A DNA stretch of 48,004 bases, taken from positions 1 through 48,004 of the forward strand of contig JAFUCA010000023.1 of assembly GCA_017459895.1 (NCBI GenBank), read 5' to 3'. Shown here one piece after another: positions 1 through 48,004 of the stretch. The position numbers were made by a program, and so were the translations under genes. The notes beneath the pieces are model-generated. The model ran no database searches. It was not told the DNA's origin and saw only the letters and a program-made list of their open reading frames with translations. The DNA is from Bacillota bacterium (GTDB taxonomy: Bacteria; Bacillota; Clostridia; Peptostreptococcales; Anaerovoracaceae). The first letter of the stretch is position 1. Each line of letters begins with the position of its first letter.

Positions 1-47
1 AACTGATAAATTCTATTCTAATAATAGGATTATCTTATATTTGAATG

Positions 48-90
48 TAAAAAAAAGAACAGCCCCTGAAACGTGTCGTTGCAAGGGCTG
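48..90 (-). terminator. Intrinsic terminator of the left-hand minus-strand operon
   Basis: On the minus strand a stem CAGCCC (85-90) pairs with GGGCTG (60-65) and is followed at once by a run of U (the A tract at 49-56 on the given strand). It lies about 50 nt beyond the amidohydrolase stop codon and ends the operon. The sequence left of it (1-47) is AT-rich and shows nothing else. Confidence 0.75.
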
Positions 91-142
91 CCCCGCAGGG
101 TCATAAGACTTTCTTATGATCGCTCAAAAATATCAAAAGTTT

Positions 143-2083
143 TTATTCTTCTGCTTCCGCGGTATCCGCGTCGTATACCAGCTCACCCTCAAACCAGGTC
201 TTAGCCGGAGCCACGTTCTGGATGTCTTCGGTCTGCGCGTCCCTGACGTTCATGTTCAGCACCATAACGTCCGCGGACTTGCCTTCTTCGACGCTGCCGA
301 TCTCTTCATCCAGATTGATGGTCTTCGCGCCGTTCAGCGTGGATGCCGCCAGCACCTGATCCAGATTCAGCGCTTCATCCCACGGCTTCAGCGGTCCGAT
401 CAGCTGGACTTCTTCGTTGTCCTTCGGATCCTGGGACAGAGACTGATCCGTGCTGCGCTGGTACGCCGGATCATCCTCGTACCAGATGTCATAGATCTTC
501 TGCGGCAGGACTCTGGTCATCGCGCTGTAGTACAGCCACCCCATATCCGGCTGCGTCACGACATAGTCGGAGTGGAAGGCGACATTGATGTCCTTCTTCT
601 CCAGGCTTTGCATCGGATACTGGGTGTCCAGCTTTTCCTGGCTGCTCATCAGCGGCAGATAGACGCCCCAGTAATAGTCGTCCATGACCGCCCAGTACGG
701 CGCTACGATCGCGGAAACGCCCAGTTCCTTCATTCTCTGCTGATCCTCTTCGGTGATGAACTGGCAGTGAGCGAAGCTGACCCGGTTCTCCGCCAGCTCC
801 GGATGATTCTTCTCTGCCTTCTCCAGCTCATCCAGCGCGAAGGTCGCAGCCGCATCGCCGATCTGATGGATGTGGATGTTCAGACCCTTCTCCGCGCCGT
901 ATTCAAAGACCTGCTCCATCAGATCGCCCTTGCCGGCCCAGATGTTGTTGCTCTCGATGTCGCCGTCCTCCAGGACGCCGTCCGCGTACATGCCTTCACC
1001 CATGTAGGCGGTTCCCTGCTCCAGCACCTGGTCCGCCATGATCTTGATGGTGGTGATCTTGTAGTAATCGGTGGTGCTCAGGCCTTCGGATTTCTCCACC
1101 CAGCCGTCGATGTACTCTTTGCACTCATCCCAGCTGTCGAAGTCGTAGGGCTGTACCCAGAAGGATCCGCGCACCTTGCACTTCAGCTCGCCGGCCTGGG
1201 CCATTTCGGACATGGCAGTCCAGTAGTTTTCGGAGGTCTCCTCGCCCATGGTCAGGATGCCCGCATCGAAGGCGGAGGTGAATCCGAGTCCAGCCAGCCA
1301 TTCCTGCTGCTCAGCGATGGCTTCCTTGCACTGCTCTACCGTGTAGACCGGTTTGATCTTATCGACGAGATTGCCGGCAGCTTCCTTCAGGTGGCCTGTC
1401 GGCTCCCCGTCCTTATCCACGACGATCCGTCCGCCGTTTTTCTTATAGTTATCGTTGTACTCCTTCGCGAAGGCCTTGTCACATCCGATGGCTTCCAGAG
1501 CCGCGGAGTTCACCCAGTAGGAATGTCCGTCCGCATCCTGCAGCATCATCGGCTTGTCCGGGCACACCTCGTCCAGCACGTCCTTCGTGGGGCTGCCGTT
1601 CTCAAATGCCGAAACCATCCAGCCGGCTCCGCAGTAGACTTCCAGATCGGGGTTCTCCTCAACGAATGCCTTGATGATCTCCTGCATCTCACCCACATCG
1701 ATGATGTCCGCGAGGCTGATCTCGTACTTCGCCTGGATCGCCGTAGCGAAATGCATGTGAGCTTCGGTCATGGTCGGCATGATCGTGTTGCCGCCGGCAT
1801 CGATGACCTGCGCATTGCCGTCGTCCATGGCCAGCGCGTCCTCATCGCTTCCGACGAAGGCGATCTTGCCGTCCTGCAGCACGACCGCCGTTGCACCTTC
1901 GGCATCGCCCTGGATCTGCTCGACCACTCCACCGGTGATGATGGTCATGGATGCTTCCTGTGCCTGCTCCTCATCGCCGCTGCCTGAGCTGCCGCAGCCC
2001 GTCAGCGAAAAGACCGCGATCAGGGACAGGATCAGCATCGGTGTCAGGAAACGGCACCAGCACTTCTTCGTTTTCTCCTTCAT
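143..2083 (-). CDS. Amidohydrolase family lipoprotein (amidohydrolase_3 / YtcJ-like)
   Basis: The 646-residue protein starts with a basic N-terminus, a hydrophobic segment and a lipobox (LTGC, Cys about residue 30), so it is predicted to be exported and lipid-anchored. The rest fits the amidohydrolase_3 branch of metal-dependent hydrolases: an early HMH-type metal motif (EAHMHFA), later HIHQIGD and FAHCQF histidines, and a FHSDYV segment near the end of the barrel. Family members hydrolyse C-N bonds in amides or N-formyl/N-acyl compounds; the substrate cannot be read from the sequence. An extracytoplasmic member is less usual than the cytosolic ones. It is the last gene of the minus-strand run, 54 nt after the ModA-like gene, and is followed by a terminator. 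Confidence 0.85.
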   Translation of the reverse strand: MKEKTKKCWCRFLTPMLILSLIAVFSLTGCGSSGSGDEEQAQEASMTIITGGVVEQIQGDAEGATAVVLQDGKIAFVGSDEDALAMDDGNAQVIDAGGNTIMPTMTEAHMHFATAIQAKYEISLADIIDVGEMQEIIKAFVEENPDLEVYCGAGWMVSAFENGSPTKDVLDEVCPDKPMMLQDADGHSYWVNSAALEAIGCDKAFAKEYNDNYKKNGGRIVVDKDGEPTGHLKEAAGNLVDKIKPVYTVEQCKEAIAEQQEWLAGLGFTSAFDAGILTMGEETSENYWTAMSEMAQAGELKCKVRGSFWVQPYDFDSWDECKEYIDGWVEKSEGLSTTDYYKITTIKIMADQVLEQGTAYMGEGMYADGVLEDGDIESNNIWAGKGDLMEQVFEYGAEKGLNIHIHQIGDAAATFALDELEKAEKNHPELAENRVSFAHCQFITEEDQQRMKELGVSAIVAPYWAVMDDYYWGVYLPLMSSQEKLDTQYPMQSLEKKDINVAFHSDYVVTQPDMGWLYYSAMTRVLPQKIYDIWYEDDPAYQRSTDQSLSQDPKDNEEVQLIGPLKPWDEALNLDQVLAASTLNGAKTINLDEEIGSVEEGKSADVMVLNMNVRDAQTEDIQNVAPAKTWFEGELVYDADTAEAEE

Positions 2084-2137
2084 TGCTTTTCCTCCTGATT
2101 GTCCTAACTTATGATAATAACGAACGTTAACGAATAC

Positions 2138-3082
2138 TTAATCGTTTCCGCTGCCCGCGTCTGCCTGGGGCAGAACATTATTGCAGCAGGGGCATGGTTT
2201 CCTCTGCCAGGGCCGGTAGGATCCGGTGGCCGCGGACAGATCGGTGCTCAGAAGATACCGGTCGTAACAGGCCGACGCTTCCTCCCCGGTCAGATACTGC
2301 AAAAGCTGGTCAGCCGCCTGCTCATCTGCCGTGCTCCCCTCTCCGCTGATCCGGGCGATCGGATAGAGCATGCTCCCGGTCAGATCGTACCCCAGTGCCT
2401 CCAGGATCCGAAGGGGCTTTTCATGGCCGCAGACATCGGACAGCCGTACGGCACCGCAGTCGCAGCTTCCGTCTTCGATTGCCTCGATGATATCCCCTGC
2501 CGTATCCATTTCCGAGACCGTTGGCCCGTTAAGAGCTGTTTCGATCTCAGCTGCGCTCACCTGCTCCGGGTCTGCCGCCGGATCCAGAGTTCCCAGGCGG
2601 ATCAGCGCCAGCCGGCTCTTGTTTCCCAGCGGCGTACCAGCCTTTGCGATGGCAAAGTGCTTCGCCTTCGGAAGATCTGCCATGGTCTTCGCTGCCGTTT
2701 CGTCCGCCTTCAATGTGATGTAGACCAGCTGATCGTTAATCACATCCTGACGGCTGTCTTCCGCCAGAAGTCCCTCCTTCTCCAGAGCATCCATCGGGCT
2801 TTGGCTGTCGCTGAAAAACAGGTCGCATGGCTCGCCTGCCAGGATCCTCTCCTGCAGCTGCTGCGTACTTCCTGTGCTCAATGAGACCGTGATCTGGCCG
2901 TGCTCCGCTTCATAGCTCTCGCACAGTTCCTCCAGAGGAGCCCGCAGCGCATCAGCCGCGAACACATGGATCTCATTGGGATCAGCTTCTGTATTTGAGC
3001 TTTCTCCTCCGCCGCAGGATGCGCAGAGCAGGAGCACTGCCATGAGCGCCGCGGCGAACCACCGGGTCTTCGTCTTCTTCAT
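2138..3082 (-). CDS. Molybdate-type ABC transporter substrate-binding lipoprotein (ModA-like)
   Basis: The start MKKTKTRWF was chosen because it begins a signal peptide with a lipobox (LLCASC); the frame extends further upstream, but that part overlaps the previous gene and has no export character. The mature part (EIHVFAADALRAPLEEL, STGSTQQLQERI, PCDLFFSDSQ) follows the ModA pattern: a strand followed by AA/S anion contacts, then a GS-Q segment and a (D)(L/V)F.SA-type segment. Binding of molybdate or tungstate at the cell surface is inferred from family. No modB or modC is seen in the window. The last ~25 residues (after about residue 290) are unusually rich in Cys, Trp and Pro and do not look like a ModA C-terminus, so a frameshift or divergent tail is possible. 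Confidence 0.75.
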   Translation of the reverse strand: MKKTKTRWFAAALMAVLLLCASCGGGESSNTEADPNEIHVFAADALRAPLEELCESYEAEHGQITVSLSTGSTQQLQERILAGEPCDLFFSDSQSPMDALEKEGLLAEDSRQDVINDQLVYITLKADETAAKTMADLPKAKHFAIAKAGTPLGNKSRLALIRLGTLDPAADPEQVSAAEIETALNGPTVSEMDTAGDIIEAIEDGSCDCGAVRLSDVCGHEKPLRILEALGYDLTGSMLYPIARISGEGSTADEQAADQLLQYLTGEEASACYDRYLLSTDLSAATGSYRPWQRKPCPCCNNVLPQADAGSGND

Positions 3083-3095
3083 ACCTGATATTATA

Positions 3096-3512
3096 TTACA
3101 GCAGCTCGGCGCCCTCCAGTGTGCAGTAGGATGTGCCGTCGGCTGTTTCATAGGTCCGGAACTCGCCGACTACGGTGATCTCCTCACCGTCGGCCGGGTA
3201 TTCCGCCCCGTCCAATACGTATTCGATCCCCTGGGCGCAGCATGCCGTCGCGTCCTGGATGATGCAGGCGTAATAGGTCTCCTTCACCGCTTCATCGTAA
3301 TAGGAGGCTGCCGCTCCGTTCATCTTGACGGTCTTGCCGATGTAATCCTCCGGTTCGTTGACCATGTTGAACACTTCCGAATAGACCATTGTTGAGGAAA
3401 GTGTCGTCAAATCCACATCCACCGGTCCGTCTGCTGCGCTCTTGCTGCCGCCGCAGCCTGCCAGCGTGATCAGCAGGATCACCGCCGCCAGGATTGTTGT
3501 TATTTTTCTCAT
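3096..3512 (-). CDS. Small lipoprotein, probable OB-fold domain, metal-operon associated
   Basis: The 138-residue protein has a clear lipoprotein signal (ITLAGC, Cys about residue 20). The mature part contains EPEDYIGKTVKMNG, YYACIIQDATACC and YPADGEEITVVGEF, a pattern of beta strands typical of small OB-fold proteins that Firmicutes carry next to metal-binding lipoproteins. It contains several Cys residues (CII, CC, CTLEG) that could bind metal. It sits 13 nt downstream of the zinc-type binding protein and 13 nt upstream of the ModA-like gene, clearly in one operon. Function is unknown; a role in metal handling is inferred from position only. Confidence 0.7.
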   Translation of the reverse strand: MRKITTILAAVILLITLAGCGGSKSAADGPVDVDLTTLSSTMVYSEVFNMVNEPEDYIGKTVKMNGAAASYYDEAVKETYYACIIQDATACCAQGIEYVLDGAEYPADGEEITVVGEFRTYETADGTSYCTLEGAELL

Positions 3513-3525
3513 CTCATACCCCTTC

Positions 3526-4521
3526 TTATTGCAGCGCTTCCTTCAGCACCGTCAGATTATTCCCCATAATGTCCAGATAGGAAGCTCCCGCCTGCACATC
3601 CCCTGCGGTCACGGCCTGCATCGAGTTCATAGCAAGGATCTTCTGATCCTTCGCTTTCGTGGTCCGTATCACGGTCTGGGCGATCTTCTGGTCGGAATTC
3701 TCAATGGTCATGACGCAGGAAAGCCCCAGTTCATCCATCTTCTTCGCCAGAAACTGGATCGTTTCGAAGCTGGCCTCGCTCTCCGCGGAGCAGCCGGTAA
3801 ATGCGGCATAGTAATCCAGGCCGTATTCGTCCGTCAGATAGCGGAACGGGAACCGGTCCGCGAAGAGCAGCGTCTTCACCTTCGCCAGATCCGTCACGTC
3901 CTTATATTGATGGTCCAGTTCCTTCAGCTGCGCCTGGTAATCCTTCAGATTGCCTTCATAGACAGAAGCGTTGTCCGGATCGATCTCGGCGATTGCTTCC
4001 TCGATGGCGCCGCACAGGAGCGAGGCGTTTTGCAGAGACAGCCAGACGTGCTCATCCAGTTCCGGGCCTTCTTCGTCCCCGGCTTCATCACTTTCCTCTT
4101 CCGCTTCCATTCCTTCGATAACTTCTTCTTCCTTCGCCTGATCCCCGAGGATCTGCAGCAGATTGATGGAGCGGACATTCTCGTTGACCGACTCCGACAG
4201 TGCATCCTCGACCCACCGGTCGGATTCCCCTCCGACATAGATGAACAGATCGCAGGTGGCGATCTTCATCATATCTTCGGACGTTGGCTGGAAGCTGTGC
4301 AGATCCACGCCGGAATCCAGCAGCAGCGTAACCTCAGCCTTTGCAGGGTTGTCTCCCAGAATGTTCTGTACCCAGTCGTACTCCGGGAAGATGGTAGCGA
4401 CGATCTGAATGTTGTCCGGATCTCCGGTATTCTGCGGCTGTCCGGCATCATCCGATCCGCAGGCAGAAAAAACCATTGCCAGGCAGGCGATGAGCAGAAT
4501 TAAAATCAGTTTTCTTTTCAT
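3526..4521 (-). CDS. Zinc/manganese-type ABC transporter substrate-binding lipoprotein (ZnuA-like)
   Basis: The 331-residue protein has a lipobox signal (VFSAC) and the cluster A-I binding-protein fold: IVATIFPEYDWV at the start of the mature part, a first metal-ligand His in VDLHSFQPT, a second in DEHVWLS, and a long linking helix. The usual His-rich loop between strands is replaced by a very acidic stretch (about residues 130-160, mostly Glu and Asp), and the third canonical His region reads FADRFPF, so metal preference may differ from classical ZnuA. The transporter ATPase and permease are not in the window. It lies in an operon with a small membrane protein upstream and two lipoproteins downstream. 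Confidence 0.85.
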   Translation of the reverse strand: MKRKLILILLIACLAMVFSACGSDDAGQPQNTGDPDNIQIVATIFPEYDWVQNILGDNPAKAEVTLLLDSGVDLHSFQPTSEDMMKIATCDLFIYVGGESDRWVEDALSESVNENVRSINLLQILGDQAKEEEVIEGMEAEEESDEAGDEEGPELDEHVWLSLQNASLLCGAIEEAIAEIDPDNASVYEGNLKDYQAQLKELDHQYKDVTDLAKVKTLLFADRFPFRYLTDEYGLDYYAAFTGCSAESEASFETIQFLAKKMDELGLSCVMTIENSDQKIAQTVIRTTKAKDQKILAMNSMQAVTAGDVQAGASYLDIMGNNLTVLKEALQ

Positions 4522-4580
4522 GATCGATATGACCTCCTTGTATCGGCTTACATCAACGAATCGTCAATAAAGCGGACACC

Positions 4581-4901
4581 TCAGTCATTCATCCGGGTTT
4601 TCCAAAGAATCGGCGTAGAAAACGAGAGAACCTTTGGATCATGGAGAATCGTCAGTGAAACGATCGCACAAACCAATGCTGCAGCCGCGGCAAAAGCAAT
4701 ACCATCACCAGCCGTCCGCAGCAGCGATTGATAGTTCTCGATATGAGCGCAGATCGGGCAATCCTCCCCGCTGCAGTCGTGCCAGGCCTCTGATGTTACA
4801 TAAAAGGCAGCAAAAAACATCACCCCTGTGATCAGAACACAAACGAGGGCTGATGTGTACCTCCCGAAAAGATGATTGCCGCAATTGTTATTATTTAACA
4901 T
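4581..4901 (-). CDS. Small two-helix membrane protein with a Cys/His motif
   Basis: The 106-residue protein shows two hydrophobic segments (about residues 15-35 and 66-90) separated by a short loop with HDCSGEDCPICAH, a cluster of three Cys and two His residues suited to binding a metal ion. No name can be given from sequence. It lies 26 nt after the metallopeptidase gene and 59 nt before the ZnuA-like gene in the same direction, so a part in sensing or handling zinc at the membrane is a reasonable but unproven guess. Confidence 0.65.
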   Translation of the reverse strand: MLNNNNCGNHLFGRYTSALVCVLITGVMFFAAFYVTSEAWHDCSGEDCPICAHIENYQSLLRTAGDGIAFAAAAALVCAIVSLTILHDPKVLSFSTPILWKTRMND

Positions 4902-4927
4902 CTCGTTTCCTCTGGTTTATTACTCTA

Positions 4928-6235
4928 TCACCGTGAAGTGACGTTGTCAAATGATTCCAGTTTACAATGAGATTTCAGACGCTCTGTCTGTTCCGGCGTG
5001 ATACGTATCACCCGGCCGCCCGGCGGGTCGATTTCCTTATCTCCGTAGACCATCCAGACCGCATCCAGAGGCTTCTGCGGCATATCCGCTTCCCCGTCGG
5101 TGAAGACGATCCGGTTGTCCACCCGCAGGGAAAAGGCGTTCACCGCCGTGTCAAAATCGGTGCCGCCGCCCCCCTCGAAAGGCATGTTCTCGATGTCTTC
5201 CTCCGTCCGTATCTCATGAAATCCGTAGAACACCGTGTCAAAGCAGCCGGCCCATACTCTGGATTTCTGCAGCACGTTCTTTGCCTCCCGAAGAAAGGCG
5301 CGCAGCAGATCGTCATCCACCGACCAGCTGGTGTCCAGCACGATCTCCGTCTCCGGCATGGGACATTCCTCCAGGATCGGACGGACGATCCCATCCTCAA
5401 GAACCGCATGCTCCATGGACCAGTCCACTCCGTAATTCACCGTATCCCGCAGGATCATCCGCCAGTCCAGCACCGGGCCGGCACTGCCGATCTCCCCGAT
5501 GTTTCGCGTGTCGGGGTTCACATCGTTTCCCGCCTGGGAAACCTTCTGGGAAACCAGCGCTTCCTCCGCTTTCTCTTCGGGATCTTCCTCCTGCCCCTCC
5601 CGCGGCAGATCCCGGTCCTGCGGATCTTCGAGCATTTCCTGTATCTTCTGCAGCTGCTCCAGCAGATCTTTTTCTTTTTCTTCCAGCTCCTGCTGCTCCT
5701 GCTCGGCAGCCTCCTCCCACATGCTGTGATCGTCCTCATCCTCGGAAGCTCCCTCGGATGAGCCGAAGGATCCCTCGCCGCCTTCTCCGCCGCCGGCGCC
5801 TTCCGGCCGCTGCATGTTTCCCTCGATCAGGTCCATGGCCAGCTTTTGCTCCAGCAGGATCTCGTAGTACTCCTCCGCGTCGTAATCGATGGCTTCCGGG
5901 AAATCCACCGCGTAGGGCGGAAGCGTCAGTCCGTCCCGCTTCAAAAGCTGGTTCACCACCGCATCCGTCGCCTTCTTCCAGAGGATCGGATCCTTGCCGC
6001 GGCTTCTGCGAACGTGCTGAAACGCGATGTGACAGACCTCATGGGCCAGCGCGAACACCTGGGCATCCAGGACCAGGCCGGTGAGCCATTCCGGATTATA
6101 ATAGATGGTCTTCCCGTCCCCGGCCGTCGCTGCCACCCGGTCCGATTCCTCGTATTCCAAGCCGGCGATCACGCTGCCGAAAAAAGGATACCTGGTCCGC
6201 ACCTTGCGGGCGAGGCCCTCCATATCAAAACTCAT
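4928..6235 (-). CDS. VWA-like domain metallopeptidase (DUF2201 family), partner of a MoxR ATPase
   Basis: The 435-residue protein has an N-terminal zinc-peptidase-like domain with HEVCH (residues about 65-69, an HEXXH motif) and a C-terminal von Willebrand factor A-like domain. The VWA part keeps a full MIDAS: DTSWS (about residue 300), GGGTDF and FTDGEAD. Between them lies a long acidic, Gln/Glu-rich helical linker (about residues 150-230). This two-domain architecture is the COG3864/DUF2201 type and is regularly paired with MoxR-like AAA ATPases, as here: its ATG overlaps the ATPase stop codon (ATGA). Such pairs are thought to remodel or activate target proteins. The target is unknown. Confidence 0.85.
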   Translation of the reverse strand: MSFDMEGLARKVRTRYPFFGSVIAGLEYEESDRVAATAGDGKTIYYNPEWLTGLVLDAQVFALAHEVCHIAFQHVRRSRGKDPILWKKATDAVVNQLLKRDGLTLPPYAVDFPEAIDYDAEEYYEILLEQKLAMDLIEGNMQRPEGAGGGEGGEGSFGSSEGASEDEDDHSMWEEAAEQEQQELEEKEKDLLEQLQKIQEMLEDPQDRDLPREGQEEDPEEKAEEALVSQKVSQAGNDVNPDTRNIGEIGSAGPVLDWRMILRDTVNYGVDWSMEHAVLEDGIVRPILEECPMPETEIVLDTSWSVDDDLLRAFLREAKNVLQKSRVWAGCFDTVFYGFHEIRTEEDIENMPFEGGGGTDFDTAVNAFSLRVDNRIVFTDGEADMPQKPLDAVWMVYGDKEIDPPGGRVIRITPEQTERLKSHCKLESFDNVTSR

Positions 6236-8010
6236 CGGGAACTCCTCAGGGTATCAAACACCGCCAGGAACTCCGCCCCCAGGTTCCGGACAAACCGGCG
6301 GACCGTCTCCAGCTGCTCTTCCTCCGCCTGGGACAGCCCCATGGTCGTCGCATAACGCTCCGAGGTGTTCAGTGCCCGGATCTCCTCTTCGGTATATTCT
6401 CCCTTCATGACCTTATCCAGGGTGATGACCGGCTGACTGCAGAACTGAACGAACTCGTCCGTGATCTCCTCACCGATCAGCGCCCGCAGCATCTCCGGCC
6501 GGCCCGTGGCATACAGCATCTTCGATGCCATCTCCCATTTTCTCGGATCGGCGTTGGGCCTTACCCCGTCGTACTTGCTGCGCAGACTCTCGCCCTTCTT
6601 ATAGGCGATGAAGGAGTAGATCGCCGGATGGATCTGATGATCCCTGGCCCACTGCAGCCACTTCTCGGTGGTCGTCTCGATGTACACATGGGCAAACCGG
6701 TTGAAGAACGGCGCCGCGATCTGATTGGCCGCCAGAGAATCCTGCATATCGTTTCCCGCCGCCACCACCCGGGCGTTCGGCGGCAGCTTCCACAGGCCGT
6801 TGACCTCCCGGTCCAGCACGATGTTGAAGGCCATGCCCTGAATGCTGGGCAGCGCGTTGTTGATCTCATCGAAGAACACCACGTGGAACTTGTCCGGCTC
6901 CTGTTCGCACTTCGCCTTGACCTTCTTGTACCAGGTGGGCGGGATATCGATCATCTCGCCGGTGGACTGATTGTAGACGCTGCGGCCGTTCAGACTGTCC
7001 GGCGTCGCGTTTCTCAGGTAGATGATCTCGCAGGTCGGATCGATCTGCTTGACCCGGGCGCTCTTCCCCTCCGAGGAGGGTCCGTGCAGGAACACGGCGA
7101 TATCGCTTTCGATGGCGCCGCGGATGATGTCTTCTTCGGTGACCTGTCCGAAGGTCAGACCGTAGGGATTGCGTTTTTTGGCTGTCTCTTTCATCTCTTC
7201 TTCGTATTGCTTTCGCTCTTCGGCGGTCATTTCCCGGATGCGGCTGGGGATGAGTCCCTCTGCAAAGGCTGTATTCAGGAAGTGACAGGCGGCTGTGTTC
7301 TCAAATACTCCGTCATAATAATTGCTGCTGGTAAATCCCGGCCCGCAGGTCACTACGGTCCGGCTGATCAGAAGCTGCGCCCCTTCATCATAGAGCCAGC
7401 GCACCGGCTCCACCCGCAGCCACAGGCAATCGTCCTTCTTATGGACTCTCCCGTCGGAAAGCAGCCGCAGCTTGGGCAGGGCATACACGAGCCGGATGTA
7501 TTTGCCGCCCCGGAAGACGTATTCCTCGTGCTCGGCTTCGTACCATTTCCCCGTCTTTCGCAGGCTCCCGGCGGCGTACTCGCTCTCCAGCTGCCGCGCC
7601 GTTTCCCGGTCCGCCGCGTACTGGGGGTATTCTCCGAACCGGACTTCCGAAAATCCGCTGATGTCCTCCCGGATCTCCGCTGCTTCCAGCCGGGAAAGAT
7701 CTTCGCAGCGCAGCACCGGGCGCATGCCCTCTCCCGCATTGGCGTAGGAGACCCTCCGCTCTCCGGCGGCGTTCACCACACACACGTCACCGCCGCCGGC
7801 CATAGACTGCAGCGCCCACCGGCCGGTCCTGCCCCGCTCCGAGGAGTCTCCTTCTGTATGCTCCCCTTCGCTGACATCCGCCCCCGAAAGGATCGCATAA
7901 TCGGAGACCGCGCACCGGGCGCCGAGGCTTCGGATCACACGGACCGCTTCCTCTCCGAAAACCTGCTCCGCGGACAGCAGGCTGTATGATATCTCGTTCG
8001 CTGTGTTCAT
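6232..8010 (-). CDS. MoxR-type AAA ATPase with an N-terminal DUF6273-like domain
   Basis: The 592-residue protein has Walker A in the variant form GPSSEGKS (about residue 308) and Walker B VVFFDEIN (about residue 378), followed by sensor elements (AAGNDMQ, FFNRFAH), as in MoxR/dynein-related AAA ATPases. The first ~280 residues are a separate domain: FGEYPQY, VEPVRWLYDEGAQLLIS and a following CHFLNTAF segment recall DUF6273-like domains of Clostridia. The start at 8010 was preferred (AGGAG upstream); the open frame reaches 8073 but would then begin inside the terminator of the neighbouring gene. The stop overlaps the metallopeptidase start by 4 nt, so the two are co-translated and probably form a chaperone/MIDAS pair. 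Confidence 0.85.
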   Translation of the reverse strand: MNTANEISYSLLSAEQVFGEEAVRVIRSLGARCAVSDYAILSGADVSEGEHTEGDSSERGRTGRWALQSMAGGGDVCVVNAAGERRVSYANAGEGMRPVLRCEDLSRLEAAEIREDISGFSEVRFGEYPQYAADRETARQLESEYAAGSLRKTGKWYEAEHEEYVFRGGKYIRLVYALPKLRLLSDGRVHKKDDCLWLRVEPVRWLYDEGAQLLISRTVVTCGPGFTSSNYYDGVFENTAACHFLNTAFAEGLIPSRIREMTAEERKQYEEEMKETAKKRNPYGLTFGQVTEEDIIRGAIESDIAVFLHGPSSEGKSARVKQIDPTCEIIYLRNATPDSLNGRSVYNQSTGEMIDIPPTWYKKVKAKCEQEPDKFHVVFFDEINNALPSIQGMAFNIVLDREVNGLWKLPPNARVVAAGNDMQDSLAANQIAAPFFNRFAHVYIETTTEKWLQWARDHQIHPAIYSFIAYKKGESLRSKYDGVRPNADPRKWEMASKMLYATGRPEMLRALIGEEITDEFVQFCSQPVITLDKVMKGEYTEEEIRALNTSERYATTMGLSQAEEEQLETVRRFVRNLGAEFLAVFDTLRSSR

Positions 8011-8065
8011 TCTTTCCGTCTGCTCCTGCTTTTCGTTTCCTTTTACAACACATGTATCATACCAC

Positions 8066-8095
8066 AAAACCACCGGATTGACATCCGGTGGTTTT
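8066..8095. terminator. Symmetric hairpin terminator between cysK and the MoxR gene
   Basis: A 13-bp perfect inverted repeat (AAAACCACCGGAT, 8066-8078, and its complement, 8083-8095) with a 4-nt loop. It ends the metY-cysK transcript on the minus strand. It lies between the cysK stop and the start of the MoxR gene, so it also argues against the upstream MoxR start at 8073. Confidence 0.75.
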
Positions 8096-8130
8096 GCTGG
8101 TGTGGTATTAGAGGAATGACATCTGTCTTT

Positions 8131-9066
8131 TTATGCTTCGGTGAACAGCGGAGTGGAGTAGTACCGGTCACCGCTGTCCGGCAGCAGGGCCACGATGACC
8201 TTGCCCTTGTTCTCCGGCTTCTTCGCGTACTCGATGCCGGCGTGCAGAGCTGCGCCCGAGGAGATTCCGACGGAAATTCCCTCCTTCTTGGCCAGATACT
8301 TCGCCGCCTTGAAGGCGTCTTCGTTGGTCGCACGGAACACTTCGTCGTAAACCGCTGTGTTGAGAACATCCGGTACGAATCCGGCGCCGATTCCCTGAAT
8401 CTTGTGAACGCCTGCCTTGCCTTCCGACAGGACCGGGGAATCGTCCGGCTCCAGAGCTACCACCTTCACCTCCGGATTCTGCTCCTTCAGATACTCGCCG
8501 GTGCCGGTGACCGTGCCGCCGGTGCCGACGCCGGAAATGAAGACATCGACTTTGCCATCGGTATCGTTCCAGATCTCCGGACCGGTGGTCGCCTTATGGA
8601 TGGCCGGGTTGGCCGGGTTGACAAACTGTCCTGGAATGAATCCGCCGGGGATCTCATTGGCCAGTTCCTCAGCCTTTGCGATGGCGCCCTTCATGCCCTT
8701 CGCGCCTTCCGTCAGAACGATCTCTGCGCCGTAGGCCTTCAGAATGTTTCTTCTCTCGACGCTCATGGTCTCCGGCATAGTCAGGATCGCCCGATAGCCC
8801 TTGGCCGCGGCGATGGCCGCAAGACCGATTCCGGTGTTGCCGGAGGTCGGCTCAATGATAACGGAGCCTTCCTTTAACAGTCCCTTCTCCTCCGCGTCTT
8901 CGATCATGGATTTCGCGATTCTGTCCTTGACGCTGCCCGCCGGATTGAAGTACTCCAGCTTCAAAAGCAACGTCGCCTCCAGGTTCAGGTCCTTCTCAAT
9001 ATTGACCGCCTCTACCAGCGGTGTGTTTCCGATCAGATCCAGTGTTCCTTTATAGATATTTGCCAT
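8131..9066 (-). CDS. cysK: Cysteine synthase A (O-acetylserine sulfhydrylase)
   Basis: The 311-residue PLP enzyme makes L-cysteine from O-acetylserine and sulfide in the cytosol. It has the PLP lysine in NPAGSVKDR (about residue 44), the [10 protein letters not shown] substrate loop and the phosphate-binding glycine loop GTGGTVTG, with normal family length. It follows metY by 37 nt on the same strand and shares its leader. The C-terminal tail is short and ends DRYYSTPLF, close to the usual CysK ending. Annotation is secure; CysK versus CysM is judged by overall resemblance. Confidence 0.95.
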
Positions 9067-9103
9067 GGTTATGTACCTTCTTTCTTAATTCAAATTCTCC
9101 TGA

Positions 9104-10387
9104 TTATTTGATTGCTGCGAATCCCTTCTCCAGGTCCGCAATGATATCGTCGATGTGCTCCGTTCCGATGGAGAGCCGGATCGTGCTCTGGGTGATCCCC
9201 TGATCCAGGAGTTCCTCTTCGGTCAGCTGCGAGTGGGTCGTCGTCGCCGGATGGATGACCAGGCTCTTGACGTCCGCTACATTGGCCAGCAGAGAGAAGA
9301 TCTCCAGATGATCGATGAACTTCCATGCTTCATCCTTGCCGCCCTTGATCTCAAAGGTGAAGATCGATGCTCCGCCCTTCGGGAAGTACTTCTTGTACAG
9401 CTCGTTGTCCGGATGATCCGGCAGCGACGGATGATTTACCTTCTCCACCAGCGGATGGTTGCTCAGATATTCCACGACCTTTGCCGTGTTCTCCGCGTGG
9501 CGTTCCAGACGCAGGGACAGCGTTTCAACACCCTGCAGCAGCAGGAATGCGCTGAAGGGAGCCAGGGTCGCGCCTGTATCCCGCAGCAGGATCGCCCGGA
9601 TGTAGGTTACGAAGGCTGCCGGACCGACCGCATCGTAGAAGGAGATCCCGTGATAACTCGGATTCGGATCTGCGATATGGGGATACTTGCCGCTGGCTTT
9701 CCAGTCGAACTTACCCGCTTCTACGATGACGCCGCCCAGCGTGGTGCCGTGTCCGCCGAGGAACTTGGTCGCAGAGTGTACAACGATGTCTGCGCCGTGT
9801 TCGATCGGTCGGATCAGATAAGGAGTCCCGAATGTATTGTCGATGACCAGCGGCAGACCGTGTTTGTGCGCGATCTCCGCAATCGCATCGATGTCCGGGA
9901 TATCGCTGTTCGGATTGCCCAGTGTCTCAAGGAAGACGGCCCTTGTGTCATCCTGAATGGCCGCTTCTACTTCCGCCAGATCATGGGCGTCCACAAAGGA
10001 GGTCTTGATCCCGTACTGCGGTAATGTATGCTCCAGTAAATTGAATGTTCCTCCGTAAATTGTCTTCTGTGCCACGATATGACCGCCCCCTGCGGCCAGC
10101 GCCTCGATGGCATAGGTAATTGCTGCTGCGCCGGAAGCCAGCGCAAGTGCCGCGCTGCCTCCTTCAAGCGCCGCAACTCTCTCTTCCAGTACCCCCTGGG
10201 TAGAGTTGGTCAGACGACCGTAGATATTTCCCGCATCGGCCAGACCGAACCGGTCCGCCGCGTGCTGGCTGTTATGAAAAACGTAGGCTGTGGTCTGATA
10301 GATCGGTACCGCTCTCGCGTCGGTTGCCGGATCCGCCTGTTCCTGTCCCTTATGAATCTGTAATGTTTCAAATCTGTAATCGCTCAT
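9104..10387 (-). CDS. metY: O-acetylhomoserine sulfhydrylase (homocysteine synthase)
   Basis: The 427-residue Cys/Met-metabolism PLP enzyme starts YRFETLQIHKGQ and has the long insert typical of O-acetylhomoserine sulfhydrylases, the PLP lysine in SATKFLGGHG (about residue 206), and the HPATTTHSQLTEEE substrate segment. It makes homocysteine from O-acetylhomoserine and sulfide. It is the first structural gene after the cysteine-rich leader peptide and terminator, with a GGAG site 10 nt before the ATG. With cysK downstream it forms a sulfide-assimilation operon. Confidence 0.95.
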   Translation of the reverse strand: MSDYRFETLQIHKGQEQADPATDARAVPIYQTTAYVFHNSQHAADRFGLADAGNIYGRLTNSTQGVLEERVAALEGGSAALALASGAAAITYAIEALAAGGGHIVAQKTIYGGTFNLLEHTLPQYGIKTSFVDAHDLAEVEAAIQDDTRAVFLETLGNPNSDIPDIDAIAEIAHKHGLPLVIDNTFGTPYLIRPIEHGADIVVHSATKFLGGHGTTLGGVIVEAGKFDWKASGKYPHIADPNPSYHGISFYDAVGPAAFVTYIRAILLRDTGATLAPFSAFLLLQGVETLSLRLERHAENTAKVVEYLSNHPLVEKVNHPSLPDHPDNELYKKYFPKGGASIFTFEIKGGKDEAWKFIDHLEIFSLLANVADVKSLVIHPATTTHSQLTEEELLDQGITQSTIRLSIGTEHIDDIIADLEKGFAAIK

Positions 10388-10410
10388 TCGTATGTTCTCC
10401 TTTTTTCTTA

Positions 10411-10448
10411 TAAAAATACCCGGTAGCTTGCATGTTTTCTCCCGGGCA
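10411..10448 (-). terminator. Leader terminator (attenuator) upstream of metY
   Basis: Read on the minus strand, CCCGGGAG (10446-10439) pairs with CTACCGGG (10426-10419) with one G-A mismatch; the outer U-A and G-U pairs extend it, the loop is 12 nt, and the stem runs into UAUUUUUAU (10418-10411). It lies inside the metY transcript, after the leader peptide and 24 nt before the metY start codon, so it can only make sense as a conditional terminator. Confidence 0.7.
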
Positions 10449-10539
10449 AATGACAGTCATCAGTCAGGCGGACCTTCCCGTCCGATCCTCAGCGCAGCTT
10501 TAACAGCCGAAGGCGTCCGTCATTCTACATGCCCGGGAG
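10439..10539 (-). promoter_or_regulatory. Antiterminator pairing of the metY leader
   Basis: The RNA segment CUCCCGGGCA (10539-10530), inside the leader peptide codons for Cys21-Ser-Arg-Ala, is perfectly complementary to UGCCCGGGAG (10448-10439), the 5' arm of the terminator. After a 5-nt bulge, AAUGAC (10524-10519) pairs with GUCAUU (10454-10449), giving 16 pairs in total. This helix and the terminator cannot coexist. Between them sits a small hairpin (CGGAC/GTCCG, 10469-10484). The arrangement is that of transcription attenuation controlled by ribosome position; it has not been tested. Confidence 0.65.
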
Positions 10540-10601
10540 CAAAGCATTCGACAACAACACATCGTGTGATTGTTCTGATTGAATTTGCTTTTGCCCATCA
10601 T
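10500..10601 (-). CDS. Cysteine-rich leader peptide of the metY-cysK operon
   Basis: The open frame encodes 33 residues starting MMGKSKF, preceded by AGGAGG five nucleotides before the ATG. It contains six Cys: three in a row at positions 15-17 (TGT TGT TGT), then 21, 25 and the last residue 33. It lies about 40 nt downstream of the predicted transcription start and upstream of the attenuator. Such a run of codons for the operon's own end product is the hallmark of leader-peptide attenuation (as in his, trp and leu operons, and poly-Cys leader frames of actinobacteria). It is too short for normal gene calling. A larger frame running upstream past the promoter is ignored because the internal ATG has the good ribosome-binding site. 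Confidence 0.75.
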   Translation of the reverse strand: MMGKSKFNQNNHTMCCCRMLCSRACRMTDAFGC

Positions 10602-10647
10602 CTCCGCCTCCTTCTTCTCGTATTTGTTCTCTGTTCGGAACGATGCT

Positions 10648-10676
10648 ATATTAACACCACTTACCCACCATGTCAA
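10648..10676 (-). promoter_or_regulatory. Promoter of the leader-metY-cysK operon
   Basis: Minus strand TTGACA (10676-10671), 17-nt spacer, TAATAT (10653-10648): a near-consensus vegetative promoter. Transcription would start near 10641, giving a leader of about 250 nt. The spacer carries GGTGGGTAA, the complement of a 9-mer also present in the divergent Rrf2 promoter. Confidence 0.75.
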
Positions 10677-10750
10677 TAGGTTTTTAGAAATTATTTTATT
10701 TTTTCGAAATACGTCGGATGCAAAGGCTGGAGACACTTGATTTACCCACC
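10661..10750. promoter_or_regulatory. Repeated TTACCCACC elements, candidate Rrf2 operators
   Basis: The 9-mer TTACCCACC occurs at 10661-10669 (within the metY promoter spacer) and again at 10742-10750 (between the -35 and -10 of the Rrf2 promoter). Both copies are followed within about 30 nt by ATAGGT. Placement over both divergent promoters suggests a repressor site used for metY control and autoregulation. This is inference from repetition and position. Confidence 0.45.
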
Positions 10751-10766
10751 TAACCTGCAGTATAAT
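10737..10766 (+). promoter_or_regulatory. Promoter of the Rrf2 regulator gene
   Basis: TTGATT (10737-10742), 18-nt spacer, TATAAT (10761-10766), 28 nt before the ATG. An AAGGTGGTG ribosome-binding site follows. Confidence 0.6.
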
Positions 10767-10794
10767 AGGTAATTGAACGAAAGGTGGTGAAAAC

Positions 10795-11226
10795 ATGATC
10801 TCAACGAAAGGACGTTACGCACTGCGGGTTATGATCGACCTGGCGGAGCATCGCAACGGCAGCTTCATTCCCCTGAAGGATATCGCCGCCCGGCAGGAGA
10901 TCTCCAAGAAATACCTCGAAATCATCGTCAAGACCATGGTCGAAGGCGGCCTGATCACCGGACTCAGCGGCAAAGGCGGCGGATATCAGCTGTGCCGCGA
11001 GCCGGAGGAGTACACGGTGGGAGAGATTCTGGAACTGATGGAGGGGACCCTTTCTTCGGTCGCCTGTCTTGCGGATCCGGATTACATCTGTTCCAGGAAG
11101 AACATCTGTCAGACCCTGCCCATGTGGGAGGAATACGACCGTCTGGTCCGTGACTTCTTTTACAATAAAAAACTGAGCGACCTGATGTCCTATCCGGACG
11201 GCCGCCCATCGGATTATATCATTTAA
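10795..11226 (+). CDS. Rrf2 family transcriptional regulator (CymR/IscR type)
   Basis: The 143-residue protein has the Rrf2 winged helix (MISTKGRYALRVMIDLA, with SGKGGGYQL forming the wing) and three Cys in the C-terminal part spaced CLADPDYICSRKNIC, where some relatives bind an iron-sulfur cluster or sense cysteine. It is divergent from the metY-cysK operon and so is its likely local regulator, as CymR is for cysteine genes in other Firmicutes. Its own promoter contains one copy of the shared TTACCCACC element. Whether it senses the cysteine synthase complex, Fe-S status or something else cannot be read. Confidence 0.85.
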   Translation: MISTKGRYALRVMIDLAEHRNGSFIPLKDIAARQEISKKYLEIIVKTMVEGGLITGLSGKGGGYQLCREPEEYTVGEILELMEGTLSSVACLADPDYICSRKNICQTLPMWEEYDRLVRDFFYNKKLSDLMSYPDGRPSDYII

Positions 11227-11249
11227 ACCGCTGCCTCCGGCAGCGCGGC

Positions 11250-11750
11250 TCACTCTTCACAGATGATGCTGCACCCCAGATGCTCCAGGTAGCGCATCAG
11301 GTCGCACATCCACATGGAGAGCGTTGCCGTGTTCCTTCCGGGATGCACATTGATGCGGGTCTCGCTCTCTGCCCCGGCGATCTCCTTTGCCATGACCACC
11401 GTGATCTGATGATCCCGGTCCCGGCACAAAGCGAGGGGGGATAACGCCCCGGCGCCAACTCCGGTCAGCTCGATCATCTCCTCCTCCCTGGCAAAGCGGA
11501 CCTGCCCCCAGACGGCGAGGGGCTTCAGAGCCTTCAGATCCGCAGGTCTTCGCCAGTCGGACATGACCATAAAGTACCGATCGGTCTTTTTCTTTCGAAG
11601 CAGCAGATTTTTCGGGGTGATCCCTTCCAGGATCAACCCCTTTTTTTCTGCTTCTTCTGAGGTGTAGATAGCCTCGTGCTCCGTGATGGTGTAGTCACGG
11701 AGCCCGAGAGTTTCGAATATGGTAAGGATTTCTTGTTGCAGTTCGTTCAT
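11250..11750 (-). CDS. YbaK/ProX-type aminoacyl-tRNA deacylase
   Basis: The 166-residue protein matches the prolyl-tRNA editing (YbaK/ProX) fold: a T-HEA segment near residue 24, NLLLRKKK followed by a strand, LKALKPLAVWGQVRFA, and the GVGAGALSPLAL loop. These free-standing proteins hydrolyse mischarged Ala- or Cys-tRNAPro. Its start codon shares one base with the stop of the BCCT transporter gene (TGATG), so it is translationally coupled to it; this is an odd partner for an editing enzyme and suggests a role tied to the neighbouring amino acid pathway. Confidence 0.8.
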   Translation of the reverse strand: MNELQQEILTIFETLGLRDYTITEHEAIYTSEEAEKKGLILEGITPKNLLLRKKKTDRYFMVMSDWRRPADLKALKPLAVWGQVRFAREEEMIELTGVGAGALSPLALCRDRDHQITVVMAKEIAGAESETRINVHPGRNTATLSMWMCDLMRYLEHLGCSIICEE

Positions 11751-13378
11751 CAGTCTACTACATCATCGATATCGTAGTCGATGATATGCTCCTTGGATAC
11801 AACGGAATTTTCCGGGTGATCGACGGTATCGTACTTATCGTACTGCACCAGCATTTTGAATCCGCTGATGACCATGAGGATCATGACGATCAGCAGCGGG
11901 AAAGCGACGGAGATCGCCAGCTGCTTGGTCGCATCGATGCCGCTGACCGCGCCCACATCGCTGGCGGTTGCCAGGTTGACAAAGCAGACCAGTGACAGGG
12001 TGATGCCCCAGAAGATCTTGATCTTGGTCGGCGGCTCGACGGTCGCCGCGTTTTTCGCATTGATGGACAGGGATGAGATCGTCGTAGTCATCGAGTCCGC
12101 CAGTGTAACGATGGAAATGAAGATCGTGAACAGGAATATGATGCTCATGATCGTAGTGATCGGCAGATTGTCAAAGTAAGCGAAGACAGCAGACTCCGTT
12201 CCCTTTTCGTTCATCACGCTCCAGATCGTTCCGTGCTCCTTCTCATAGAAGATCGAAGAGGAACCGAAGATGCTGAACCACAGGACGCCGAAACCGCCCG
12301 GCAGAAGGAAGTTGTACACGGTGAACTGCTTCAGCGTTCTGCCCCGGGCGACCTTCGCGCAGAAGATACCCATCAGCGGCGCGTACGCGATCATCCAGCT
12401 CCAGTAGTTGACCGTCCACCAGGTCGGCCACATATCGCCGTCGTTCCATGCGCCGGTGTAGGTCACCTGCTCCATGAAGTGTGTGACGTGGAATCCCAGC
12501 GCCTCACAGGCCAGATTCAGGATGAAGAACGTCGGTCCGAAGAACAGGACGAAGGCCAGCAGCGCCATGTAGATCTTCGCATTCATGTCGGAGAAGAACC
12601 GTACGCCGCGGGCGATACCGGTATAAGACGAAAGCAGGAAGGTGATGACGACCGCCACCAGGATGCAGATCCAGGTGAACTTTCCCGGATCGAAATGAGC
12701 GACGATGCCCAGACCTGCGCCCATCTGCAGCGCGCCTTCACACAGGGAAGCGCTGACGCCGCCGGCCAGGCCGAACACGCAGATGACGTCGATGACCGTT
12801 CCGATCCATCCCATGGCCTTGTCGCCCAGGATCGGATAGAGACAGGAGCTGACCCGGTAGGGCAGCTTCATGTTGTAGACCGCAACGCCGATAACGATTC
12901 CGGCCACGCAGTAGTAGCAGTACTCCGCCAGACCCCAGTGCAGGAACGTGGTGGAAAGCGCCATCTTGGCCGCCATCGGGGTGGCTGCCTCAATGGTCTC
13001 GAAGAGGGGAATTCCGTCCATGTAATGGGTGACCGGCTCTGCGATGCCCCAGAAGACGATGCCGGTCGCGATTCCGCCGCAGAGCGAAATGACGAACCAG
13101 GACCACCGGGACATGACCGGCTCTGCCTTCTCTCCCCCCAGCTTGATGTTTCCGATCTTCTTTGAGAAAAGAACCCAGAAGCAGAACGCAAGGAGGACCA
13201 CGGTCAGCAGCTGATAGGCCCAGCCGAACTTCAGACACGCGAACTCGACGACGGCTGTTTCGGCGGCAGCGAACTGCTCCGGCGCAACCAGACCGAGCAC
13301 GATGATGAATACGTAGATGGCGCCCATGGAGATGAACACCGGTTTACGTATGGTGACTTTACTCTTTGTCTGTTCCAT
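11750..13378 (-). CDS. BCCT family betaine/carnitine/choline-type transporter
   Basis: The 542-residue membrane protein shows about twelve hydrophobic segments and the BCCT signature region with a Trp-rich stretch (WPTWWTVNYWSWMIAYAPLMG, shortened here: WTVNYWSW) followed by ARGRT. GWAYQLLTV at the start and GGIATGIVFWGIAEP fit the family. It imports a quaternary ammonium or related zwitterionic compound using an ion gradient or by exchange. It lies 45 nt after the ammonia-lyase homolog in the sigma-54 operon, so its substrate is probably that enzyme's substrate or a relative, not necessarily a betaine. Confidence 0.9.
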   Translation of the reverse strand: MEQTKSKVTIRKPVFISMGAIYVFIIVLGLVAPEQFAAAETAVVEFACLKFGWAYQLLTVVLLAFCFWVLFSKKIGNIKLGGEKAEPVMSRWSWFVISLCGGIATGIVFWGIAEPVTHYMDGIPLFETIEAATPMAAKMALSTTFLHWGLAEYCYYCVAGIVIGVAVYNMKLPYRVSSCLYPILGDKAMGWIGTVIDVICVFGLAGGVSASLCEGALQMGAGLGIVAHFDPGKFTWICILVAVVITFLLSSYTGIARGVRFFSDMNAKIYMALLAFVLFFGPTFFILNLACEALGFHVTHFMEQVTYTGAWNDGDMWPTWWTVNYWSWMIAYAPLMGIFCAKVARGRTLKQFTVYNFLLPGGFGVLWFSIFGSSSIFYEKEHGTIWSVMNEKGTESAVFAYFDNLPITTIMSIIFLFTIFISIVTLADSMTTTISSLSINAKNAATVEPPTKIKIFWGITLSLVCFVNLATASDVGAVSGIDATKQLAISVAFPLLIVMILMVISGFKMLVQYDKYDTVDHPENSVVSKEHIIDYDIDDVVD

Positions 13379-13423
13379 AAATACAAACCTCCACAGTAAT
13401 AAGTAATAGAAAATGATGTATTG

Positions 13424-14953
13424 CTACTTCAGTTCTCCGATGAGTCCTGAAACAGTGTCGATGATGGCGCCCGTGTGGATGTAGGCCTTCAGGTGTTCGA
13501 TGTATCCGTGAATGAAGGTGTCCTCGTGGATCAGCGGCAGGCTCCTGCCGATCTCCTCATAGACTGCCCGGCTGGCAGAAGCTCTCTGGGGCCAATCCTC
13601 CGTGAAGCAGGTTGCCTGGTAATCCGCCAGAAGCTCGATGGCCAGAATGTACTCCAGCTTTTGCGCGATGGCCATCGCCTTCCTGCACGCGTTGTATCCC
13701 ATCGATACGTAGTCCTCCTGCATGTTGCAGGTAGGGGTATTATCGATGGTGGCGGGGGATGACAGGACCCGGATCTCGTTGAGCAGTCCCGCCTGGGCGT
13801 ACTGGGGGATCATCAGCCCGGAATTCAGTCCGGGGTTGGCTACCATGAAATCGGGAAATCCGCTGATGGATCCGTCGATCAGCCGGCTGTTTCTTCGCTC
13901 GCTCATCTTGGCCAGATTGGCCGCCGCCACAGCCGCCGAGTCCATTTCGATCCCCACGTAGGCCGCATCGCAGTTGCAGCAGGAAATGATATCTTCCTCC
14001 CCTGCCCTGGTCCAGATCACCGGATTGTCGGAGCAGGCATTGATCTCGGTCTCAACCGTCTGCTTCGCATCATACAGAGTCTTCTTCGCCGCCCCGTGCA
14101 GCTGGGGGATCGCCCGCAGCGACAGGGCATCCTGCAGCCGCTGCGACTCCTGAACGATCCGGGAATCCACCAGCATCCGGCGCACCGTCGAAGCTGACTG
14201 GGCCTGCTCGCTGTGGGGACGGACCAGGCAGATCCGGTCATCAAAGGCCCGCAGCGTTCCCCGCAGGTTCTCCAGCGAAAGCGCTCCGATGACATCCGCT
14301 GCCTTCGCCGCGTTGATCATATCGTAAACCGCGATCGCCGCGAAGGCCGTCGGAGATGTCGTACCGGAGACCAGAGCCAGTCCTTCCTTGCTGGAAAGCG
14401 GCCTGGGCTGCATTCCGACCTTCGCCAGGGCTTCGGAGGCATCCTCCAGCGCCCCCTGATACCAGACCTTGCCGTTTCCTTCGATGACTCTGGCGATGTG
14501 GGCTTCCGGACTCAGGTATCCCACCGATCCGTCTCCCGGTACCCACGGGGTGATCCCACGGTTCAAAAACTCCCGGTACATCTCCAGGATCTCGATCCGC
14601 ACGCCGCTGTGTCCCTGTCCGACGTTCTGCAGGACCATCAGCATGATCCCCCGGACCGCTTCCACCGGCAGCGGCTGACCCACCGACACCGAATGGCTCT
14701 CCAGGATGTTGTGCTGCAGCTGCGCCGTTTCTTCGGAGGATATCGCCTTCGTGCAAAGGCTGCCGAATCCTGTGGTGACGCCGTACATGACCCGTTCCTC
14801 CGCGGCCCACTGTTCCACCAGCGCTCTGGCGGCACTTACCCGCTCCACATATTCCTCGGAAAACTCCACCGTCGCGCCGGCCCGGCAGACGTTCATGAAT
14901 CCGTCCAGATCCAGAAACGGTCCCAATACGACTTTATCTGTGTTGACCTTCAT
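13424..14953 (-). CDS. Histidine/aromatic ammonia-lyase homolog lacking the MIO tripeptide
   Basis: With the start at 14953 (AAGGAGG seven nt upstream) the protein has 509 residues, the normal length for HutH. The family frame is clear: YGVTTGFGSLC, QHNILESHSV, and CNMQEDYVSMG. The segment that normally reads GSVGASGDLAPL, whose Ala-Ser-Gly cyclises to the MIO electrophile, reads GSVGYLSPEA here (Tyr146), so MIO cannot form in the usual way. The usual SGGNFHG segment reads SCCNCDA. The open frame extends to 15154 but would run through the sigma-54 promoter. It heads an operon with a BCCT transporter and a YbaK protein. A reaction other than classical ammonia elimination, or a changed cofactor, is likely. 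Confidence 0.8.
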   Translation of the reverse strand: MKVNTDKVVLGPFLDLDGFMNVCRAGATVEFSEEYVERVSAARALVEQWAAEERVMYGVTTGFGSLCTKAISSEETAQLQHNILESHSVSVGQPLPVEAVRGIMLMVLQNVGQGHSGVRIEILEMYREFLNRGITPWVPGDGSVGYLSPEAHIARVIEGNGKVWYQGALEDASEALAKVGMQPRPLSSKEGLALVSGTTSPTAFAAIAVYDMINAAKAADVIGALSLENLRGTLRAFDDRICLVRPHSEQAQSASTVRRMLVDSRIVQESQRLQDALSLRAIPQLHGAAKKTLYDAKQTVETEINACSDNPVIWTRAGEEDIISCCNCDAAYVGIEMDSAAVAAANLAKMSERRNSRLIDGSISGFPDFMVANPGLNSGLMIPQYAQAGLLNEIRVLSSPATIDNTPTCNMQEDYVSMGYNACRKAMAIAQKLEYILAIELLADYQATCFTEDWPQRASASRAVYEEIGRSLPLIHEDTFIHGYIEHLKAYIHTGAIIDTVSGLIGELK

Positions 14954-15001
14954 CCCTGCCTCCTTGCGGTTTGTTGCTTTACTTAGGTAAACAGGTAAAT
15001 A

Positions 15002-15017
15002 AGCAAAATCCATGCCA
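15002..15017 (-). promoter_or_regulatory. Sigma-54 promoter of the lyase-BCCT-YbaK operon
   Basis: Minus strand TGGCATGGATTTTGCT has the invariant GG and GC doublets of a -24/-12 promoter separated by exactly 10 nt. It lies 48 nt before the lyase start codon. The divergent neighbour encodes a sigma-54 activator, which supports the call. Confidence 0.8.
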
Positions 15018-15137
15018 CGCATACAGAAGCTCTGGGCCGAAGCCTCCGGTCCGTGTATTTGCAGCCTTTGCGCCGGGAGGCCTTGAAATTCCTTCTTCAG
15101 ATCCTCTGGATTAACCGCTTCCTGTCTGCCGGTTTCC

Positions 15138-15172
15138 GCAAATTCATTTTGCATACCGCATAATGAATTTGC
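15138..15172. promoter_or_regulatory. 11-bp inverted repeat, candidate activator-binding site
   Basis: GCAAATTCATT (15138-15148) and AATGAATTTGC (15162-15172) form a perfect 11-bp dyad with a 13-nt spacer. Its centre is about 145 bp upstream of the sigma-54 promoter, a usual distance for an enhancer-type site. Its right half overlaps the -35 of the activator gene, so the activator would also repress itself. Binding is inferred. Confidence 0.65.
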
Positions 15173-15197
15173 ATCCCTTGTCCGTTTCTGCTACAAT
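15169..15197 (+). promoter_or_regulatory. Vegetative promoter of the sigma-54 activator gene
   Basis: TTGCAT (15169-15174), 17-nt spacer, TACAAT (15192-15197), with a GGAGG site at 15224-15228 before the start at 15235. The -35 overlaps the inverted repeat. Confidence 0.65.
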
Positions 15198-15234
15198 AGT
15201 ACCAACACCTACAGAACCTGAATGGAGGTATGCC

Positions 15235-16929
15235 ATGCTTGCTGAAATTTTGATCGAGGTATCCGCGGAGGGGACGATCCGCGGGGTTCACTGGTACGAT
15301 GATACCCTTCGGGAACTGCTGCAGGAGATCTGGGAGCGGTTCTCCGGGCGGAAGCTCGCCGATGTGTTTACGATTTCCGAGCCGGAGGATGCCAGGTCCG
15401 AAGGCATCCTTCGCTGGGAGGAAATGGTCTTTGACTCTCTGAACCTTTCCCGGGGGGATGGCCAGCTCCTGCTACTGAAGCAGAGCCGAAACCGGGAATT
15501 CCTGCTGGAGCGGGCGCTGGATCATGTCGGCGAGGGCGTGCAGATCTACGATCGAAACGCCTATGCGGTGTTCTTCAACGAGCGCAGCCGGCGCATCTCC
15601 GAGATCCGGGATGAAGTCGGGATCGAAGGCATGCACCTGCTGGATATGTATCCCCTGGATGAAGAGGTCAGCACGACCCTGACCGCGCTGCGCACCGGCC
15701 AGCCGGTCATCGACCGGGTCGATCACTTCAACACCACCGACGGCAGCTTCATCGCCACCGCCAATACGGCGTATCCCATCCGGCGGGACGGTGACATCAT
15801 CGGGACGGTCGTTTTTGAGCAGGACCAGTCCGTTGTCGCGGATTACCTGAGGCGGATGAACAGCATCGAAACTGCACTGAACTCCTACGGAGAGAGCAGC
15901 CAGTACCTGCGGTTCTCGGGCTATACCTTCCGAAACATCCTCGGAGACGGACGCGCCATGCGGGAAGCCGTAGGCATCGCCCGCAAAATCGCCGATCAGG
16001 AATGCGATGTCCTGCTGGTCGGCGAGACCGGAACCGGCAAGGAACTCTTCGCCCAGGCGATCCACAACGAATCCCGCCGCCACGGCAGGAAGTTTCTGGC
16101 CATCAATTGCGCCGCCATACCGGAGAGCCTGATCGAAGGCCTGTTGTTCGGCACGGTCAGGGGCAGCTTCACGGGAAGCGAGGATCGGATCGGCTATCTG
16201 GAGGAGGCGGCCGGCGGCACCCTGTTTCTGGATGAGCTGAACTCCATGAGCCTGATGATGCAGTCCAAGCTGCTGCGGGCGGTACAGGAGCGGACCATCC
16301 GCCGGATCGGCGGCTCCGAGGACATTCACATCGATGTCCGCTTCATCTCCTCCTGCAACGAGGATCCCTTTACCGCCATCCGGGAAAACCGGCTGCGCCG
16401 GGATCTGTTTTACCGGCTCTCCACGGTCATGATCAACCTGCCGGCCCTGCGGGAGCATCCGGAGGACATTGAAGCGCTGATGCAGGCCCGGATCCGCAAC
16501 GCCAACCAGCATTTCGTCAATAAGATCCAGACGATCTCCCCCGAGGTCCTCTCCTTCCTTCAGCAATACAACTGGCCCGGCAACGTGCGGGAGCTGTTTC
16601 ATGTGATCGATTACGCCATGAACATCGCTGAGACCGACCGGCTGGAGCTGCAGCATCTGCCCAAGTATCTGACCGGCGCTGCCTCCGCCGAAGGCGTTCG
16701 CCCCTCCGAAACTTCCGATGCCCGGGAGAAGGCGGATACAGACACCTTCGCCGTCTGCCCGGACTGGCACATCGATACCCTCCAGAGCGTCATGGACCGA
16801 TGCGAAGAGCAGATCGTGCGGGCGGCCCTCGACCAGTACGGCGGCAACATCACAAAAACAGCGGAAGCTCTGGACATCAAGCGCCAGAGCCTCCAGTACC
16901 GGATCCGAAAATACGGTATCATTATTTAA
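15235..16929 (+). CDS. PAS-containing sigma-54-dependent activator (RocR-like)
   Basis: The 564-residue protein has an N-terminal sensory part with a PAS-like domain (about residues 85-200; [20 protein letters not shown]), a central AAA+ domain with Walker A GETGTGKE (about residue 263) and Walker B GTLFLDE (about residue 327), and a C-terminal Fis-type helix-turn-helix (about residues 530-560). The sigma-54 contact loop, normally GAFTGA, reads GSFTGS (about residue 309), a variant that may still work in the RocR group. It is divergent from the lyase operon and almost certainly activates it. The start was set at 15235 by GGAGG; the open frame begins at 15163 inside the promoter. Its 3' end overlaps xylA by 8 bp, tail to tail. 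Confidence 0.9.
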
Positions 16930-18238
16930 ATAGAATGCTGTTTACGATGCCCTGCAGGTATTCCTGGCCGCCGCTTCCGGGAAGCTCCGGTGCTCCCAGC
17001 TTCCGCGCGTGCTCCGCCAGCTCCTCCAGCGTTGCCGACCCGCTGCGGATCTTCGCGCCGATCCCCGTGCAAAAGCTCTCGTAGCGTTCCTTCACGAAGG
17101 CATCGATCCGGCCGTCCTCGATGAGCTCCGCTGCTTTGCGAAGGCCGAGGGCGAAGGTATCCATGCCCAGAATGTATGCGTGGAACATATCCTCATGGGT
17201 ATAGCTGGGCCGGCGGGTCTTCGCGTCGAAGTTGAAGCCGCCGGTCAGTCCGCCCGCCTTCAGCACCTCGTACATGCACATCGTCGCCTCATAGACGTTG
17301 AACGGGAATTCGTCCGTATCCCATCCCAGCAGCAGATCCCCCTGGTTGGCATCGATGCTCCCCAGCATTCCGTTGATCGCCGAGATCCGAAGCTCATGCT
17401 GGAACGTGTGTCCCGCCAGGGTCGCGTGATTGGCTTCGATGTTCAGCTTGAAATCCCGATCCAGTCTGTACTGCCGCAGGAAGCCGATGGCCGTTGCCGC
17501 ATCGAAATCGTACTGGTGCTTCATGGGCTCCTTTGGTTTGGGTTCGATGTAGAAGTCTCCCTCAAAGCCGATGCTGCGCCCGTAGTCCGCCGCCATACGC
17601 ATCAGAGCCGCGATGTTCTCCTGTTCAAACTTCACGTCCGTGTTCAGAAGGCTCTCATAACCTTCCCGTCCGCCCCAGAACACATAGCCCCGTCCGCCCA
17701 GCTTCACGGTCAGATCCAGCGCTTTTTTGATCTGGGCCGCCGCGAAGCAGTAGACATCCGCCGAGTTCGTCGATCCGGCGCCGTTCACGAACCGGGGATT
17801 GGAAAACAGATTGGCCGTTCCCCACAGGCAGCGGATGCCTGTCCCCTGCATCTTCTCCAGGATATAATCCGAGATCTCATCCAGCCGCCGGTTCATCTCA
17901 CCGATGGTATCCGCCTCCGGGACCAGGTCCACATCGTGAAAGCAGAAATAACGGATGCCCAGCTTTTGCATGAACTCAAACCCCGCGTCCACCTTCGCCC
18001 GGGCGTGCTCCATGCTCCCGGGGCGTGCTCCGAAGGATTTGTCCGCCGTATCCCGGCCGAACATATCGGTTCCGGCGGCGCCCAGGTTGTGCCACCAGGC
18101 CATGGCAAAGGGCAGATGCTCCCGCATGGGCTTTCCCATCACCTCCTGCTCCGGATCATAAAACCGAAAGGCCAGCGGATTCTTCGTCTCCGGTCCCTCA
18201 TAGCGGATCTGCGGAATGGTCTCAAAATATTCTTTCAT
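16922..18238 (-). CDS. xylA: Xylose isomerase
   Basis: The 438-residue enzyme converts D-xylose to D-xylulose using two divalent metal ions. It has the long N-terminus of the class II type (Clostridia/E. coli), the catalytic His in FCFHDVD, the WGGREGYE motif, metal ligands in IEPKPKEP and [10 protein letters not shown], and the DANQGD and WDTDEFP segments. The start [10 protein letters not shown] has AGGAGA seven nt upstream; a longer frame to 18274 lacks support. Neither xylB nor a xylose transporter is nearby. It has its own promoter. Confidence 0.95.
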
Positions 18239-18282
18239 CGGATTCTCCTGTCCATTACAGCGTGCGTTGTCCATTTCACTGT

Positions 18283-18312
18283 ATTATCTATCAGAAGGAA
18301 GAAACAAGTCAA
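18283..18312 (-). promoter_or_regulatory. Promoter of xylA
   Basis: Minus strand TTGACT (18312-18307), 18-nt spacer, GATAAT (18288-18283), about 45 nt before the xylA start. No obvious operator is seen beside it. Confidence 0.55.
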
Positions 18313-18330
18313 GAACAATTCCAGGCCCGG

Positions 18331-19104
18331 CTACAGTTCCGCGAAGGCCGACAGCAGCGGCGTCATATCCACGTCCTCTTCATGGAATTCATGGCCGTGG
18401 TCCGTGCCTTCAAAGATCTGCTCGCCGCTGCGAAATCCCAGCAGCCGGTTCATCGGAACCTTCTCCCAGCCTTCGCTCAGCAGCGGCTTCGTCGAAAAGA
18501 TCACCCGCCCGGGGCTCCTGCGAAGGTGCAGGGAATCCCTGCAGTTGGTGTGCACGTACATGGTCTGCCCGTCGTAGAGGAGCATGTTCAGCTTGTTGCC
18601 CGCGGACAGATCGCAGATCGTTTCATCCAGGAGCCGGAACCGCTGCCGGTCGCTCAGGGGCTCTCCGGCCTTTGCATAAGCCTCATTCATAAGGCTTACG
18701 ATGTAGAGCAGGATCCGCTCGCTGTCCGTGGTCCCTTCCTGCGCGTCAAGAAACGGGGAGAGCTTCTTTCCCTCAAACATGGTGCCGTTATGGATCAGAG
18801 TCCATGTCCTGCCGCTGTCATCATCCCAGATAAAGGGGTGACAGTTGGCGTACTCGATCCGGCCGATGGTGGCGAAGCGGATGTGCGCGAACAGGTTCGC
18901 CCCCTCCACCTTTCTCGACAGCCGCTGGCGCAGGTACAGACTGTCCTCCGCCTTGACCGGCTCCTTCTCCATAGACACGCTGCCCCCGCGAAAAACCGCC
19001 AGTCCCCAGCCGTGCTTATGCTCGTAACTATGATGAAAAAAAGCTTCCAACAGGTCATTGACCGGGAAGCTCTGCGCTGCACATACGCCGAACAACTCAC
19101 ACAT
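18331..19104 (-). CDS. Class II glutamine amidotransferase (YafJ/EgtC-like)
   Basis: The start MCELFGVCAA was chosen because it places the catalytic Cys at residue 2, exposed after Met removal, as in all Ntn-type class II amidotransferases. HGWGLAVF, AHIRFATIG, CHPFIWDD and LIHNGTM match the YafJ/EgtC group (257 residues). It overlaps the preceding ligase gene by 8 nt, so it is translationally coupled to it. EgtC removes gamma-glutamyl from a pathway intermediate; beside two gamma-glutamyl ligases, a deglutamylating step is a good hypothesis here, but the substrate is unknown. Confidence 0.85.
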   Translation of the reverse strand: MCELFGVCAAQSFPVNDLLEAFFHHSYEHKHGWGLAVFRGGSVSMEKEPVKAEDSLYLRQRLSRKVEGANLFAHIRFATIGRIEYANCHPFIWDDDSGRTWTLIHNGTMFEGKKLSPFLDAQEGTTDSERILLYIVSLMNEAYAKAGEPLSDRQRFRLLDETICDLSAGNKLNMLLYDGQTMYVHTNCRDSLHLRRSPGRVIFSTKPLLSEGWEKVPMNRLLGFRSGEQIFEGTDHGHEFHEEDVDMTPLLSAFAEL

Positions 19105-20386
19105 GAAATGCCTCCTGTATCTGCTCTGCCCTTCGGATCCCATCGCCGATGTAATCCGAACTGTAGCTGTCCCGTACCTGCCGGGCGTAACGATGATTTT
19201 CGGAATCCAGTTTCTGCTCCTGATAGCGGAGGATCTGCATGGCCTGCGGGACATCCTCGTAGAAATCCTTCATCCGGTCCAGCAACTGCCGCAGATACGT
19301 CCGCAGCGTCGCCGCCCGCTGCCCCGGCAGACTGATCCGCGCCAGATCCCAGTCGTAGGCTGCCGCTGTCTTGTGGTTCTGCAGCGCCTGCATCTGATCC
19401 TGCATGGACAGCGGCTCCATTTCGGTGGACGCCAGCCATACGAGAAGCAGCTTCAGAAACTCCATATCCTCTCCCCGCACCCCGTCGTCCGCCAGAGGGT
19501 TGAGATCGATCTGCCGCAGTTCGATGTGGTTGATCCCCTTGTCCCGCAGCGCCTTGAGGGTGTATTTTCCCGGCGGCTTGACCCGCACCGGGTAGTAGAG
19601 CTCCCTGGCCTGGATCAGCATCCCCTGCTTCAGATAGACCTCGATGGAGTTCGTGTAGGAATCCACCGACCCGTAGGACAGGATCGGCAGGAAGGGATTC
19701 CAGTAGCCGAACTCGCTGCAGCGCAGCGACGCGAATCCCGTGAAAATACTGCTGCCGCTCTTGCCGGTCTCATAGAAGGAATTGTCCACCAGCGGACTTG
19801 CCGCCAGAAGCGATACCACGGCCCAGCTGTAGCAGAGGGCCTTTTCGGCCAGCTGCAGGTAAAACTGATCCCGGTACGCATCGAACTTCATCCGCTCAAT
19901 TTCCCCCTGGCGGCGCTCAATCTCGTAATTCCGGCGCAGCAGCGCTTCATCAAAGGAATAATTAAAGTGGATGCCGGAGTAGGTCATCTTGTACTTGCCG
20001 TACCGCTCCGCCAGATACACCCGGTAGTGATAGCTGGGGGCCAGATCCCCTTCGTAGCGGGCGATGGGAATGTCCTCCTCGCTTCCGATGACCGGCGGGT
20101 TCGAGAAGGGCCACAGCAGCTCCTGCTGCGCCTGCAGCTTCCGGTGGACAATGCTCAGCTGATCGTGGAGAAACCCCAGAGCCTCCGTCGGATTATCCTT
20201 TGGCGGCGTATTGATCTCGATCTGCGCTTCGCTGAAATCCCGGTCGATGTAGGGATCGCCGGAGAAGGGATGAGGCGTCTGCGCGAGCCGCCCGTTTCGG
20301 TCGATCCGGTGGGATTCCAGTTCCAGACCGGTCATTCCCTCCAGCATATACTGACGGATATTGCTGTTCTCACTGTGCAGTCTCAT
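19097..20386 (-). CDS. Glutamate-cysteine ligase, GshA/GshF-type catalytic domain
   Basis: The 429-residue protein has features of the gamma-proteobacterial/GshF ligase fold: GLELESHRID, HPFSGDPYIDRDFSEAQIE and the YSGIHFNYSF active-site strand. Family members join the gamma-carboxyl of glutamate to the amine of cysteine or another amine using ATP. No ATP-grasp glutathione synthetase domain follows, so on its own it would give a gamma-glutamyl compound, not glutathione. Its ATG overlaps the stop of a second, different ligase (ATGA), and its stop overlaps the amidotransferase start. The acceptor is not known. Confidence 0.85.
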   Translation of the reverse strand: MRLHSENSNIRQYMLEGMTGLELESHRIDRNGRLAQTPHPFSGDPYIDRDFSEAQIEINTPPKDNPTEALGFLHDQLSIVHRKLQAQQELLWPFSNPPVIGSEEDIPIARYEGDLAPSYHYRVYLAERYGKYKMTYSGIHFNYSFDEALLRRNYEIERRQGEIERMKFDAYRDQFYLQLAEKALCYSWAVVSLLAASPLVDNSFYETGKSGSSIFTGFASLRCSEFGYWNPFLPILSYGSVDSYTNSIEVYLKQGMLIQARELYYPVRVKPPGKYTLKALRDKGINHIELRQIDLNPLADDGVRGEDMEFLKLLLVWLASTEMEPLSMQDQMQALQNHKTAAAYDWDLARISLPGQRAATLRTYLRQLLDRMKDFYEDVPQAMQILRYQEQKLDSENHRYARQVRDSYSSDYIGDGIRRAEQIQEAFHV

Positions 20387-21765
20387 AGCGTTCCATACTC
20401 CCTGATATAATCTTCGACGGTTCTCCCGGCCTCGATGCCGCGGAGCATCTCCAGAGCGGGACTCTCCAGCCGCTGCGCTCTGCTCTGCAGGGGCTCCAGC
20501 AGGATCTCCTCTCCGAAGCCGCGGCCCTTCAGCCCGTCCGTTGCGAGCTCCACCAGCTTTTGCACGAGGACCGTCAGCTCCTGCCGGTCTGCAAAGGCTG
20601 GCCAGCGCCGGCGGACGAACAGCCGGCGAAGCTCCACCGGATTAAATCCCTGTTTATAGATCGCCGCGTCCCGCAGAAGCCACTTCAGCTCCCGGCGCCG
20701 CTCCTGCAGGCCAAGGTGGAACGCCGGAACCGTCAGCGCCTCCCCCACCGGCTGCATACAGGCGCTGCGCAGCTCGATCGTCCCCCGGAAGGTCAGGTCC
20801 ACAAACTTAAAGGACCGCAGGTATTCCAGATCCTGCAGCTGAGGCTGCCAGCTGATCTGACGGTAGCCTTCCCCGTCAAAGTATTCTCCGGTCATCTCCT
20901 CCCGGGAGAAATAGTCCTCCAGCGGAGTCGGCGGGAAATTGATGTACTTGCCGTCCCGTTCGGTGCAGTACAGGCTCATGGAGCGGATGTAGGCGATGAT
21001 CTCATCAGTGGTCTCCAGTTCGATCTGCCAGCCGTCCACGTTATGGGGATTGAGTCCGTGCATGCTTTCCCGCCAGAGGTGATCCCGCACGCACAGGTAA
21101 GTCCCCTCCGGATCCTCGAAGGGCGAATTGGCGAAGAGCAGAGCCTTCAGCGGCTCCAGCCGGTTGAAGCTGTTGATCATATCCGGCAGATCCTCTTCCG
21201 CCGCGTCCAGGTGGGTCTGAGCGGAGCACGCGATGAGACCGTAGTAGGGGATCTTGTGGAACAGCATCTGGTCCGCGTATTTCTCGTAGGATTTCAGATG
21301 GTGCAGGAGCATCCGGTAACGGCCGTTGGGAACCGGAACGATGTCGTTGTACCGGAAATAGGGATTGAGGCCCATGCCGGTGATGGCGTGTCCGTGCTCC
21401 CGCAGGAAATCGGAGATGGACCGGTAGTAGGTCCGGAATCGCTCCTGAATGATCCGAAGGTTTTCTTCCCGCCCGAAGGAGAACTCCAGCGTATTGTAGC
21501 TGCAGTCAAACGAAAGATCGTCTCCGGTCACAGGCTCCAGCGCGGAGCAGATGTTCCCCTCGTCATCGAATTTGAACTCGGTAAAGGAGAATTCCTCTGT
21601 GAATGCCCGGACCATTCGGTGGATCACTTCGAAATCCACCGGTTCTTTGTTCAGGTTGACGATGGGAAGCTCGAATTCCACCCCGACGTGCTCCGTGCGC
21701 TCCTTTCTCGTCGGGGCGATGTATCTGCGCTGCAGTTCTTCATCAATATCCCTTCTGCTGATCAT
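20383..21765 (-). CDS. Glutamate-cysteine ligase family 2 (GCS2/EgtA-like)
   Basis: The start MISRRDIDEE has AGGAGG eight nt upstream, giving 460 residues; the open frame reaches 21933 inside the M20 gene. EHVGVEFELPIVN with FEVIHRMV, DCSYNTLEFSFG, GLNPYFRYN and HLDAAEEDL fit the plant/EgtA-type glutamate-cysteine ligases, a family distinct from the downstream GshA-type gene. Two unrelated-subfamily ligases in direct translational coupling suggest either a two-substrate pathway or a heteromeric enzyme. Substrate assignment is open. Confidence 0.8.
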   Translation of the reverse strand: MISRRDIDEELQRRYIAPTRKERTEHVGVEFELPIVNLNKEPVDFEVIHRMVRAFTEEFSFTEFKFDDEGNICSALEPVTGDDLSFDCSYNTLEFSFGREENLRIIQERFRTYYRSISDFLREHGHAITGMGLNPYFRYNDIVPVPNGRYRMLLHHLKSYEKYADQMLFHKIPYYGLIACSAQTHLDAAEEDLPDMINSFNRLEPLKALLFANSPFEDPEGTYLCVRDHLWRESMHGLNPHNVDGWQIELETTDEIIAYIRSMSLYCTERDGKYINFPPTPLEDYFSREEMTGEYFDGEGYRQISWQPQLQDLEYLRSFKFVDLTFRGTIELRSACMQPVGEALTVPAFHLGLQERRRELKWLLRDAAIYKQGFNPVELRRLFVRRRWPAFADRQELTVLVQKLVELATDGLKGRGFGEEILLEPLQSRAQRLESPALEMLRGIEAGRTVEDYIREYGTL

Positions 21766-21784
21766 TGGCGTTCCTCCTGTCGCT

Positions 21785-22912
21785 CTATCGCTGCCCGATG
21801 ATGGCAGCCACCAGCCGGGCGCCCCGGGCCAGATCCCCGATGCTGGTATATTCTTCGGTTGAGTGGGTTCGGTACATACCGCAGGAAAGAACGATCCCGG
21901 AAAGTCCCTTCTGAGCGAAAATATTGTTGTCACTTCCTCCGTGGGTCGCCTTCAGATGTCCCGGAAGTCCCAGCTGACGGCACGCGGCGCGGAAACGCCG
22001 GCATACCGGAGCATCCTCCGGTGTCTCGTAGGCGCGGATGTGCACCGTCTGATCGTAGGCAAGCTCTGCTCCGCTCTGCTCGCATTCCTCCCGGAAGGTA
22101 TCCCGGATCCGATCCGCTGTCCGCAGCGCTTCCTCATGATCGAAGCTGCGCACCTCCCCGCTGCAGCGAATCTGCTGCGGGACGATGTTGCTTGCCGCGC
22201 CTCCCTCGATGGTGCCGATGTTCAGTGTTGTCTGATCGGATACGTGTCCCTGGGGGATCCTGGCGATGGCCTTTGCTGCGGTCTGCAGCGCGTTGATGCC
22301 TGTGTCCGGCGCGAAGCCGGCGTGGGCTGCCCTGCCCTTCACCTCCGCGGCAAAGGAGATGATGGACGGAGCCTTTCTCGCCGCGGCTCCCGGCGGGCCG
22401 CTCATATCCAGAACGTAGGCGTCCTTCGCCCGGATCCGGCTGAAATCGAAGACTGTGGCACCCTTGCCGTACGTCTCCTCCCCCATGGTGAACAGAACTT
22501 CGATATCTCCATGGCCGGCGGGATCCTGCTTCGCCAGCCGGATCCCCTCCAGAATCTCCACGATCCCGCAGATATCGTCGGCGCCCAGCACCGTTGTCCC
22601 GTCGCTGGTGATCCGGCCCTCCGCCATCTGCGGCTTCTTGGCGAGTCCCGGCGCCACAGTGTCCATATGGGCCGAAAACAGCACCGGCGGCTTCTCTGAT
22701 GTTCCCCTGAGGATCCCGTAGAGATTCCCGCATTCGCTGCCGTAGTGCGCCCCGGCGCCGTCCTCCGTCACATCGAATCCCAGCGCCTGCAGCTCGATCT
22801 TCAGCCGGTAGGCCACCCGCATCTCGTGAAAGCTCAGGCTGTCCAGCCGCGCCAGAGAAAGGAAGCATTCCGTCATCCGATCCGTATCCACCTGTAGCCT
22901 CGTTGTTGTCAT
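21785..22912 (-). CDS. M20 family peptidase (PepT-like)
   Basis: The 375-residue zinc peptidase has FSAHMDTV (first metal His and Asp), GADDICG (bridging Asp), GEET (catalytic Glu), LDMSG and THGGSDNN, which together cover the M20 active site. The dimerisation lid lies between about residues 190 and 290. It resembles PepT-type aminopeptidases and may also split other amide bonds. It is 19 nt upstream of the GCS2 gene on the same strand, so it probably works in the same pathway, for example releasing the product after gamma-glutamyl chemistry. A terminator separates it from xdhC upstream. Confidence 0.85.
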   Translation of the reverse strand: MTTTRLQVDTDRMTECFLSLARLDSLSFHEMRVAYRLKIELQALGFDVTEDGAGAHYGSECGNLYGILRGTSEKPPVLFSAHMDTVAPGLAKKPQMAEGRITSDGTTVLGADDICGIVEILEGIRLAKQDPAGHGDIEVLFTMGEETYGKGATVFDFSRIRAKDAYVLDMSGPPGAAARKAPSIISFAAEVKGRAAHAGFAPDTGINALQTAAKAIARIPQGHVSDQTTLNIGTIEGGAASNIVPQQIRCSGEVRSFDHEEALRTADRIRDTFREECEQSGAELAYDQTVHIRAYETPEDAPVCRRFRAACRQLGLPGHLKATHGGSDNNIFAQKGLSGIVLSCGMYRTHSTEEYTSIGDLARGARLVAAIIGQR

Positions 22913-22940
22913 TGCCTATTCACCTACTATTTCAGTATGT

Positions 22941-22987
22941 TATTAAAATATAAAGTACCACTTGTACAGGAATCTGTCAAGTGGTAC
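22941..22987 (-). terminator. Terminator after the XdhC-type gene
   Basis: GTACCACTTG (22955-22964) and CAAGTGGTAC (22978-22987) form a perfect 10-bp stem, continued by ACAG/CTGT around a GAAT loop with one bulged base. On the minus strand it is followed by a U-rich UUUAUAUUUU. It lies 25 nt after the XdhC stop and 42 nt before the M20 start. Confidence 0.75.
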
Positions 22988-23012
22988 GGGTAAACTGCAT
23001 TTTCCTTGGGAA

Positions 23013-23942
23013 TCAGTCCGTCACTGCTTCGATCAGCACCTCCATCGTTCCGCCGCAGGCCATGCCCTCTTCCGCAGCCGCTTCATTGGTCATGTCAATG
23101 GGTACGATCTCTCTGCCGCCGTCCCGGGCGATCTGCCGCGCCAGGGTAAGCACCTCCGCCTCACTGCAGCCGCCGCCGATGGTGCCGCGATTTCTCCCGA
23201 TGGGATCGATGGCCATCATGGCTCCGGAAACGGCCGGCGTGGATCCCCTGGTCTGCAGCACCAGCATCATGGCTCTGGGGCCTTCCTCCGTCAGGAATTC
23301 CAGCAGCGGCAGATCCACGTTGGTCTGCTCCAAAACTCTGTCTGACGCCTCCCGGCAAGTCTCCTGTTTCCCCGTCATCCTGCGGTGCTCTATCAGCTCT
23401 GCGCAGATGGAAACGGCGATCTCCTCGGGAGTCACCGCTCCGATGGCAAGGCCGATGGGAGAATGAATCTGCTCCAGCAGCTTCCGGTCAAACCCCTCGC
23501 TCTCCAGCACCTCATAGAGTCCCTTCACCCGGCGCTTCGAGCCGATCATCCCCAGATAGGAAGGCCGGGTGCCGCTTAAGATCTCCCGCAGGCAATCGCC
23601 GTCCCACTGATGCCCTCTCGTCACCACGCACACGTAGTCCTCGCCGTGGATCTGAAGACCCCGTATGGCCGGCCGGAATTCCTCGCAGACCACCTTCGAC
23701 ACCTCCGGAAACCGCTCATAGTTCGCGAAGGCCGGGCGGTCATCCACCACGGTCACATCGAACCCCAGCAATGCCCCGATGTGACAGACCGGCTGGGAAA
23801 TGTGGCCTCCGCCCAGCACGATCAGGCGCTGGGCAGGCTGAAACCGCCGCACACAGCTTCCCTGATCCGTTTCGATGTTCAGATATTCGGTTCGTCCCTG
23901 AGCCGCAGCCTCCAGGATCCGTTTGATTTCACTTCTTCTCAT
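23013..23942 (-). CDS. XdhC/CoxI family molybdoenzyme maturation factor, domains in reverse order
   Basis: XdhC proteins bind molybdenum cofactor and present it for sulfuration before insertion into xanthine-dehydrogenase-type enzymes. Here the Rossmann domain comes first (LIVLGGGHISQP, VTVVDDRPAFANYERFP, LGMIGSKRR; about residues 38-190) and the CoxI domain last (TRGSTPAVSGAMM, GTIGGGCSE, MACGGTMEVLIE; about residues 215-309). In most described XdhC proteins the CoxI domain is N-terminal. It follows a cysteine desulfurase by 23 nt, which is the expected sulfur donor. No molybdenum hydroxylase is in the window. Confidence 0.85.
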   Translation of the reverse strand: MRRSEIKRILEAAAQGRTEYLNIETDQGSCVRRFQPAQRLIVLGGGHISQPVCHIGALLGFDVTVVDDRPAFANYERFPEVSKVVCEEFRPAIRGLQIHGEDYVCVVTRGHQWDGDCLREILSGTRPSYLGMIGSKRRVKGLYEVLESEGFDRKLLEQIHSPIGLAIGAVTPEEIAVSICAELIEHRRMTGKQETCREASDRVLEQTNVDLPLLEFLTEEGPRAMMLVLQTRGSTPAVSGAMMAIDPIGRNRGTIGGGCSEAEVLTLARQIARDGGREIVPIDMTNEAAAEEGMACGGTMEVLIEAVTD

Positions 23943-23965
23943 ATATATTGCCTTTCCGGCTGTCC

Positions 23966-25159
23966 TCAGCCCTGCTTCAGTTCAAAGGGGATCCTGCCCT
24001 CCATACGGTCGTGCCATCCGGGGGATTCCTCCCGCAGCCGGCGGACGCACTCCGTCACGGCCCCGATCAGCTGCTCCGCTTCCTCCTCCGTATTCAGCGC
24101 GCAAAGGCTGAGGCGCAGGGATCCATAGGCGAGGGACCGGCTGCGTCCCAGGGCCAGAAGCACGTGGCTGGCCTCCAGCGAGCCGGAGGTGCAGGCGCTG
24201 CCCGAGGAAGCGCAGATGCCCCGTTCATCCAGCAGCAGCAGCAGGGTCTCTCCTTCGATCCCTTCGAAACAGAAATTGACGATGCCCGGGAGCCTCCGCC
24301 GGCGGTCTCCGTTCAGGATCCCCCGGGGGATCTTCTCCAGGCCTTCGATGATGCGGTCCCGCAGCGCCGCGGTATGGGCGGCATCTTCCTCCATCTTCGC
24401 AGCAGCCTCCTCCAGCGCCGCTGCCATCCCGCAGATCGCGGCCAGATTCTCCGTTCCGGCCCGCAGGTTTCGTTCCTGGGCGCCGCCTTCGATCAGATTC
24501 GACAGACGCACTCCCCGCCGGGCATAGAGGACCCCGGCGCCTTTGGGTCCATGAAACTTGTGGGCGGAAAGGGACAGAAGGTCGATGTTCATCTCCTTCA
24601 CATCGATGGGAACGTGTCCCGCCGCCTGCACCGCATCCGTGTGAAACAGCACCCCGTGCTCCCGGCAGATGCGCCCGATCTCACGGACCGGCTGCACCGT
24701 TCCGATCTCATTGTTGGCGAACATGATGCTGACCAGACAGGTATCCTCCCGGATCGCCTCCTCCAGCTGCCGCAGCGCAAGGACTCCGTCCTCCGGGACC
24801 GGAAGGAACGTGACCTCGAATCCCTCCTGCTCCAGCTTCTGCATCGTGTGAAGCACCGCATGGTGCTCGAATGCCGACGTAACGATATGGCGCTTTCCGT
24901 CGGCTGCCCCCAGCCGGGCTGCCGAGCGGATCGCCTGATTATCCGATTCGCTGCCGCCGGACGTAAAAAGGATCTCCCGGCTCTGACAGTGCAGTATCCC
25001 GGCGATCCTTGTCCTCGCATCCTCCAGCGCCGCCTTCGCCTGCTGCCCCATCCGGTGGATGCTGGACGGATTCCCGTAGATTCCGTCCAGATACGGGAGC
25101 ATCGCCTGCCTCGCTGTTTCACTCATTTTTGTGGTTGCCGCGTTGTCCGCATAGATCAT
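23966..25159 (-). CDS. Cysteine desulfurase (NifS/IscS family)
   Basis: The 397-residue PLP enzyme takes sulfur from cysteine as a persulfide. It begins MIYADNAATT, the typical start; an upstream ATG at 25192 lacks a ribosome-binding site. It has the PLP lysine in SAHKFHGPKG and the catalytic Cys loop CASSGSACTSG. HEVLF-type variants of group I NifS are absent but overall order is normal. Placed directly before xdhC, it most likely serves molybdenum cofactor sulfuration rather than general Fe-S assembly; no iscU is nearby. Confidence 0.9.
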   Translation of the reverse strand: MIYADNAATTKMSETARQAMLPYLDGIYGNPSSIHRMGQQAKAALEDARTRIAGILHCQSREILFTSGGSESDNQAIRSAARLGAADGKRHIVTSAFEHHAVLHTMQKLEQEGFEVTFLPVPEDGVLALRQLEEAIREDTCLVSIMFANNEIGTVQPVREIGRICREHGVLFHTDAVQAAGHVPIDVKEMNIDLLSLSAHKFHGPKGAGVLYARRGVRLSNLIEGGAQERNLRAGTENLAAICGMAAALEEAAAKMEEDAAHTAALRDRIIEGLEKIPRGILNGDRRRRLPGIVNFCFEGIEGETLLLLLDERGICASSGSACTSGSLEASHVLLALGRSRSLAYGSLRLSLCALNTEEEAEQLIGAVTECVRRLREESPGWHDRMEGRIPFELKQG

Positions 25160-25230
25160 TTTTCCCGTGTCCTCCTGAGAGAAAATTACCACGAAATGAC
25201 CCAGTAAGTCAATAGGCGTTTTCCTTCAGA

Positions 25231-27357
25231 CTACTCCATCAGCGTGGTCTGCATCAGGTAAACCTCCTCCCGCAGCGTCCTGGCCTCATGCTCCGTGATC
25301 CGGCCTTCCGCCCGCAGCCGGCGGATCTGATCCAGCTCGATCTCCAAGGCGTTGGCATCCGCCTCATCCGCGAAATGCCAGGCTTTGCGGAACTGCTCTC
25401 CGGTGGTGTTTTTCACGCCCCGGGGAAGGGCATCGTGGATGCCGTGGTTCAGCTCATCGGTATCCTCCCGCACCTTGTCCTGACCGTAATTGAGTCTGCC
25501 CCACAGGGATTCCAGCGCCGTTTCATGCTCCTCCAGGAGCACGGCTGCCACGCGGCTGCGCTCCGGATCCTTCCCATCCTTCACCGTCTGCAGATAATCC
25601 ATCGCTGCGTGCTCCAGATCGATGGCGAACAGGACGGTATCGTAGTAGAGCTTGGCCTTCTGATCATCGTCATAGTCCTGTCTTTTGAACCGGAACAGGC
25701 GCAGGAACAGACGTCCCCGGCGGCTCGCGAACCGTGCTCCCACGTGCTCCGCGCCGCCAAAGTAACCGACGGAGGACCGGATCCCGGGAAGAGCCGCGAA
25801 GTACGGCAGGGCCTGACCGATGGATATCTCCGACTGATCCTGCTTCTGGATCTCGTCCGCGCGCTTCTGCTGCACCGCCAGCACTTCCTGGATCAGTTGT
25901 TCCATGATCTGCCCGCAGGTGTCCATCGCCAGCCTTTGCCGCATCAGCCGCACCCGGTAGCGCATCAGCGCCAGCCGCAGCGCCGGTGTGAACTCCGAAT
26001 TCGGATATTCATCCAGAAGCCTTCGCATTTCCTCCACGGTGCCCTCCAGCGTCATGACCCGGGCCTGCTGCAGGTGTCTTTCTTCGTCGGCGTTCTCAGC
26101 CTTTGGAGCAAGCCGGGGCAGCAGGAAATCCGCCAGCAGCAGGGTGCACAGAATCACTCCGGAGGTCAGGAAGATGATCAGCTCCCGGTGGGGGAAGGCG
26201 CTGCCCTGCCGCACGAACAGAGGAATCGTCATAATGATGGAAAGGGTCACCGCCCCCTTGGGCCCTGCGATCGTTGTGACCAGGGCCCGCCGGATGGTGC
26301 GGGACGGATGCGCGCCTCCCCGCTGTCCGGTCTGGGGATCCCGGTGGATCAGTTCCAGCGCGGCCAGCCAGAGAAACCGGATCAGGATGATCGTCGCGGT
26401 GACGGCAAACATCGCCCCGAGAACGATCCCCGGCGCGATGCCTCCCATAGCATCCGGACTCATGACCATGGGCAGCTGCATCCCCAGCATGACGAAGAGG
26501 ATCCCGTTGATCAGAAACACGATCACTTCCCAGAAACTGTTCGATACCATCTCCTGACGGGCCCGCTCCGGGGAATTCAGGCGGATCACTTTTTCCTGCA
26601 TGACCAGCCCCGCGGCCACCACGGCCAGGATCCCGCTGACGTGCATCTCCTCCGCCACGAGAAAGAGAATGAACGGGGTCAGTACCTCGTACATCACGTG
26701 GATGATCGTATTGACGTATCCCCGTCGTCTCAGCCACCCCATCACCAGACGCAGAATCGCGCCGATCACGATGCCGACGGCGATCCCGCCGAAGAAGAGC
26801 ACGGAGAAGGATCCGATGGCGCTGACGGCGGAGAAGGCCCCCGTCACCGCCGCCGCAATGGCAAACTGAAAGGATACCACGCCGGAGGCGTCGTTGATCA
26901 GCGCTTCTCCGGACAGCAGCACCGACTGTCTCTTCGTCAGGCTGATGGTCTGCCCCAGCGCCGCTACTGCCGCCGCGTCGGTCGGTCCCAGCGCCGCCGC
27001 GCATGCAAAGGCTGCCGCCAGCGGGATGGTTGGGATGATCCGGTTCAGAACAAATCCCGCGACAAGGACGCTGACGATCACCAGCGCGATGGCCATCGAC
27101 AGGATGGACCACTTATTGTTCCACAGCTGAACGCGGGTCGATTCCTGTGACTCCCGAAACAGCAGCGGCGCGATAAAGAGCATCAGAAACAGCTCCGCAT
27201 CGATGTGCACCTCCGCCAGCGCAGGCAGGATCAGCGCCGCCGCAAATCCGACGCCGATCTGCAGCAGGGGCAGCGACATGCGTGAAATCATCTGATCCAG
27301 AACCGATGATGCTGCGACACAGGCGAGTAATAGTAATACCAGTTCAAATAATTCCAT
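25231..27357 (-). CDS. CPA1-type Na+/H+ antiporter (NhaP-like) with long cytosolic tail
   Basis: The 708-residue protein has about twelve hydrophobic segments in its first 420 residues, with the CPA1 ion-path motifs GPTDAAAVAALG and GEALINDASGVV. The last ~280 residues are hydrophilic and helical with many charged residues, a probable regulatory domain. It exchanges sodium or potassium for protons. It has its own near-consensus promoter and ends 71 nt before the cysteine desulfurase start. Confidence 0.9.
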   Translation of the reverse strand: MELFELVLLLLACVAASSVLDQMISRMSLPLLQIGVGFAAALILPALAEVHIDAELFLMLFIAPLLFRESQESTRVQLWNNKWSILSMAIALVIVSVLVAGFVLNRIIPTIPLAAAFACAAALGPTDAAAVAALGQTISLTKRQSVLLSGEALINDASGVVSFQFAIAAAVTGAFSAVSAIGSFSVLFFGGIAVGIVIGAILRLVMGWLRRRGYVNTIIHVMYEVLTPFILFLVAEEMHVSGILAVVAAGLVMQEKVIRLNSPERARQEMVSNSFWEVIVFLINGILFVMLGMQLPMVMSPDAMGGIAPGIVLGAMFAVTATIILIRFLWLAALELIHRDPQTGQRGGAHPSRTIRRALVTTIAGPKGAVTLSIIMTIPLFVRQGSAFPHRELIIFLTSGVILCTLLLADFLLPRLAPKAENADEERHLQQARVMTLEGTVEEMRRLLDEYPNSEFTPALRLALMRYRVRLMRQRLAMDTCGQIMEQLIQEVLAVQQKRADEIQKQDQSEISIGQALPYFAALPGIRSSVGYFGGAEHVGARFASRRGRLFLRLFRFKRQDYDDDQKAKLYYDTVLFAIDLEHAAMDYLQTVKDGKDPERSRVAAVLLEEHETALESLWGRLNYGQDKVREDTDELNHGIHDALPRGVKNTTGEQFRKAWHFADEADANALEIELDQIRRLRAEGRITEHEARTLREEVYLMQTTLME

Positions 27358-27402
27358 ATCTTCTCCTCAGCCCTCTCTTCTCTGCAGTAATCCTGCGATA
27401 TT

Positions 27403-27431
27403 ATTATGCAATGCAAATTCGCGAACGTCAA
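27403..27431 (-). promoter_or_regulatory. Promoter of the NhaP-like antiporter
   Basis: Minus strand TTGACG (27431-27426), 17-nt spacer, CATAAT (27408-27403), 45 nt before the ATG, which has an AGGAG site. Confidence 0.7.
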
Positions 27432-27444
27432 CATTCAGAAAAAG

Positions 27445-27473
27445 TTCCAATCTTCACCGATATGTCCTATAAT
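27445..27473 (+). promoter_or_regulatory. Promoter giving a probably leaderless transcript
   Basis: A perfect TATAAT (27468-27473) with a weak -35 (TTCCAA, 27445-27450) 17 nt upstream. The first in-frame ATG with good downstream coding (27480) is exactly seven nt after the -10, where transcription normally starts, and there is no ribosome-binding site. The mRNA is therefore predicted to begin at the start codon. Confidence 0.5.
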
Positions 27474-27479
27474 ACTGAT

Positions 27480-28355
27480 ATGAAGATGATCGAATTATTA
27501 GAAAGAAACAAAGAAAACCTACTGACCGAGCTGGCAGCATCGAAGGCGGCGGACAAGGCCGTCCGCATTCTTGAGAACGAGCTGGACCGGCTCCTTCTGA
27601 CGTACAATGAACAGTGCGCGGATGACCGGCAGCGCAGTGCAGCGGCGAACCTGCTGCAGGCGATCCGGCTGTCGCTGCCCCTGATCGATTCCGCCGGGGA
27701 AACGAAGATCTGGGAAACGGAGACGGAGCACGGAAGCAAGGGCCGGATCAGTCCTCTGCTGTTCCTGTTTCTGATCGCGGCACTGGTTCTGTGCGGGCTG
27801 GGGCTTTTGCCCTTCCTTCTGCCGCAGTGGGAAGCGGGAAAATCACCGGAGCTCATCAAACCGCTGTCCCTGCTTCTAGGAGGGCTGGTATGCGCTGCGC
27901 TTGGGGGAACCTTCTGCCGGCGCATCGGGAGCACGCAGCCACGGTACCGCAGGCAGGTGGAAGTACGAACGGATCCAGGAAAGATCTACCGGACCTTCCG
28001 AAACGCGATCCTCGCGGCGGATCAGAGTCTCGAAGAGATCCGGGCCATGGATCGCTGGGACAAGCGGGATCAGGCCGGTTCAATCGATGGACGCCCGGTA
28101 TCCCCTGCGCAGCTTGAGCTGTTTTCCGATCTGCTGGAGGCAGAGTATCTTCAGGATCCGGAATTCGCTCTCGAAAAGATCAGTCAGATCAGATACTATC
28201 TGCACAGCCAGCAGATCGAAGCGGTGGATTACACCGAGGATACACAGCCGTTCTTTAACATGATGCCCGGGCAGACCGCCCGGACCATACGCCCTGCTCT
28301 GGTGGCGGACGGCAAACTGCTCTGCAGGGGAATCGCTTCCTCGGGAGCGAAATGA
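27480..28355 (+). CDS. Membrane-anchored helical protein, partner of an Hsp70-like ATPase
   Basis: The 291-residue protein is not recognised. Residues 1-85 are highly charged and helical (LLERNKENLLTELAAS, AVRILENELDRLLL), probably a coiled coil. Two hydrophobic segments follow (about 93-115, LLFLFLIAALVLCGLGLLPF, and 128-146, LSLLLGGLVCAALGG), then a soluble C-terminal half of about 140 residues. The stop overlaps the ATG of the Hsp70-like gene (ATGA), so they are co-translated. The start is uncertain: the frame is open from 27282, but that part overlaps the antiporter gene; 27480 and 27486 are the candidates. A membrane scaffold or regulator of the ATPase is a plausible role. Confidence 0.7.
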   Translation: MKMIELLERNKENLLTELAASKAADKAVRILENELDRLLLTYNEQCADDRQRSAAANLLQAIRLSLPLIDSAGETKIWETETEHGSKGRISPLLFLFLIAALVLCGLGLLPFLLPQWEAGKSPELIKPLSLLLGGLVCAALGGTFCRRIGSTQPRYRRQVEVRTDPGKIYRTFRNAILAADQSLEEIRAMDRWDKRDQAGSIDGRPVSPAQLELFSDLLEAEYLQDPEFALEKISQIRYYLHSQQIEAVDYTEDTQPFFNMMPGQTARTIRPALVADGKLLCRGIASSGAK

Positions 28356-30280
28356 GGTACAAGATGGATCGTTTTTTTGGATTTGATCTGGGTGATGCGG
28401 AGAGCGCCATCGCCAGACTTTATAAGGAAGACCCGTCGGCGCCGGAGATCATCCCCGTCGCCGGAGAGAAAAGCTTTATCACCGCCTATGCCCAGCTGAC
28501 ATCGGGAGAACTGCTGATCGGCGAGAAAGCCTGTTATGCCGACCATGTCACGAAGCGCAGGATCCGGTTCAAGAGTCATTTCCTGACGGACAGCTCCACG
28601 GAAGCGGACATCCGAAGCTTCGCCGCGGGAGTCCTGGGATCCCTGTACGGCAGCGGCGATCTCATTCAAAACGAGGAGACCAGCCTTTACATTGGATGCC
28701 CCGCCGGATGGGACCGGAATGCCCGGGAGCACTACCGGGAGATTTTCGAGCGCGCCGGATACCCGCCGGTCAAGATCATTTCCGAATCCAGGGCTGCCAT
28801 GGTCAGCGCCTGCCAGTCGAAGCACCTGCAGATCGGTGTGGACATTCTGTCCCGCCCGGTCCTCGTCGTGGACATCGGATCCTCGACGACGGATTTCGCG
28901 TACATCATGGGCGGCAAGGAGGTCGAGATGCATACCGCCGGTGAGGTCGCTCTCGGAGGCGGACTCATGGACGAGCTTCTGCTGGAGGAATCCATCGCCT
29001 CCTCCGGCGTATTCCAGAAGAAAATCCGTTCGGTCTTCGAAGAAAGCGAGCCCTGGCGCGCCTACGCGGAGTTTGCCGCCAGACGTCTGAAGGAAAAGTA
29101 CTTCTCCGATGAGGACTACTGGAGCAGGAATAAATGCACTGAAACGGTCATGCTCTACTATAACCTCCCCGTGAAACTGACGCTTCGGATGGACAAGACC
29201 GTGGCGGACAAGCTGGTGAACGGGAAAATGGCCAGCCTCGGAGGCCGCTCCTTCGGCGAAGTATTCAGGACCTCCCTGAAGGATGTACGGGACAGCATCA
29301 CAGGCAGACAGCCGGAGCTGCTGTTTCTCACCGGCGGGGTCAGCAAGATGCCCCAGGTCCGTCAGTGGTGCAGCGAGGTATTCCCGGAGGCGGTCGTCAT
29401 TTCTGCGGCCGATCCCGAGTTCTCCGTTGCCCGGGGCCTGGCTTACTGCGGCCGGATCGATGAAGATATGAAGGAGTTCAAGGCGGATCTGGATCAGTTC
29501 CTGAATTCCAGCACCATTGAAGAAATCGTAGGCAAACACATCACCCGGCTGTACAAGGACGCCGTCGACCGTCTGGTGGATCCGATCATCTCCAAAGTCG
29601 CGCTGCCGGTCTTCGAGCAGTGGCGCTCCGGTGAGATCCGCCGGCTTTCGGATACCGATGTTGTGCTGCAGGAGGAGATCGGCCGGTTCCTGGGGGAAGA
29701 TGAGATCCGCGAGATGCTGGCCGGCTCCATCGCGTCCTGGCTGCGGCCGGTGGTTGAGGAACTGGAGGAATTCACGGTGCCGATCTGCATCGCCCACCGT
29801 GTGCCCTACACGGCTCTGAGCCTGAAGTCCTATCTGTCCGTTTCCGACATCAGTATCAAGATGGATGCCAAAGAGATGTTTGCCATCAGTGAGATGACTC
29901 TGCTCATCGACTCCATCGTGACGGCCCTGCTGGCCATCCTGATGTCCACCTTCAGCTTCATCCCGTTCTTCGCGGACCCCAGCGGCATCATGATCGGGAT
30001 CATCACCTCCGTCGTGCTCCTGTTTCTCGGCAAAGACAAGATGGAAGAAAAAATGCTGACGGCGGATATTCCAAAGGCTGTACGCCGCCTCGTGCCGAAG
30101 AGCGCATTCAGCTCCCGCATGGACAACCTGAGCTCCAGCGTCAAGGAAGCCTTCTATGAAAGTCTGGAGCAGGAGAAAAACGACGAGATCCGAAAGCGCA
30201 TGGTCGAGGAGATCTCCTCCCAGATCCAGCACACCCTCGTGAAGATGTCGGAAGTCGTCGAGATTCCCCTGGGATCGTAG
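28352..30280 (+). CDS. Hsp70/actin-fold ATPase with C-terminal membrane segments
   Basis: The 642-residue protein has an Hsp70-type nucleotide-binding domain: phosphate 1 motif FFGFDLGDAES at the start, LYIGCPAGW, connect region ISESRAAMVSA, phosphate 2 motif VVDIGSSTTDF (about residue 172) and the adenosine motif FLTGGVSKMP (about residue 330). The remainder (about 370-642) does not look like an Hsp70 substrate-binding domain. It is helical and contains two hydrophobic segments (about 512-535 and 542-562), followed by a charged C-terminal helix. This resembles no named chaperone. It forms a two-gene operon with the membrane-anchored helical protein. An ATP-driven switch at the membrane is inferred. 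Confidence 0.75.
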   Translation: MRYKMDRFFGFDLGDAESAIARLYKEDPSAPEIIPVAGEKSFITAYAQLTSGELLIGEKACYADHVTKRRIRFKSHFLTDSSTEADIRSFAAGVLGSLYGSGDLIQNEETSLYIGCPAGWDRNAREHYREIFERAGYPPVKIISESRAAMVSACQSKHLQIGVDILSRPVLVVDIGSSTTDFAYIMGGKEVEMHTAGEVALGGGLMDELLLEESIASSGVFQKKIRSVFEESEPWRAYAEFAARRLKEKYFSDEDYWSRNKCTETVMLYYNLPVKLTLRMDKTVADKLVNGKMASLGGRSFGEVFRTSLKDVRDSITGRQPELLFLTGGVSKMPQVRQWCSEVFPEAVVISAADPEFSVARGLAYCGRIDEDMKEFKADLDQFLNSSTIEEIVGKHITRLYKDAVDRLVDPIISKVALPVFEQWRSGEIRRLSDTDVVLQEEIGRFLGEDEIREMLAGSIASWLRPVVEELEEFTVPICIAHRVPYTALSLKSYLSVSDISIKMDAKEMFAISEMTLLIDSIVTALLAILMSTFSFIPFFADPSGIMIGIITSVVLLFLGKDKMEEKMLTADIPKAVRRLVPKSAFSSRMDNLSSSVKEAFYESLEQEKNDEIRKRMVEEISSQIQHTLVKMSEVVEIPLGS

Positions 30281-30289
30281 GCAATTGTA

Positions 30290-30811
30290 TCAATCACGCT
30301 GTCTCTTTCTGGTAAGACCCCTGATCCGCTCTGTCGTAAACCCCATCGGACAGTAAGTGCACCATGCCCGTGGCGTGAAAAGTATGCCGGAGAGGACCGC
30401 AAACGCCGTTGCGATCTCCATGAATACGAGTACCGCGTTGCCCGTGGCATAAAGACCTCTCGGAATGAATATTACAAGCATGACGGCAAAGGAGCCCATC
30501 ATGATGGCCCACAGCGCGAACCTGAAGTTCTTCGATGTCATGAAACCAGGTTTTTTCAGTCCGATATTGATATGACTGCCGATCTTCCCAATGAAGGATC
30601 CTCTCGGGCAGACACGGGAACAGTGCATCTTGCCTCTGCCCGATGCTGCTGTTATGATCGGCGTAAGCATGCACACAAACCCAAAGAGACCGAAGGGTTT
30701 CCACACATTGGCGACAGCCATCCACGCAATGGTTATGATCCATGACCAATCCTGAATGGAAGGAACCCACTTCTTCCCTTCCACGCTCAAAGGCCGCTTC
30801 TTTCTGCTCAT
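30290..30811 (-). CDS. 4Fe-4S-type membrane protein (NapH/polyferredoxin-like)
   Basis: The 173-residue protein has about four hydrophobic segments and two Cys motifs, HCSRVCPRGSF (about residue 65) and WCTYCPMGF (about residue 150), as in small NapH-like iron-sulfur membrane proteins. The full CxxCxxCxxxCP pattern of ferredoxins is not present, so each motif may supply only part of a cluster site. It probably transfers electrons between a membrane donor and a soluble partner. It is monocistronic behind a strong promoter and convergent with the Hsp70-like gene. Confidence 0.75.
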   Translation of the reverse strand: MSRKKRPLSVEGKKWVPSIQDWSWIITIAWMAVANVWKPFGLFGFVCMLTPIITAASGRGKMHCSRVCPRGSFIGKIGSHINIGLKKPGFMTSKNFRFALWAIMMGSFAVMLVIFIPRGLYATGNAVLVFMEIATAFAVLSGILFTPRAWCTYCPMGFTTERIRGLTRKRQRD

Positions 30812-30876
30812 TAATCTGCACCCCCTGTCTGAAAGCCCCGTCCATTGCCCTATTTATCTGGTAGGTTTATGTGTAA

Positions 30877-30905
30877 TGTATACTCCCGCGAAAACCTCTT
30901 GTCAA
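30877..30905 (-). promoter_or_regulatory. Strong promoter of the 4Fe-4S membrane protein gene
   Basis: Minus strand TTGACA (30905-30900), 17-nt spacer, TATACA (30882-30877), followed by GGGGGTG before the ATG at 30811. Confidence 0.75.
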
Positions 30906-30958
30906 TACATTTTTGCTCTCTTCCGCTGGTTTAACGATTCTCATATTACTTTTTTCTT

Positions 30959-31546
30959 CTAACTATCTCCTTTTCTTTTCATCGCAATCAGTCCGCTCTG
31001 TATCCTATAGCCGATCTGCGCTAGGGAAGGACAATAATCATCTCGAGCGATACTTTTCTCCAACTGAACGCGACTGTACTTTTCGCTAGCACATTCTCTG
31101 ATATAAAAGATTCTTTCATTAATGTTCTTAACTTTTGACAGAATCACACGGTGATGTGAGAAGCCAATTGAGAAGAATTCTTCAAATGGAAACTCATCTT
31201 TCTTTAACGCTGGCCGTTTCCCTTCAGTATACTCTAATTTGGCACCAGCTGGTTCCAAAACAATTGATACATCTGCCCACTCCTCATAAAACGTACGCAT
31301 ATAACGAAGATTACGTGGTGAGAAACCTTTCAGGCCCGGAAGTTCCTTCTCAAGCCGTTCGCTGATTGCGTCAATGGCACCGCTGCCCCAGTTGCCATTT
31401 CTGGAATTGATGGAAATATACTTTCCGATTCCGTAATACAGAGTCAGCTGCTTCTCATTTACCGTTCTGGCAGCGTCATATTGACTTTGCAGGATTGCAG
31501 TTTTTATTACATCAACTGCTTCGTCATACTTCTGAATGTTACTCAT
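30959..31546 (-). CDS. DUF1016 (YhcG N-terminal domain) protein, truncated relative to family
   Basis: The 195-residue protein starts MSNIQKYDEAV with AGGAGG nine nt upstream. It matches the N-terminal helical domain of YhcG-type proteins (LYYGIGKYIS, WGSGAIDAISERLEKELPGLKGFS, RNLRYMRTFYEEW). Full YhcG proteins are about 350 residues and carry a PD-(D/E)XK nuclease domain at the C-terminus; that domain is absent here. Base composition is visibly AT-richer than the neighbours. It could be a remnant of a longer acquired gene or a free-standing DNA-binding half. It lies between a terminator and a strong promoter, isolated from operons. Confidence 0.75.
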   Translation of the reverse strand: MSNIQKYDEAVDVIKTAILQSQYDAARTVNEKQLTLYYGIGKYISINSRNGNWGSGAIDAISERLEKELPGLKGFSPRNLRYMRTFYEEWADVSIVLEPAGAKLEYTEGKRPALKKDEFPFEEFFSIGFSHHRVILSKVKNINERIFYIRECASEKYSRVQLEKSIARDDYCPSLAQIGYRIQSGLIAMKRKGDS

Positions 31547-31580
31547 AATCCATACCTCCTTTTCTCGTCTTGTGATTAAC

Positions 31581-31625
31581 AAAAAACGTCAGGATAACGT
31601 GCCTGAAATCACGTATATCCTGACG
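31581..31625 (-). terminator. Strong hairpin terminator downstream of the flavorubredoxin region
   Basis: On the minus strand CGTCAGGATA, then a small internal asymmetry, CGTG, an 8-nt loop and the complementary arm CACG-TATCCTGACG are followed by UUUUUU. The stem spans 31587-31625. It ends transcription coming from the flavorubredoxin operon and insulates the DUF1016 gene. It could also be the end of a small mobile element. Confidence 0.7.
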
Positions 31626-31820
31626 CACTTAACCCGCGACTGGGTCCGGCCGGAAAAGACCTGCAATATGAAACTCCGCTTCACAGCAAGGACATCTGCT
31701 AATGCTGTTCTACTGCAAAGGCTGGTCTGCACATCTATCATACTTCATATTATGAAGCGTTTCAACCCCAAAAAATCCCATATATTCCCAACTCACGTCC
31801 ATATCTGCTGCTGCTATCGT
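31626..31820. other. Unassigned 195-bp stretch after the flavorubredoxin gene
   Basis: No supported gene. It holds one copy of the GCAAAGGCTG word (31715-31724) and a short inverted repeat around CTTCATA-TATGAAG (31743-31757). A minus-strand 30-codon frame from 31802 has no ribosome-binding site, and a zinc-ribbon-like CPCCEAEFH in another frame nearby may be the trace of a decayed gene. Confidence 0.4.
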
Positions 31821-33164
31821 TTATTTCTTATGGAACTTGCTCTTTGGCGCTCCACAGATCGGACATTTGAAATCGTCCGGCATCGGCTCATTGTCTCTAT
31901 ATTCCCAGTTACAGATGTCGCAGACCCAGACCTCGGACGCTTCCGCTTCGGTCGCCTGCTGATCCTCCGCCTCTTCACCTGTGACAAGTGCGTTTACCAT
32001 TTCAGGAATAGCCGCATAATCCTCCTCTGCAGGATTCCAGTTGCTGCGGACGTTCGCATCGATGACATCAAATCCTGCATCCGCCAGCTTTTCCTGCAGG
32101 ATCTTCACGGATTCTCCGCTCCAGCCGTAGCAGCCGAATGCCGCCGCCTTCTTGTTTTTGAATTTCAAAGTCTTCAGGAATGACAGCCAGCCTGCGACAC
32201 TGGTCAGAATATCGTTGACGCAGGTCGGAGATCCTACCGCGATCGCCTTTGACTTGAACACCTCCGTCATCAGTTCATTCTTATCGGTCCTTGCAATGTT
32301 GAATACCTTGACGGTTGTCTCCGGGTCCTGACGGTTGATCTCAGCGGCAATCGCATGAGCCAGCTTCGCGGTGCCCTCCCACATGGTGTCATAGGCCACC
32401 GTGATCTGGTTCTCCTGATAGGCGTCCGCCCACTCGGCGTACTTATTCACGATCTGCATCGGATCATTTCTCCAGATCACGCCGTGGGCAGGCGCGATGA
32501 TATCGATGGGCAGATTCAGTTTACCGATCTCATCCAGTTTCCTTGTTACAAACGGCGCAAACGGGTTCAGGATGTTGGCGAAGTATTTCATGGCTTCTTT
32601 ATAGAGCAAAGCCTGGTCTGCCTTATCGTTGAACAGTTCTTCCACCGCAAAGTGCTGCCCGAAGGCATCCATGGAGAACAGGATATTGTCGCCTGTCATA
32701 TAAGTTGCCATGGAATCCGGCCAGTGGAGCATCTTCATCTCAACGAAAATGAGCTGTTTGCCATTACCGATGTCAAGGCTGTCCCCGGTCTTGACGGTAT
32801 GGAAATCCCATCCCTGCTTACCGTACTGGCCTTCCAGGGATTTGACGCAGTTGGACGTGCAGTAGACCGGTGTCCCCGGGATCTCCTTCAGCAGGGCCGG
32901 AAGCGTGCCGGAGTGATCCTGTTCACCGTGATTGACGATGATGCAGTCGATCTTGTCGAGCACACCTCCTGCTCTCAGATTCTCGATGAATTCATCCCTG
33001 TGGGGAAGCCAGACGGTATCCACCAATACTGTTTTCTCTTCTTCGATCAGATATGCGTTCTGACTGGATCCGTTCATGATGGAATACTCATCTCCGTGAA
33101 ATGTTTCCAGTTCCCAGTCCATGTAACCGATCCAGCTTACGTTGTTTTTGACCTGTTTTCTCAT
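31821..33164 (-). CDS. Flavorubredoxin (FprA/NorV-type A-flavoprotein fused to rubredoxin)
   Basis: The 447-residue protein has an N-terminal metallo-beta-lactamase-like diiron domain with NHGEQDHSG (HxExDH, about residue 80), HWPDSMATY, DAFGQH and PAHGVIW ligands, a flavodoxin domain (VAYDTMWEGTAKLA, about residue 255) and a C-terminal rubredoxin (VCDICNWEY and CPICGAP, about residues 400-440). Such enzymes reduce nitric oxide to nitrous oxide or oxygen to water in anaerobes. It is the last gene of the operon with DUF2249 and DUF1858 proteins and is divergent from a Crp/Fnr regulator, which supports a nitrosative or oxidative stress role. Confidence 0.95.
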   Translation of the reverse strand: MRKQVKNNVSWIGYMDWELETFHGDEYSIMNGSSQNAYLIEEEKTVLVDTVWLPHRDEFIENLRAGGVLDKIDCIIVNHGEQDHSGTLPALLKEIPGTPVYCTSNCVKSLEGQYGKQGWDFHTVKTGDSLDIGNGKQLIFVEMKMLHWPDSMATYMTGDNILFSMDAFGQHFAVEELFNDKADQALLYKEAMKYFANILNPFAPFVTRKLDEIGKLNLPIDIIAPAHGVIWRNDPMQIVNKYAEWADAYQENQITVAYDTMWEGTAKLAHAIAAEINRQDPETTVKVFNIARTDKNELMTEVFKSKAIAVGSPTCVNDILTSVAGWLSFLKTLKFKNKKAAAFGCYGWSGESVKILQEKLADAGFDVIDANVRSNWNPAEEDYAAIPEMVNALVTGEEAEDQQATEAEASEVWVCDICNWEYRDNEPMPDDFKCPICGAPKSKFHKK

Positions 33165-33168
33165 TCCG

Positions 33169-33387
33169 TCACCTTTCCTTAATCATGTTCGTCAGTTTTT
33201 CGATGATCTTGTCTTCACTGATCCCTGACCTTTTGCTCATCTCAGCTACGGTTGCCTTCTTCAGCATGATCTTGCCTACCGGCGTGTTCAGAATTTTGAA
33301 TTTGTCACTGACTTTCATGGCTTCATCTTTCAGCCAGGGATATTCCTTCAATAAATCTGCCAGCTTTGTGTCTCTCGTAATTACCAT
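33169..33387 (-). CDS. DUF1858 domain protein
   Basis: The 72-residue protein (start MVITRDTKLADLL, GGAGG upstream) is a stand-alone DUF1858 domain, with the typical KEYPWLKDE and KVGRI-like TPVGKIMLKKATVAEMS segments. These domains accompany hybrid-cluster, hemerythrin or DUF2249 proteins in anaerobes and are linked to nitric oxide and Fe-S repair functions by context. Its start lies one base after the stop of the DUF2249 gene, and flavorubredoxin begins 4 nt after its own stop. The fit to an accessory role in NO defence is by neighbourhood. Confidence 0.8.
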   Translation of the reverse strand: MVITRDTKLADLLKEYPWLKDEAMKVSDKFKILNTPVGKIMLKKATVAEMSKRSGISEDKIIEKLTNMIKER

Positions 33388-33388
33388 C

Positions 33389-34087
33389 TCAGCAGCCTCC
33401 TCCCTGTGGTCCTTCACCTGGTTTGTGATCGGCGAATTTCGCTTTCAGTGTTTTATTGATTTCTTCTCTGCTCTTCCCTTGCTTCTCCATCTGTTTGATG
33501 GTCTTGTAAGCCTGAAACAGGGGCGATGGAGCGATCTCGGAACTGAAGTATCCGATGCCCATGTTCCATGCGAACTGTTCGAACACATCATCCAGTGCCC
33601 TGGAGTCCAGTCCGTTGGCGTAGGCCTTCAGAAGCTCTCTCATGGCCTGGCGTTTTCTGCCTGCGCCGACCGCATTGGCCAGGGAAAGAAGCAGCCTCGT
33701 GTTGTAGTCCAGAAAACGGTTCCGGTCGTTCCAGGTCAGATCCCAGAATTCCACAGCCAGTTCTCCCAGCGATTCATCGATCAGCGGGTAGTTTGTGATG
33801 ACCGCCGGTCTTTCCGGGAGTTCATCAAGGCTTCCTTTTACCTCGGTGCGGTAAAACCATGCATGATACTCGTGATCTGCGGTTTGTTCTGTGTGATGCT
33901 CGTAGCCCAGCCTTTCCATCAGATCATAGAGCGGGATCGGTTCAAAACTCTGGATGACCTCGATCCCCTCTCCTGCAGAGAGGCTGACCGCCTGCTTCTT
34001 TACTCCCGGCAGGAAGTTCGAGGCGATGCCTCTGACGTCCATCTTTTTGAATGTATCTTTCTTATCTTTCCAGTCTGTGTAGCTCAT
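33389..34087 (-). CDS. DUF2249-containing protein of the nitrosative stress operon
   Basis: The 232-residue protein has DUF2249-like features in its first 90 residues (IQSFEPIPLYDLMERLGY with a following EYHAWFYR strand). The rest is helical (LGELAVEFWDLTW, AMRELLKAYANGL) and unnamed; it ends in GGGC. DUF2249 proteins usually occur with DUF1858 and Fe-S or NO-related proteins. It is the first gene of the operon with DUF1858 and flavorubredoxin and divergent from the Crp/Fnr gene. Confidence 0.75.
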   Translation of the reverse strand: MSYTDWKDKKDTFKKMDVRGIASNFLPGVKKQAVSLSAGEGIEVIQSFEPIPLYDLMERLGYEHHTEQTADHEYHAWFYRTEVKGSLDELPERPAVITNYPLIDESLGELAVEFWDLTWNDRNRFLDYNTRLLLSLANAVGAGRKRQAMRELLKAYANGLDSRALDDVFEQFAWNMGIGYFSSEIAPSPLFQAYKTIKQMEKQGKSREEINKTLKAKFADHKPGEGPQGGGC

Positions 34088-34164
34088 CGTGCGCCTCCTT
34101 CATATATTTTCAAGTTTGTTTTCTCTTGTCTTTCTACAGTTAGTCTAATATAATCGAATCAGAT

Positions 34165-34204
34165 GTTGCGTTGCCTCAACCACGGAATCTGAAACTTTTT
34201 CAGA
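34165..34204. promoter_or_regulatory. Dyads in the divergent promoter region of the NO operon and Crp/Fnr gene
   Basis: GTTGCGTTGCCTCAAC (34165-34180) is a Crp/Fnr-like TTG-N8-CAA dyad. TCTGAAACTTTTTCAGA (34188-34204) is a second 7-bp dyad just before the regulator gene. A minus-strand -10 (TATATT, 34152-34147) lies near, but the distance to the first dyad (about 33 nt from the predicted start) is shorter than the classical -41.5, so activation geometry is uncertain. The regulator probably binds one of them. Confidence 0.45.
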
Positions 34205-34213
34205 AGGTGCATA

Positions 34214-34900
34214 ATGGACAAAAATGATCTCAATATAATCAAAAAATCAACCCTCTTCACAGGGCTTTCGGAAGAGGAACTGCAGGAAGCGCTGAGCGCT
34301 TTGCGCGCCAGAAAAAAAGAATATGACAAAGACGAACTCCTGCTGATGGCAGGAGATCTGACGGATGACTTCGGTATGGTTCTTTCGGGAAGCGTTCTGA
34401 TCGAAAGCAATGATGTCTGGGGAAACCGCACGATCATCAATCATACCGGCGCGGGAGACTACTATGCAGAAGCTTTTTCCCTCTTGCCAAAGGAGACTCT
34501 TTACGTGGATGTACGAGCCGGTGAACCGACGACAGTTGCGCTCTTTGATATGTCCAAATTAAAGAACCTGCAAACTGATCCTCCTGCCTGGACCATCAGG
34601 GTGCTTCATAACCTTCTGAGCATTTCGATCCATAAAAATATGGTTTTGACGAAACGGAGTTTCCACACATCCCCGAAGTCCGCCCGCGGAAGAGTCATGG
34701 CGTATCTGAACAGCGTCGCACTGAAGATGCACCGCACAGAATTTGACATTCCCTTTGACCGCCAGCACATGGCGGACTATCTGAATCTGGACCGTACGGC
34801 TTTGTCCAAGGAACTGAGCCGGATGCGGGATGACGGGCTCATCAGCTATCACAAGAATCATTTCAGGATATTAAATACAGACACTATGGATTCTGTCTGA
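34214..34900 (+). CDS. Crp/Fnr family transcriptional regulator
   Basis: The 228-residue protein has an N-terminal cNMP-binding-type beta barrel (LFTGLSEEELQEAL, MVLSGSVLIE) and a C-terminal HTH (RQHMADYLNLDRTALSKELSRM). It lacks the N-terminal Cys cluster of Fnr, so it does not bind a classical 4Fe-4S cluster; it resembles the HcpR/NO- or heme-sensing branch. It is divergent from the flavorubredoxin operon and likely controls it. Confidence 0.9.
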   Translation: MDKNDLNIIKKSTLFTGLSEEELQEALSALRARKKEYDKDELLLMAGDLTDDFGMVLSGSVLIESNDVWGNRTIINHTGAGDYYAEAFSLLPKETLYVDVRAGEPTTVALFDMSKLKNLQTDPPAWTIRVLHNLLSISIHKNMVLTKRSFHTSPKSARGRVMAYLNSVALKMHRTEFDIPFDRQHMADYLNLDRTALSKELSRMRDDGLISYHKNHFRILNTDTMDSV

Positions 34901-34904
34901 TATG

Positions 34905-34975
34905 CAATAAGCGAGTAGGAGGTGAGTGAATAGTTCACTCACCGACCTCTCACACCACCGTACGTATCAAACGAT
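34905..34975 (-). mobile_element. Probable group II intron 3'-end remnant
   Basis: On the minus strand, GTACGGTGGTGTGAGAGG, then a perfect 10-bp hairpin GGTGAGTGAA-CTA-TTCACTCACC and CTCCTACTCG resemble the domain V 3' strand and domain VI of bacterial group II introns that I recall from Firmicutes. No reverse transcriptase gene and no complete 5' region are present, so only a fragment remains. The resemblance is from memory. Confidence 0.45.
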
Positions 34976-34980
34976 TCAAT

Positions 34981-35400
34981 CAGTTCATGTCTCGCACGAT
35001 GGAAGGAACTTTCGAGATTTCGGTCCATCTGAGTAACCTGAATCTCGAAAATGTACTCCCGCAAAGGCTGGCCAGCCTTTGTATCAGAGATTTCAGACGG
35101 TCCGGGTACGGGAAATCTCGAACCGATGCAGCTCATCTCAGTTTTTTCACCGATTCAGGTGTGCATTTGAGTCCTCCGGAGGAGTCGATTCGAGATCAGG
35201 GCCTCTCTCTGGCACTGCAATCTCGAAAAGTCCTTCGGGATTCCCTGTTAAGGACATGGGACTTACGCGGAGGGGCCCTTCCCTCAGCCGTGCTCGGACC
35301 ATAACGATCCACCGGATCGTTGAGCCTGTTCGGGTTCTTGTCCCATGTCTTAAGCCAGAGAACGAATATATCAACTTCGGTTCGGCTTGATTATACATCC
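34981..35400. other. Gene-free region dense in inverted repeats
   Basis: Four independent dyads occur in 340 bp: TTTCGAGATT/AATCTCGAAA (35010-35019, 35041-35050), the 20-bp palindrome at 35062-35081, GAGATTTC/GAAATCTC (35087-35094, 35112-35119), and TTAAGGACATGGGAC/GTCCCATGTCTTAA (35248-35262, 35340-35353), which encloses AACGATCC/GGATCGTT (35303-35321). CTCGAAA-type words recur five times. No credible protein is encoded. It may be a structured RNA or a mobile-element remnant. Confidence 0.5.
35062..35081. repeat. 20-bp perfect palindrome made of the over-represented word
   Basis: CAAAGGCTGGCCAGCCTTTG is a perfect palindrome of two inverted copies of the GCAAAGGCTG word that recurs across the window (the preceding base completes the first copy). 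Confidence 0.7.
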
Positions 35401-35452
35401 ACTTCTGAAATCCCGCGCCCGATACATGTCTGCTGCCGCAAACCTCAGGCTG

Positions 35453-36565
35453 TTACTGCTTCCTGATCCGGAGAATCATCTCGTCACAATCGCAGTCCAG
35501 ACTGATCGTCCTGTGTTTCGCATTCAGTGCAGCGATGCGGTTACTGGCATTGTTTTTGTCGGTTTCAACATAAAGAACTTCGTAACTTCCTTTCGGCAGA
35601 CTGACCATGACACTGCATCCCTCAGCTGCCTCAACCGCGTCTTCTTCCTCTCTGCTGATGAAATCCGCAATGTCGACCTCTTCTCCGGCAAGGTCCTTAT
35701 ATAATACGGTTTCCCTCTGGTGGCGACGTCGATAATCCACAGGCGACATGCCATAATACCTTGGAAATGTCTCATTGTATGATCTGACGGATGGGAATCC
35801 GTGTTTTGCTGCAACTTCTTCGATCGTCAGCTGGCTGCCAAGCAGATCGATCACGGACTCTCCCACTCTGCAGGCCGACAGGACTTCCTTCAGTGTATAT
35901 CCTAATGTCCTTTTGATATAATGCGACAGATAGTATTTGCTTAAATACAGTTCTGCACTGATCGAATCCAGTTTGATCGGTTCATCGTGATGATAAAACA
36001 GATAATTGAGAATGCGTGTCAGTTTCTCATGATCTTTCTCGGACTCCTGAACAACCACACTGTCTTCCTTGATATTCAGGGAAGCGATATTCATGTGCTT
36101 CTGGAGGTTCGGAATGATTTTTTTCATCTGCAAAAAAATCTTTTCTTCTGTTATGCCCGGCTGAGAGGACAGAATGATCCATTCATAGATATCTTTTTTC
36201 AGATGGGCATACTCCTTCGTGTCTGTGACCATATGAATGTTTGAGGAAATCAGGCCATCATTTTCATCAATGTATTCCTCGGAAATATTGATCGTGGTCA
36301 CAACAGTGTCTGCAGCTATGCTCTCTACTGAATGGAAACAATATGGGTCATGGGCAATAAACTGACCTTCTTTCACTGTTTCAACCGTATTGAAGGCATT
36401 GACCAGTATGACGCCTTTATGCACGTACATGATCTCCGGCCCATCATGAAAATGAAACGGGTGATATGTATTTCTGGTCGTTTTGAACGACAGCCCTCTG
36501 AAATCAGTTCCTTCTTTACTGGACAAAAACAGCGGACTCTTGTGATAGCTTTTATAATCGATCAT
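35453..36565 (-). CDS. AraC family regulator with cupin-type sensor domain
   Basis: The 370-residue protein has an N-terminal cupin-like domain (HPFHFHDGPEIMYVHKG, about residues 35-55) and an AraC HTH (ISAELYLSKYYLSHYIKR, then VAAKHGFPSVRSYNETFPRYYG). About 80 further residues follow the HTH, unlike typical AraC proteins that end there. It is the last gene of the glycyl radical enzyme operon, 40 nt after the activase. It belongs to a different branch from the two AraC proteins further right. Confidence 0.85.
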   Translation of the reverse strand: MIDYKSYHKSPLFLSSKEGTDFRGLSFKTTRNTYHPFHFHDGPEIMYVHKGVILVNAFNTVETVKEGQFIAHDPYCFHSVESIAADTVVTTINISEEYIDENDGLISSNIHMVTDTKEYAHLKKDIYEWIILSSQPGITEEKIFLQMKKIIPNLQKHMNIASLNIKEDSVVVQESEKDHEKLTRILNYLFYHHDEPIKLDSISAELYLSKYYLSHYIKRTLGYTLKEVLSACRVGESVIDLLGSQLTIEEVAAKHGFPSVRSYNETFPRYYGMSPVDYRRRHQRETVLYKDLAGEEVDIADFISREEEDAVEAAEGCSVMVSLPKGSYEVLYVETDKNNASNRIAALNAKHRTISLDCDCDEMILRIRKQ

Positions 36566-36604
36566 TTTATTACTCTATAATTGTTTCTGCACCGCATACA
36601 GATC

Positions 36605-37546
36605 CTACATGGCTGATCTGATTTCAACGTTTATGCCTGCAGCTTCCATCTGATGCTGTATCTCAAGCATTCTCTCCCCGGATGGTTCCTCGAATCTCTC
36701 AAACTGTGCTCCGATATTGCGAGCCTTCGCGATCCCCATCTCGTGGTATCCGAGCAGGGATACCTGTTTAATGGCGAGTTCTTTAAGCAAAATCACGGCA
36801 GCCTGGATGGTTTCGTCCCCGTCGTTGATGTCTTTGATCAGAGGCATGCGCACCCAGATCTTGTCGTGAGTCCGCGGATCCGCCGCCAGGGTGCGAAGAT
36901 TAGCCAGGATCCGTTCGTTCCTGACGCCCGTCAGTTTTTCATGGGATGCGGGATCCATGTGCTTCAGATCATACAGTACGTGTGTCACATTGGGAGACAG
37001 CGCCAGATCCATCAGCTGGTATGTCCGCCCGTAACCGGATGTATCAATACATACATTGATATCTTCCTCTGCACAGGCATCGATCAAAGCCCGCGCGAAC
37101 GGGACATGGGACAGCGGCTCTCCGCCGCTGATGGTCACTCCGCCGCCGGAATCAGCATAAAAATCCTTATCCTGCAGAACGGCAGCCATGACCTCTTCCA
37201 CAGACATTTCCTTCGCAACAGGATTGATCGCTTTGGAATAACAGGCCTCGCTGCACGCGCCGCAGGCAGAGCAGGATGCGAAATCGATCACAGGTCCATG
37301 CTCGCCGATGGTGATGCCGCCTTCCGGGCAGACCTCCGCGCAGACTCCGCACCCGATGCATCGGGAGGGGCTGAGGATCATCTGATTCTCCGGGCGGATC
37401 ATCTCCGGATTATGACACCAGACACAGCGCAGAGGACAGCCCTTCAGGAATACGGTCGACCGTATTCCCGGGCCATCCTGGGTTGAAAATTTCTGTATAT
37501 CTCCAACTAAGGCGGTAGTATTCAAAGCTGTGTTGCTTTTGCTCAT
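36605..37546 (-). CDS. Glycyl-radical enzyme activating protein (radical SAM)
   Basis: The 313-residue enzyme uses S-adenosylmethionine and a 4Fe-4S cluster (GCPLRCVWCHNPE) to place the radical on its partner enzyme. It has two extra ferredoxin-type clusters (CIGCGVCAEVCPEG, CSACGACSEAC), the layout of activases for GRE dehydratases and lyases rather than of PflA. The start at 37546 shares a base with the GRE stop (TGATG) and has GGAGG at six nt, preferred over an ATG at 37552 directly abutting that site. Confidence 0.95.
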   Translation of the reverse strand: MSKSNTALNTTALVGDIQKFSTQDGPGIRSTVFLKGCPLRCVWCHNPEMIRPENQMILSPSRCIGCGVCAEVCPEGGITIGEHGPVIDFASCSACGACSEACYSKAINPVAKEMSVEEVMAAVLQDKDFYADSGGGVTISGGEPLSHVPFARALIDACAEEDINVCIDTSGYGRTYQLMDLALSPNVTHVLYDLKHMDPASHEKLTGVRNERILANLRTLAADPRTHDKIWVRMPLIKDINDGDETIQAAVILLKELAIKQVSLLGYHEMGIAKARNIGAQFERFEEPSGERMLEIQHQMEAAGINVEIRSAM

Positions 37547-39915
37547 CAGCATCCTCCATGTGCTGTTCTGGCAATGAGTGCATCCTGAACATGCCGGTCG
37601 AGTTCTGTGAAGTAAGCCAGATAGCCTGCAACACGGACGACCAATCCTCTGTATTCCTCCGGATTCTCCTGAGCAGCCCGCAGGGTGGCGTCATCCACCA
37701 CGTTGATCTGGATGTGCTGGCCGCCTTCCTTAAAGTAGGTCTTGACCACGCTCTCGATGGTGTCGATGCCCTTCTCCCCTTCTACACTCTTCGGATCGAA
37801 GCGCAGATTGAACAAAGCGCCTGCGTAGAAATTCTCCGGCTTCAGGGAAGCCACAGATTTCACAGTTGCGGTCGGTCCGTTGATATCCCGGCCCATCATC
37901 GGTGATGCATTGTCATTGAGCGCTTCCCCGGCGTGTCTTCCATCAGGTGTCGCGCCGGTCTCCTCACCGTGCGGCACATTCTCAGACTGGGACATCAGCG
38001 TGTAGTCATAGTGGCCGCCGCGGGCATCCTTCCATCCCTGTACGGTCTCTGCTACGTAGCTGCAGATGTCCTTGTTGATAGAATCCACATAAGGGTCATC
38101 ATTCCCGAACTTCGGTGGTACATTGATCAGATACTGGCGGATTCTCTCGTTGTCCTTATAGTCGCTGTCGAGGATGTCGATCAGCTCCTGCATGGTGACG
38201 ATCTTATCCTTGAACACTGCGTATTCGATCCCGACGATGGAGTCTGCCAGGTTCGCCTGTCCCGTACCGAATATTCCCGAACTGGAGTGCTTCGCACCGC
38301 CCTCTTGCACGGACATACCCTTATCGATGCAGCCGTCAACCGTCATAGAAGTATAAACTGCCGGAAGCCTCCTGGCCTGTTCCACCTGAATGATTCTCGA
38401 CGCTTCCACCATTCTCGTATGAATATACATAATCTGCTTTTTGCAGGCCTCGATGAGGTCCTCTTTGCAGGTAAACTCACACGGATCGCCGGTATCGATT
38501 CCCAGCTTCATGCCGGTGTTCGGATCCACACCTCTGTGCAGAACCATCTCCAGGCACTTGGCGTAGTTGACGTAGCCGACGTCAGGGAAGCAGTCGGCAC
38601 CGCCGCCGCCGTACTGTGGCTGGGTGCATCCGACCACGTTCCATCCCAGGACCTCTTCATCGCTGCCGCCCTTGGAGCGTACGATCTTCATGCATACATC
38701 GTCATTAAAGAGTCCCGGCTGCGCCATGCCTGCCTGGATCATCTCCGATGCCTGGTGGAACAGGTCTTCCGGTGTCTTGTCACTGACGCGCATGGCCAGC
38801 ACCGGCTGCGCCGTTTTCACATCCGCACCTGCCGTCAGGCACATGTAGCTCAGCTTGTTGGTCGCGTCTTCTCCGTCCAGTCCCAGGCCGCCCACCATGA
38901 CGATGGCCCACATCGGAAAGCCCGCAAAGGCTTTGGAACATTCTTTATCTCTGACTTCGATGACTTCTCCGCACTTCAGGAAGAAACATTCCAATTCTTC
39001 CTGTGCCTTGTCTTCATCGAAGATCCCTGCGTTCATATCCAGCTCCATATACGGATACAAAATCTGGTCGAACCGTCCGAAGCTGCAGGCGGTCGCGGGT
39101 CCTTCGATGTGATAAACCAGGTGCACGAACCAGACGAACTGCAGCGCCTCATAGAAGCCTCTCGGCGGATTCTCCGGAACGTTCCTGCAGTTGGAGGCGA
39201 TCTCCAGAAGTTCGGTTTTGCGGGTCATGTCGGTCTCCTGAGCCGCCAGCTCGAGAGCTTTGTCCGCATAGCGGTTCGCGAAACGGATCACCGCCTCTGC
39301 AGTGATAATACAGCCTCTCCAGAAGTCCTGCTTCTCCTGGGCTTCGATGGTGTTGCCCTCAGTTTCGGCGATCTTGCTTTTGCATCGATCAATGTAGCCC
39401 CGGAAGCCCTGCTCCATCAGTTTCTTATAATTCGGTACGACCTCACTGGAAATAGTATTGGTCTGTCCCATGTCGATGATGGAGTTTTCGTACATGGCCA
39501 TGGTGTCTTCTGGCAGAATATCGTAGATCACGTCCTCAATGGCCCGGCCCTGCCAAAACTCTTCCAGGCAGTTCATGATGATCTTCTTATCCTCTTCTGT
39601 CACATCGATCTGGTCCATCTCTCTTGTCGGAAATTCCGGAATCTCTTCCAGAAGCCATTCCGTCGATGCATATTCCGGGAACAGCAGCGCGCCGCGCAGT
39701 GTATAGGTCGGGACGCCGACGATCAGCTCTTCGTCGTGGATGGTGATGCTGAGATTGTCCAGGACGTATTCCAGTGTCTTGGCCCGGAACAGGTACCGCG
39801 GCTCACCGGCGAACTTCTTGTAAGCTTCTGTGATGAGAAGCAGACGCTCCGGTGTAATATTCGGTCTGACGGATAAGAATCTGTCTTTTAATCTCTGTAC
39901 TCTTGGTGTGATCAT
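37546..39915 (-). CDS. Glycyl radical enzyme of unknown substrate (CxQ active site)
   Basis: The 789-residue protein has a C-terminal glycyl loop RVAGYLAYFTEL (Gly764) and an active-site Cys430 in VVGCTQPQ. Characterised C-O, C-N and C-S lyases and dehydratases of the family usually have CxE (as in GCVEP) with Glu acting as base; here the position is Gln432. This may mean different chemistry or another catalytic base. Length and start (MITPRVQRLKDRFL, AGGAGAAAGGAC before) fit the family. It is followed by its activase and preceded by an amino acid permease. The substrate is probably an amino acid or derivative, by context only. Confidence 0.9.
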   Translation of the reverse strand: MITPRVQRLKDRFLSVRPNITPERLLLITEAYKKFAGEPRYLFRAKTLEYVLDNLSITIHDEELIVGVPTYTLRGALLFPEYASTEWLLEEIPEFPTREMDQIDVTEEDKKIIMNCLEEFWQGRAIEDVIYDILPEDTMAMYENSIIDMGQTNTISSEVVPNYKKLMEQGFRGYIDRCKSKIAETEGNTIEAQEKQDFWRGCIITAEAVIRFANRYADKALELAAQETDMTRKTELLEIASNCRNVPENPPRGFYEALQFVWFVHLVYHIEGPATACSFGRFDQILYPYMELDMNAGIFDEDKAQEELECFFLKCGEVIEVRDKECSKAFAGFPMWAIVMVGGLGLDGEDATNKLSYMCLTAGADVKTAQPVLAMRVSDKTPEDLFHQASEMIQAGMAQPGLFNDDVCMKIVRSKGGSDEEVLGWNVVGCTQPQYGGGGADCFPDVGYVNYAKCLEMVLHRGVDPNTGMKLGIDTGDPCEFTCKEDLIEACKKQIMYIHTRMVEASRIIQVEQARRLPAVYTSMTVDGCIDKGMSVQEGGAKHSSSGIFGTGQANLADSIVGIEYAVFKDKIVTMQELIDILDSDYKDNERIRQYLINVPPKFGNDDPYVDSINKDICSYVAETVQGWKDARGGHYDYTLMSQSENVPHGEETGATPDGRHAGEALNDNASPMMGRDINGPTATVKSVASLKPENFYAGALFNLRFDPKSVEGEKGIDTIESVVKTYFKEGGQHIQINVVDDATLRAAQENPEEYRGLVVRVAGYLAYFTELDRHVQDALIARTAHGGC

Positions 39916-40000
39916 GTCCTTTCTCCTTTGGTTACCAGAATGCTCTTGTTATAATGCTATTTATAATTCGAAAGCTAATGTTATCTGAATGCTGCAGTTC

Positions 40001-41704
40001 TTAAAATGCTTCGCCGGCACTTCCGCTCATGGCTTCAAGTCTGTCTTCTTCGCTGAGGATCACCGGCTGTGAAATAAATTTGTCGATCTTTCTTCCTACG
40101 AGGAAGAGAATGATACCAATGATCGCCAGTACGATACCCATGATGAGCAGGAGATTGAGCATGCCATAGAAGTCGCTCAGAAGTCCGCTGCCGTACTCTT
40201 CCAGATAGTATTCCGGGCCCCAGCTTCCCTCGATGAGATTCAGGAAGAATCTCCCCGCTATGCAGACGGCAGCCATGATTTCGATCAGGATGCCGATTCT
40301 GAACAGATCGCCGTAGGCAAGCTTTGTCTTAGGATTGCGCGGCCATTTGTCCGGATGTTCCACAGAGCATCCGCCGAACAGAGGCTTGCAGATCACATAG
40401 AGAACGATGCCGCCCAGGATCAGGAATACGCCGTACAGGAAGTAATCTGTTCCGTTCATGAAGAATGCTGCTACCGCTACAACAGAGATCGTGATCGTAC
40501 AGAGATACGTTCCGACTTTGCCTCCCGGGATCTTATACGCTTCCGGCTTCCGGATTTCCTCCGGATAGAGCTTGCGGTCTTTGAATACCATGAACGCCAG
40601 CAGGACTACCGTCGCGAAGCAAGGAATGACCTGCACCAGGATCAGCGTCGTAAATTCCATCTGCATCAGCAGGATGGTGACCAGAGACATGGAGAGGATT
40701 CCGATGGACGGAACACCGCTTCTCTTTGTCAGCCATGTGAAGCACGGCGGCGCCAGATGATCGTCTGCCAGAACGAACAGGCTTCTTGTACCACAGGCCA
40801 TGTTGGTGTTGAAAATCGCCAGATTACCGACGACAGCGGTGAGGACAACAAGCACGCCGCACCAGCCGCCTACATTCTGTGTGAGAACAGAAGCGTAACC
40901 AACACTGTCTCCGCTAAGATCTGTGGTCCACATATCCCAGTGTCCAACGGATGCCACACCTGCCATGGTAGGGAGCAGATAGGACATACCGATCACAGGG
41001 CATGCGATCAGTATGCTCTTCGGGATGACCATTGGATCCCGGACTTCCCCGGAGACCTGATTGATCATGGACCAACCGCAGTACAGCCATACGCTGATCG
41101 CCAGAGCCGATCCAATGGAACTCGTTACACCCTCATCTGCATTGAAGATCGGTTCAATTGGGTTGTAATTCCAGTTCCCGAATCCCACCACCGTGATGAA
41201 TGCAAATACAAGCAGTATGAAGACCGAGAAGAGAATACTGAGTATGCTTACTTCTTTCAGGCCCATCAGGTTTACAATCGTAAATATAATGACGATAATC
41301 AGCTTCACAATGAACGCCTCGGCATTGTTCCAGTCAAAGAAGTATCCGAGATAGTTCGTCGCCAGAACGATGTACGTTCCGCTGCTGGCATAGTACTGGA
41401 TCGCGTACCAGATGCCTTCCTGGAAGGAATAAAATTCTCCATACGTGTGCTTGGCCCAGAACAGGTCACCGCCTTCCGCAGGCAAAACCGAGCCTACCTC
41501 CGTAACACAGAAACACCATGGAATCGCCCAAATGAAAACCATTACAAATAAGGTTATCATCGTGAGTCCCGGACCGCATGTCGATACCATTTCTTCGACG
41601 CCGAATGCGCCGGCTGCGATAGAACAGAACAGCAGACCTACGATCGAAATGACACCGTAGTTTTTCTTACCGACGTTCTTTACGCCTTTACGTCTTTCTG
41701 ACAT
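40001..41704 (-). CDS. APC family amino acid permease, copy 1
   Basis: The 567-residue protein has twelve or more hydrophobic segments and APC features (KNYGVISIVGLLFCSIAAGAFG with the first helix break, EVGSVLPAEGGD, FNTNMACGTRSLFVLADDHLAPP). It is very similar along its whole length to copy 2 at 43030-44733. It lies 85 nt upstream of the GRE gene and likely imports its substrate. The intergenic box (41792-41829) and an AraC gene precede it. Confidence 0.9.
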   Translation of the reverse strand: MSERRKGVKNVGKKNYGVISIVGLLFCSIAAGAFGVEEMVSTCGPGLTMITLFVMVFIWAIPWCFCVTEVGSVLPAEGGDLFWAKHTYGEFYSFQEGIWYAIQYYASSGTYIVLATNYLGYFFDWNNAEAFIVKLIIVIIFTIVNLMGLKEVSILSILFSVFILLVFAFITVVGFGNWNYNPIEPIFNADEGVTSSIGSALAISVWLYCGWSMINQVSGEVRDPMVIPKSILIACPVIGMSYLLPTMAGVASVGHWDMWTTDLSGDSVGYASVLTQNVGGWCGVLVVLTAVVGNLAIFNTNMACGTRSLFVLADDHLAPPCFTWLTKRSGVPSIGILSMSLVTILLMQMEFTTLILVQVIPCFATVVLLAFMVFKDRKLYPEEIRKPEAYKIPGGKVGTYLCTITISVVAVAAFFMNGTDYFLYGVFLILGGIVLYVICKPLFGGCSVEHPDKWPRNPKTKLAYGDLFRIGILIEIMAAVCIAGRFFLNLIEGSWGPEYYLEEYGSGLLSDFYGMLNLLLIMGIVLAIIGIILFLVGRKIDKFISQPVILSEEDRLEAMSGSAGEAF

Positions 41705-41791
41705 AATGTTTTCACCTCGTAATTTCGATAATCTGTTTATGCACTAATAAAAGCATATCCTCTTCTTCATCTTAATAAAGAAAGAAAACGC

Positions 41792-41829
41792 TTTCTATAA
41801 TTGGTTTGGCATAAAATCTGATTATTATG
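41792..41829 (-). promoter_or_regulatory. 38-nt conserved box, copy 1, upstream of permease 1
   Basis: This segment matches 33 of 38 positions with 46151-46188. Both lie directly after an AraC gene and before the next operon. Read on the minus strand it has an ATAAT-AG...CAATTAT dyad with two mismatches. It is a candidate AraC operator or a conserved 3' element. A small GAAAG/CTTTC hairpin and T-rich tract follow. Confidence 0.5.
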
Positions 41830-41866
41830 TCATCAAAACGAATCTGTTTAGTTCTTATTCCAGGAC

Positions 41867-42955
41867 TCATTCGTTGATGTCACCCTCTGTGCCCAACAGG
41901 AAACGCAGGATCTCTTCGTGACTGTGAGTCGTTTTTCTATAAGCATCCAGGATTTCCCTCTGTTTCTTTGTTACCTTTAAACTGGTGTCATGGTTATTCT
42001 GTTTTTCCTCCGTGTTTTCTTCTGTTGCTATTGAGAGATGTCTGATGGATTTCAGCACGATCGGTATCGCCTCAGATTTACTGAGTTCAAAAACAAGTTC
42101 CGGTGAGTTTCCTTTGATTCTGCCTGAGTACATCTCCCGATACTCCTCAGGATGACAGCCGAACCATTTATGAAAAAACTTCTCATAATATGCCGTGGTG
42201 GAAAATCCTACTTCTGCAGCAATGCTGCTGATTTTCTGAGAACCGCTGAGCAGTATTTTTTCTGACTCTTCTACTCTCGCAAAGGCCAGAAGTTCCCTGA
42301 AACCAAGGCCGGTTCCCGCAGTAATCAGCTTCGACATATACCATTCGCTGAAATGTTCTTTTTCGGCCAGCTCCCGAAGCGATAATTTCTCATTATGATG
42401 CTCGTAAATGTAGTCGATTGTCCTCCCCAGTCTTTCCCCTATTTCAGGATGATCATACTTCTTGTGCATGACGATCTTCCCTTCGAAATAAAATGATTTG
42501 AAGTTCTGGTCACAGTAATGAAGCACATCGATCATGATATTTGTATTCATCATCTTATAACCGGGGCGTTCGATGATATCATTATGAGCGATTTTCAACA
42601 ACAGGTTTCTTAGTACTATGATCTCTTCGTTGCTCTTCTCTATTCCCATCGTTCGGTATACGTTACATGGCAGTGTCGGAAACTGTCTTTTGAAATATGG
42701 CGCGTTGATCTGTACCAATAAGACAATATTGTCACTTGAGCAGTCGTATATTCCATGCACTTCACTGTCATTGATGATGAAGATATCCCCCTGCTGCATT
42801 TCATAAATGCTTGATCCGCATTTCAGTGTAACAACCCCTCTGAGCACATAAATGAATTCATGGTCGTAATGATAATGAAGCGGGTAGTTCTCAATATTCA
42901 CGATCCGGACGTTCACCGGCATATCATCTAAATATCCAGCCTTTTCCTCTAACAT
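41867..42955 (-). CDS. AraC family regulator with cupin sensor domain, copy A
   Basis: The 362-residue protein has an N-terminal cupin (YPLHYHYDHEFIYVLRG, about residues 24-40) and an AraC HTH (LRELAEKEHFSEWYMSKLI, then IAAEVGFSTTAYYEKFFHKWFG). It has a C-terminal extension of about 75 residues ending DINE. It is closely related to the AraC protein at 46184-47284. It follows permease 2 by 74 nt and precedes permease 1, so it probably controls one or both halves of the island. Confidence 0.9.
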   Translation of the reverse strand: MLEEKAGYLDDMPVNVRIVNIENYPLHYHYDHEFIYVLRGVVTLKCGSSIYEMQQGDIFIINDSEVHGIYDCSSDNIVLLVQINAPYFKRQFPTLPCNVYRTMGIEKSNEEIIVLRNLLLKIAHNDIIERPGYKMMNTNIMIDVLHYCDQNFKSFYFEGKIVMHKKYDHPEIGERLGRTIDYIYEHHNEKLSLRELAEKEHFSEWYMSKLITAGTGLGFRELLAFARVEESEKILLSGSQKISSIAAEVGFSTTAYYEKFFHKWFGCHPEEYREMYSGRIKGNSPELVFELSKSEAIPIVLKSIRHLSIATEENTEEKQNNHDTSLKVTKKQREILDAYRKTTHSHEEILRFLLGTEGDINE

Positions 42956-43029
42956 GTCAAACCTCTGATTCTTTCAGAATCTATTGCTTCAGCATCGTTA
43001 CGACCTTGGTGTTATTCTATGCTTTCTCC

Positions 43030-44733
43030 TTAAAATGCTTCGCCGGCACTTCCGCTCATGGCTTCCTGTCTGTCTTCTTCACTGAGGATGACAGGCTGCG
43101 GAATGTACTTATCAACTTTCCTGCCAACTACGATCAGCACACCTCCGATAATGGCCAGTGCGATACCCATGATCAGCAGCAGATTCAGCATACCGTAGAA
43201 ATCGCTCAGCAGGCCGCTGCCGTACTCTTCCAGGTAGTACTCCGGTCCCCAGCTGCCTTCGATGAGGTTCAGGAAGACGCGTCCGGCGAGGCAAGTCGCC
43301 GCCATGATCTCAAGCAGAATGGCGATACGGAATGTATCTCCGTATGCCAGCTTGGTCTTAGGGTTTCGCGGCCATTTGTCCGGATTCTTCTTCCAGGGGC
43401 CGCCCCAGATCCACTTGCAGACTACGTAGAGAACGACACCTGCCAGGATCAGGAATACGCCGTAGAGGAAGTAGTCCGTTCCGTTCAGGAAGAATGCCGC
43501 GACAGAAACGCAGCAGATGGAGATTGTGCAGTACAGGGTGCCCACTTTACCTCCCGGGATCTTATATGCATCCGGCCTGCGCGTTTCTTCCGGATACAGT
43601 TTGCGACCTTTATAGACCATGACCGCCAGGCAGAAAGCACAAGCGAACTCCGGAATGACCTGAATCAGGATCAGTGTCGTAAATTCCATCTGCATCAGCA
43701 GGATGGTAACCAGAGACATAGACAGAATTCCGATGGACGGAACGCCGCTCCTCTTGGTCAGCCATGTGAAGCACGGCGGTGCCAGATTGTCGTCTGCCAC
43801 AACGAAAAGACTTCGTGACCCACAGGTCATATTTGTGTTGAATATGGCCAGATTACCGATGATGGCTGTCAGGACAACAAGCACGCCGCACCAGCCGCCT
43901 ACATTCTGTGTAAGGACGGCAGCGTAGCCAACACCATCACCACTAAGATCTGTGGTCCACATATCCCAGTGTCCTACAGAAGCCACGCCGGCTATCGTCG
44001 GCAGGACATAAGAAAGACCGATCAGCGGGCATACGATCAGGATGCTCTTCGGAATGACCATTTTGTTGGTGACCTCGCCGGAAAGCTGGTTGATCATGGC
44101 CCATCCGCAATACATCCAGACACCAATGGCCAGCGCCTGTCCGAGGGAACTGCTGAATCCCTCTTCCTCATTAAAGATCGGTTCGATCGGATCGTAATTC
44201 CAGTTTCCAAATCCAACGACCGTTATGAAAGCAAATACAAGCAATATGAAGATCGAGAAGATGATGCTGAGAACGCTTACTTCTCTCAATCCCATCAGAT
44301 TCACAGACGTAAACGCGATGACGATGATCAGCTTGACAATGAATGCTTCCGCGTTGTTCCATTCAAAGAAGTAGCCCAGATAGTTTGTCGCCAGAACGAT
44401 GTACGTTCCGCTGCATGCGTAGTATGAAATCGCGTACCAGATGCCTTCCTGGAATGAATAGAATTCCCCCAGAGTCTGCTTCGCCCAGAAGATGTCGCCG
44501 CCTTCCGCGGGCAGCACGGATCCCACTTCTGTAATGCAAAAGCAGTCAGGGATTGCCCAGACGAAAACCATGCCGATCAGGACGATGATCGCCATACCCG
44601 GTCCGCAGGTGGAGATCATTTCCTCAATGCCGAAGGCTCCGGCAGCGACTGAGCAGTACATCAGTGCTACAATAGCGATCACGCCGTAGTGCTTTTTGTT
44701 GACATTTTCTACGCCTTTTCGAATGTCAGACAT
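43030..44733 (-). CDS. APC family amino acid permease, copy 2
   Basis: The 567-residue protein is nearly the same length and sequence as copy 1 (GHWDMWTTDLSGD, GGWCGVLVVLTA, SGSAGEAF end identical). The main differences are scattered substitutions, e.g. ECACAFCLAVMVYKG-type changes in a late helix. It lies 28 nt after the saccharopine-dehydrogenase-like gene in one operon. Substrates of the two permeases may be related but not identical. Confidence 0.9.
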   Translation of the reverse strand: MSDIRKGVENVNKKHYGVIAIVALMYCSVAAGAFGIEEMISTCGPGMAIIVLIGMVFVWAIPDCFCITEVGSVLPAEGGDIFWAKQTLGEFYSFQEGIWYAISYYACSGTYIVLATNYLGYFFEWNNAEAFIVKLIIVIAFTSVNLMGLREVSVLSIIFSIFILLVFAFITVVGFGNWNYDPIEPIFNEEEGFSSSLGQALAIGVWMYCGWAMINQLSGEVTNKMVIPKSILIVCPLIGLSYVLPTIAGVASVGHWDMWTTDLSGDGVGYAAVLTQNVGGWCGVLVVLTAIIGNLAIFNTNMTCGSRSLFVVADDNLAPPCFTWLTKRSGVPSIGILSMSLVTILLMQMEFTTLILIQVIPEFACAFCLAVMVYKGRKLYPEETRRPDAYKIPGGKVGTLYCTISICCVSVAAFFLNGTDYFLYGVFLILAGVVLYVVCKWIWGGPWKKNPDKWPRNPKTKLAYGDTFRIAILLEIMAATCLAGRVFLNLIEGSWGPEYYLEEYGSGLLSDFYGMLNLLLIMGIALAIIGGVLIVVGRKVDKYIPQPVILSEEDRQEAMSGSAGEAF

Positions 44734-44761
44734 AACCCATCCCTCCTTATATTAAGAGATT

Positions 44762-46066
44762 TTATTCGCAGACCTCGCTTGGATCCTTGATCTTCGTATC
44801 AAGTGTTATATCGAGTTCTGCTGCATATTCAAAGAACTTATCACATTGTTCCTGTGTGATCATGTCAGAAGAGATCAGGCCGCTCATGTCGCCGAAATCA
44901 TCGTTGATGAACAGTTTTGAGAAGAGGTATCCGCTCTGTCCTGTCAGGTACATTTCGGCGGTGATCCCAGCCCTTTCAAAAGACTCGACAAATCCCGGCG
45001 CGCTCACATGCACTTCTACCAGTGTGTCTTTGCCGTCCTTTTTGCCGTAGGATTCGATCACCATGCAGCCGGAATCCAGTGCCAGTCCCTCATCCACAAA
45101 TGACTGGATATCTTCTTTGAAGTGCGGTGCCGGCGGAATATGGCTCAGGATGAAATCGAACGGAACGATCTTTTTTCCGTTGTATTCCTCTTCCTCATGG
45201 CTAAGCAGACCTGCCGGGAAAAGCTGTGATGCGAAATCCATACCTGCGCCCGCATACTTAAAATATGCGTTCCTAAGCCCCTTGAATTCCGTTTCCGCAT
45301 TGAACGCATACTGGAACGGCTCGTCATGGCAGTGCTCTCTGAAAATGACAGGTTCGTCCATGTACTCATACTGCCTTTTCACCGGTCTGCTGAACGGAAC
45401 CGTATCTAATATCTTCCCGTCTTCAAATGCAACCGCCGGATCGGACATGTCACTCATTGCTGTAGCCGGAGACCACCAGAAGGGCTGAAAACGTTTCGCG
45501 TAAGCGCCTTCCCATACGAAATTGTAAATCGTATCGCATGTATCAAGATATCTCATTGAGTATTTGGTTGCTGCGCAGATCAGACCCGGAGCAGACCCTG
45601 TGCCGAAGATCGCCAACTTGCCGATTTCCCTGAATTTCGGAGCATAGATCTTGAACATGGCCATATAGCTCTTCCACCATCTTTCCGTTTCCGGGGAAAA
45701 CCCTTCCGGTACCTTGTACTGCTTGCTCAGTTCACTTTCGTCCCATAGCTCATGGAGCTTGTCCGTTCCGTTGTAGTCCTGATAATTTGTCTTGACCGCC
45801 AGTGCCGCTTCCAGAACGTTCTGATTGAAGGTCAGCGCCAGTGCGTTCAGAATGAGATCGACGCCATCCGCCGCCGCAATGATACTGTTTACGTCAAATG
45901 CATCGACCTGCATGCCTTTTGCCTTGGTCAGCTCCTTCACCAGTTCATTTACCGATTTCAGATCGTAATCCGCCAGAATAATTTCACCGACGCCAGGGTC
46001 CTTATCCAGTCTTTTCGCTGCCGCGCTTCCCTGTGCACCTAATCCCAAAACAAGTACTTTTTTCAT
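44762..46066 (-). CDS. Saccharopine dehydrogenase-like NAD(P)-dependent enzyme
   Basis: The start MKKVLVLGLGAQG (GAGGTG upstream) gives 434 residues with a Rossmann glycine motif GLGAQGSAAA. DYNGTDKLHEL, GSAPGLICAA and the later YFKYAGAG match the saccharopine dehydrogenase/carboxynorspermidine synthase family, which forms or splits secondary amines between an amino acid and an oxo or aldehyde compound. The substrate is not known. It is co-transcribed with permease 2 and preceded by an AraC gene, a terminator and a conserved box. Confidence 0.85.
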   Translation of the reverse strand: MKKVLVLGLGAQGSAAAKRLDKDPGVGEIILADYDLKSVNELVKELTKAKGMQVDAFDVNSIIAAADGVDLILNALALTFNQNVLEAALAVKTNYQDYNGTDKLHELWDESELSKQYKVPEGFSPETERWWKSYMAMFKIYAPKFREIGKLAIFGTGSAPGLICAATKYSMRYLDTCDTIYNFVWEGAYAKRFQPFWWSPATAMSDMSDPAVAFEDGKILDTVPFSRPVKRQYEYMDEPVIFREHCHDEPFQYAFNAETEFKGLRNAYFKYAGAGMDFASQLFPAGLLSHEEEEYNGKKIVPFDFILSHIPPAPHFKEDIQSFVDEGLALDSGCMVIESYGKKDGKDTLVEVHVSAPGFVESFERAGITAEMYLTGQSGYLFSKLFINDDFGDMSGLISSDMITQEQCDKFFEYAAELDITLDTKIKDPSEVCE

Positions 46067-46104
46067 GCTGTCACCTCTTCGATTAGCCATATTGCCTAAT
46101 CAAT

Positions 46105-46153
46105 AATAAAAACGAGTCTTTTTCTTTATCGTAATCAAGAAAAGGCTCGTTTT
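46105..46153 (-). terminator. Terminator/attenuator between AraC copy B and the dehydrogenase gene
   Basis: On the minus strand AAACGAG (46152-46146) with CTTTTCTT pairs, with one mismatch and one bulge, to AAGAAAAAG and CTCGTTT (46115-46109), followed by a U-rich stretch. It ends the AraC transcript; if the box at 46151-46188 contains a promoter, it would instead act as an attenuator in the downstream leader. Confidence 0.6.
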
Positions 46154-46188
46154 CTATAATTAGTTTTACATGAAATCTAATTATTATG
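46151..46188 (-). promoter_or_regulatory. 38-nt conserved box, copy 2, upstream of the dehydrogenase operon
   Basis: 33 of 38 positions match 41792-41829. On the minus strand it holds a perfect ATAATTAG-N13-CTAATTAT dyad. It overlaps the last codons of AraC copy B and lies 85 nt before the dehydrogenase start. It is a candidate operator for the AraC proteins. Confidence 0.5.
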
Positions 46189-47284
46189 ACTTTTGCGCAT
46201 CTTCACTTTCTGCACTTAGCATGAATCGCAGGATCTCATCGTGACTGCGAGTCGTTCTTTCATAAGCATCTAAAATCTCTTTTCGATGCTGCTCCTTTAA
46301 CTCATCTTCCTTGAGGTCATGGTGCGTCAGTTTATTCTCTGTGTTTTCGTCGCCCTCGAAAGAAAGTGTTTGGATCGATTTTGAGATGATCGATGTCGCC
46401 TCGGACTGACTGATTTCAAAGATAAGCTCCGGCGAACTTCCTTTAATTTTATTGGCGTACAGCTTCCTGTATTCTTCAGGGTAACAGCCAAACCATTTTC
46501 TGAAAAACTTCTCGTAGTATGCGGTTGTTGAAAAGCCTACCTCTGCAGCAATGCTGCTGATCTTCTGCGAACCGCTGAGCAGCATCTTTTCGGATTCTTC
46601 TACTCTCGCAAAGGCCAGAAGTTCCCTGAAGCCCAGCCCGGTTCCCGCCGTAATCAGTCTTGACAGATACCCTTCACTGAAATGTTCTTTTTTCGCTAAC
46701 TCTCTCAAAGAAAGCTTCTCACTGTGATGCTCATAGATATAGTCTATGATTCTTCCCAGTCTTTTCCCCATTTCCGGATAGTCATACCGTTTGTGCATCA
46801 CGATTCGCCCTTCGAAATAAAAGGATTTGAAGTTCCTGTCGCAATAGTTGAGAACATCAATCATGATGTTCGTATTCGTCGTTTTGTAACCGGGACGTTT
46901 GGTCAGGTAATTGAGACCTGTTTTCAATAACAGATTTCGCAGCACGATAATCTCTTCATTGACCCTATCTTTTTCCATTGTCCTAAATACGTAATGTTCC
47001 AAGGTCGGGAACTGCCTGATGAAATAATCCGCGTTGATCTGTATCAGTAAAACGACATTGTCATTGGAGCAGTCAGTTATTCCATGTACTTCGCTGTCAT
47101 TCACGATAAAGACATCTCCCTGCTGCATCTGATAAATACTGGATCCGCATTTCAGCACAGCAGAACCTTTGAGCACATAAATGAATTCATGATCATAATG
47201 ATAATGAAGAGGGTAATTCTTAATATTTACGATTCGGATGTTCATTGGCATATCATCCAGATAGCCAATCGTTTCCTTTAACAT
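46184..47284 (-). CDS. AraC family regulator with cupin sensor domain, copy B
   Basis: The 366-residue protein (start MLKETIGYLDD by alignment with copy A) has the same cupin (HYHYDHEFIYVLKG) and HTH (ELAKKEHFSEGYLSRLI, IAAEVGFSTTAYYEKFFRKWFG). An ATG at 47347 in frame would add 21 residues, but the predicted transcription start lies about there, leaving no leader. It differs from copy A in the C-terminal extension, which ends ESEDAQKS. It probably controls the dehydrogenase-permease 2 operon. Confidence 0.85.
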   Translation of the reverse strand: MLKETIGYLDDMPMNIRIVNIKNYPLHYHYDHEFIYVLKGSAVLKCGSSIYQMQQGDVFIVNDSEVHGITDCSNDNVVLLIQINADYFIRQFPTLEHYVFRTMEKDRVNEEIIVLRNLLLKTGLNYLTKRPGYKTTNTNIMIDVLNYCDRNFKSFYFEGRIVMHKRYDYPEMGKRLGRIIDYIYEHHSEKLSLRELAKKEHFSEGYLSRLITAGTGLGFRELLAFARVEESEKMLLSGSQKISSIAAEVGFSTTAYYEKFFRKWFGCYPEEYRKLYANKIKGSSPELIFEISQSEATSIISKSIQTLSFEGDENTENKLTHHDLKEDELKEQHRKEILDAYERTTRSHDEILRFMLSAESEDAQKS

Positions 47285-47356
47285 CGATGCTCTGTCTCCA
47301 TCTTGCGATAATTGCTTTATCCCTTCGGAATTTTTTTCTTTTATCATTTCTAAATA

Positions 47357-47385
47357 CTTTTACTATTTTTGTTTTCTTACGTCAA
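47357..47385 (-). promoter_or_regulatory. Promoter of AraC copy B
   Basis: Minus strand TTGACG (47385-47380), 17-nt spacer, TAAAAG (47362-47357) in an AT-rich stretch. The predicted start near 47350 gives a leader of about 66 nt for the 47284 start codon. Confidence 0.45.
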
Positions 47386-47427
47386 GTTATGAGGGTTTGG
47401 TTGACACCCTGTGCACTCCTTTCCCTA

Positions 47428-48004
47428 TCAGACCATATAGTAATTCGTCAGGAAATAAGTCCTTTCCCAATCCACGATCTTTCTCTTAGATTCCTTCTCC
47501 GGGTGGATGTCAAACTCGTCAAAGATCATCACGTACTTATTCTCTGTATCGTAGAGCGGCCACGCCTTCTCCTTGCCGTCCGGTGAATCCTCCGCGCTGA
47601 GGGATGGATCACCGGTCTTCGCGAACTTGACCCACATCTTACGCATGGTCCTGGCGAAAGTCTCGTCAAAGGCTCTGCCGCTCAGTTCGGTATCCTCCGG
47701 ATGATTGAACACCGTCGAAAGCTCCGACGCATGTCCGCAGCCTACTCCCGGATAGGTTGACTCCGGTGTGAATAGATATGTATATGATTTCCCGCCGCCT
47801 CTGGTCTGTTCCTCTGACAATCTGATCTGCGGTGCAACGAAGAGGATCTGCTCAATTAGGCGACTGTCATCTTCGAAGCTCTCCACCAGCTTTTTCTCAT
47901 CCTCCGGCAGCTGCACGAGTTTTTTTGCCTTGCGGTTCTCACACCATCCCTTCCAATTCTCTTCTCCGAAGGCAAAAGCGAAAACATCCATTTCGTCTTT
48001 GTTG
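47428..48004 (-). CDS. Carboxylesterase type B, C-terminal part (cut by window edge)
   Basis: The 3' part of a gene that runs past the right edge; the visible ~191 codons include SYTYLFTPES with the GCGHASEL catalytic-His-type segment, RTMRKMWVKFAKTGDPS and WPLYD-type ending, all typical of the C-terminus of type B carboxylesterases/para-nitrobenzyl esterases. The nucleophile and the acid lie beyond the window. The stop lies 81 nt upstream of AraC copy B's alternative start. It may belong to the same catabolic island. Confidence 0.8.
   Translation of the reverse strand, partial: NKDEMDVFAFAFGEENWKGWCENRKAKKLVQLPEDEKKLVESFEDDSRLIEQILFVAPQIRLSEEQTRGGGKSYTYLFTPESTYPGVGCGHASELSTVFNHPEDTELSGRAFDETFARTMRKMWVKFAKTGDPSLSAEDSPDGKEKAWPLYDTENKYVMIFDEFDIHPEKESKRKIVDWERTYFLTNYYMV

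Follow-up and report, generated by a model that had tools for sequence, protein, structure and literature searches.

Classical attenuators such as those of the trp, his, leu, and thr operons combine control codons, a region 2 freed by a ribosome stalled upstream, and mutually exclusive antiterminator and terminator structures. Poly-cysteine leader frames are reportedly the subject of an experimental paper by Canestrari et al. from 2020 (as cited in PMC9094748). Such frames have been described for cys operons of mycobacteria and Propionibacterium acnes and for cbs of Bifidobacterium longum, where the available portion of the article places the Cys runs near the stop codon, describes no conserved terminator hairpins, and proposes Rho (PMC1262725). 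The uORFC-8-2 motif is located upstream of cysS in Rhodobacterales; the excerpted text gives it an intrinsic terminator and a uORF with tandem Cys codons, in most cases codons 14-15 (PMC8632094). A Cys-specific T-box controls cysK and ubiG in Clostridium perfringens, and the accessible part of that study mentions clostridia with cysK lacking the T-box, suggests other mechanisms for them, and notes cysteine-gene control in clostridia without a Cys T-box as an open question (PMC2940859). Histidine leader peptides have been identified in bacilli, with no leader-peptide attenuation previously known outside the Proteobacteria and Actinobacteria as stated in the extract of the source (PMC2965389).

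The region upstream of metY-cysK in the window (the whole 48,004-nt stretch of DNA analyzed) very probably encodes a ribosome-mediated transcription attenuator sensing cysteinyl-tRNA. As in the trp, his, leu, and thr systems, it has control codons, a region 2 released by stalling, and mutually exclusive antiterminator and terminator; unlike them, no conserved 1:2 protector hairpin was found (139 elements), and its region 2 falls within the frame, far enough ahead of the stop that a ribosome at the stop codon does not mask it. It resembles the poly-Cys leaders in the short frame, Cys runs, position upstream of cysteine genes, and proposed Cys-responsive attenuation, and differs from them, as far as the article portion describes them, in the Shine-Dalgarno (SD)-led frame, covarying antiterminator, intrinsic terminator, and mid-frame run (PMC1262725). 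With uORFC-8-2, compared by description from the excerpt, it shares an upstream ORF with tandem Cys codons and an intrinsic terminator, whereas that motif belongs to Alphaproteobacteria, precedes only cysS, and is dominated by UGC, and the present element occurs in Clostridia before several sulfur genes with UGU dominant and CGA after the run (PMC8632094). The C. perfringens T-box, in the part of the study available, has in common with it cysK, tRNA-Cys charging as the proposed signal, and premature termination; unlike that RNA, which binds tRNA directly, the present leader gave no T-box match (PMC2940859). The histidine leaders of bacilli, again compared by description from an extract, are likewise ordinary leader-peptide attenuation in Firmicutes, for another amino acid and other genes (PMC2965389).

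At gathering thresholds, nothing in Rfam matched the window, and a search of the elements from six representative loci was likewise negative up to E = 1. The window had no match to the T-box model RF00230; four T-box-like matches lay elsewhere in the genome, each falling short of the gathering score, and the SAM riboswitch (S-box, RF00162) was found neither in the window nor in the genome (93% complete). No published report of this element was recognized in the portions of the full-text literature on leaders and attenuation that were searched, a scope mostly outside subscription journals and preprints.

Locus Organization Upstream of metY-cysK

The following features were assigned:

8131..9066, minus strand: cysK, cysteine synthase A (NCBIfam TIGR01139, 445.5 bits vs. 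cutoff 350.95)
9104..10387, minus strand: metY, O-acetylhomoserine/O-acetylserine sulfhydrylase (NCBIfam TIGR01326, 623.6 bits vs. cutoff 495.1)
10412..10448, minus strand: intrinsic terminator, a hairpin of -10.8 kcal/mol followed by a U-tract
10439..10456, minus strand: region 3, antiterminator 3' strand, overlapping the terminator 5' arm (pairing and covariation)
10500..10601, minus strand: leader peptide frame of 33 codons and a stop, containing six Cys (sequence reading and relatives)
10517..10539, minus strand: region 2, antiterminator 5' strand, CUCCCGGGCA plus AUGACGG (pairing and covariation)
10545..10550, minus strand: CGA-AUG codon pair at the switch boundary (CGA count in relatives; boundary from ribosome masking)
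10551..10559, minus strand: control codons Cys15-17, UGU UGU UGU (sequence and ribosome masking)
10607..10613, minus strand: SD sequence AAGGAGG of the leader peptide, 5 nt ahead of the ATG (sequence reading)
10648..10676, minus strand: sigma-70 promoter TTGACA-17-TAATAT (sequence reading)
10663..10681, minus strand: predicted inverted-repeat operator ACCTATTGACATGGTGGGT over the -35 box, probably of Rrf2/CymR type (patterns in relatives)
10795..11226, plus strand: divergent Rrf2-family regulator, candidate repressor (TIGR00738, 112.2 bits, above cutoff)

The promoter boxes (TTGACA at 10676-10671 and TAATAT at 10653-10648, 17-nt spacer) predict an RNA start at ~10641. The leader peptide MMGKSKFNQNNHTMCCCRMLCSRACRMTDAFGC is read from 33 codons at 10601-10500 on the minus strand, and the frame was seen as originally described, with a good ribosome-binding site and six Cys codons, three of them consecutive. 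The terminator UGCCCGG...CCGGGUA-U5 (10448-10412) also ends 24 nt ahead of metY as claimed. The proposed alternative helix linking the leader (codons 21-29) to the terminator 5' arm was present, with 17 pairs instead of the 16 given: 10 pairs in CUCCCGGGCA/UGCCCGGGAG and seven, one of them G.U, in AUGACGG/CUGUCAU. Neither the CCC frame nor the inverted repeat is striking alone because both recur within the window, with CCC in 2/306 short ATG frames and GC-rich 10-nt inverted repeats of 60-130 nt spacing at six separate places (9 rows); the region folded whole was not more stable than its shuffles (z -0.71). The decisive evidence for the predicted element is its conservation.

Distribution and Genes Preceded by the Element

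A covariance model (R1) was built from 27 leaders including the window, whose own R1 score is therefore circular. Among the best 80 of 578 MetY relatives, mostly from the Lachnospiraceae or its genera with some others, the model identified the element upstream of metY in 33/80 named loci and it was absent from 47/80. Genome samples that counted the window's own genome gave matches in 34/296 genomes of its family (after removal of three of the 37 reported, for E above 0.05), 13/391 of its class (after removal of two of the 15 reported, at E 0.02-0.04), and 3/348 of its phylum. Another Clostridia family, that of genome G629, carried the element in 81/115 genomes with up to five matches per genome, and its weaker matches were sampled non-exhaustively (31 taken). 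Searching with the peptide alone by tblastn gave few convincing relatives (46/197 genomes at E up to 1, three below 0.01 besides the window). Carriers include Lachnospiraceae bacterium AC2029 and YSD2013 (loci L091 and L074). The only match outside the class, L264, has operator-like sequence, leader, and metY together, an arrangement that suggests transfer as a cassette. Weak antisense matches of the model corresponded to the self-complementary helix read backwards. L153 (E 0.02) was dropped as a false positive, as was L154 (E 0.04), by eye FMN-riboswitch-like before a ribD-like gene.

In total, 150 rows were collected, three false positives (L224-L226, E 0.06-0.08) were dropped, and the resulting 147 rows comprised 144 distinct elements after identical sequences were collapsed, with any element that had two identifiers entered once (L071/L048, L022/L119, L004/L114, L002/L032, and L112/window). 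L102, for which a wrong frame had been picked, was left out of the codon counts, the protector-hairpin test, the 139-element masking, and the Cys-number range.

The first downstream ORF in the 146 rows with 250 nt upstream was metY in 70, metQ-like in 33, metB-like in 18, cysK in nine, a LysR regulator in six, an ABC ATPase in four, and an amino-acid permease in two; the sample is biased to metY, 33 loci having been reached via MetY. One row each had a gshA-like gene (at a distance of 513 nt), metF, an alcohol dehydrogenase, or no downstream ORF. Most of these genes act in the metabolism or uptake of sulfur amino acids. The downstream metY copies were 39-100% identical to that of the window and the nine cysK products 87-91% identical to its CysK. 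NCBIfam analysis of seven representatives placed metF above its cutoff, whereas the top matches to MetQ, MetN, cystathionine gamma-lyase/synthase, glutamate-cysteine ligase, and LysR did not reach theirs. No clear substrate emerged for the ABC ATPase of L114, with the SaoA and taurine models leading below cutoff. Clustering or inspection by eye was the only basis for naming the L152 metN, the L142 and L144 permeases, and the dehydrogenase. A LysR-family regulator gene lies downstream of the element in L205, L206, L207, L208, L211, and L214, and the element may therefore control a regulator of the same pathway.

Judging from these sequences, one homologous device appears to recur before cysteine and methionine genes in gut Clostridia. 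One homologous cis element that accompanies an Rrf2-type operator ahead of cysteine-synthesis, transsulfuration, and methionine/cysteine-uptake genes of Clostridia would raise leader-peptide attenuation in Firmicutes from a rarity to a regulon-level mechanism.

Conservation of the Leader Frame and the Antiterminator

The leader form M-C-C-(C)-R-M-x-x-S-R-A-x-x-M-A-G-A emerged from a first motif search of the MetY loci. An SD-led start was present in the Cys frame of 139/144 distinct elements, vs. 1/144 and 16/144 for the other two frames. The number of Cys codons differs among copies (1 to 7 per whole frame) by gain or loss of whole codons, and UGU predominates in the leaders (454 UGU, 87 UGC) with the reverse preference in the first downstream genes (29 UGU, 96 UGC). 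The MCCRM core is by eye far better conserved than the N-terminal part, and parts of the core at the RNA level, CGAAUG and CUCCCGGGC, are invariant or nearly so in nucleotides among the 27 starting sequences. Arg can be preceded by Met, Trp, Tyr, Gly, or Phe and can itself be replaced by Leu or Cys.

Conservation of the Cys run and of the complementary arms in related metY leaders had been set as a test of the original prediction, and both were found conserved, with the arms covarying. In the antiterminator of 101 aligned elements, 92.9% of cells were paired, 17/21 pairs had double-sided change, and 120 double-sided changes were counted vs. 27.3 +/- 4.6 in shuffled alignments (0/500 shuffles reached 120) and 19-40 in slid controls, counts that are flattered by the fit of the 101-row alignment to the model structure and inflated by related sequences. 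The 27 starting sequences gave 10 double-sided cells vs. 3.3 shuffled (0/500), five pairs with double-sided change vs. 2.8 (not significant, 41/500), and an RNAalifold covariation term of -0.27, because the core hardly varies in that set. When region 2/3 duplexes of 140 elements were compared with swapped ones, the matched duplexes were stronger in the metY, metQ, and ABC groups, had no advantage in cysK or lysR, and were mixed in the metB-type and dehydrogenase groups; this mixed outcome arises because the GC-rich core is common to the groups, which makes pair counting the better test. In some divergent copies, the peptide over region 2 is altered and the pairing with region 3 kept. A strict search identified a hairpin of -5 or better with a T-tract in 114/144 elements and missed 30/144, of which several look real by eye.

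Ribosome-Masked Folding and Proposed Mechanism

Folding of the window leader with the ribosome footprint masked gave an antiterminator probability of 0.95-0.96 with the A site at Cys15-17 and of 0.75 at CGA18, followed by a terminator probability of 0.93-0.97 at codons 19-29. The core antiterminator returned at codon 30 and persisted to the stop; it was favored (0.92-0.93) with the ribosome at the stop codon and also in the absence of a ribosome. These models agree with the earlier proposals that a stall at Cys15-17 would free the arm to pair and prevent termination and that a stall further on would mask it, and the doubt expressed about full-speed translation was justified, as the antiterminator can re-form with the ribosome at the stop.

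Averaged over 139 elements, the boundary also fell at the Arg codon (R), although less cleanly: antiterminator 0.54-0.58 and terminator 0.32-0.34 with the A site at R-5 to R-1, vs. antiterminator <=0.03 and terminator 0.71-0.73 at R+2 to R+10. With the A site at the last Cys, the antiterminator was favored in 88/139 elements and not favored in 51/139, with antiterminator and terminator probabilities of 0.86 vs. 0.11 in metQ, 0.65 vs. 0.24 in metY, and 0.41 each in cysK-type copies; metB- and lysR-type copies favored the terminator for all of the ribosome positions listed. Region 2 had a mean unpaired probability of 0.31 without a ribosome, 0.38 stalled, and 0.33 at the stop (139 elements), and unpairing in the stalled state compared with no ribosome was higher in 55 and lower in 15 elements.

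The element in silico comprises a short frame with a Cys run, an intrinsic terminator before the first gene, and a covarying, exclusive antiterminator that is selected by stalling, with onward movement selecting the terminator. A stop-codon position that secures the terminator on full translation, usual in the trp type if not strictly defining, was not found in the masked folding. In the proposed mechanism, the leader would be translated in vivo, and when Cys-tRNA is short the ribosome would stall with UGU codons 15-17 in the A site, leaving region 2 (CUCCCGGGCA...AUGACGG) free just ahead to pair with region 3 as it is made. This pairing would take away the terminator 5' arm, and metY-cysK would be transcribed. 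With Cys plentiful, a ribosome on codons 19-29 would cover region 2 during synthesis of region 3 and the terminator, and the terminator hairpin would form and end transcription near 10411. A second control, acting at initiation, is probably supplied by the operator over the -35 box. The modeled ON state is well explained for the window, whereas the OFF state would need a ribosome still crossing region 2 at the time of terminator synthesis; since a stop-codon ribosome lets the antiterminator re-form, we infer that it must depend on timing. Overall, the earlier interpretation is supported and largely holds; it had missed the occurrence of the element before many sulfur genes and the overlap of an Rrf2-type operator with the promoter.

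The CGA Codon After the Cys Run

The motif [CMWYFG]-[RL]-M was present in 132/143 frames, with Arg encoded by CGA in 120/122 cases (94/96 after near-duplicate removal); Arg directly before Cys was CGA in 93/101, and the first downstream genes used CGA for 36/1583 Arg codons (36/1600 when two false rows are counted). A peptide constraint would tolerate synonyms, so this near-invariance indicates selection on the codon or the RNA. The tRNA-Arg anticodons identified in the genome by ARAGORN were ACG, TCT, and CCT, and TCG was not found (17/30 tRNA loci by ARAGORN, overlapping most of the others; 32 tRNA matches, of which two had no locus; genome 93% complete). CGA would be read via an inosine-adenine pair because the sole CGN tRNA seen has anticodon ACG.

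It is conceivable, if rather doubtful, that CGA-AUG forms a second programmed ribosome position, a slow step holding the Cys-replete ribosome over region 2 until the terminator forms. Such a pause would solve the timing problem posed by a stop codon too distant to mask region 2, and the near-invariant CGA makes codon-pair slowing within attenuators testable. The Leu variant at this position uses CTG in 9/10 cases; a slow-codon reading of it was rejected, the genome having a cognate tRNA-Leu CAG, and the variant is hard to reconcile with a programmed pause, itself possible. A general explanation of the CGAAUG core invariance by pairing to sequence further downstream was rejected as weak overall (mean z -0.38, n=143; 42 elements below -1 and 17 above +1). 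By group, z was -1.1 in cysK (n=9), -3.5 in permease (n=2), -3.2 in gshA-like (n=1), -0.55 in metY and metB together (n=86), +0.19 in metQ (n=31), and +1.06 in lysR (n=6) copies, and such pairing is a possible cause in single groups.

Predicted Operator, Rrf2 Gene, and Alternative Explanations

Two loose operator patterns occurred within 300 nt upstream of 109/146 and 117/146 rows, with ACCTATTGACATAGTAGGT as the typical inverted repeat around the -35 box among the 25 examples listed. Neither pattern was found in the cysK (9), permease, gshA-like, or metF rows. The product of the Rrf2 gene matched the CymR and IscR equivalog models below cutoff. The conserved operator over -35 and the neighboring Rrf2 gene suggest repression at initiation too; CymR-like control seems to be added to, not replaced by, attenuation, and from sequence the control looks two-layered. 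The ACCTA...-type repeat over the metY -35 box (10663-10681) has similar stretches, ACCTATTA and GGTGGGTAAA, at 10741-10770 in the promoter region of the Rrf2 gene, suggesting autoregulation.

These operators and the divergent regulator alongside would also fit a terminator acting as constant read-through only, with all regulation by the Rrf2 repressor. This explanation is the most remote of those considered, as it leaves the Cys codons, the ribosome-position boundary, and the covarying antiterminator unexplained, and nine cysK-class rows keep the attenuator without either operator pattern. A ligand- or protein-binding RNA that merely reads as a short frame by chance would account for the (near-)invariant nucleotides of the core, yet is highly improbable given that start and SD keep the frame in 139/144 elements, Cys codons come and go whole, UGU is preferred against the habit of the downstream genes, divergent copies change the peptide over region 2 and keep the region 3 pairing, and Rfam gave no match.

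TnaC is a known case of ribosome stalling in response to tryptophan. An arrest peptide of this general kind, in which nascent M-C-C-R-M would stall the ribosome on a free small molecule (cysteine, SAM, or similar) and not on uncharged tRNA, draws on the strong conservation of the MCCRM core and the Arg that follows the Cys run in most copies. It is unlikely, if less so than the two preceding explanations, because the constraint on Arg falls on the codon, a restriction superfluous for a peptide sensor, the position ahead of Arg varies and Leu or Cys can replace Arg, and Cys per frame ranges so widely. Attenuation by a ribosome sensing cysteinyl-tRNA remains the preferred reading.

Leader Variants

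An SD extended to GAGGCG was seen in 49/143 leaders (window 10605-10611 and other loci) and was rejected as a general feature at that frequency; it is complementary to CGCCUC of the inner hairpin, by which the leader's ribosome site could become masked after one round. A second CGA-UGU-stop (RC*), absent from the window, often closes the frame (e.g., L164, L158, and L068), by eye within a small hairpin with varying flanks. The metY leader frame MSYALINKSYEYMCSNRMCCCRIGSCRMCCCDMCNDCID (L087:3307-3426), unmatched by the model, is very Cys-rich with repeated CRM and without a visible intrinsic terminator, and is possibly a Rho-dependent or diverged form. The leaders of metN-like (L152:1501-1639, minus strand) and metF (L140:1501-1641, plus strand) genes are Met-rich (NMTMMYMCMFRM and NCMGMRM), hinting that the control codons may be tuned to Met.
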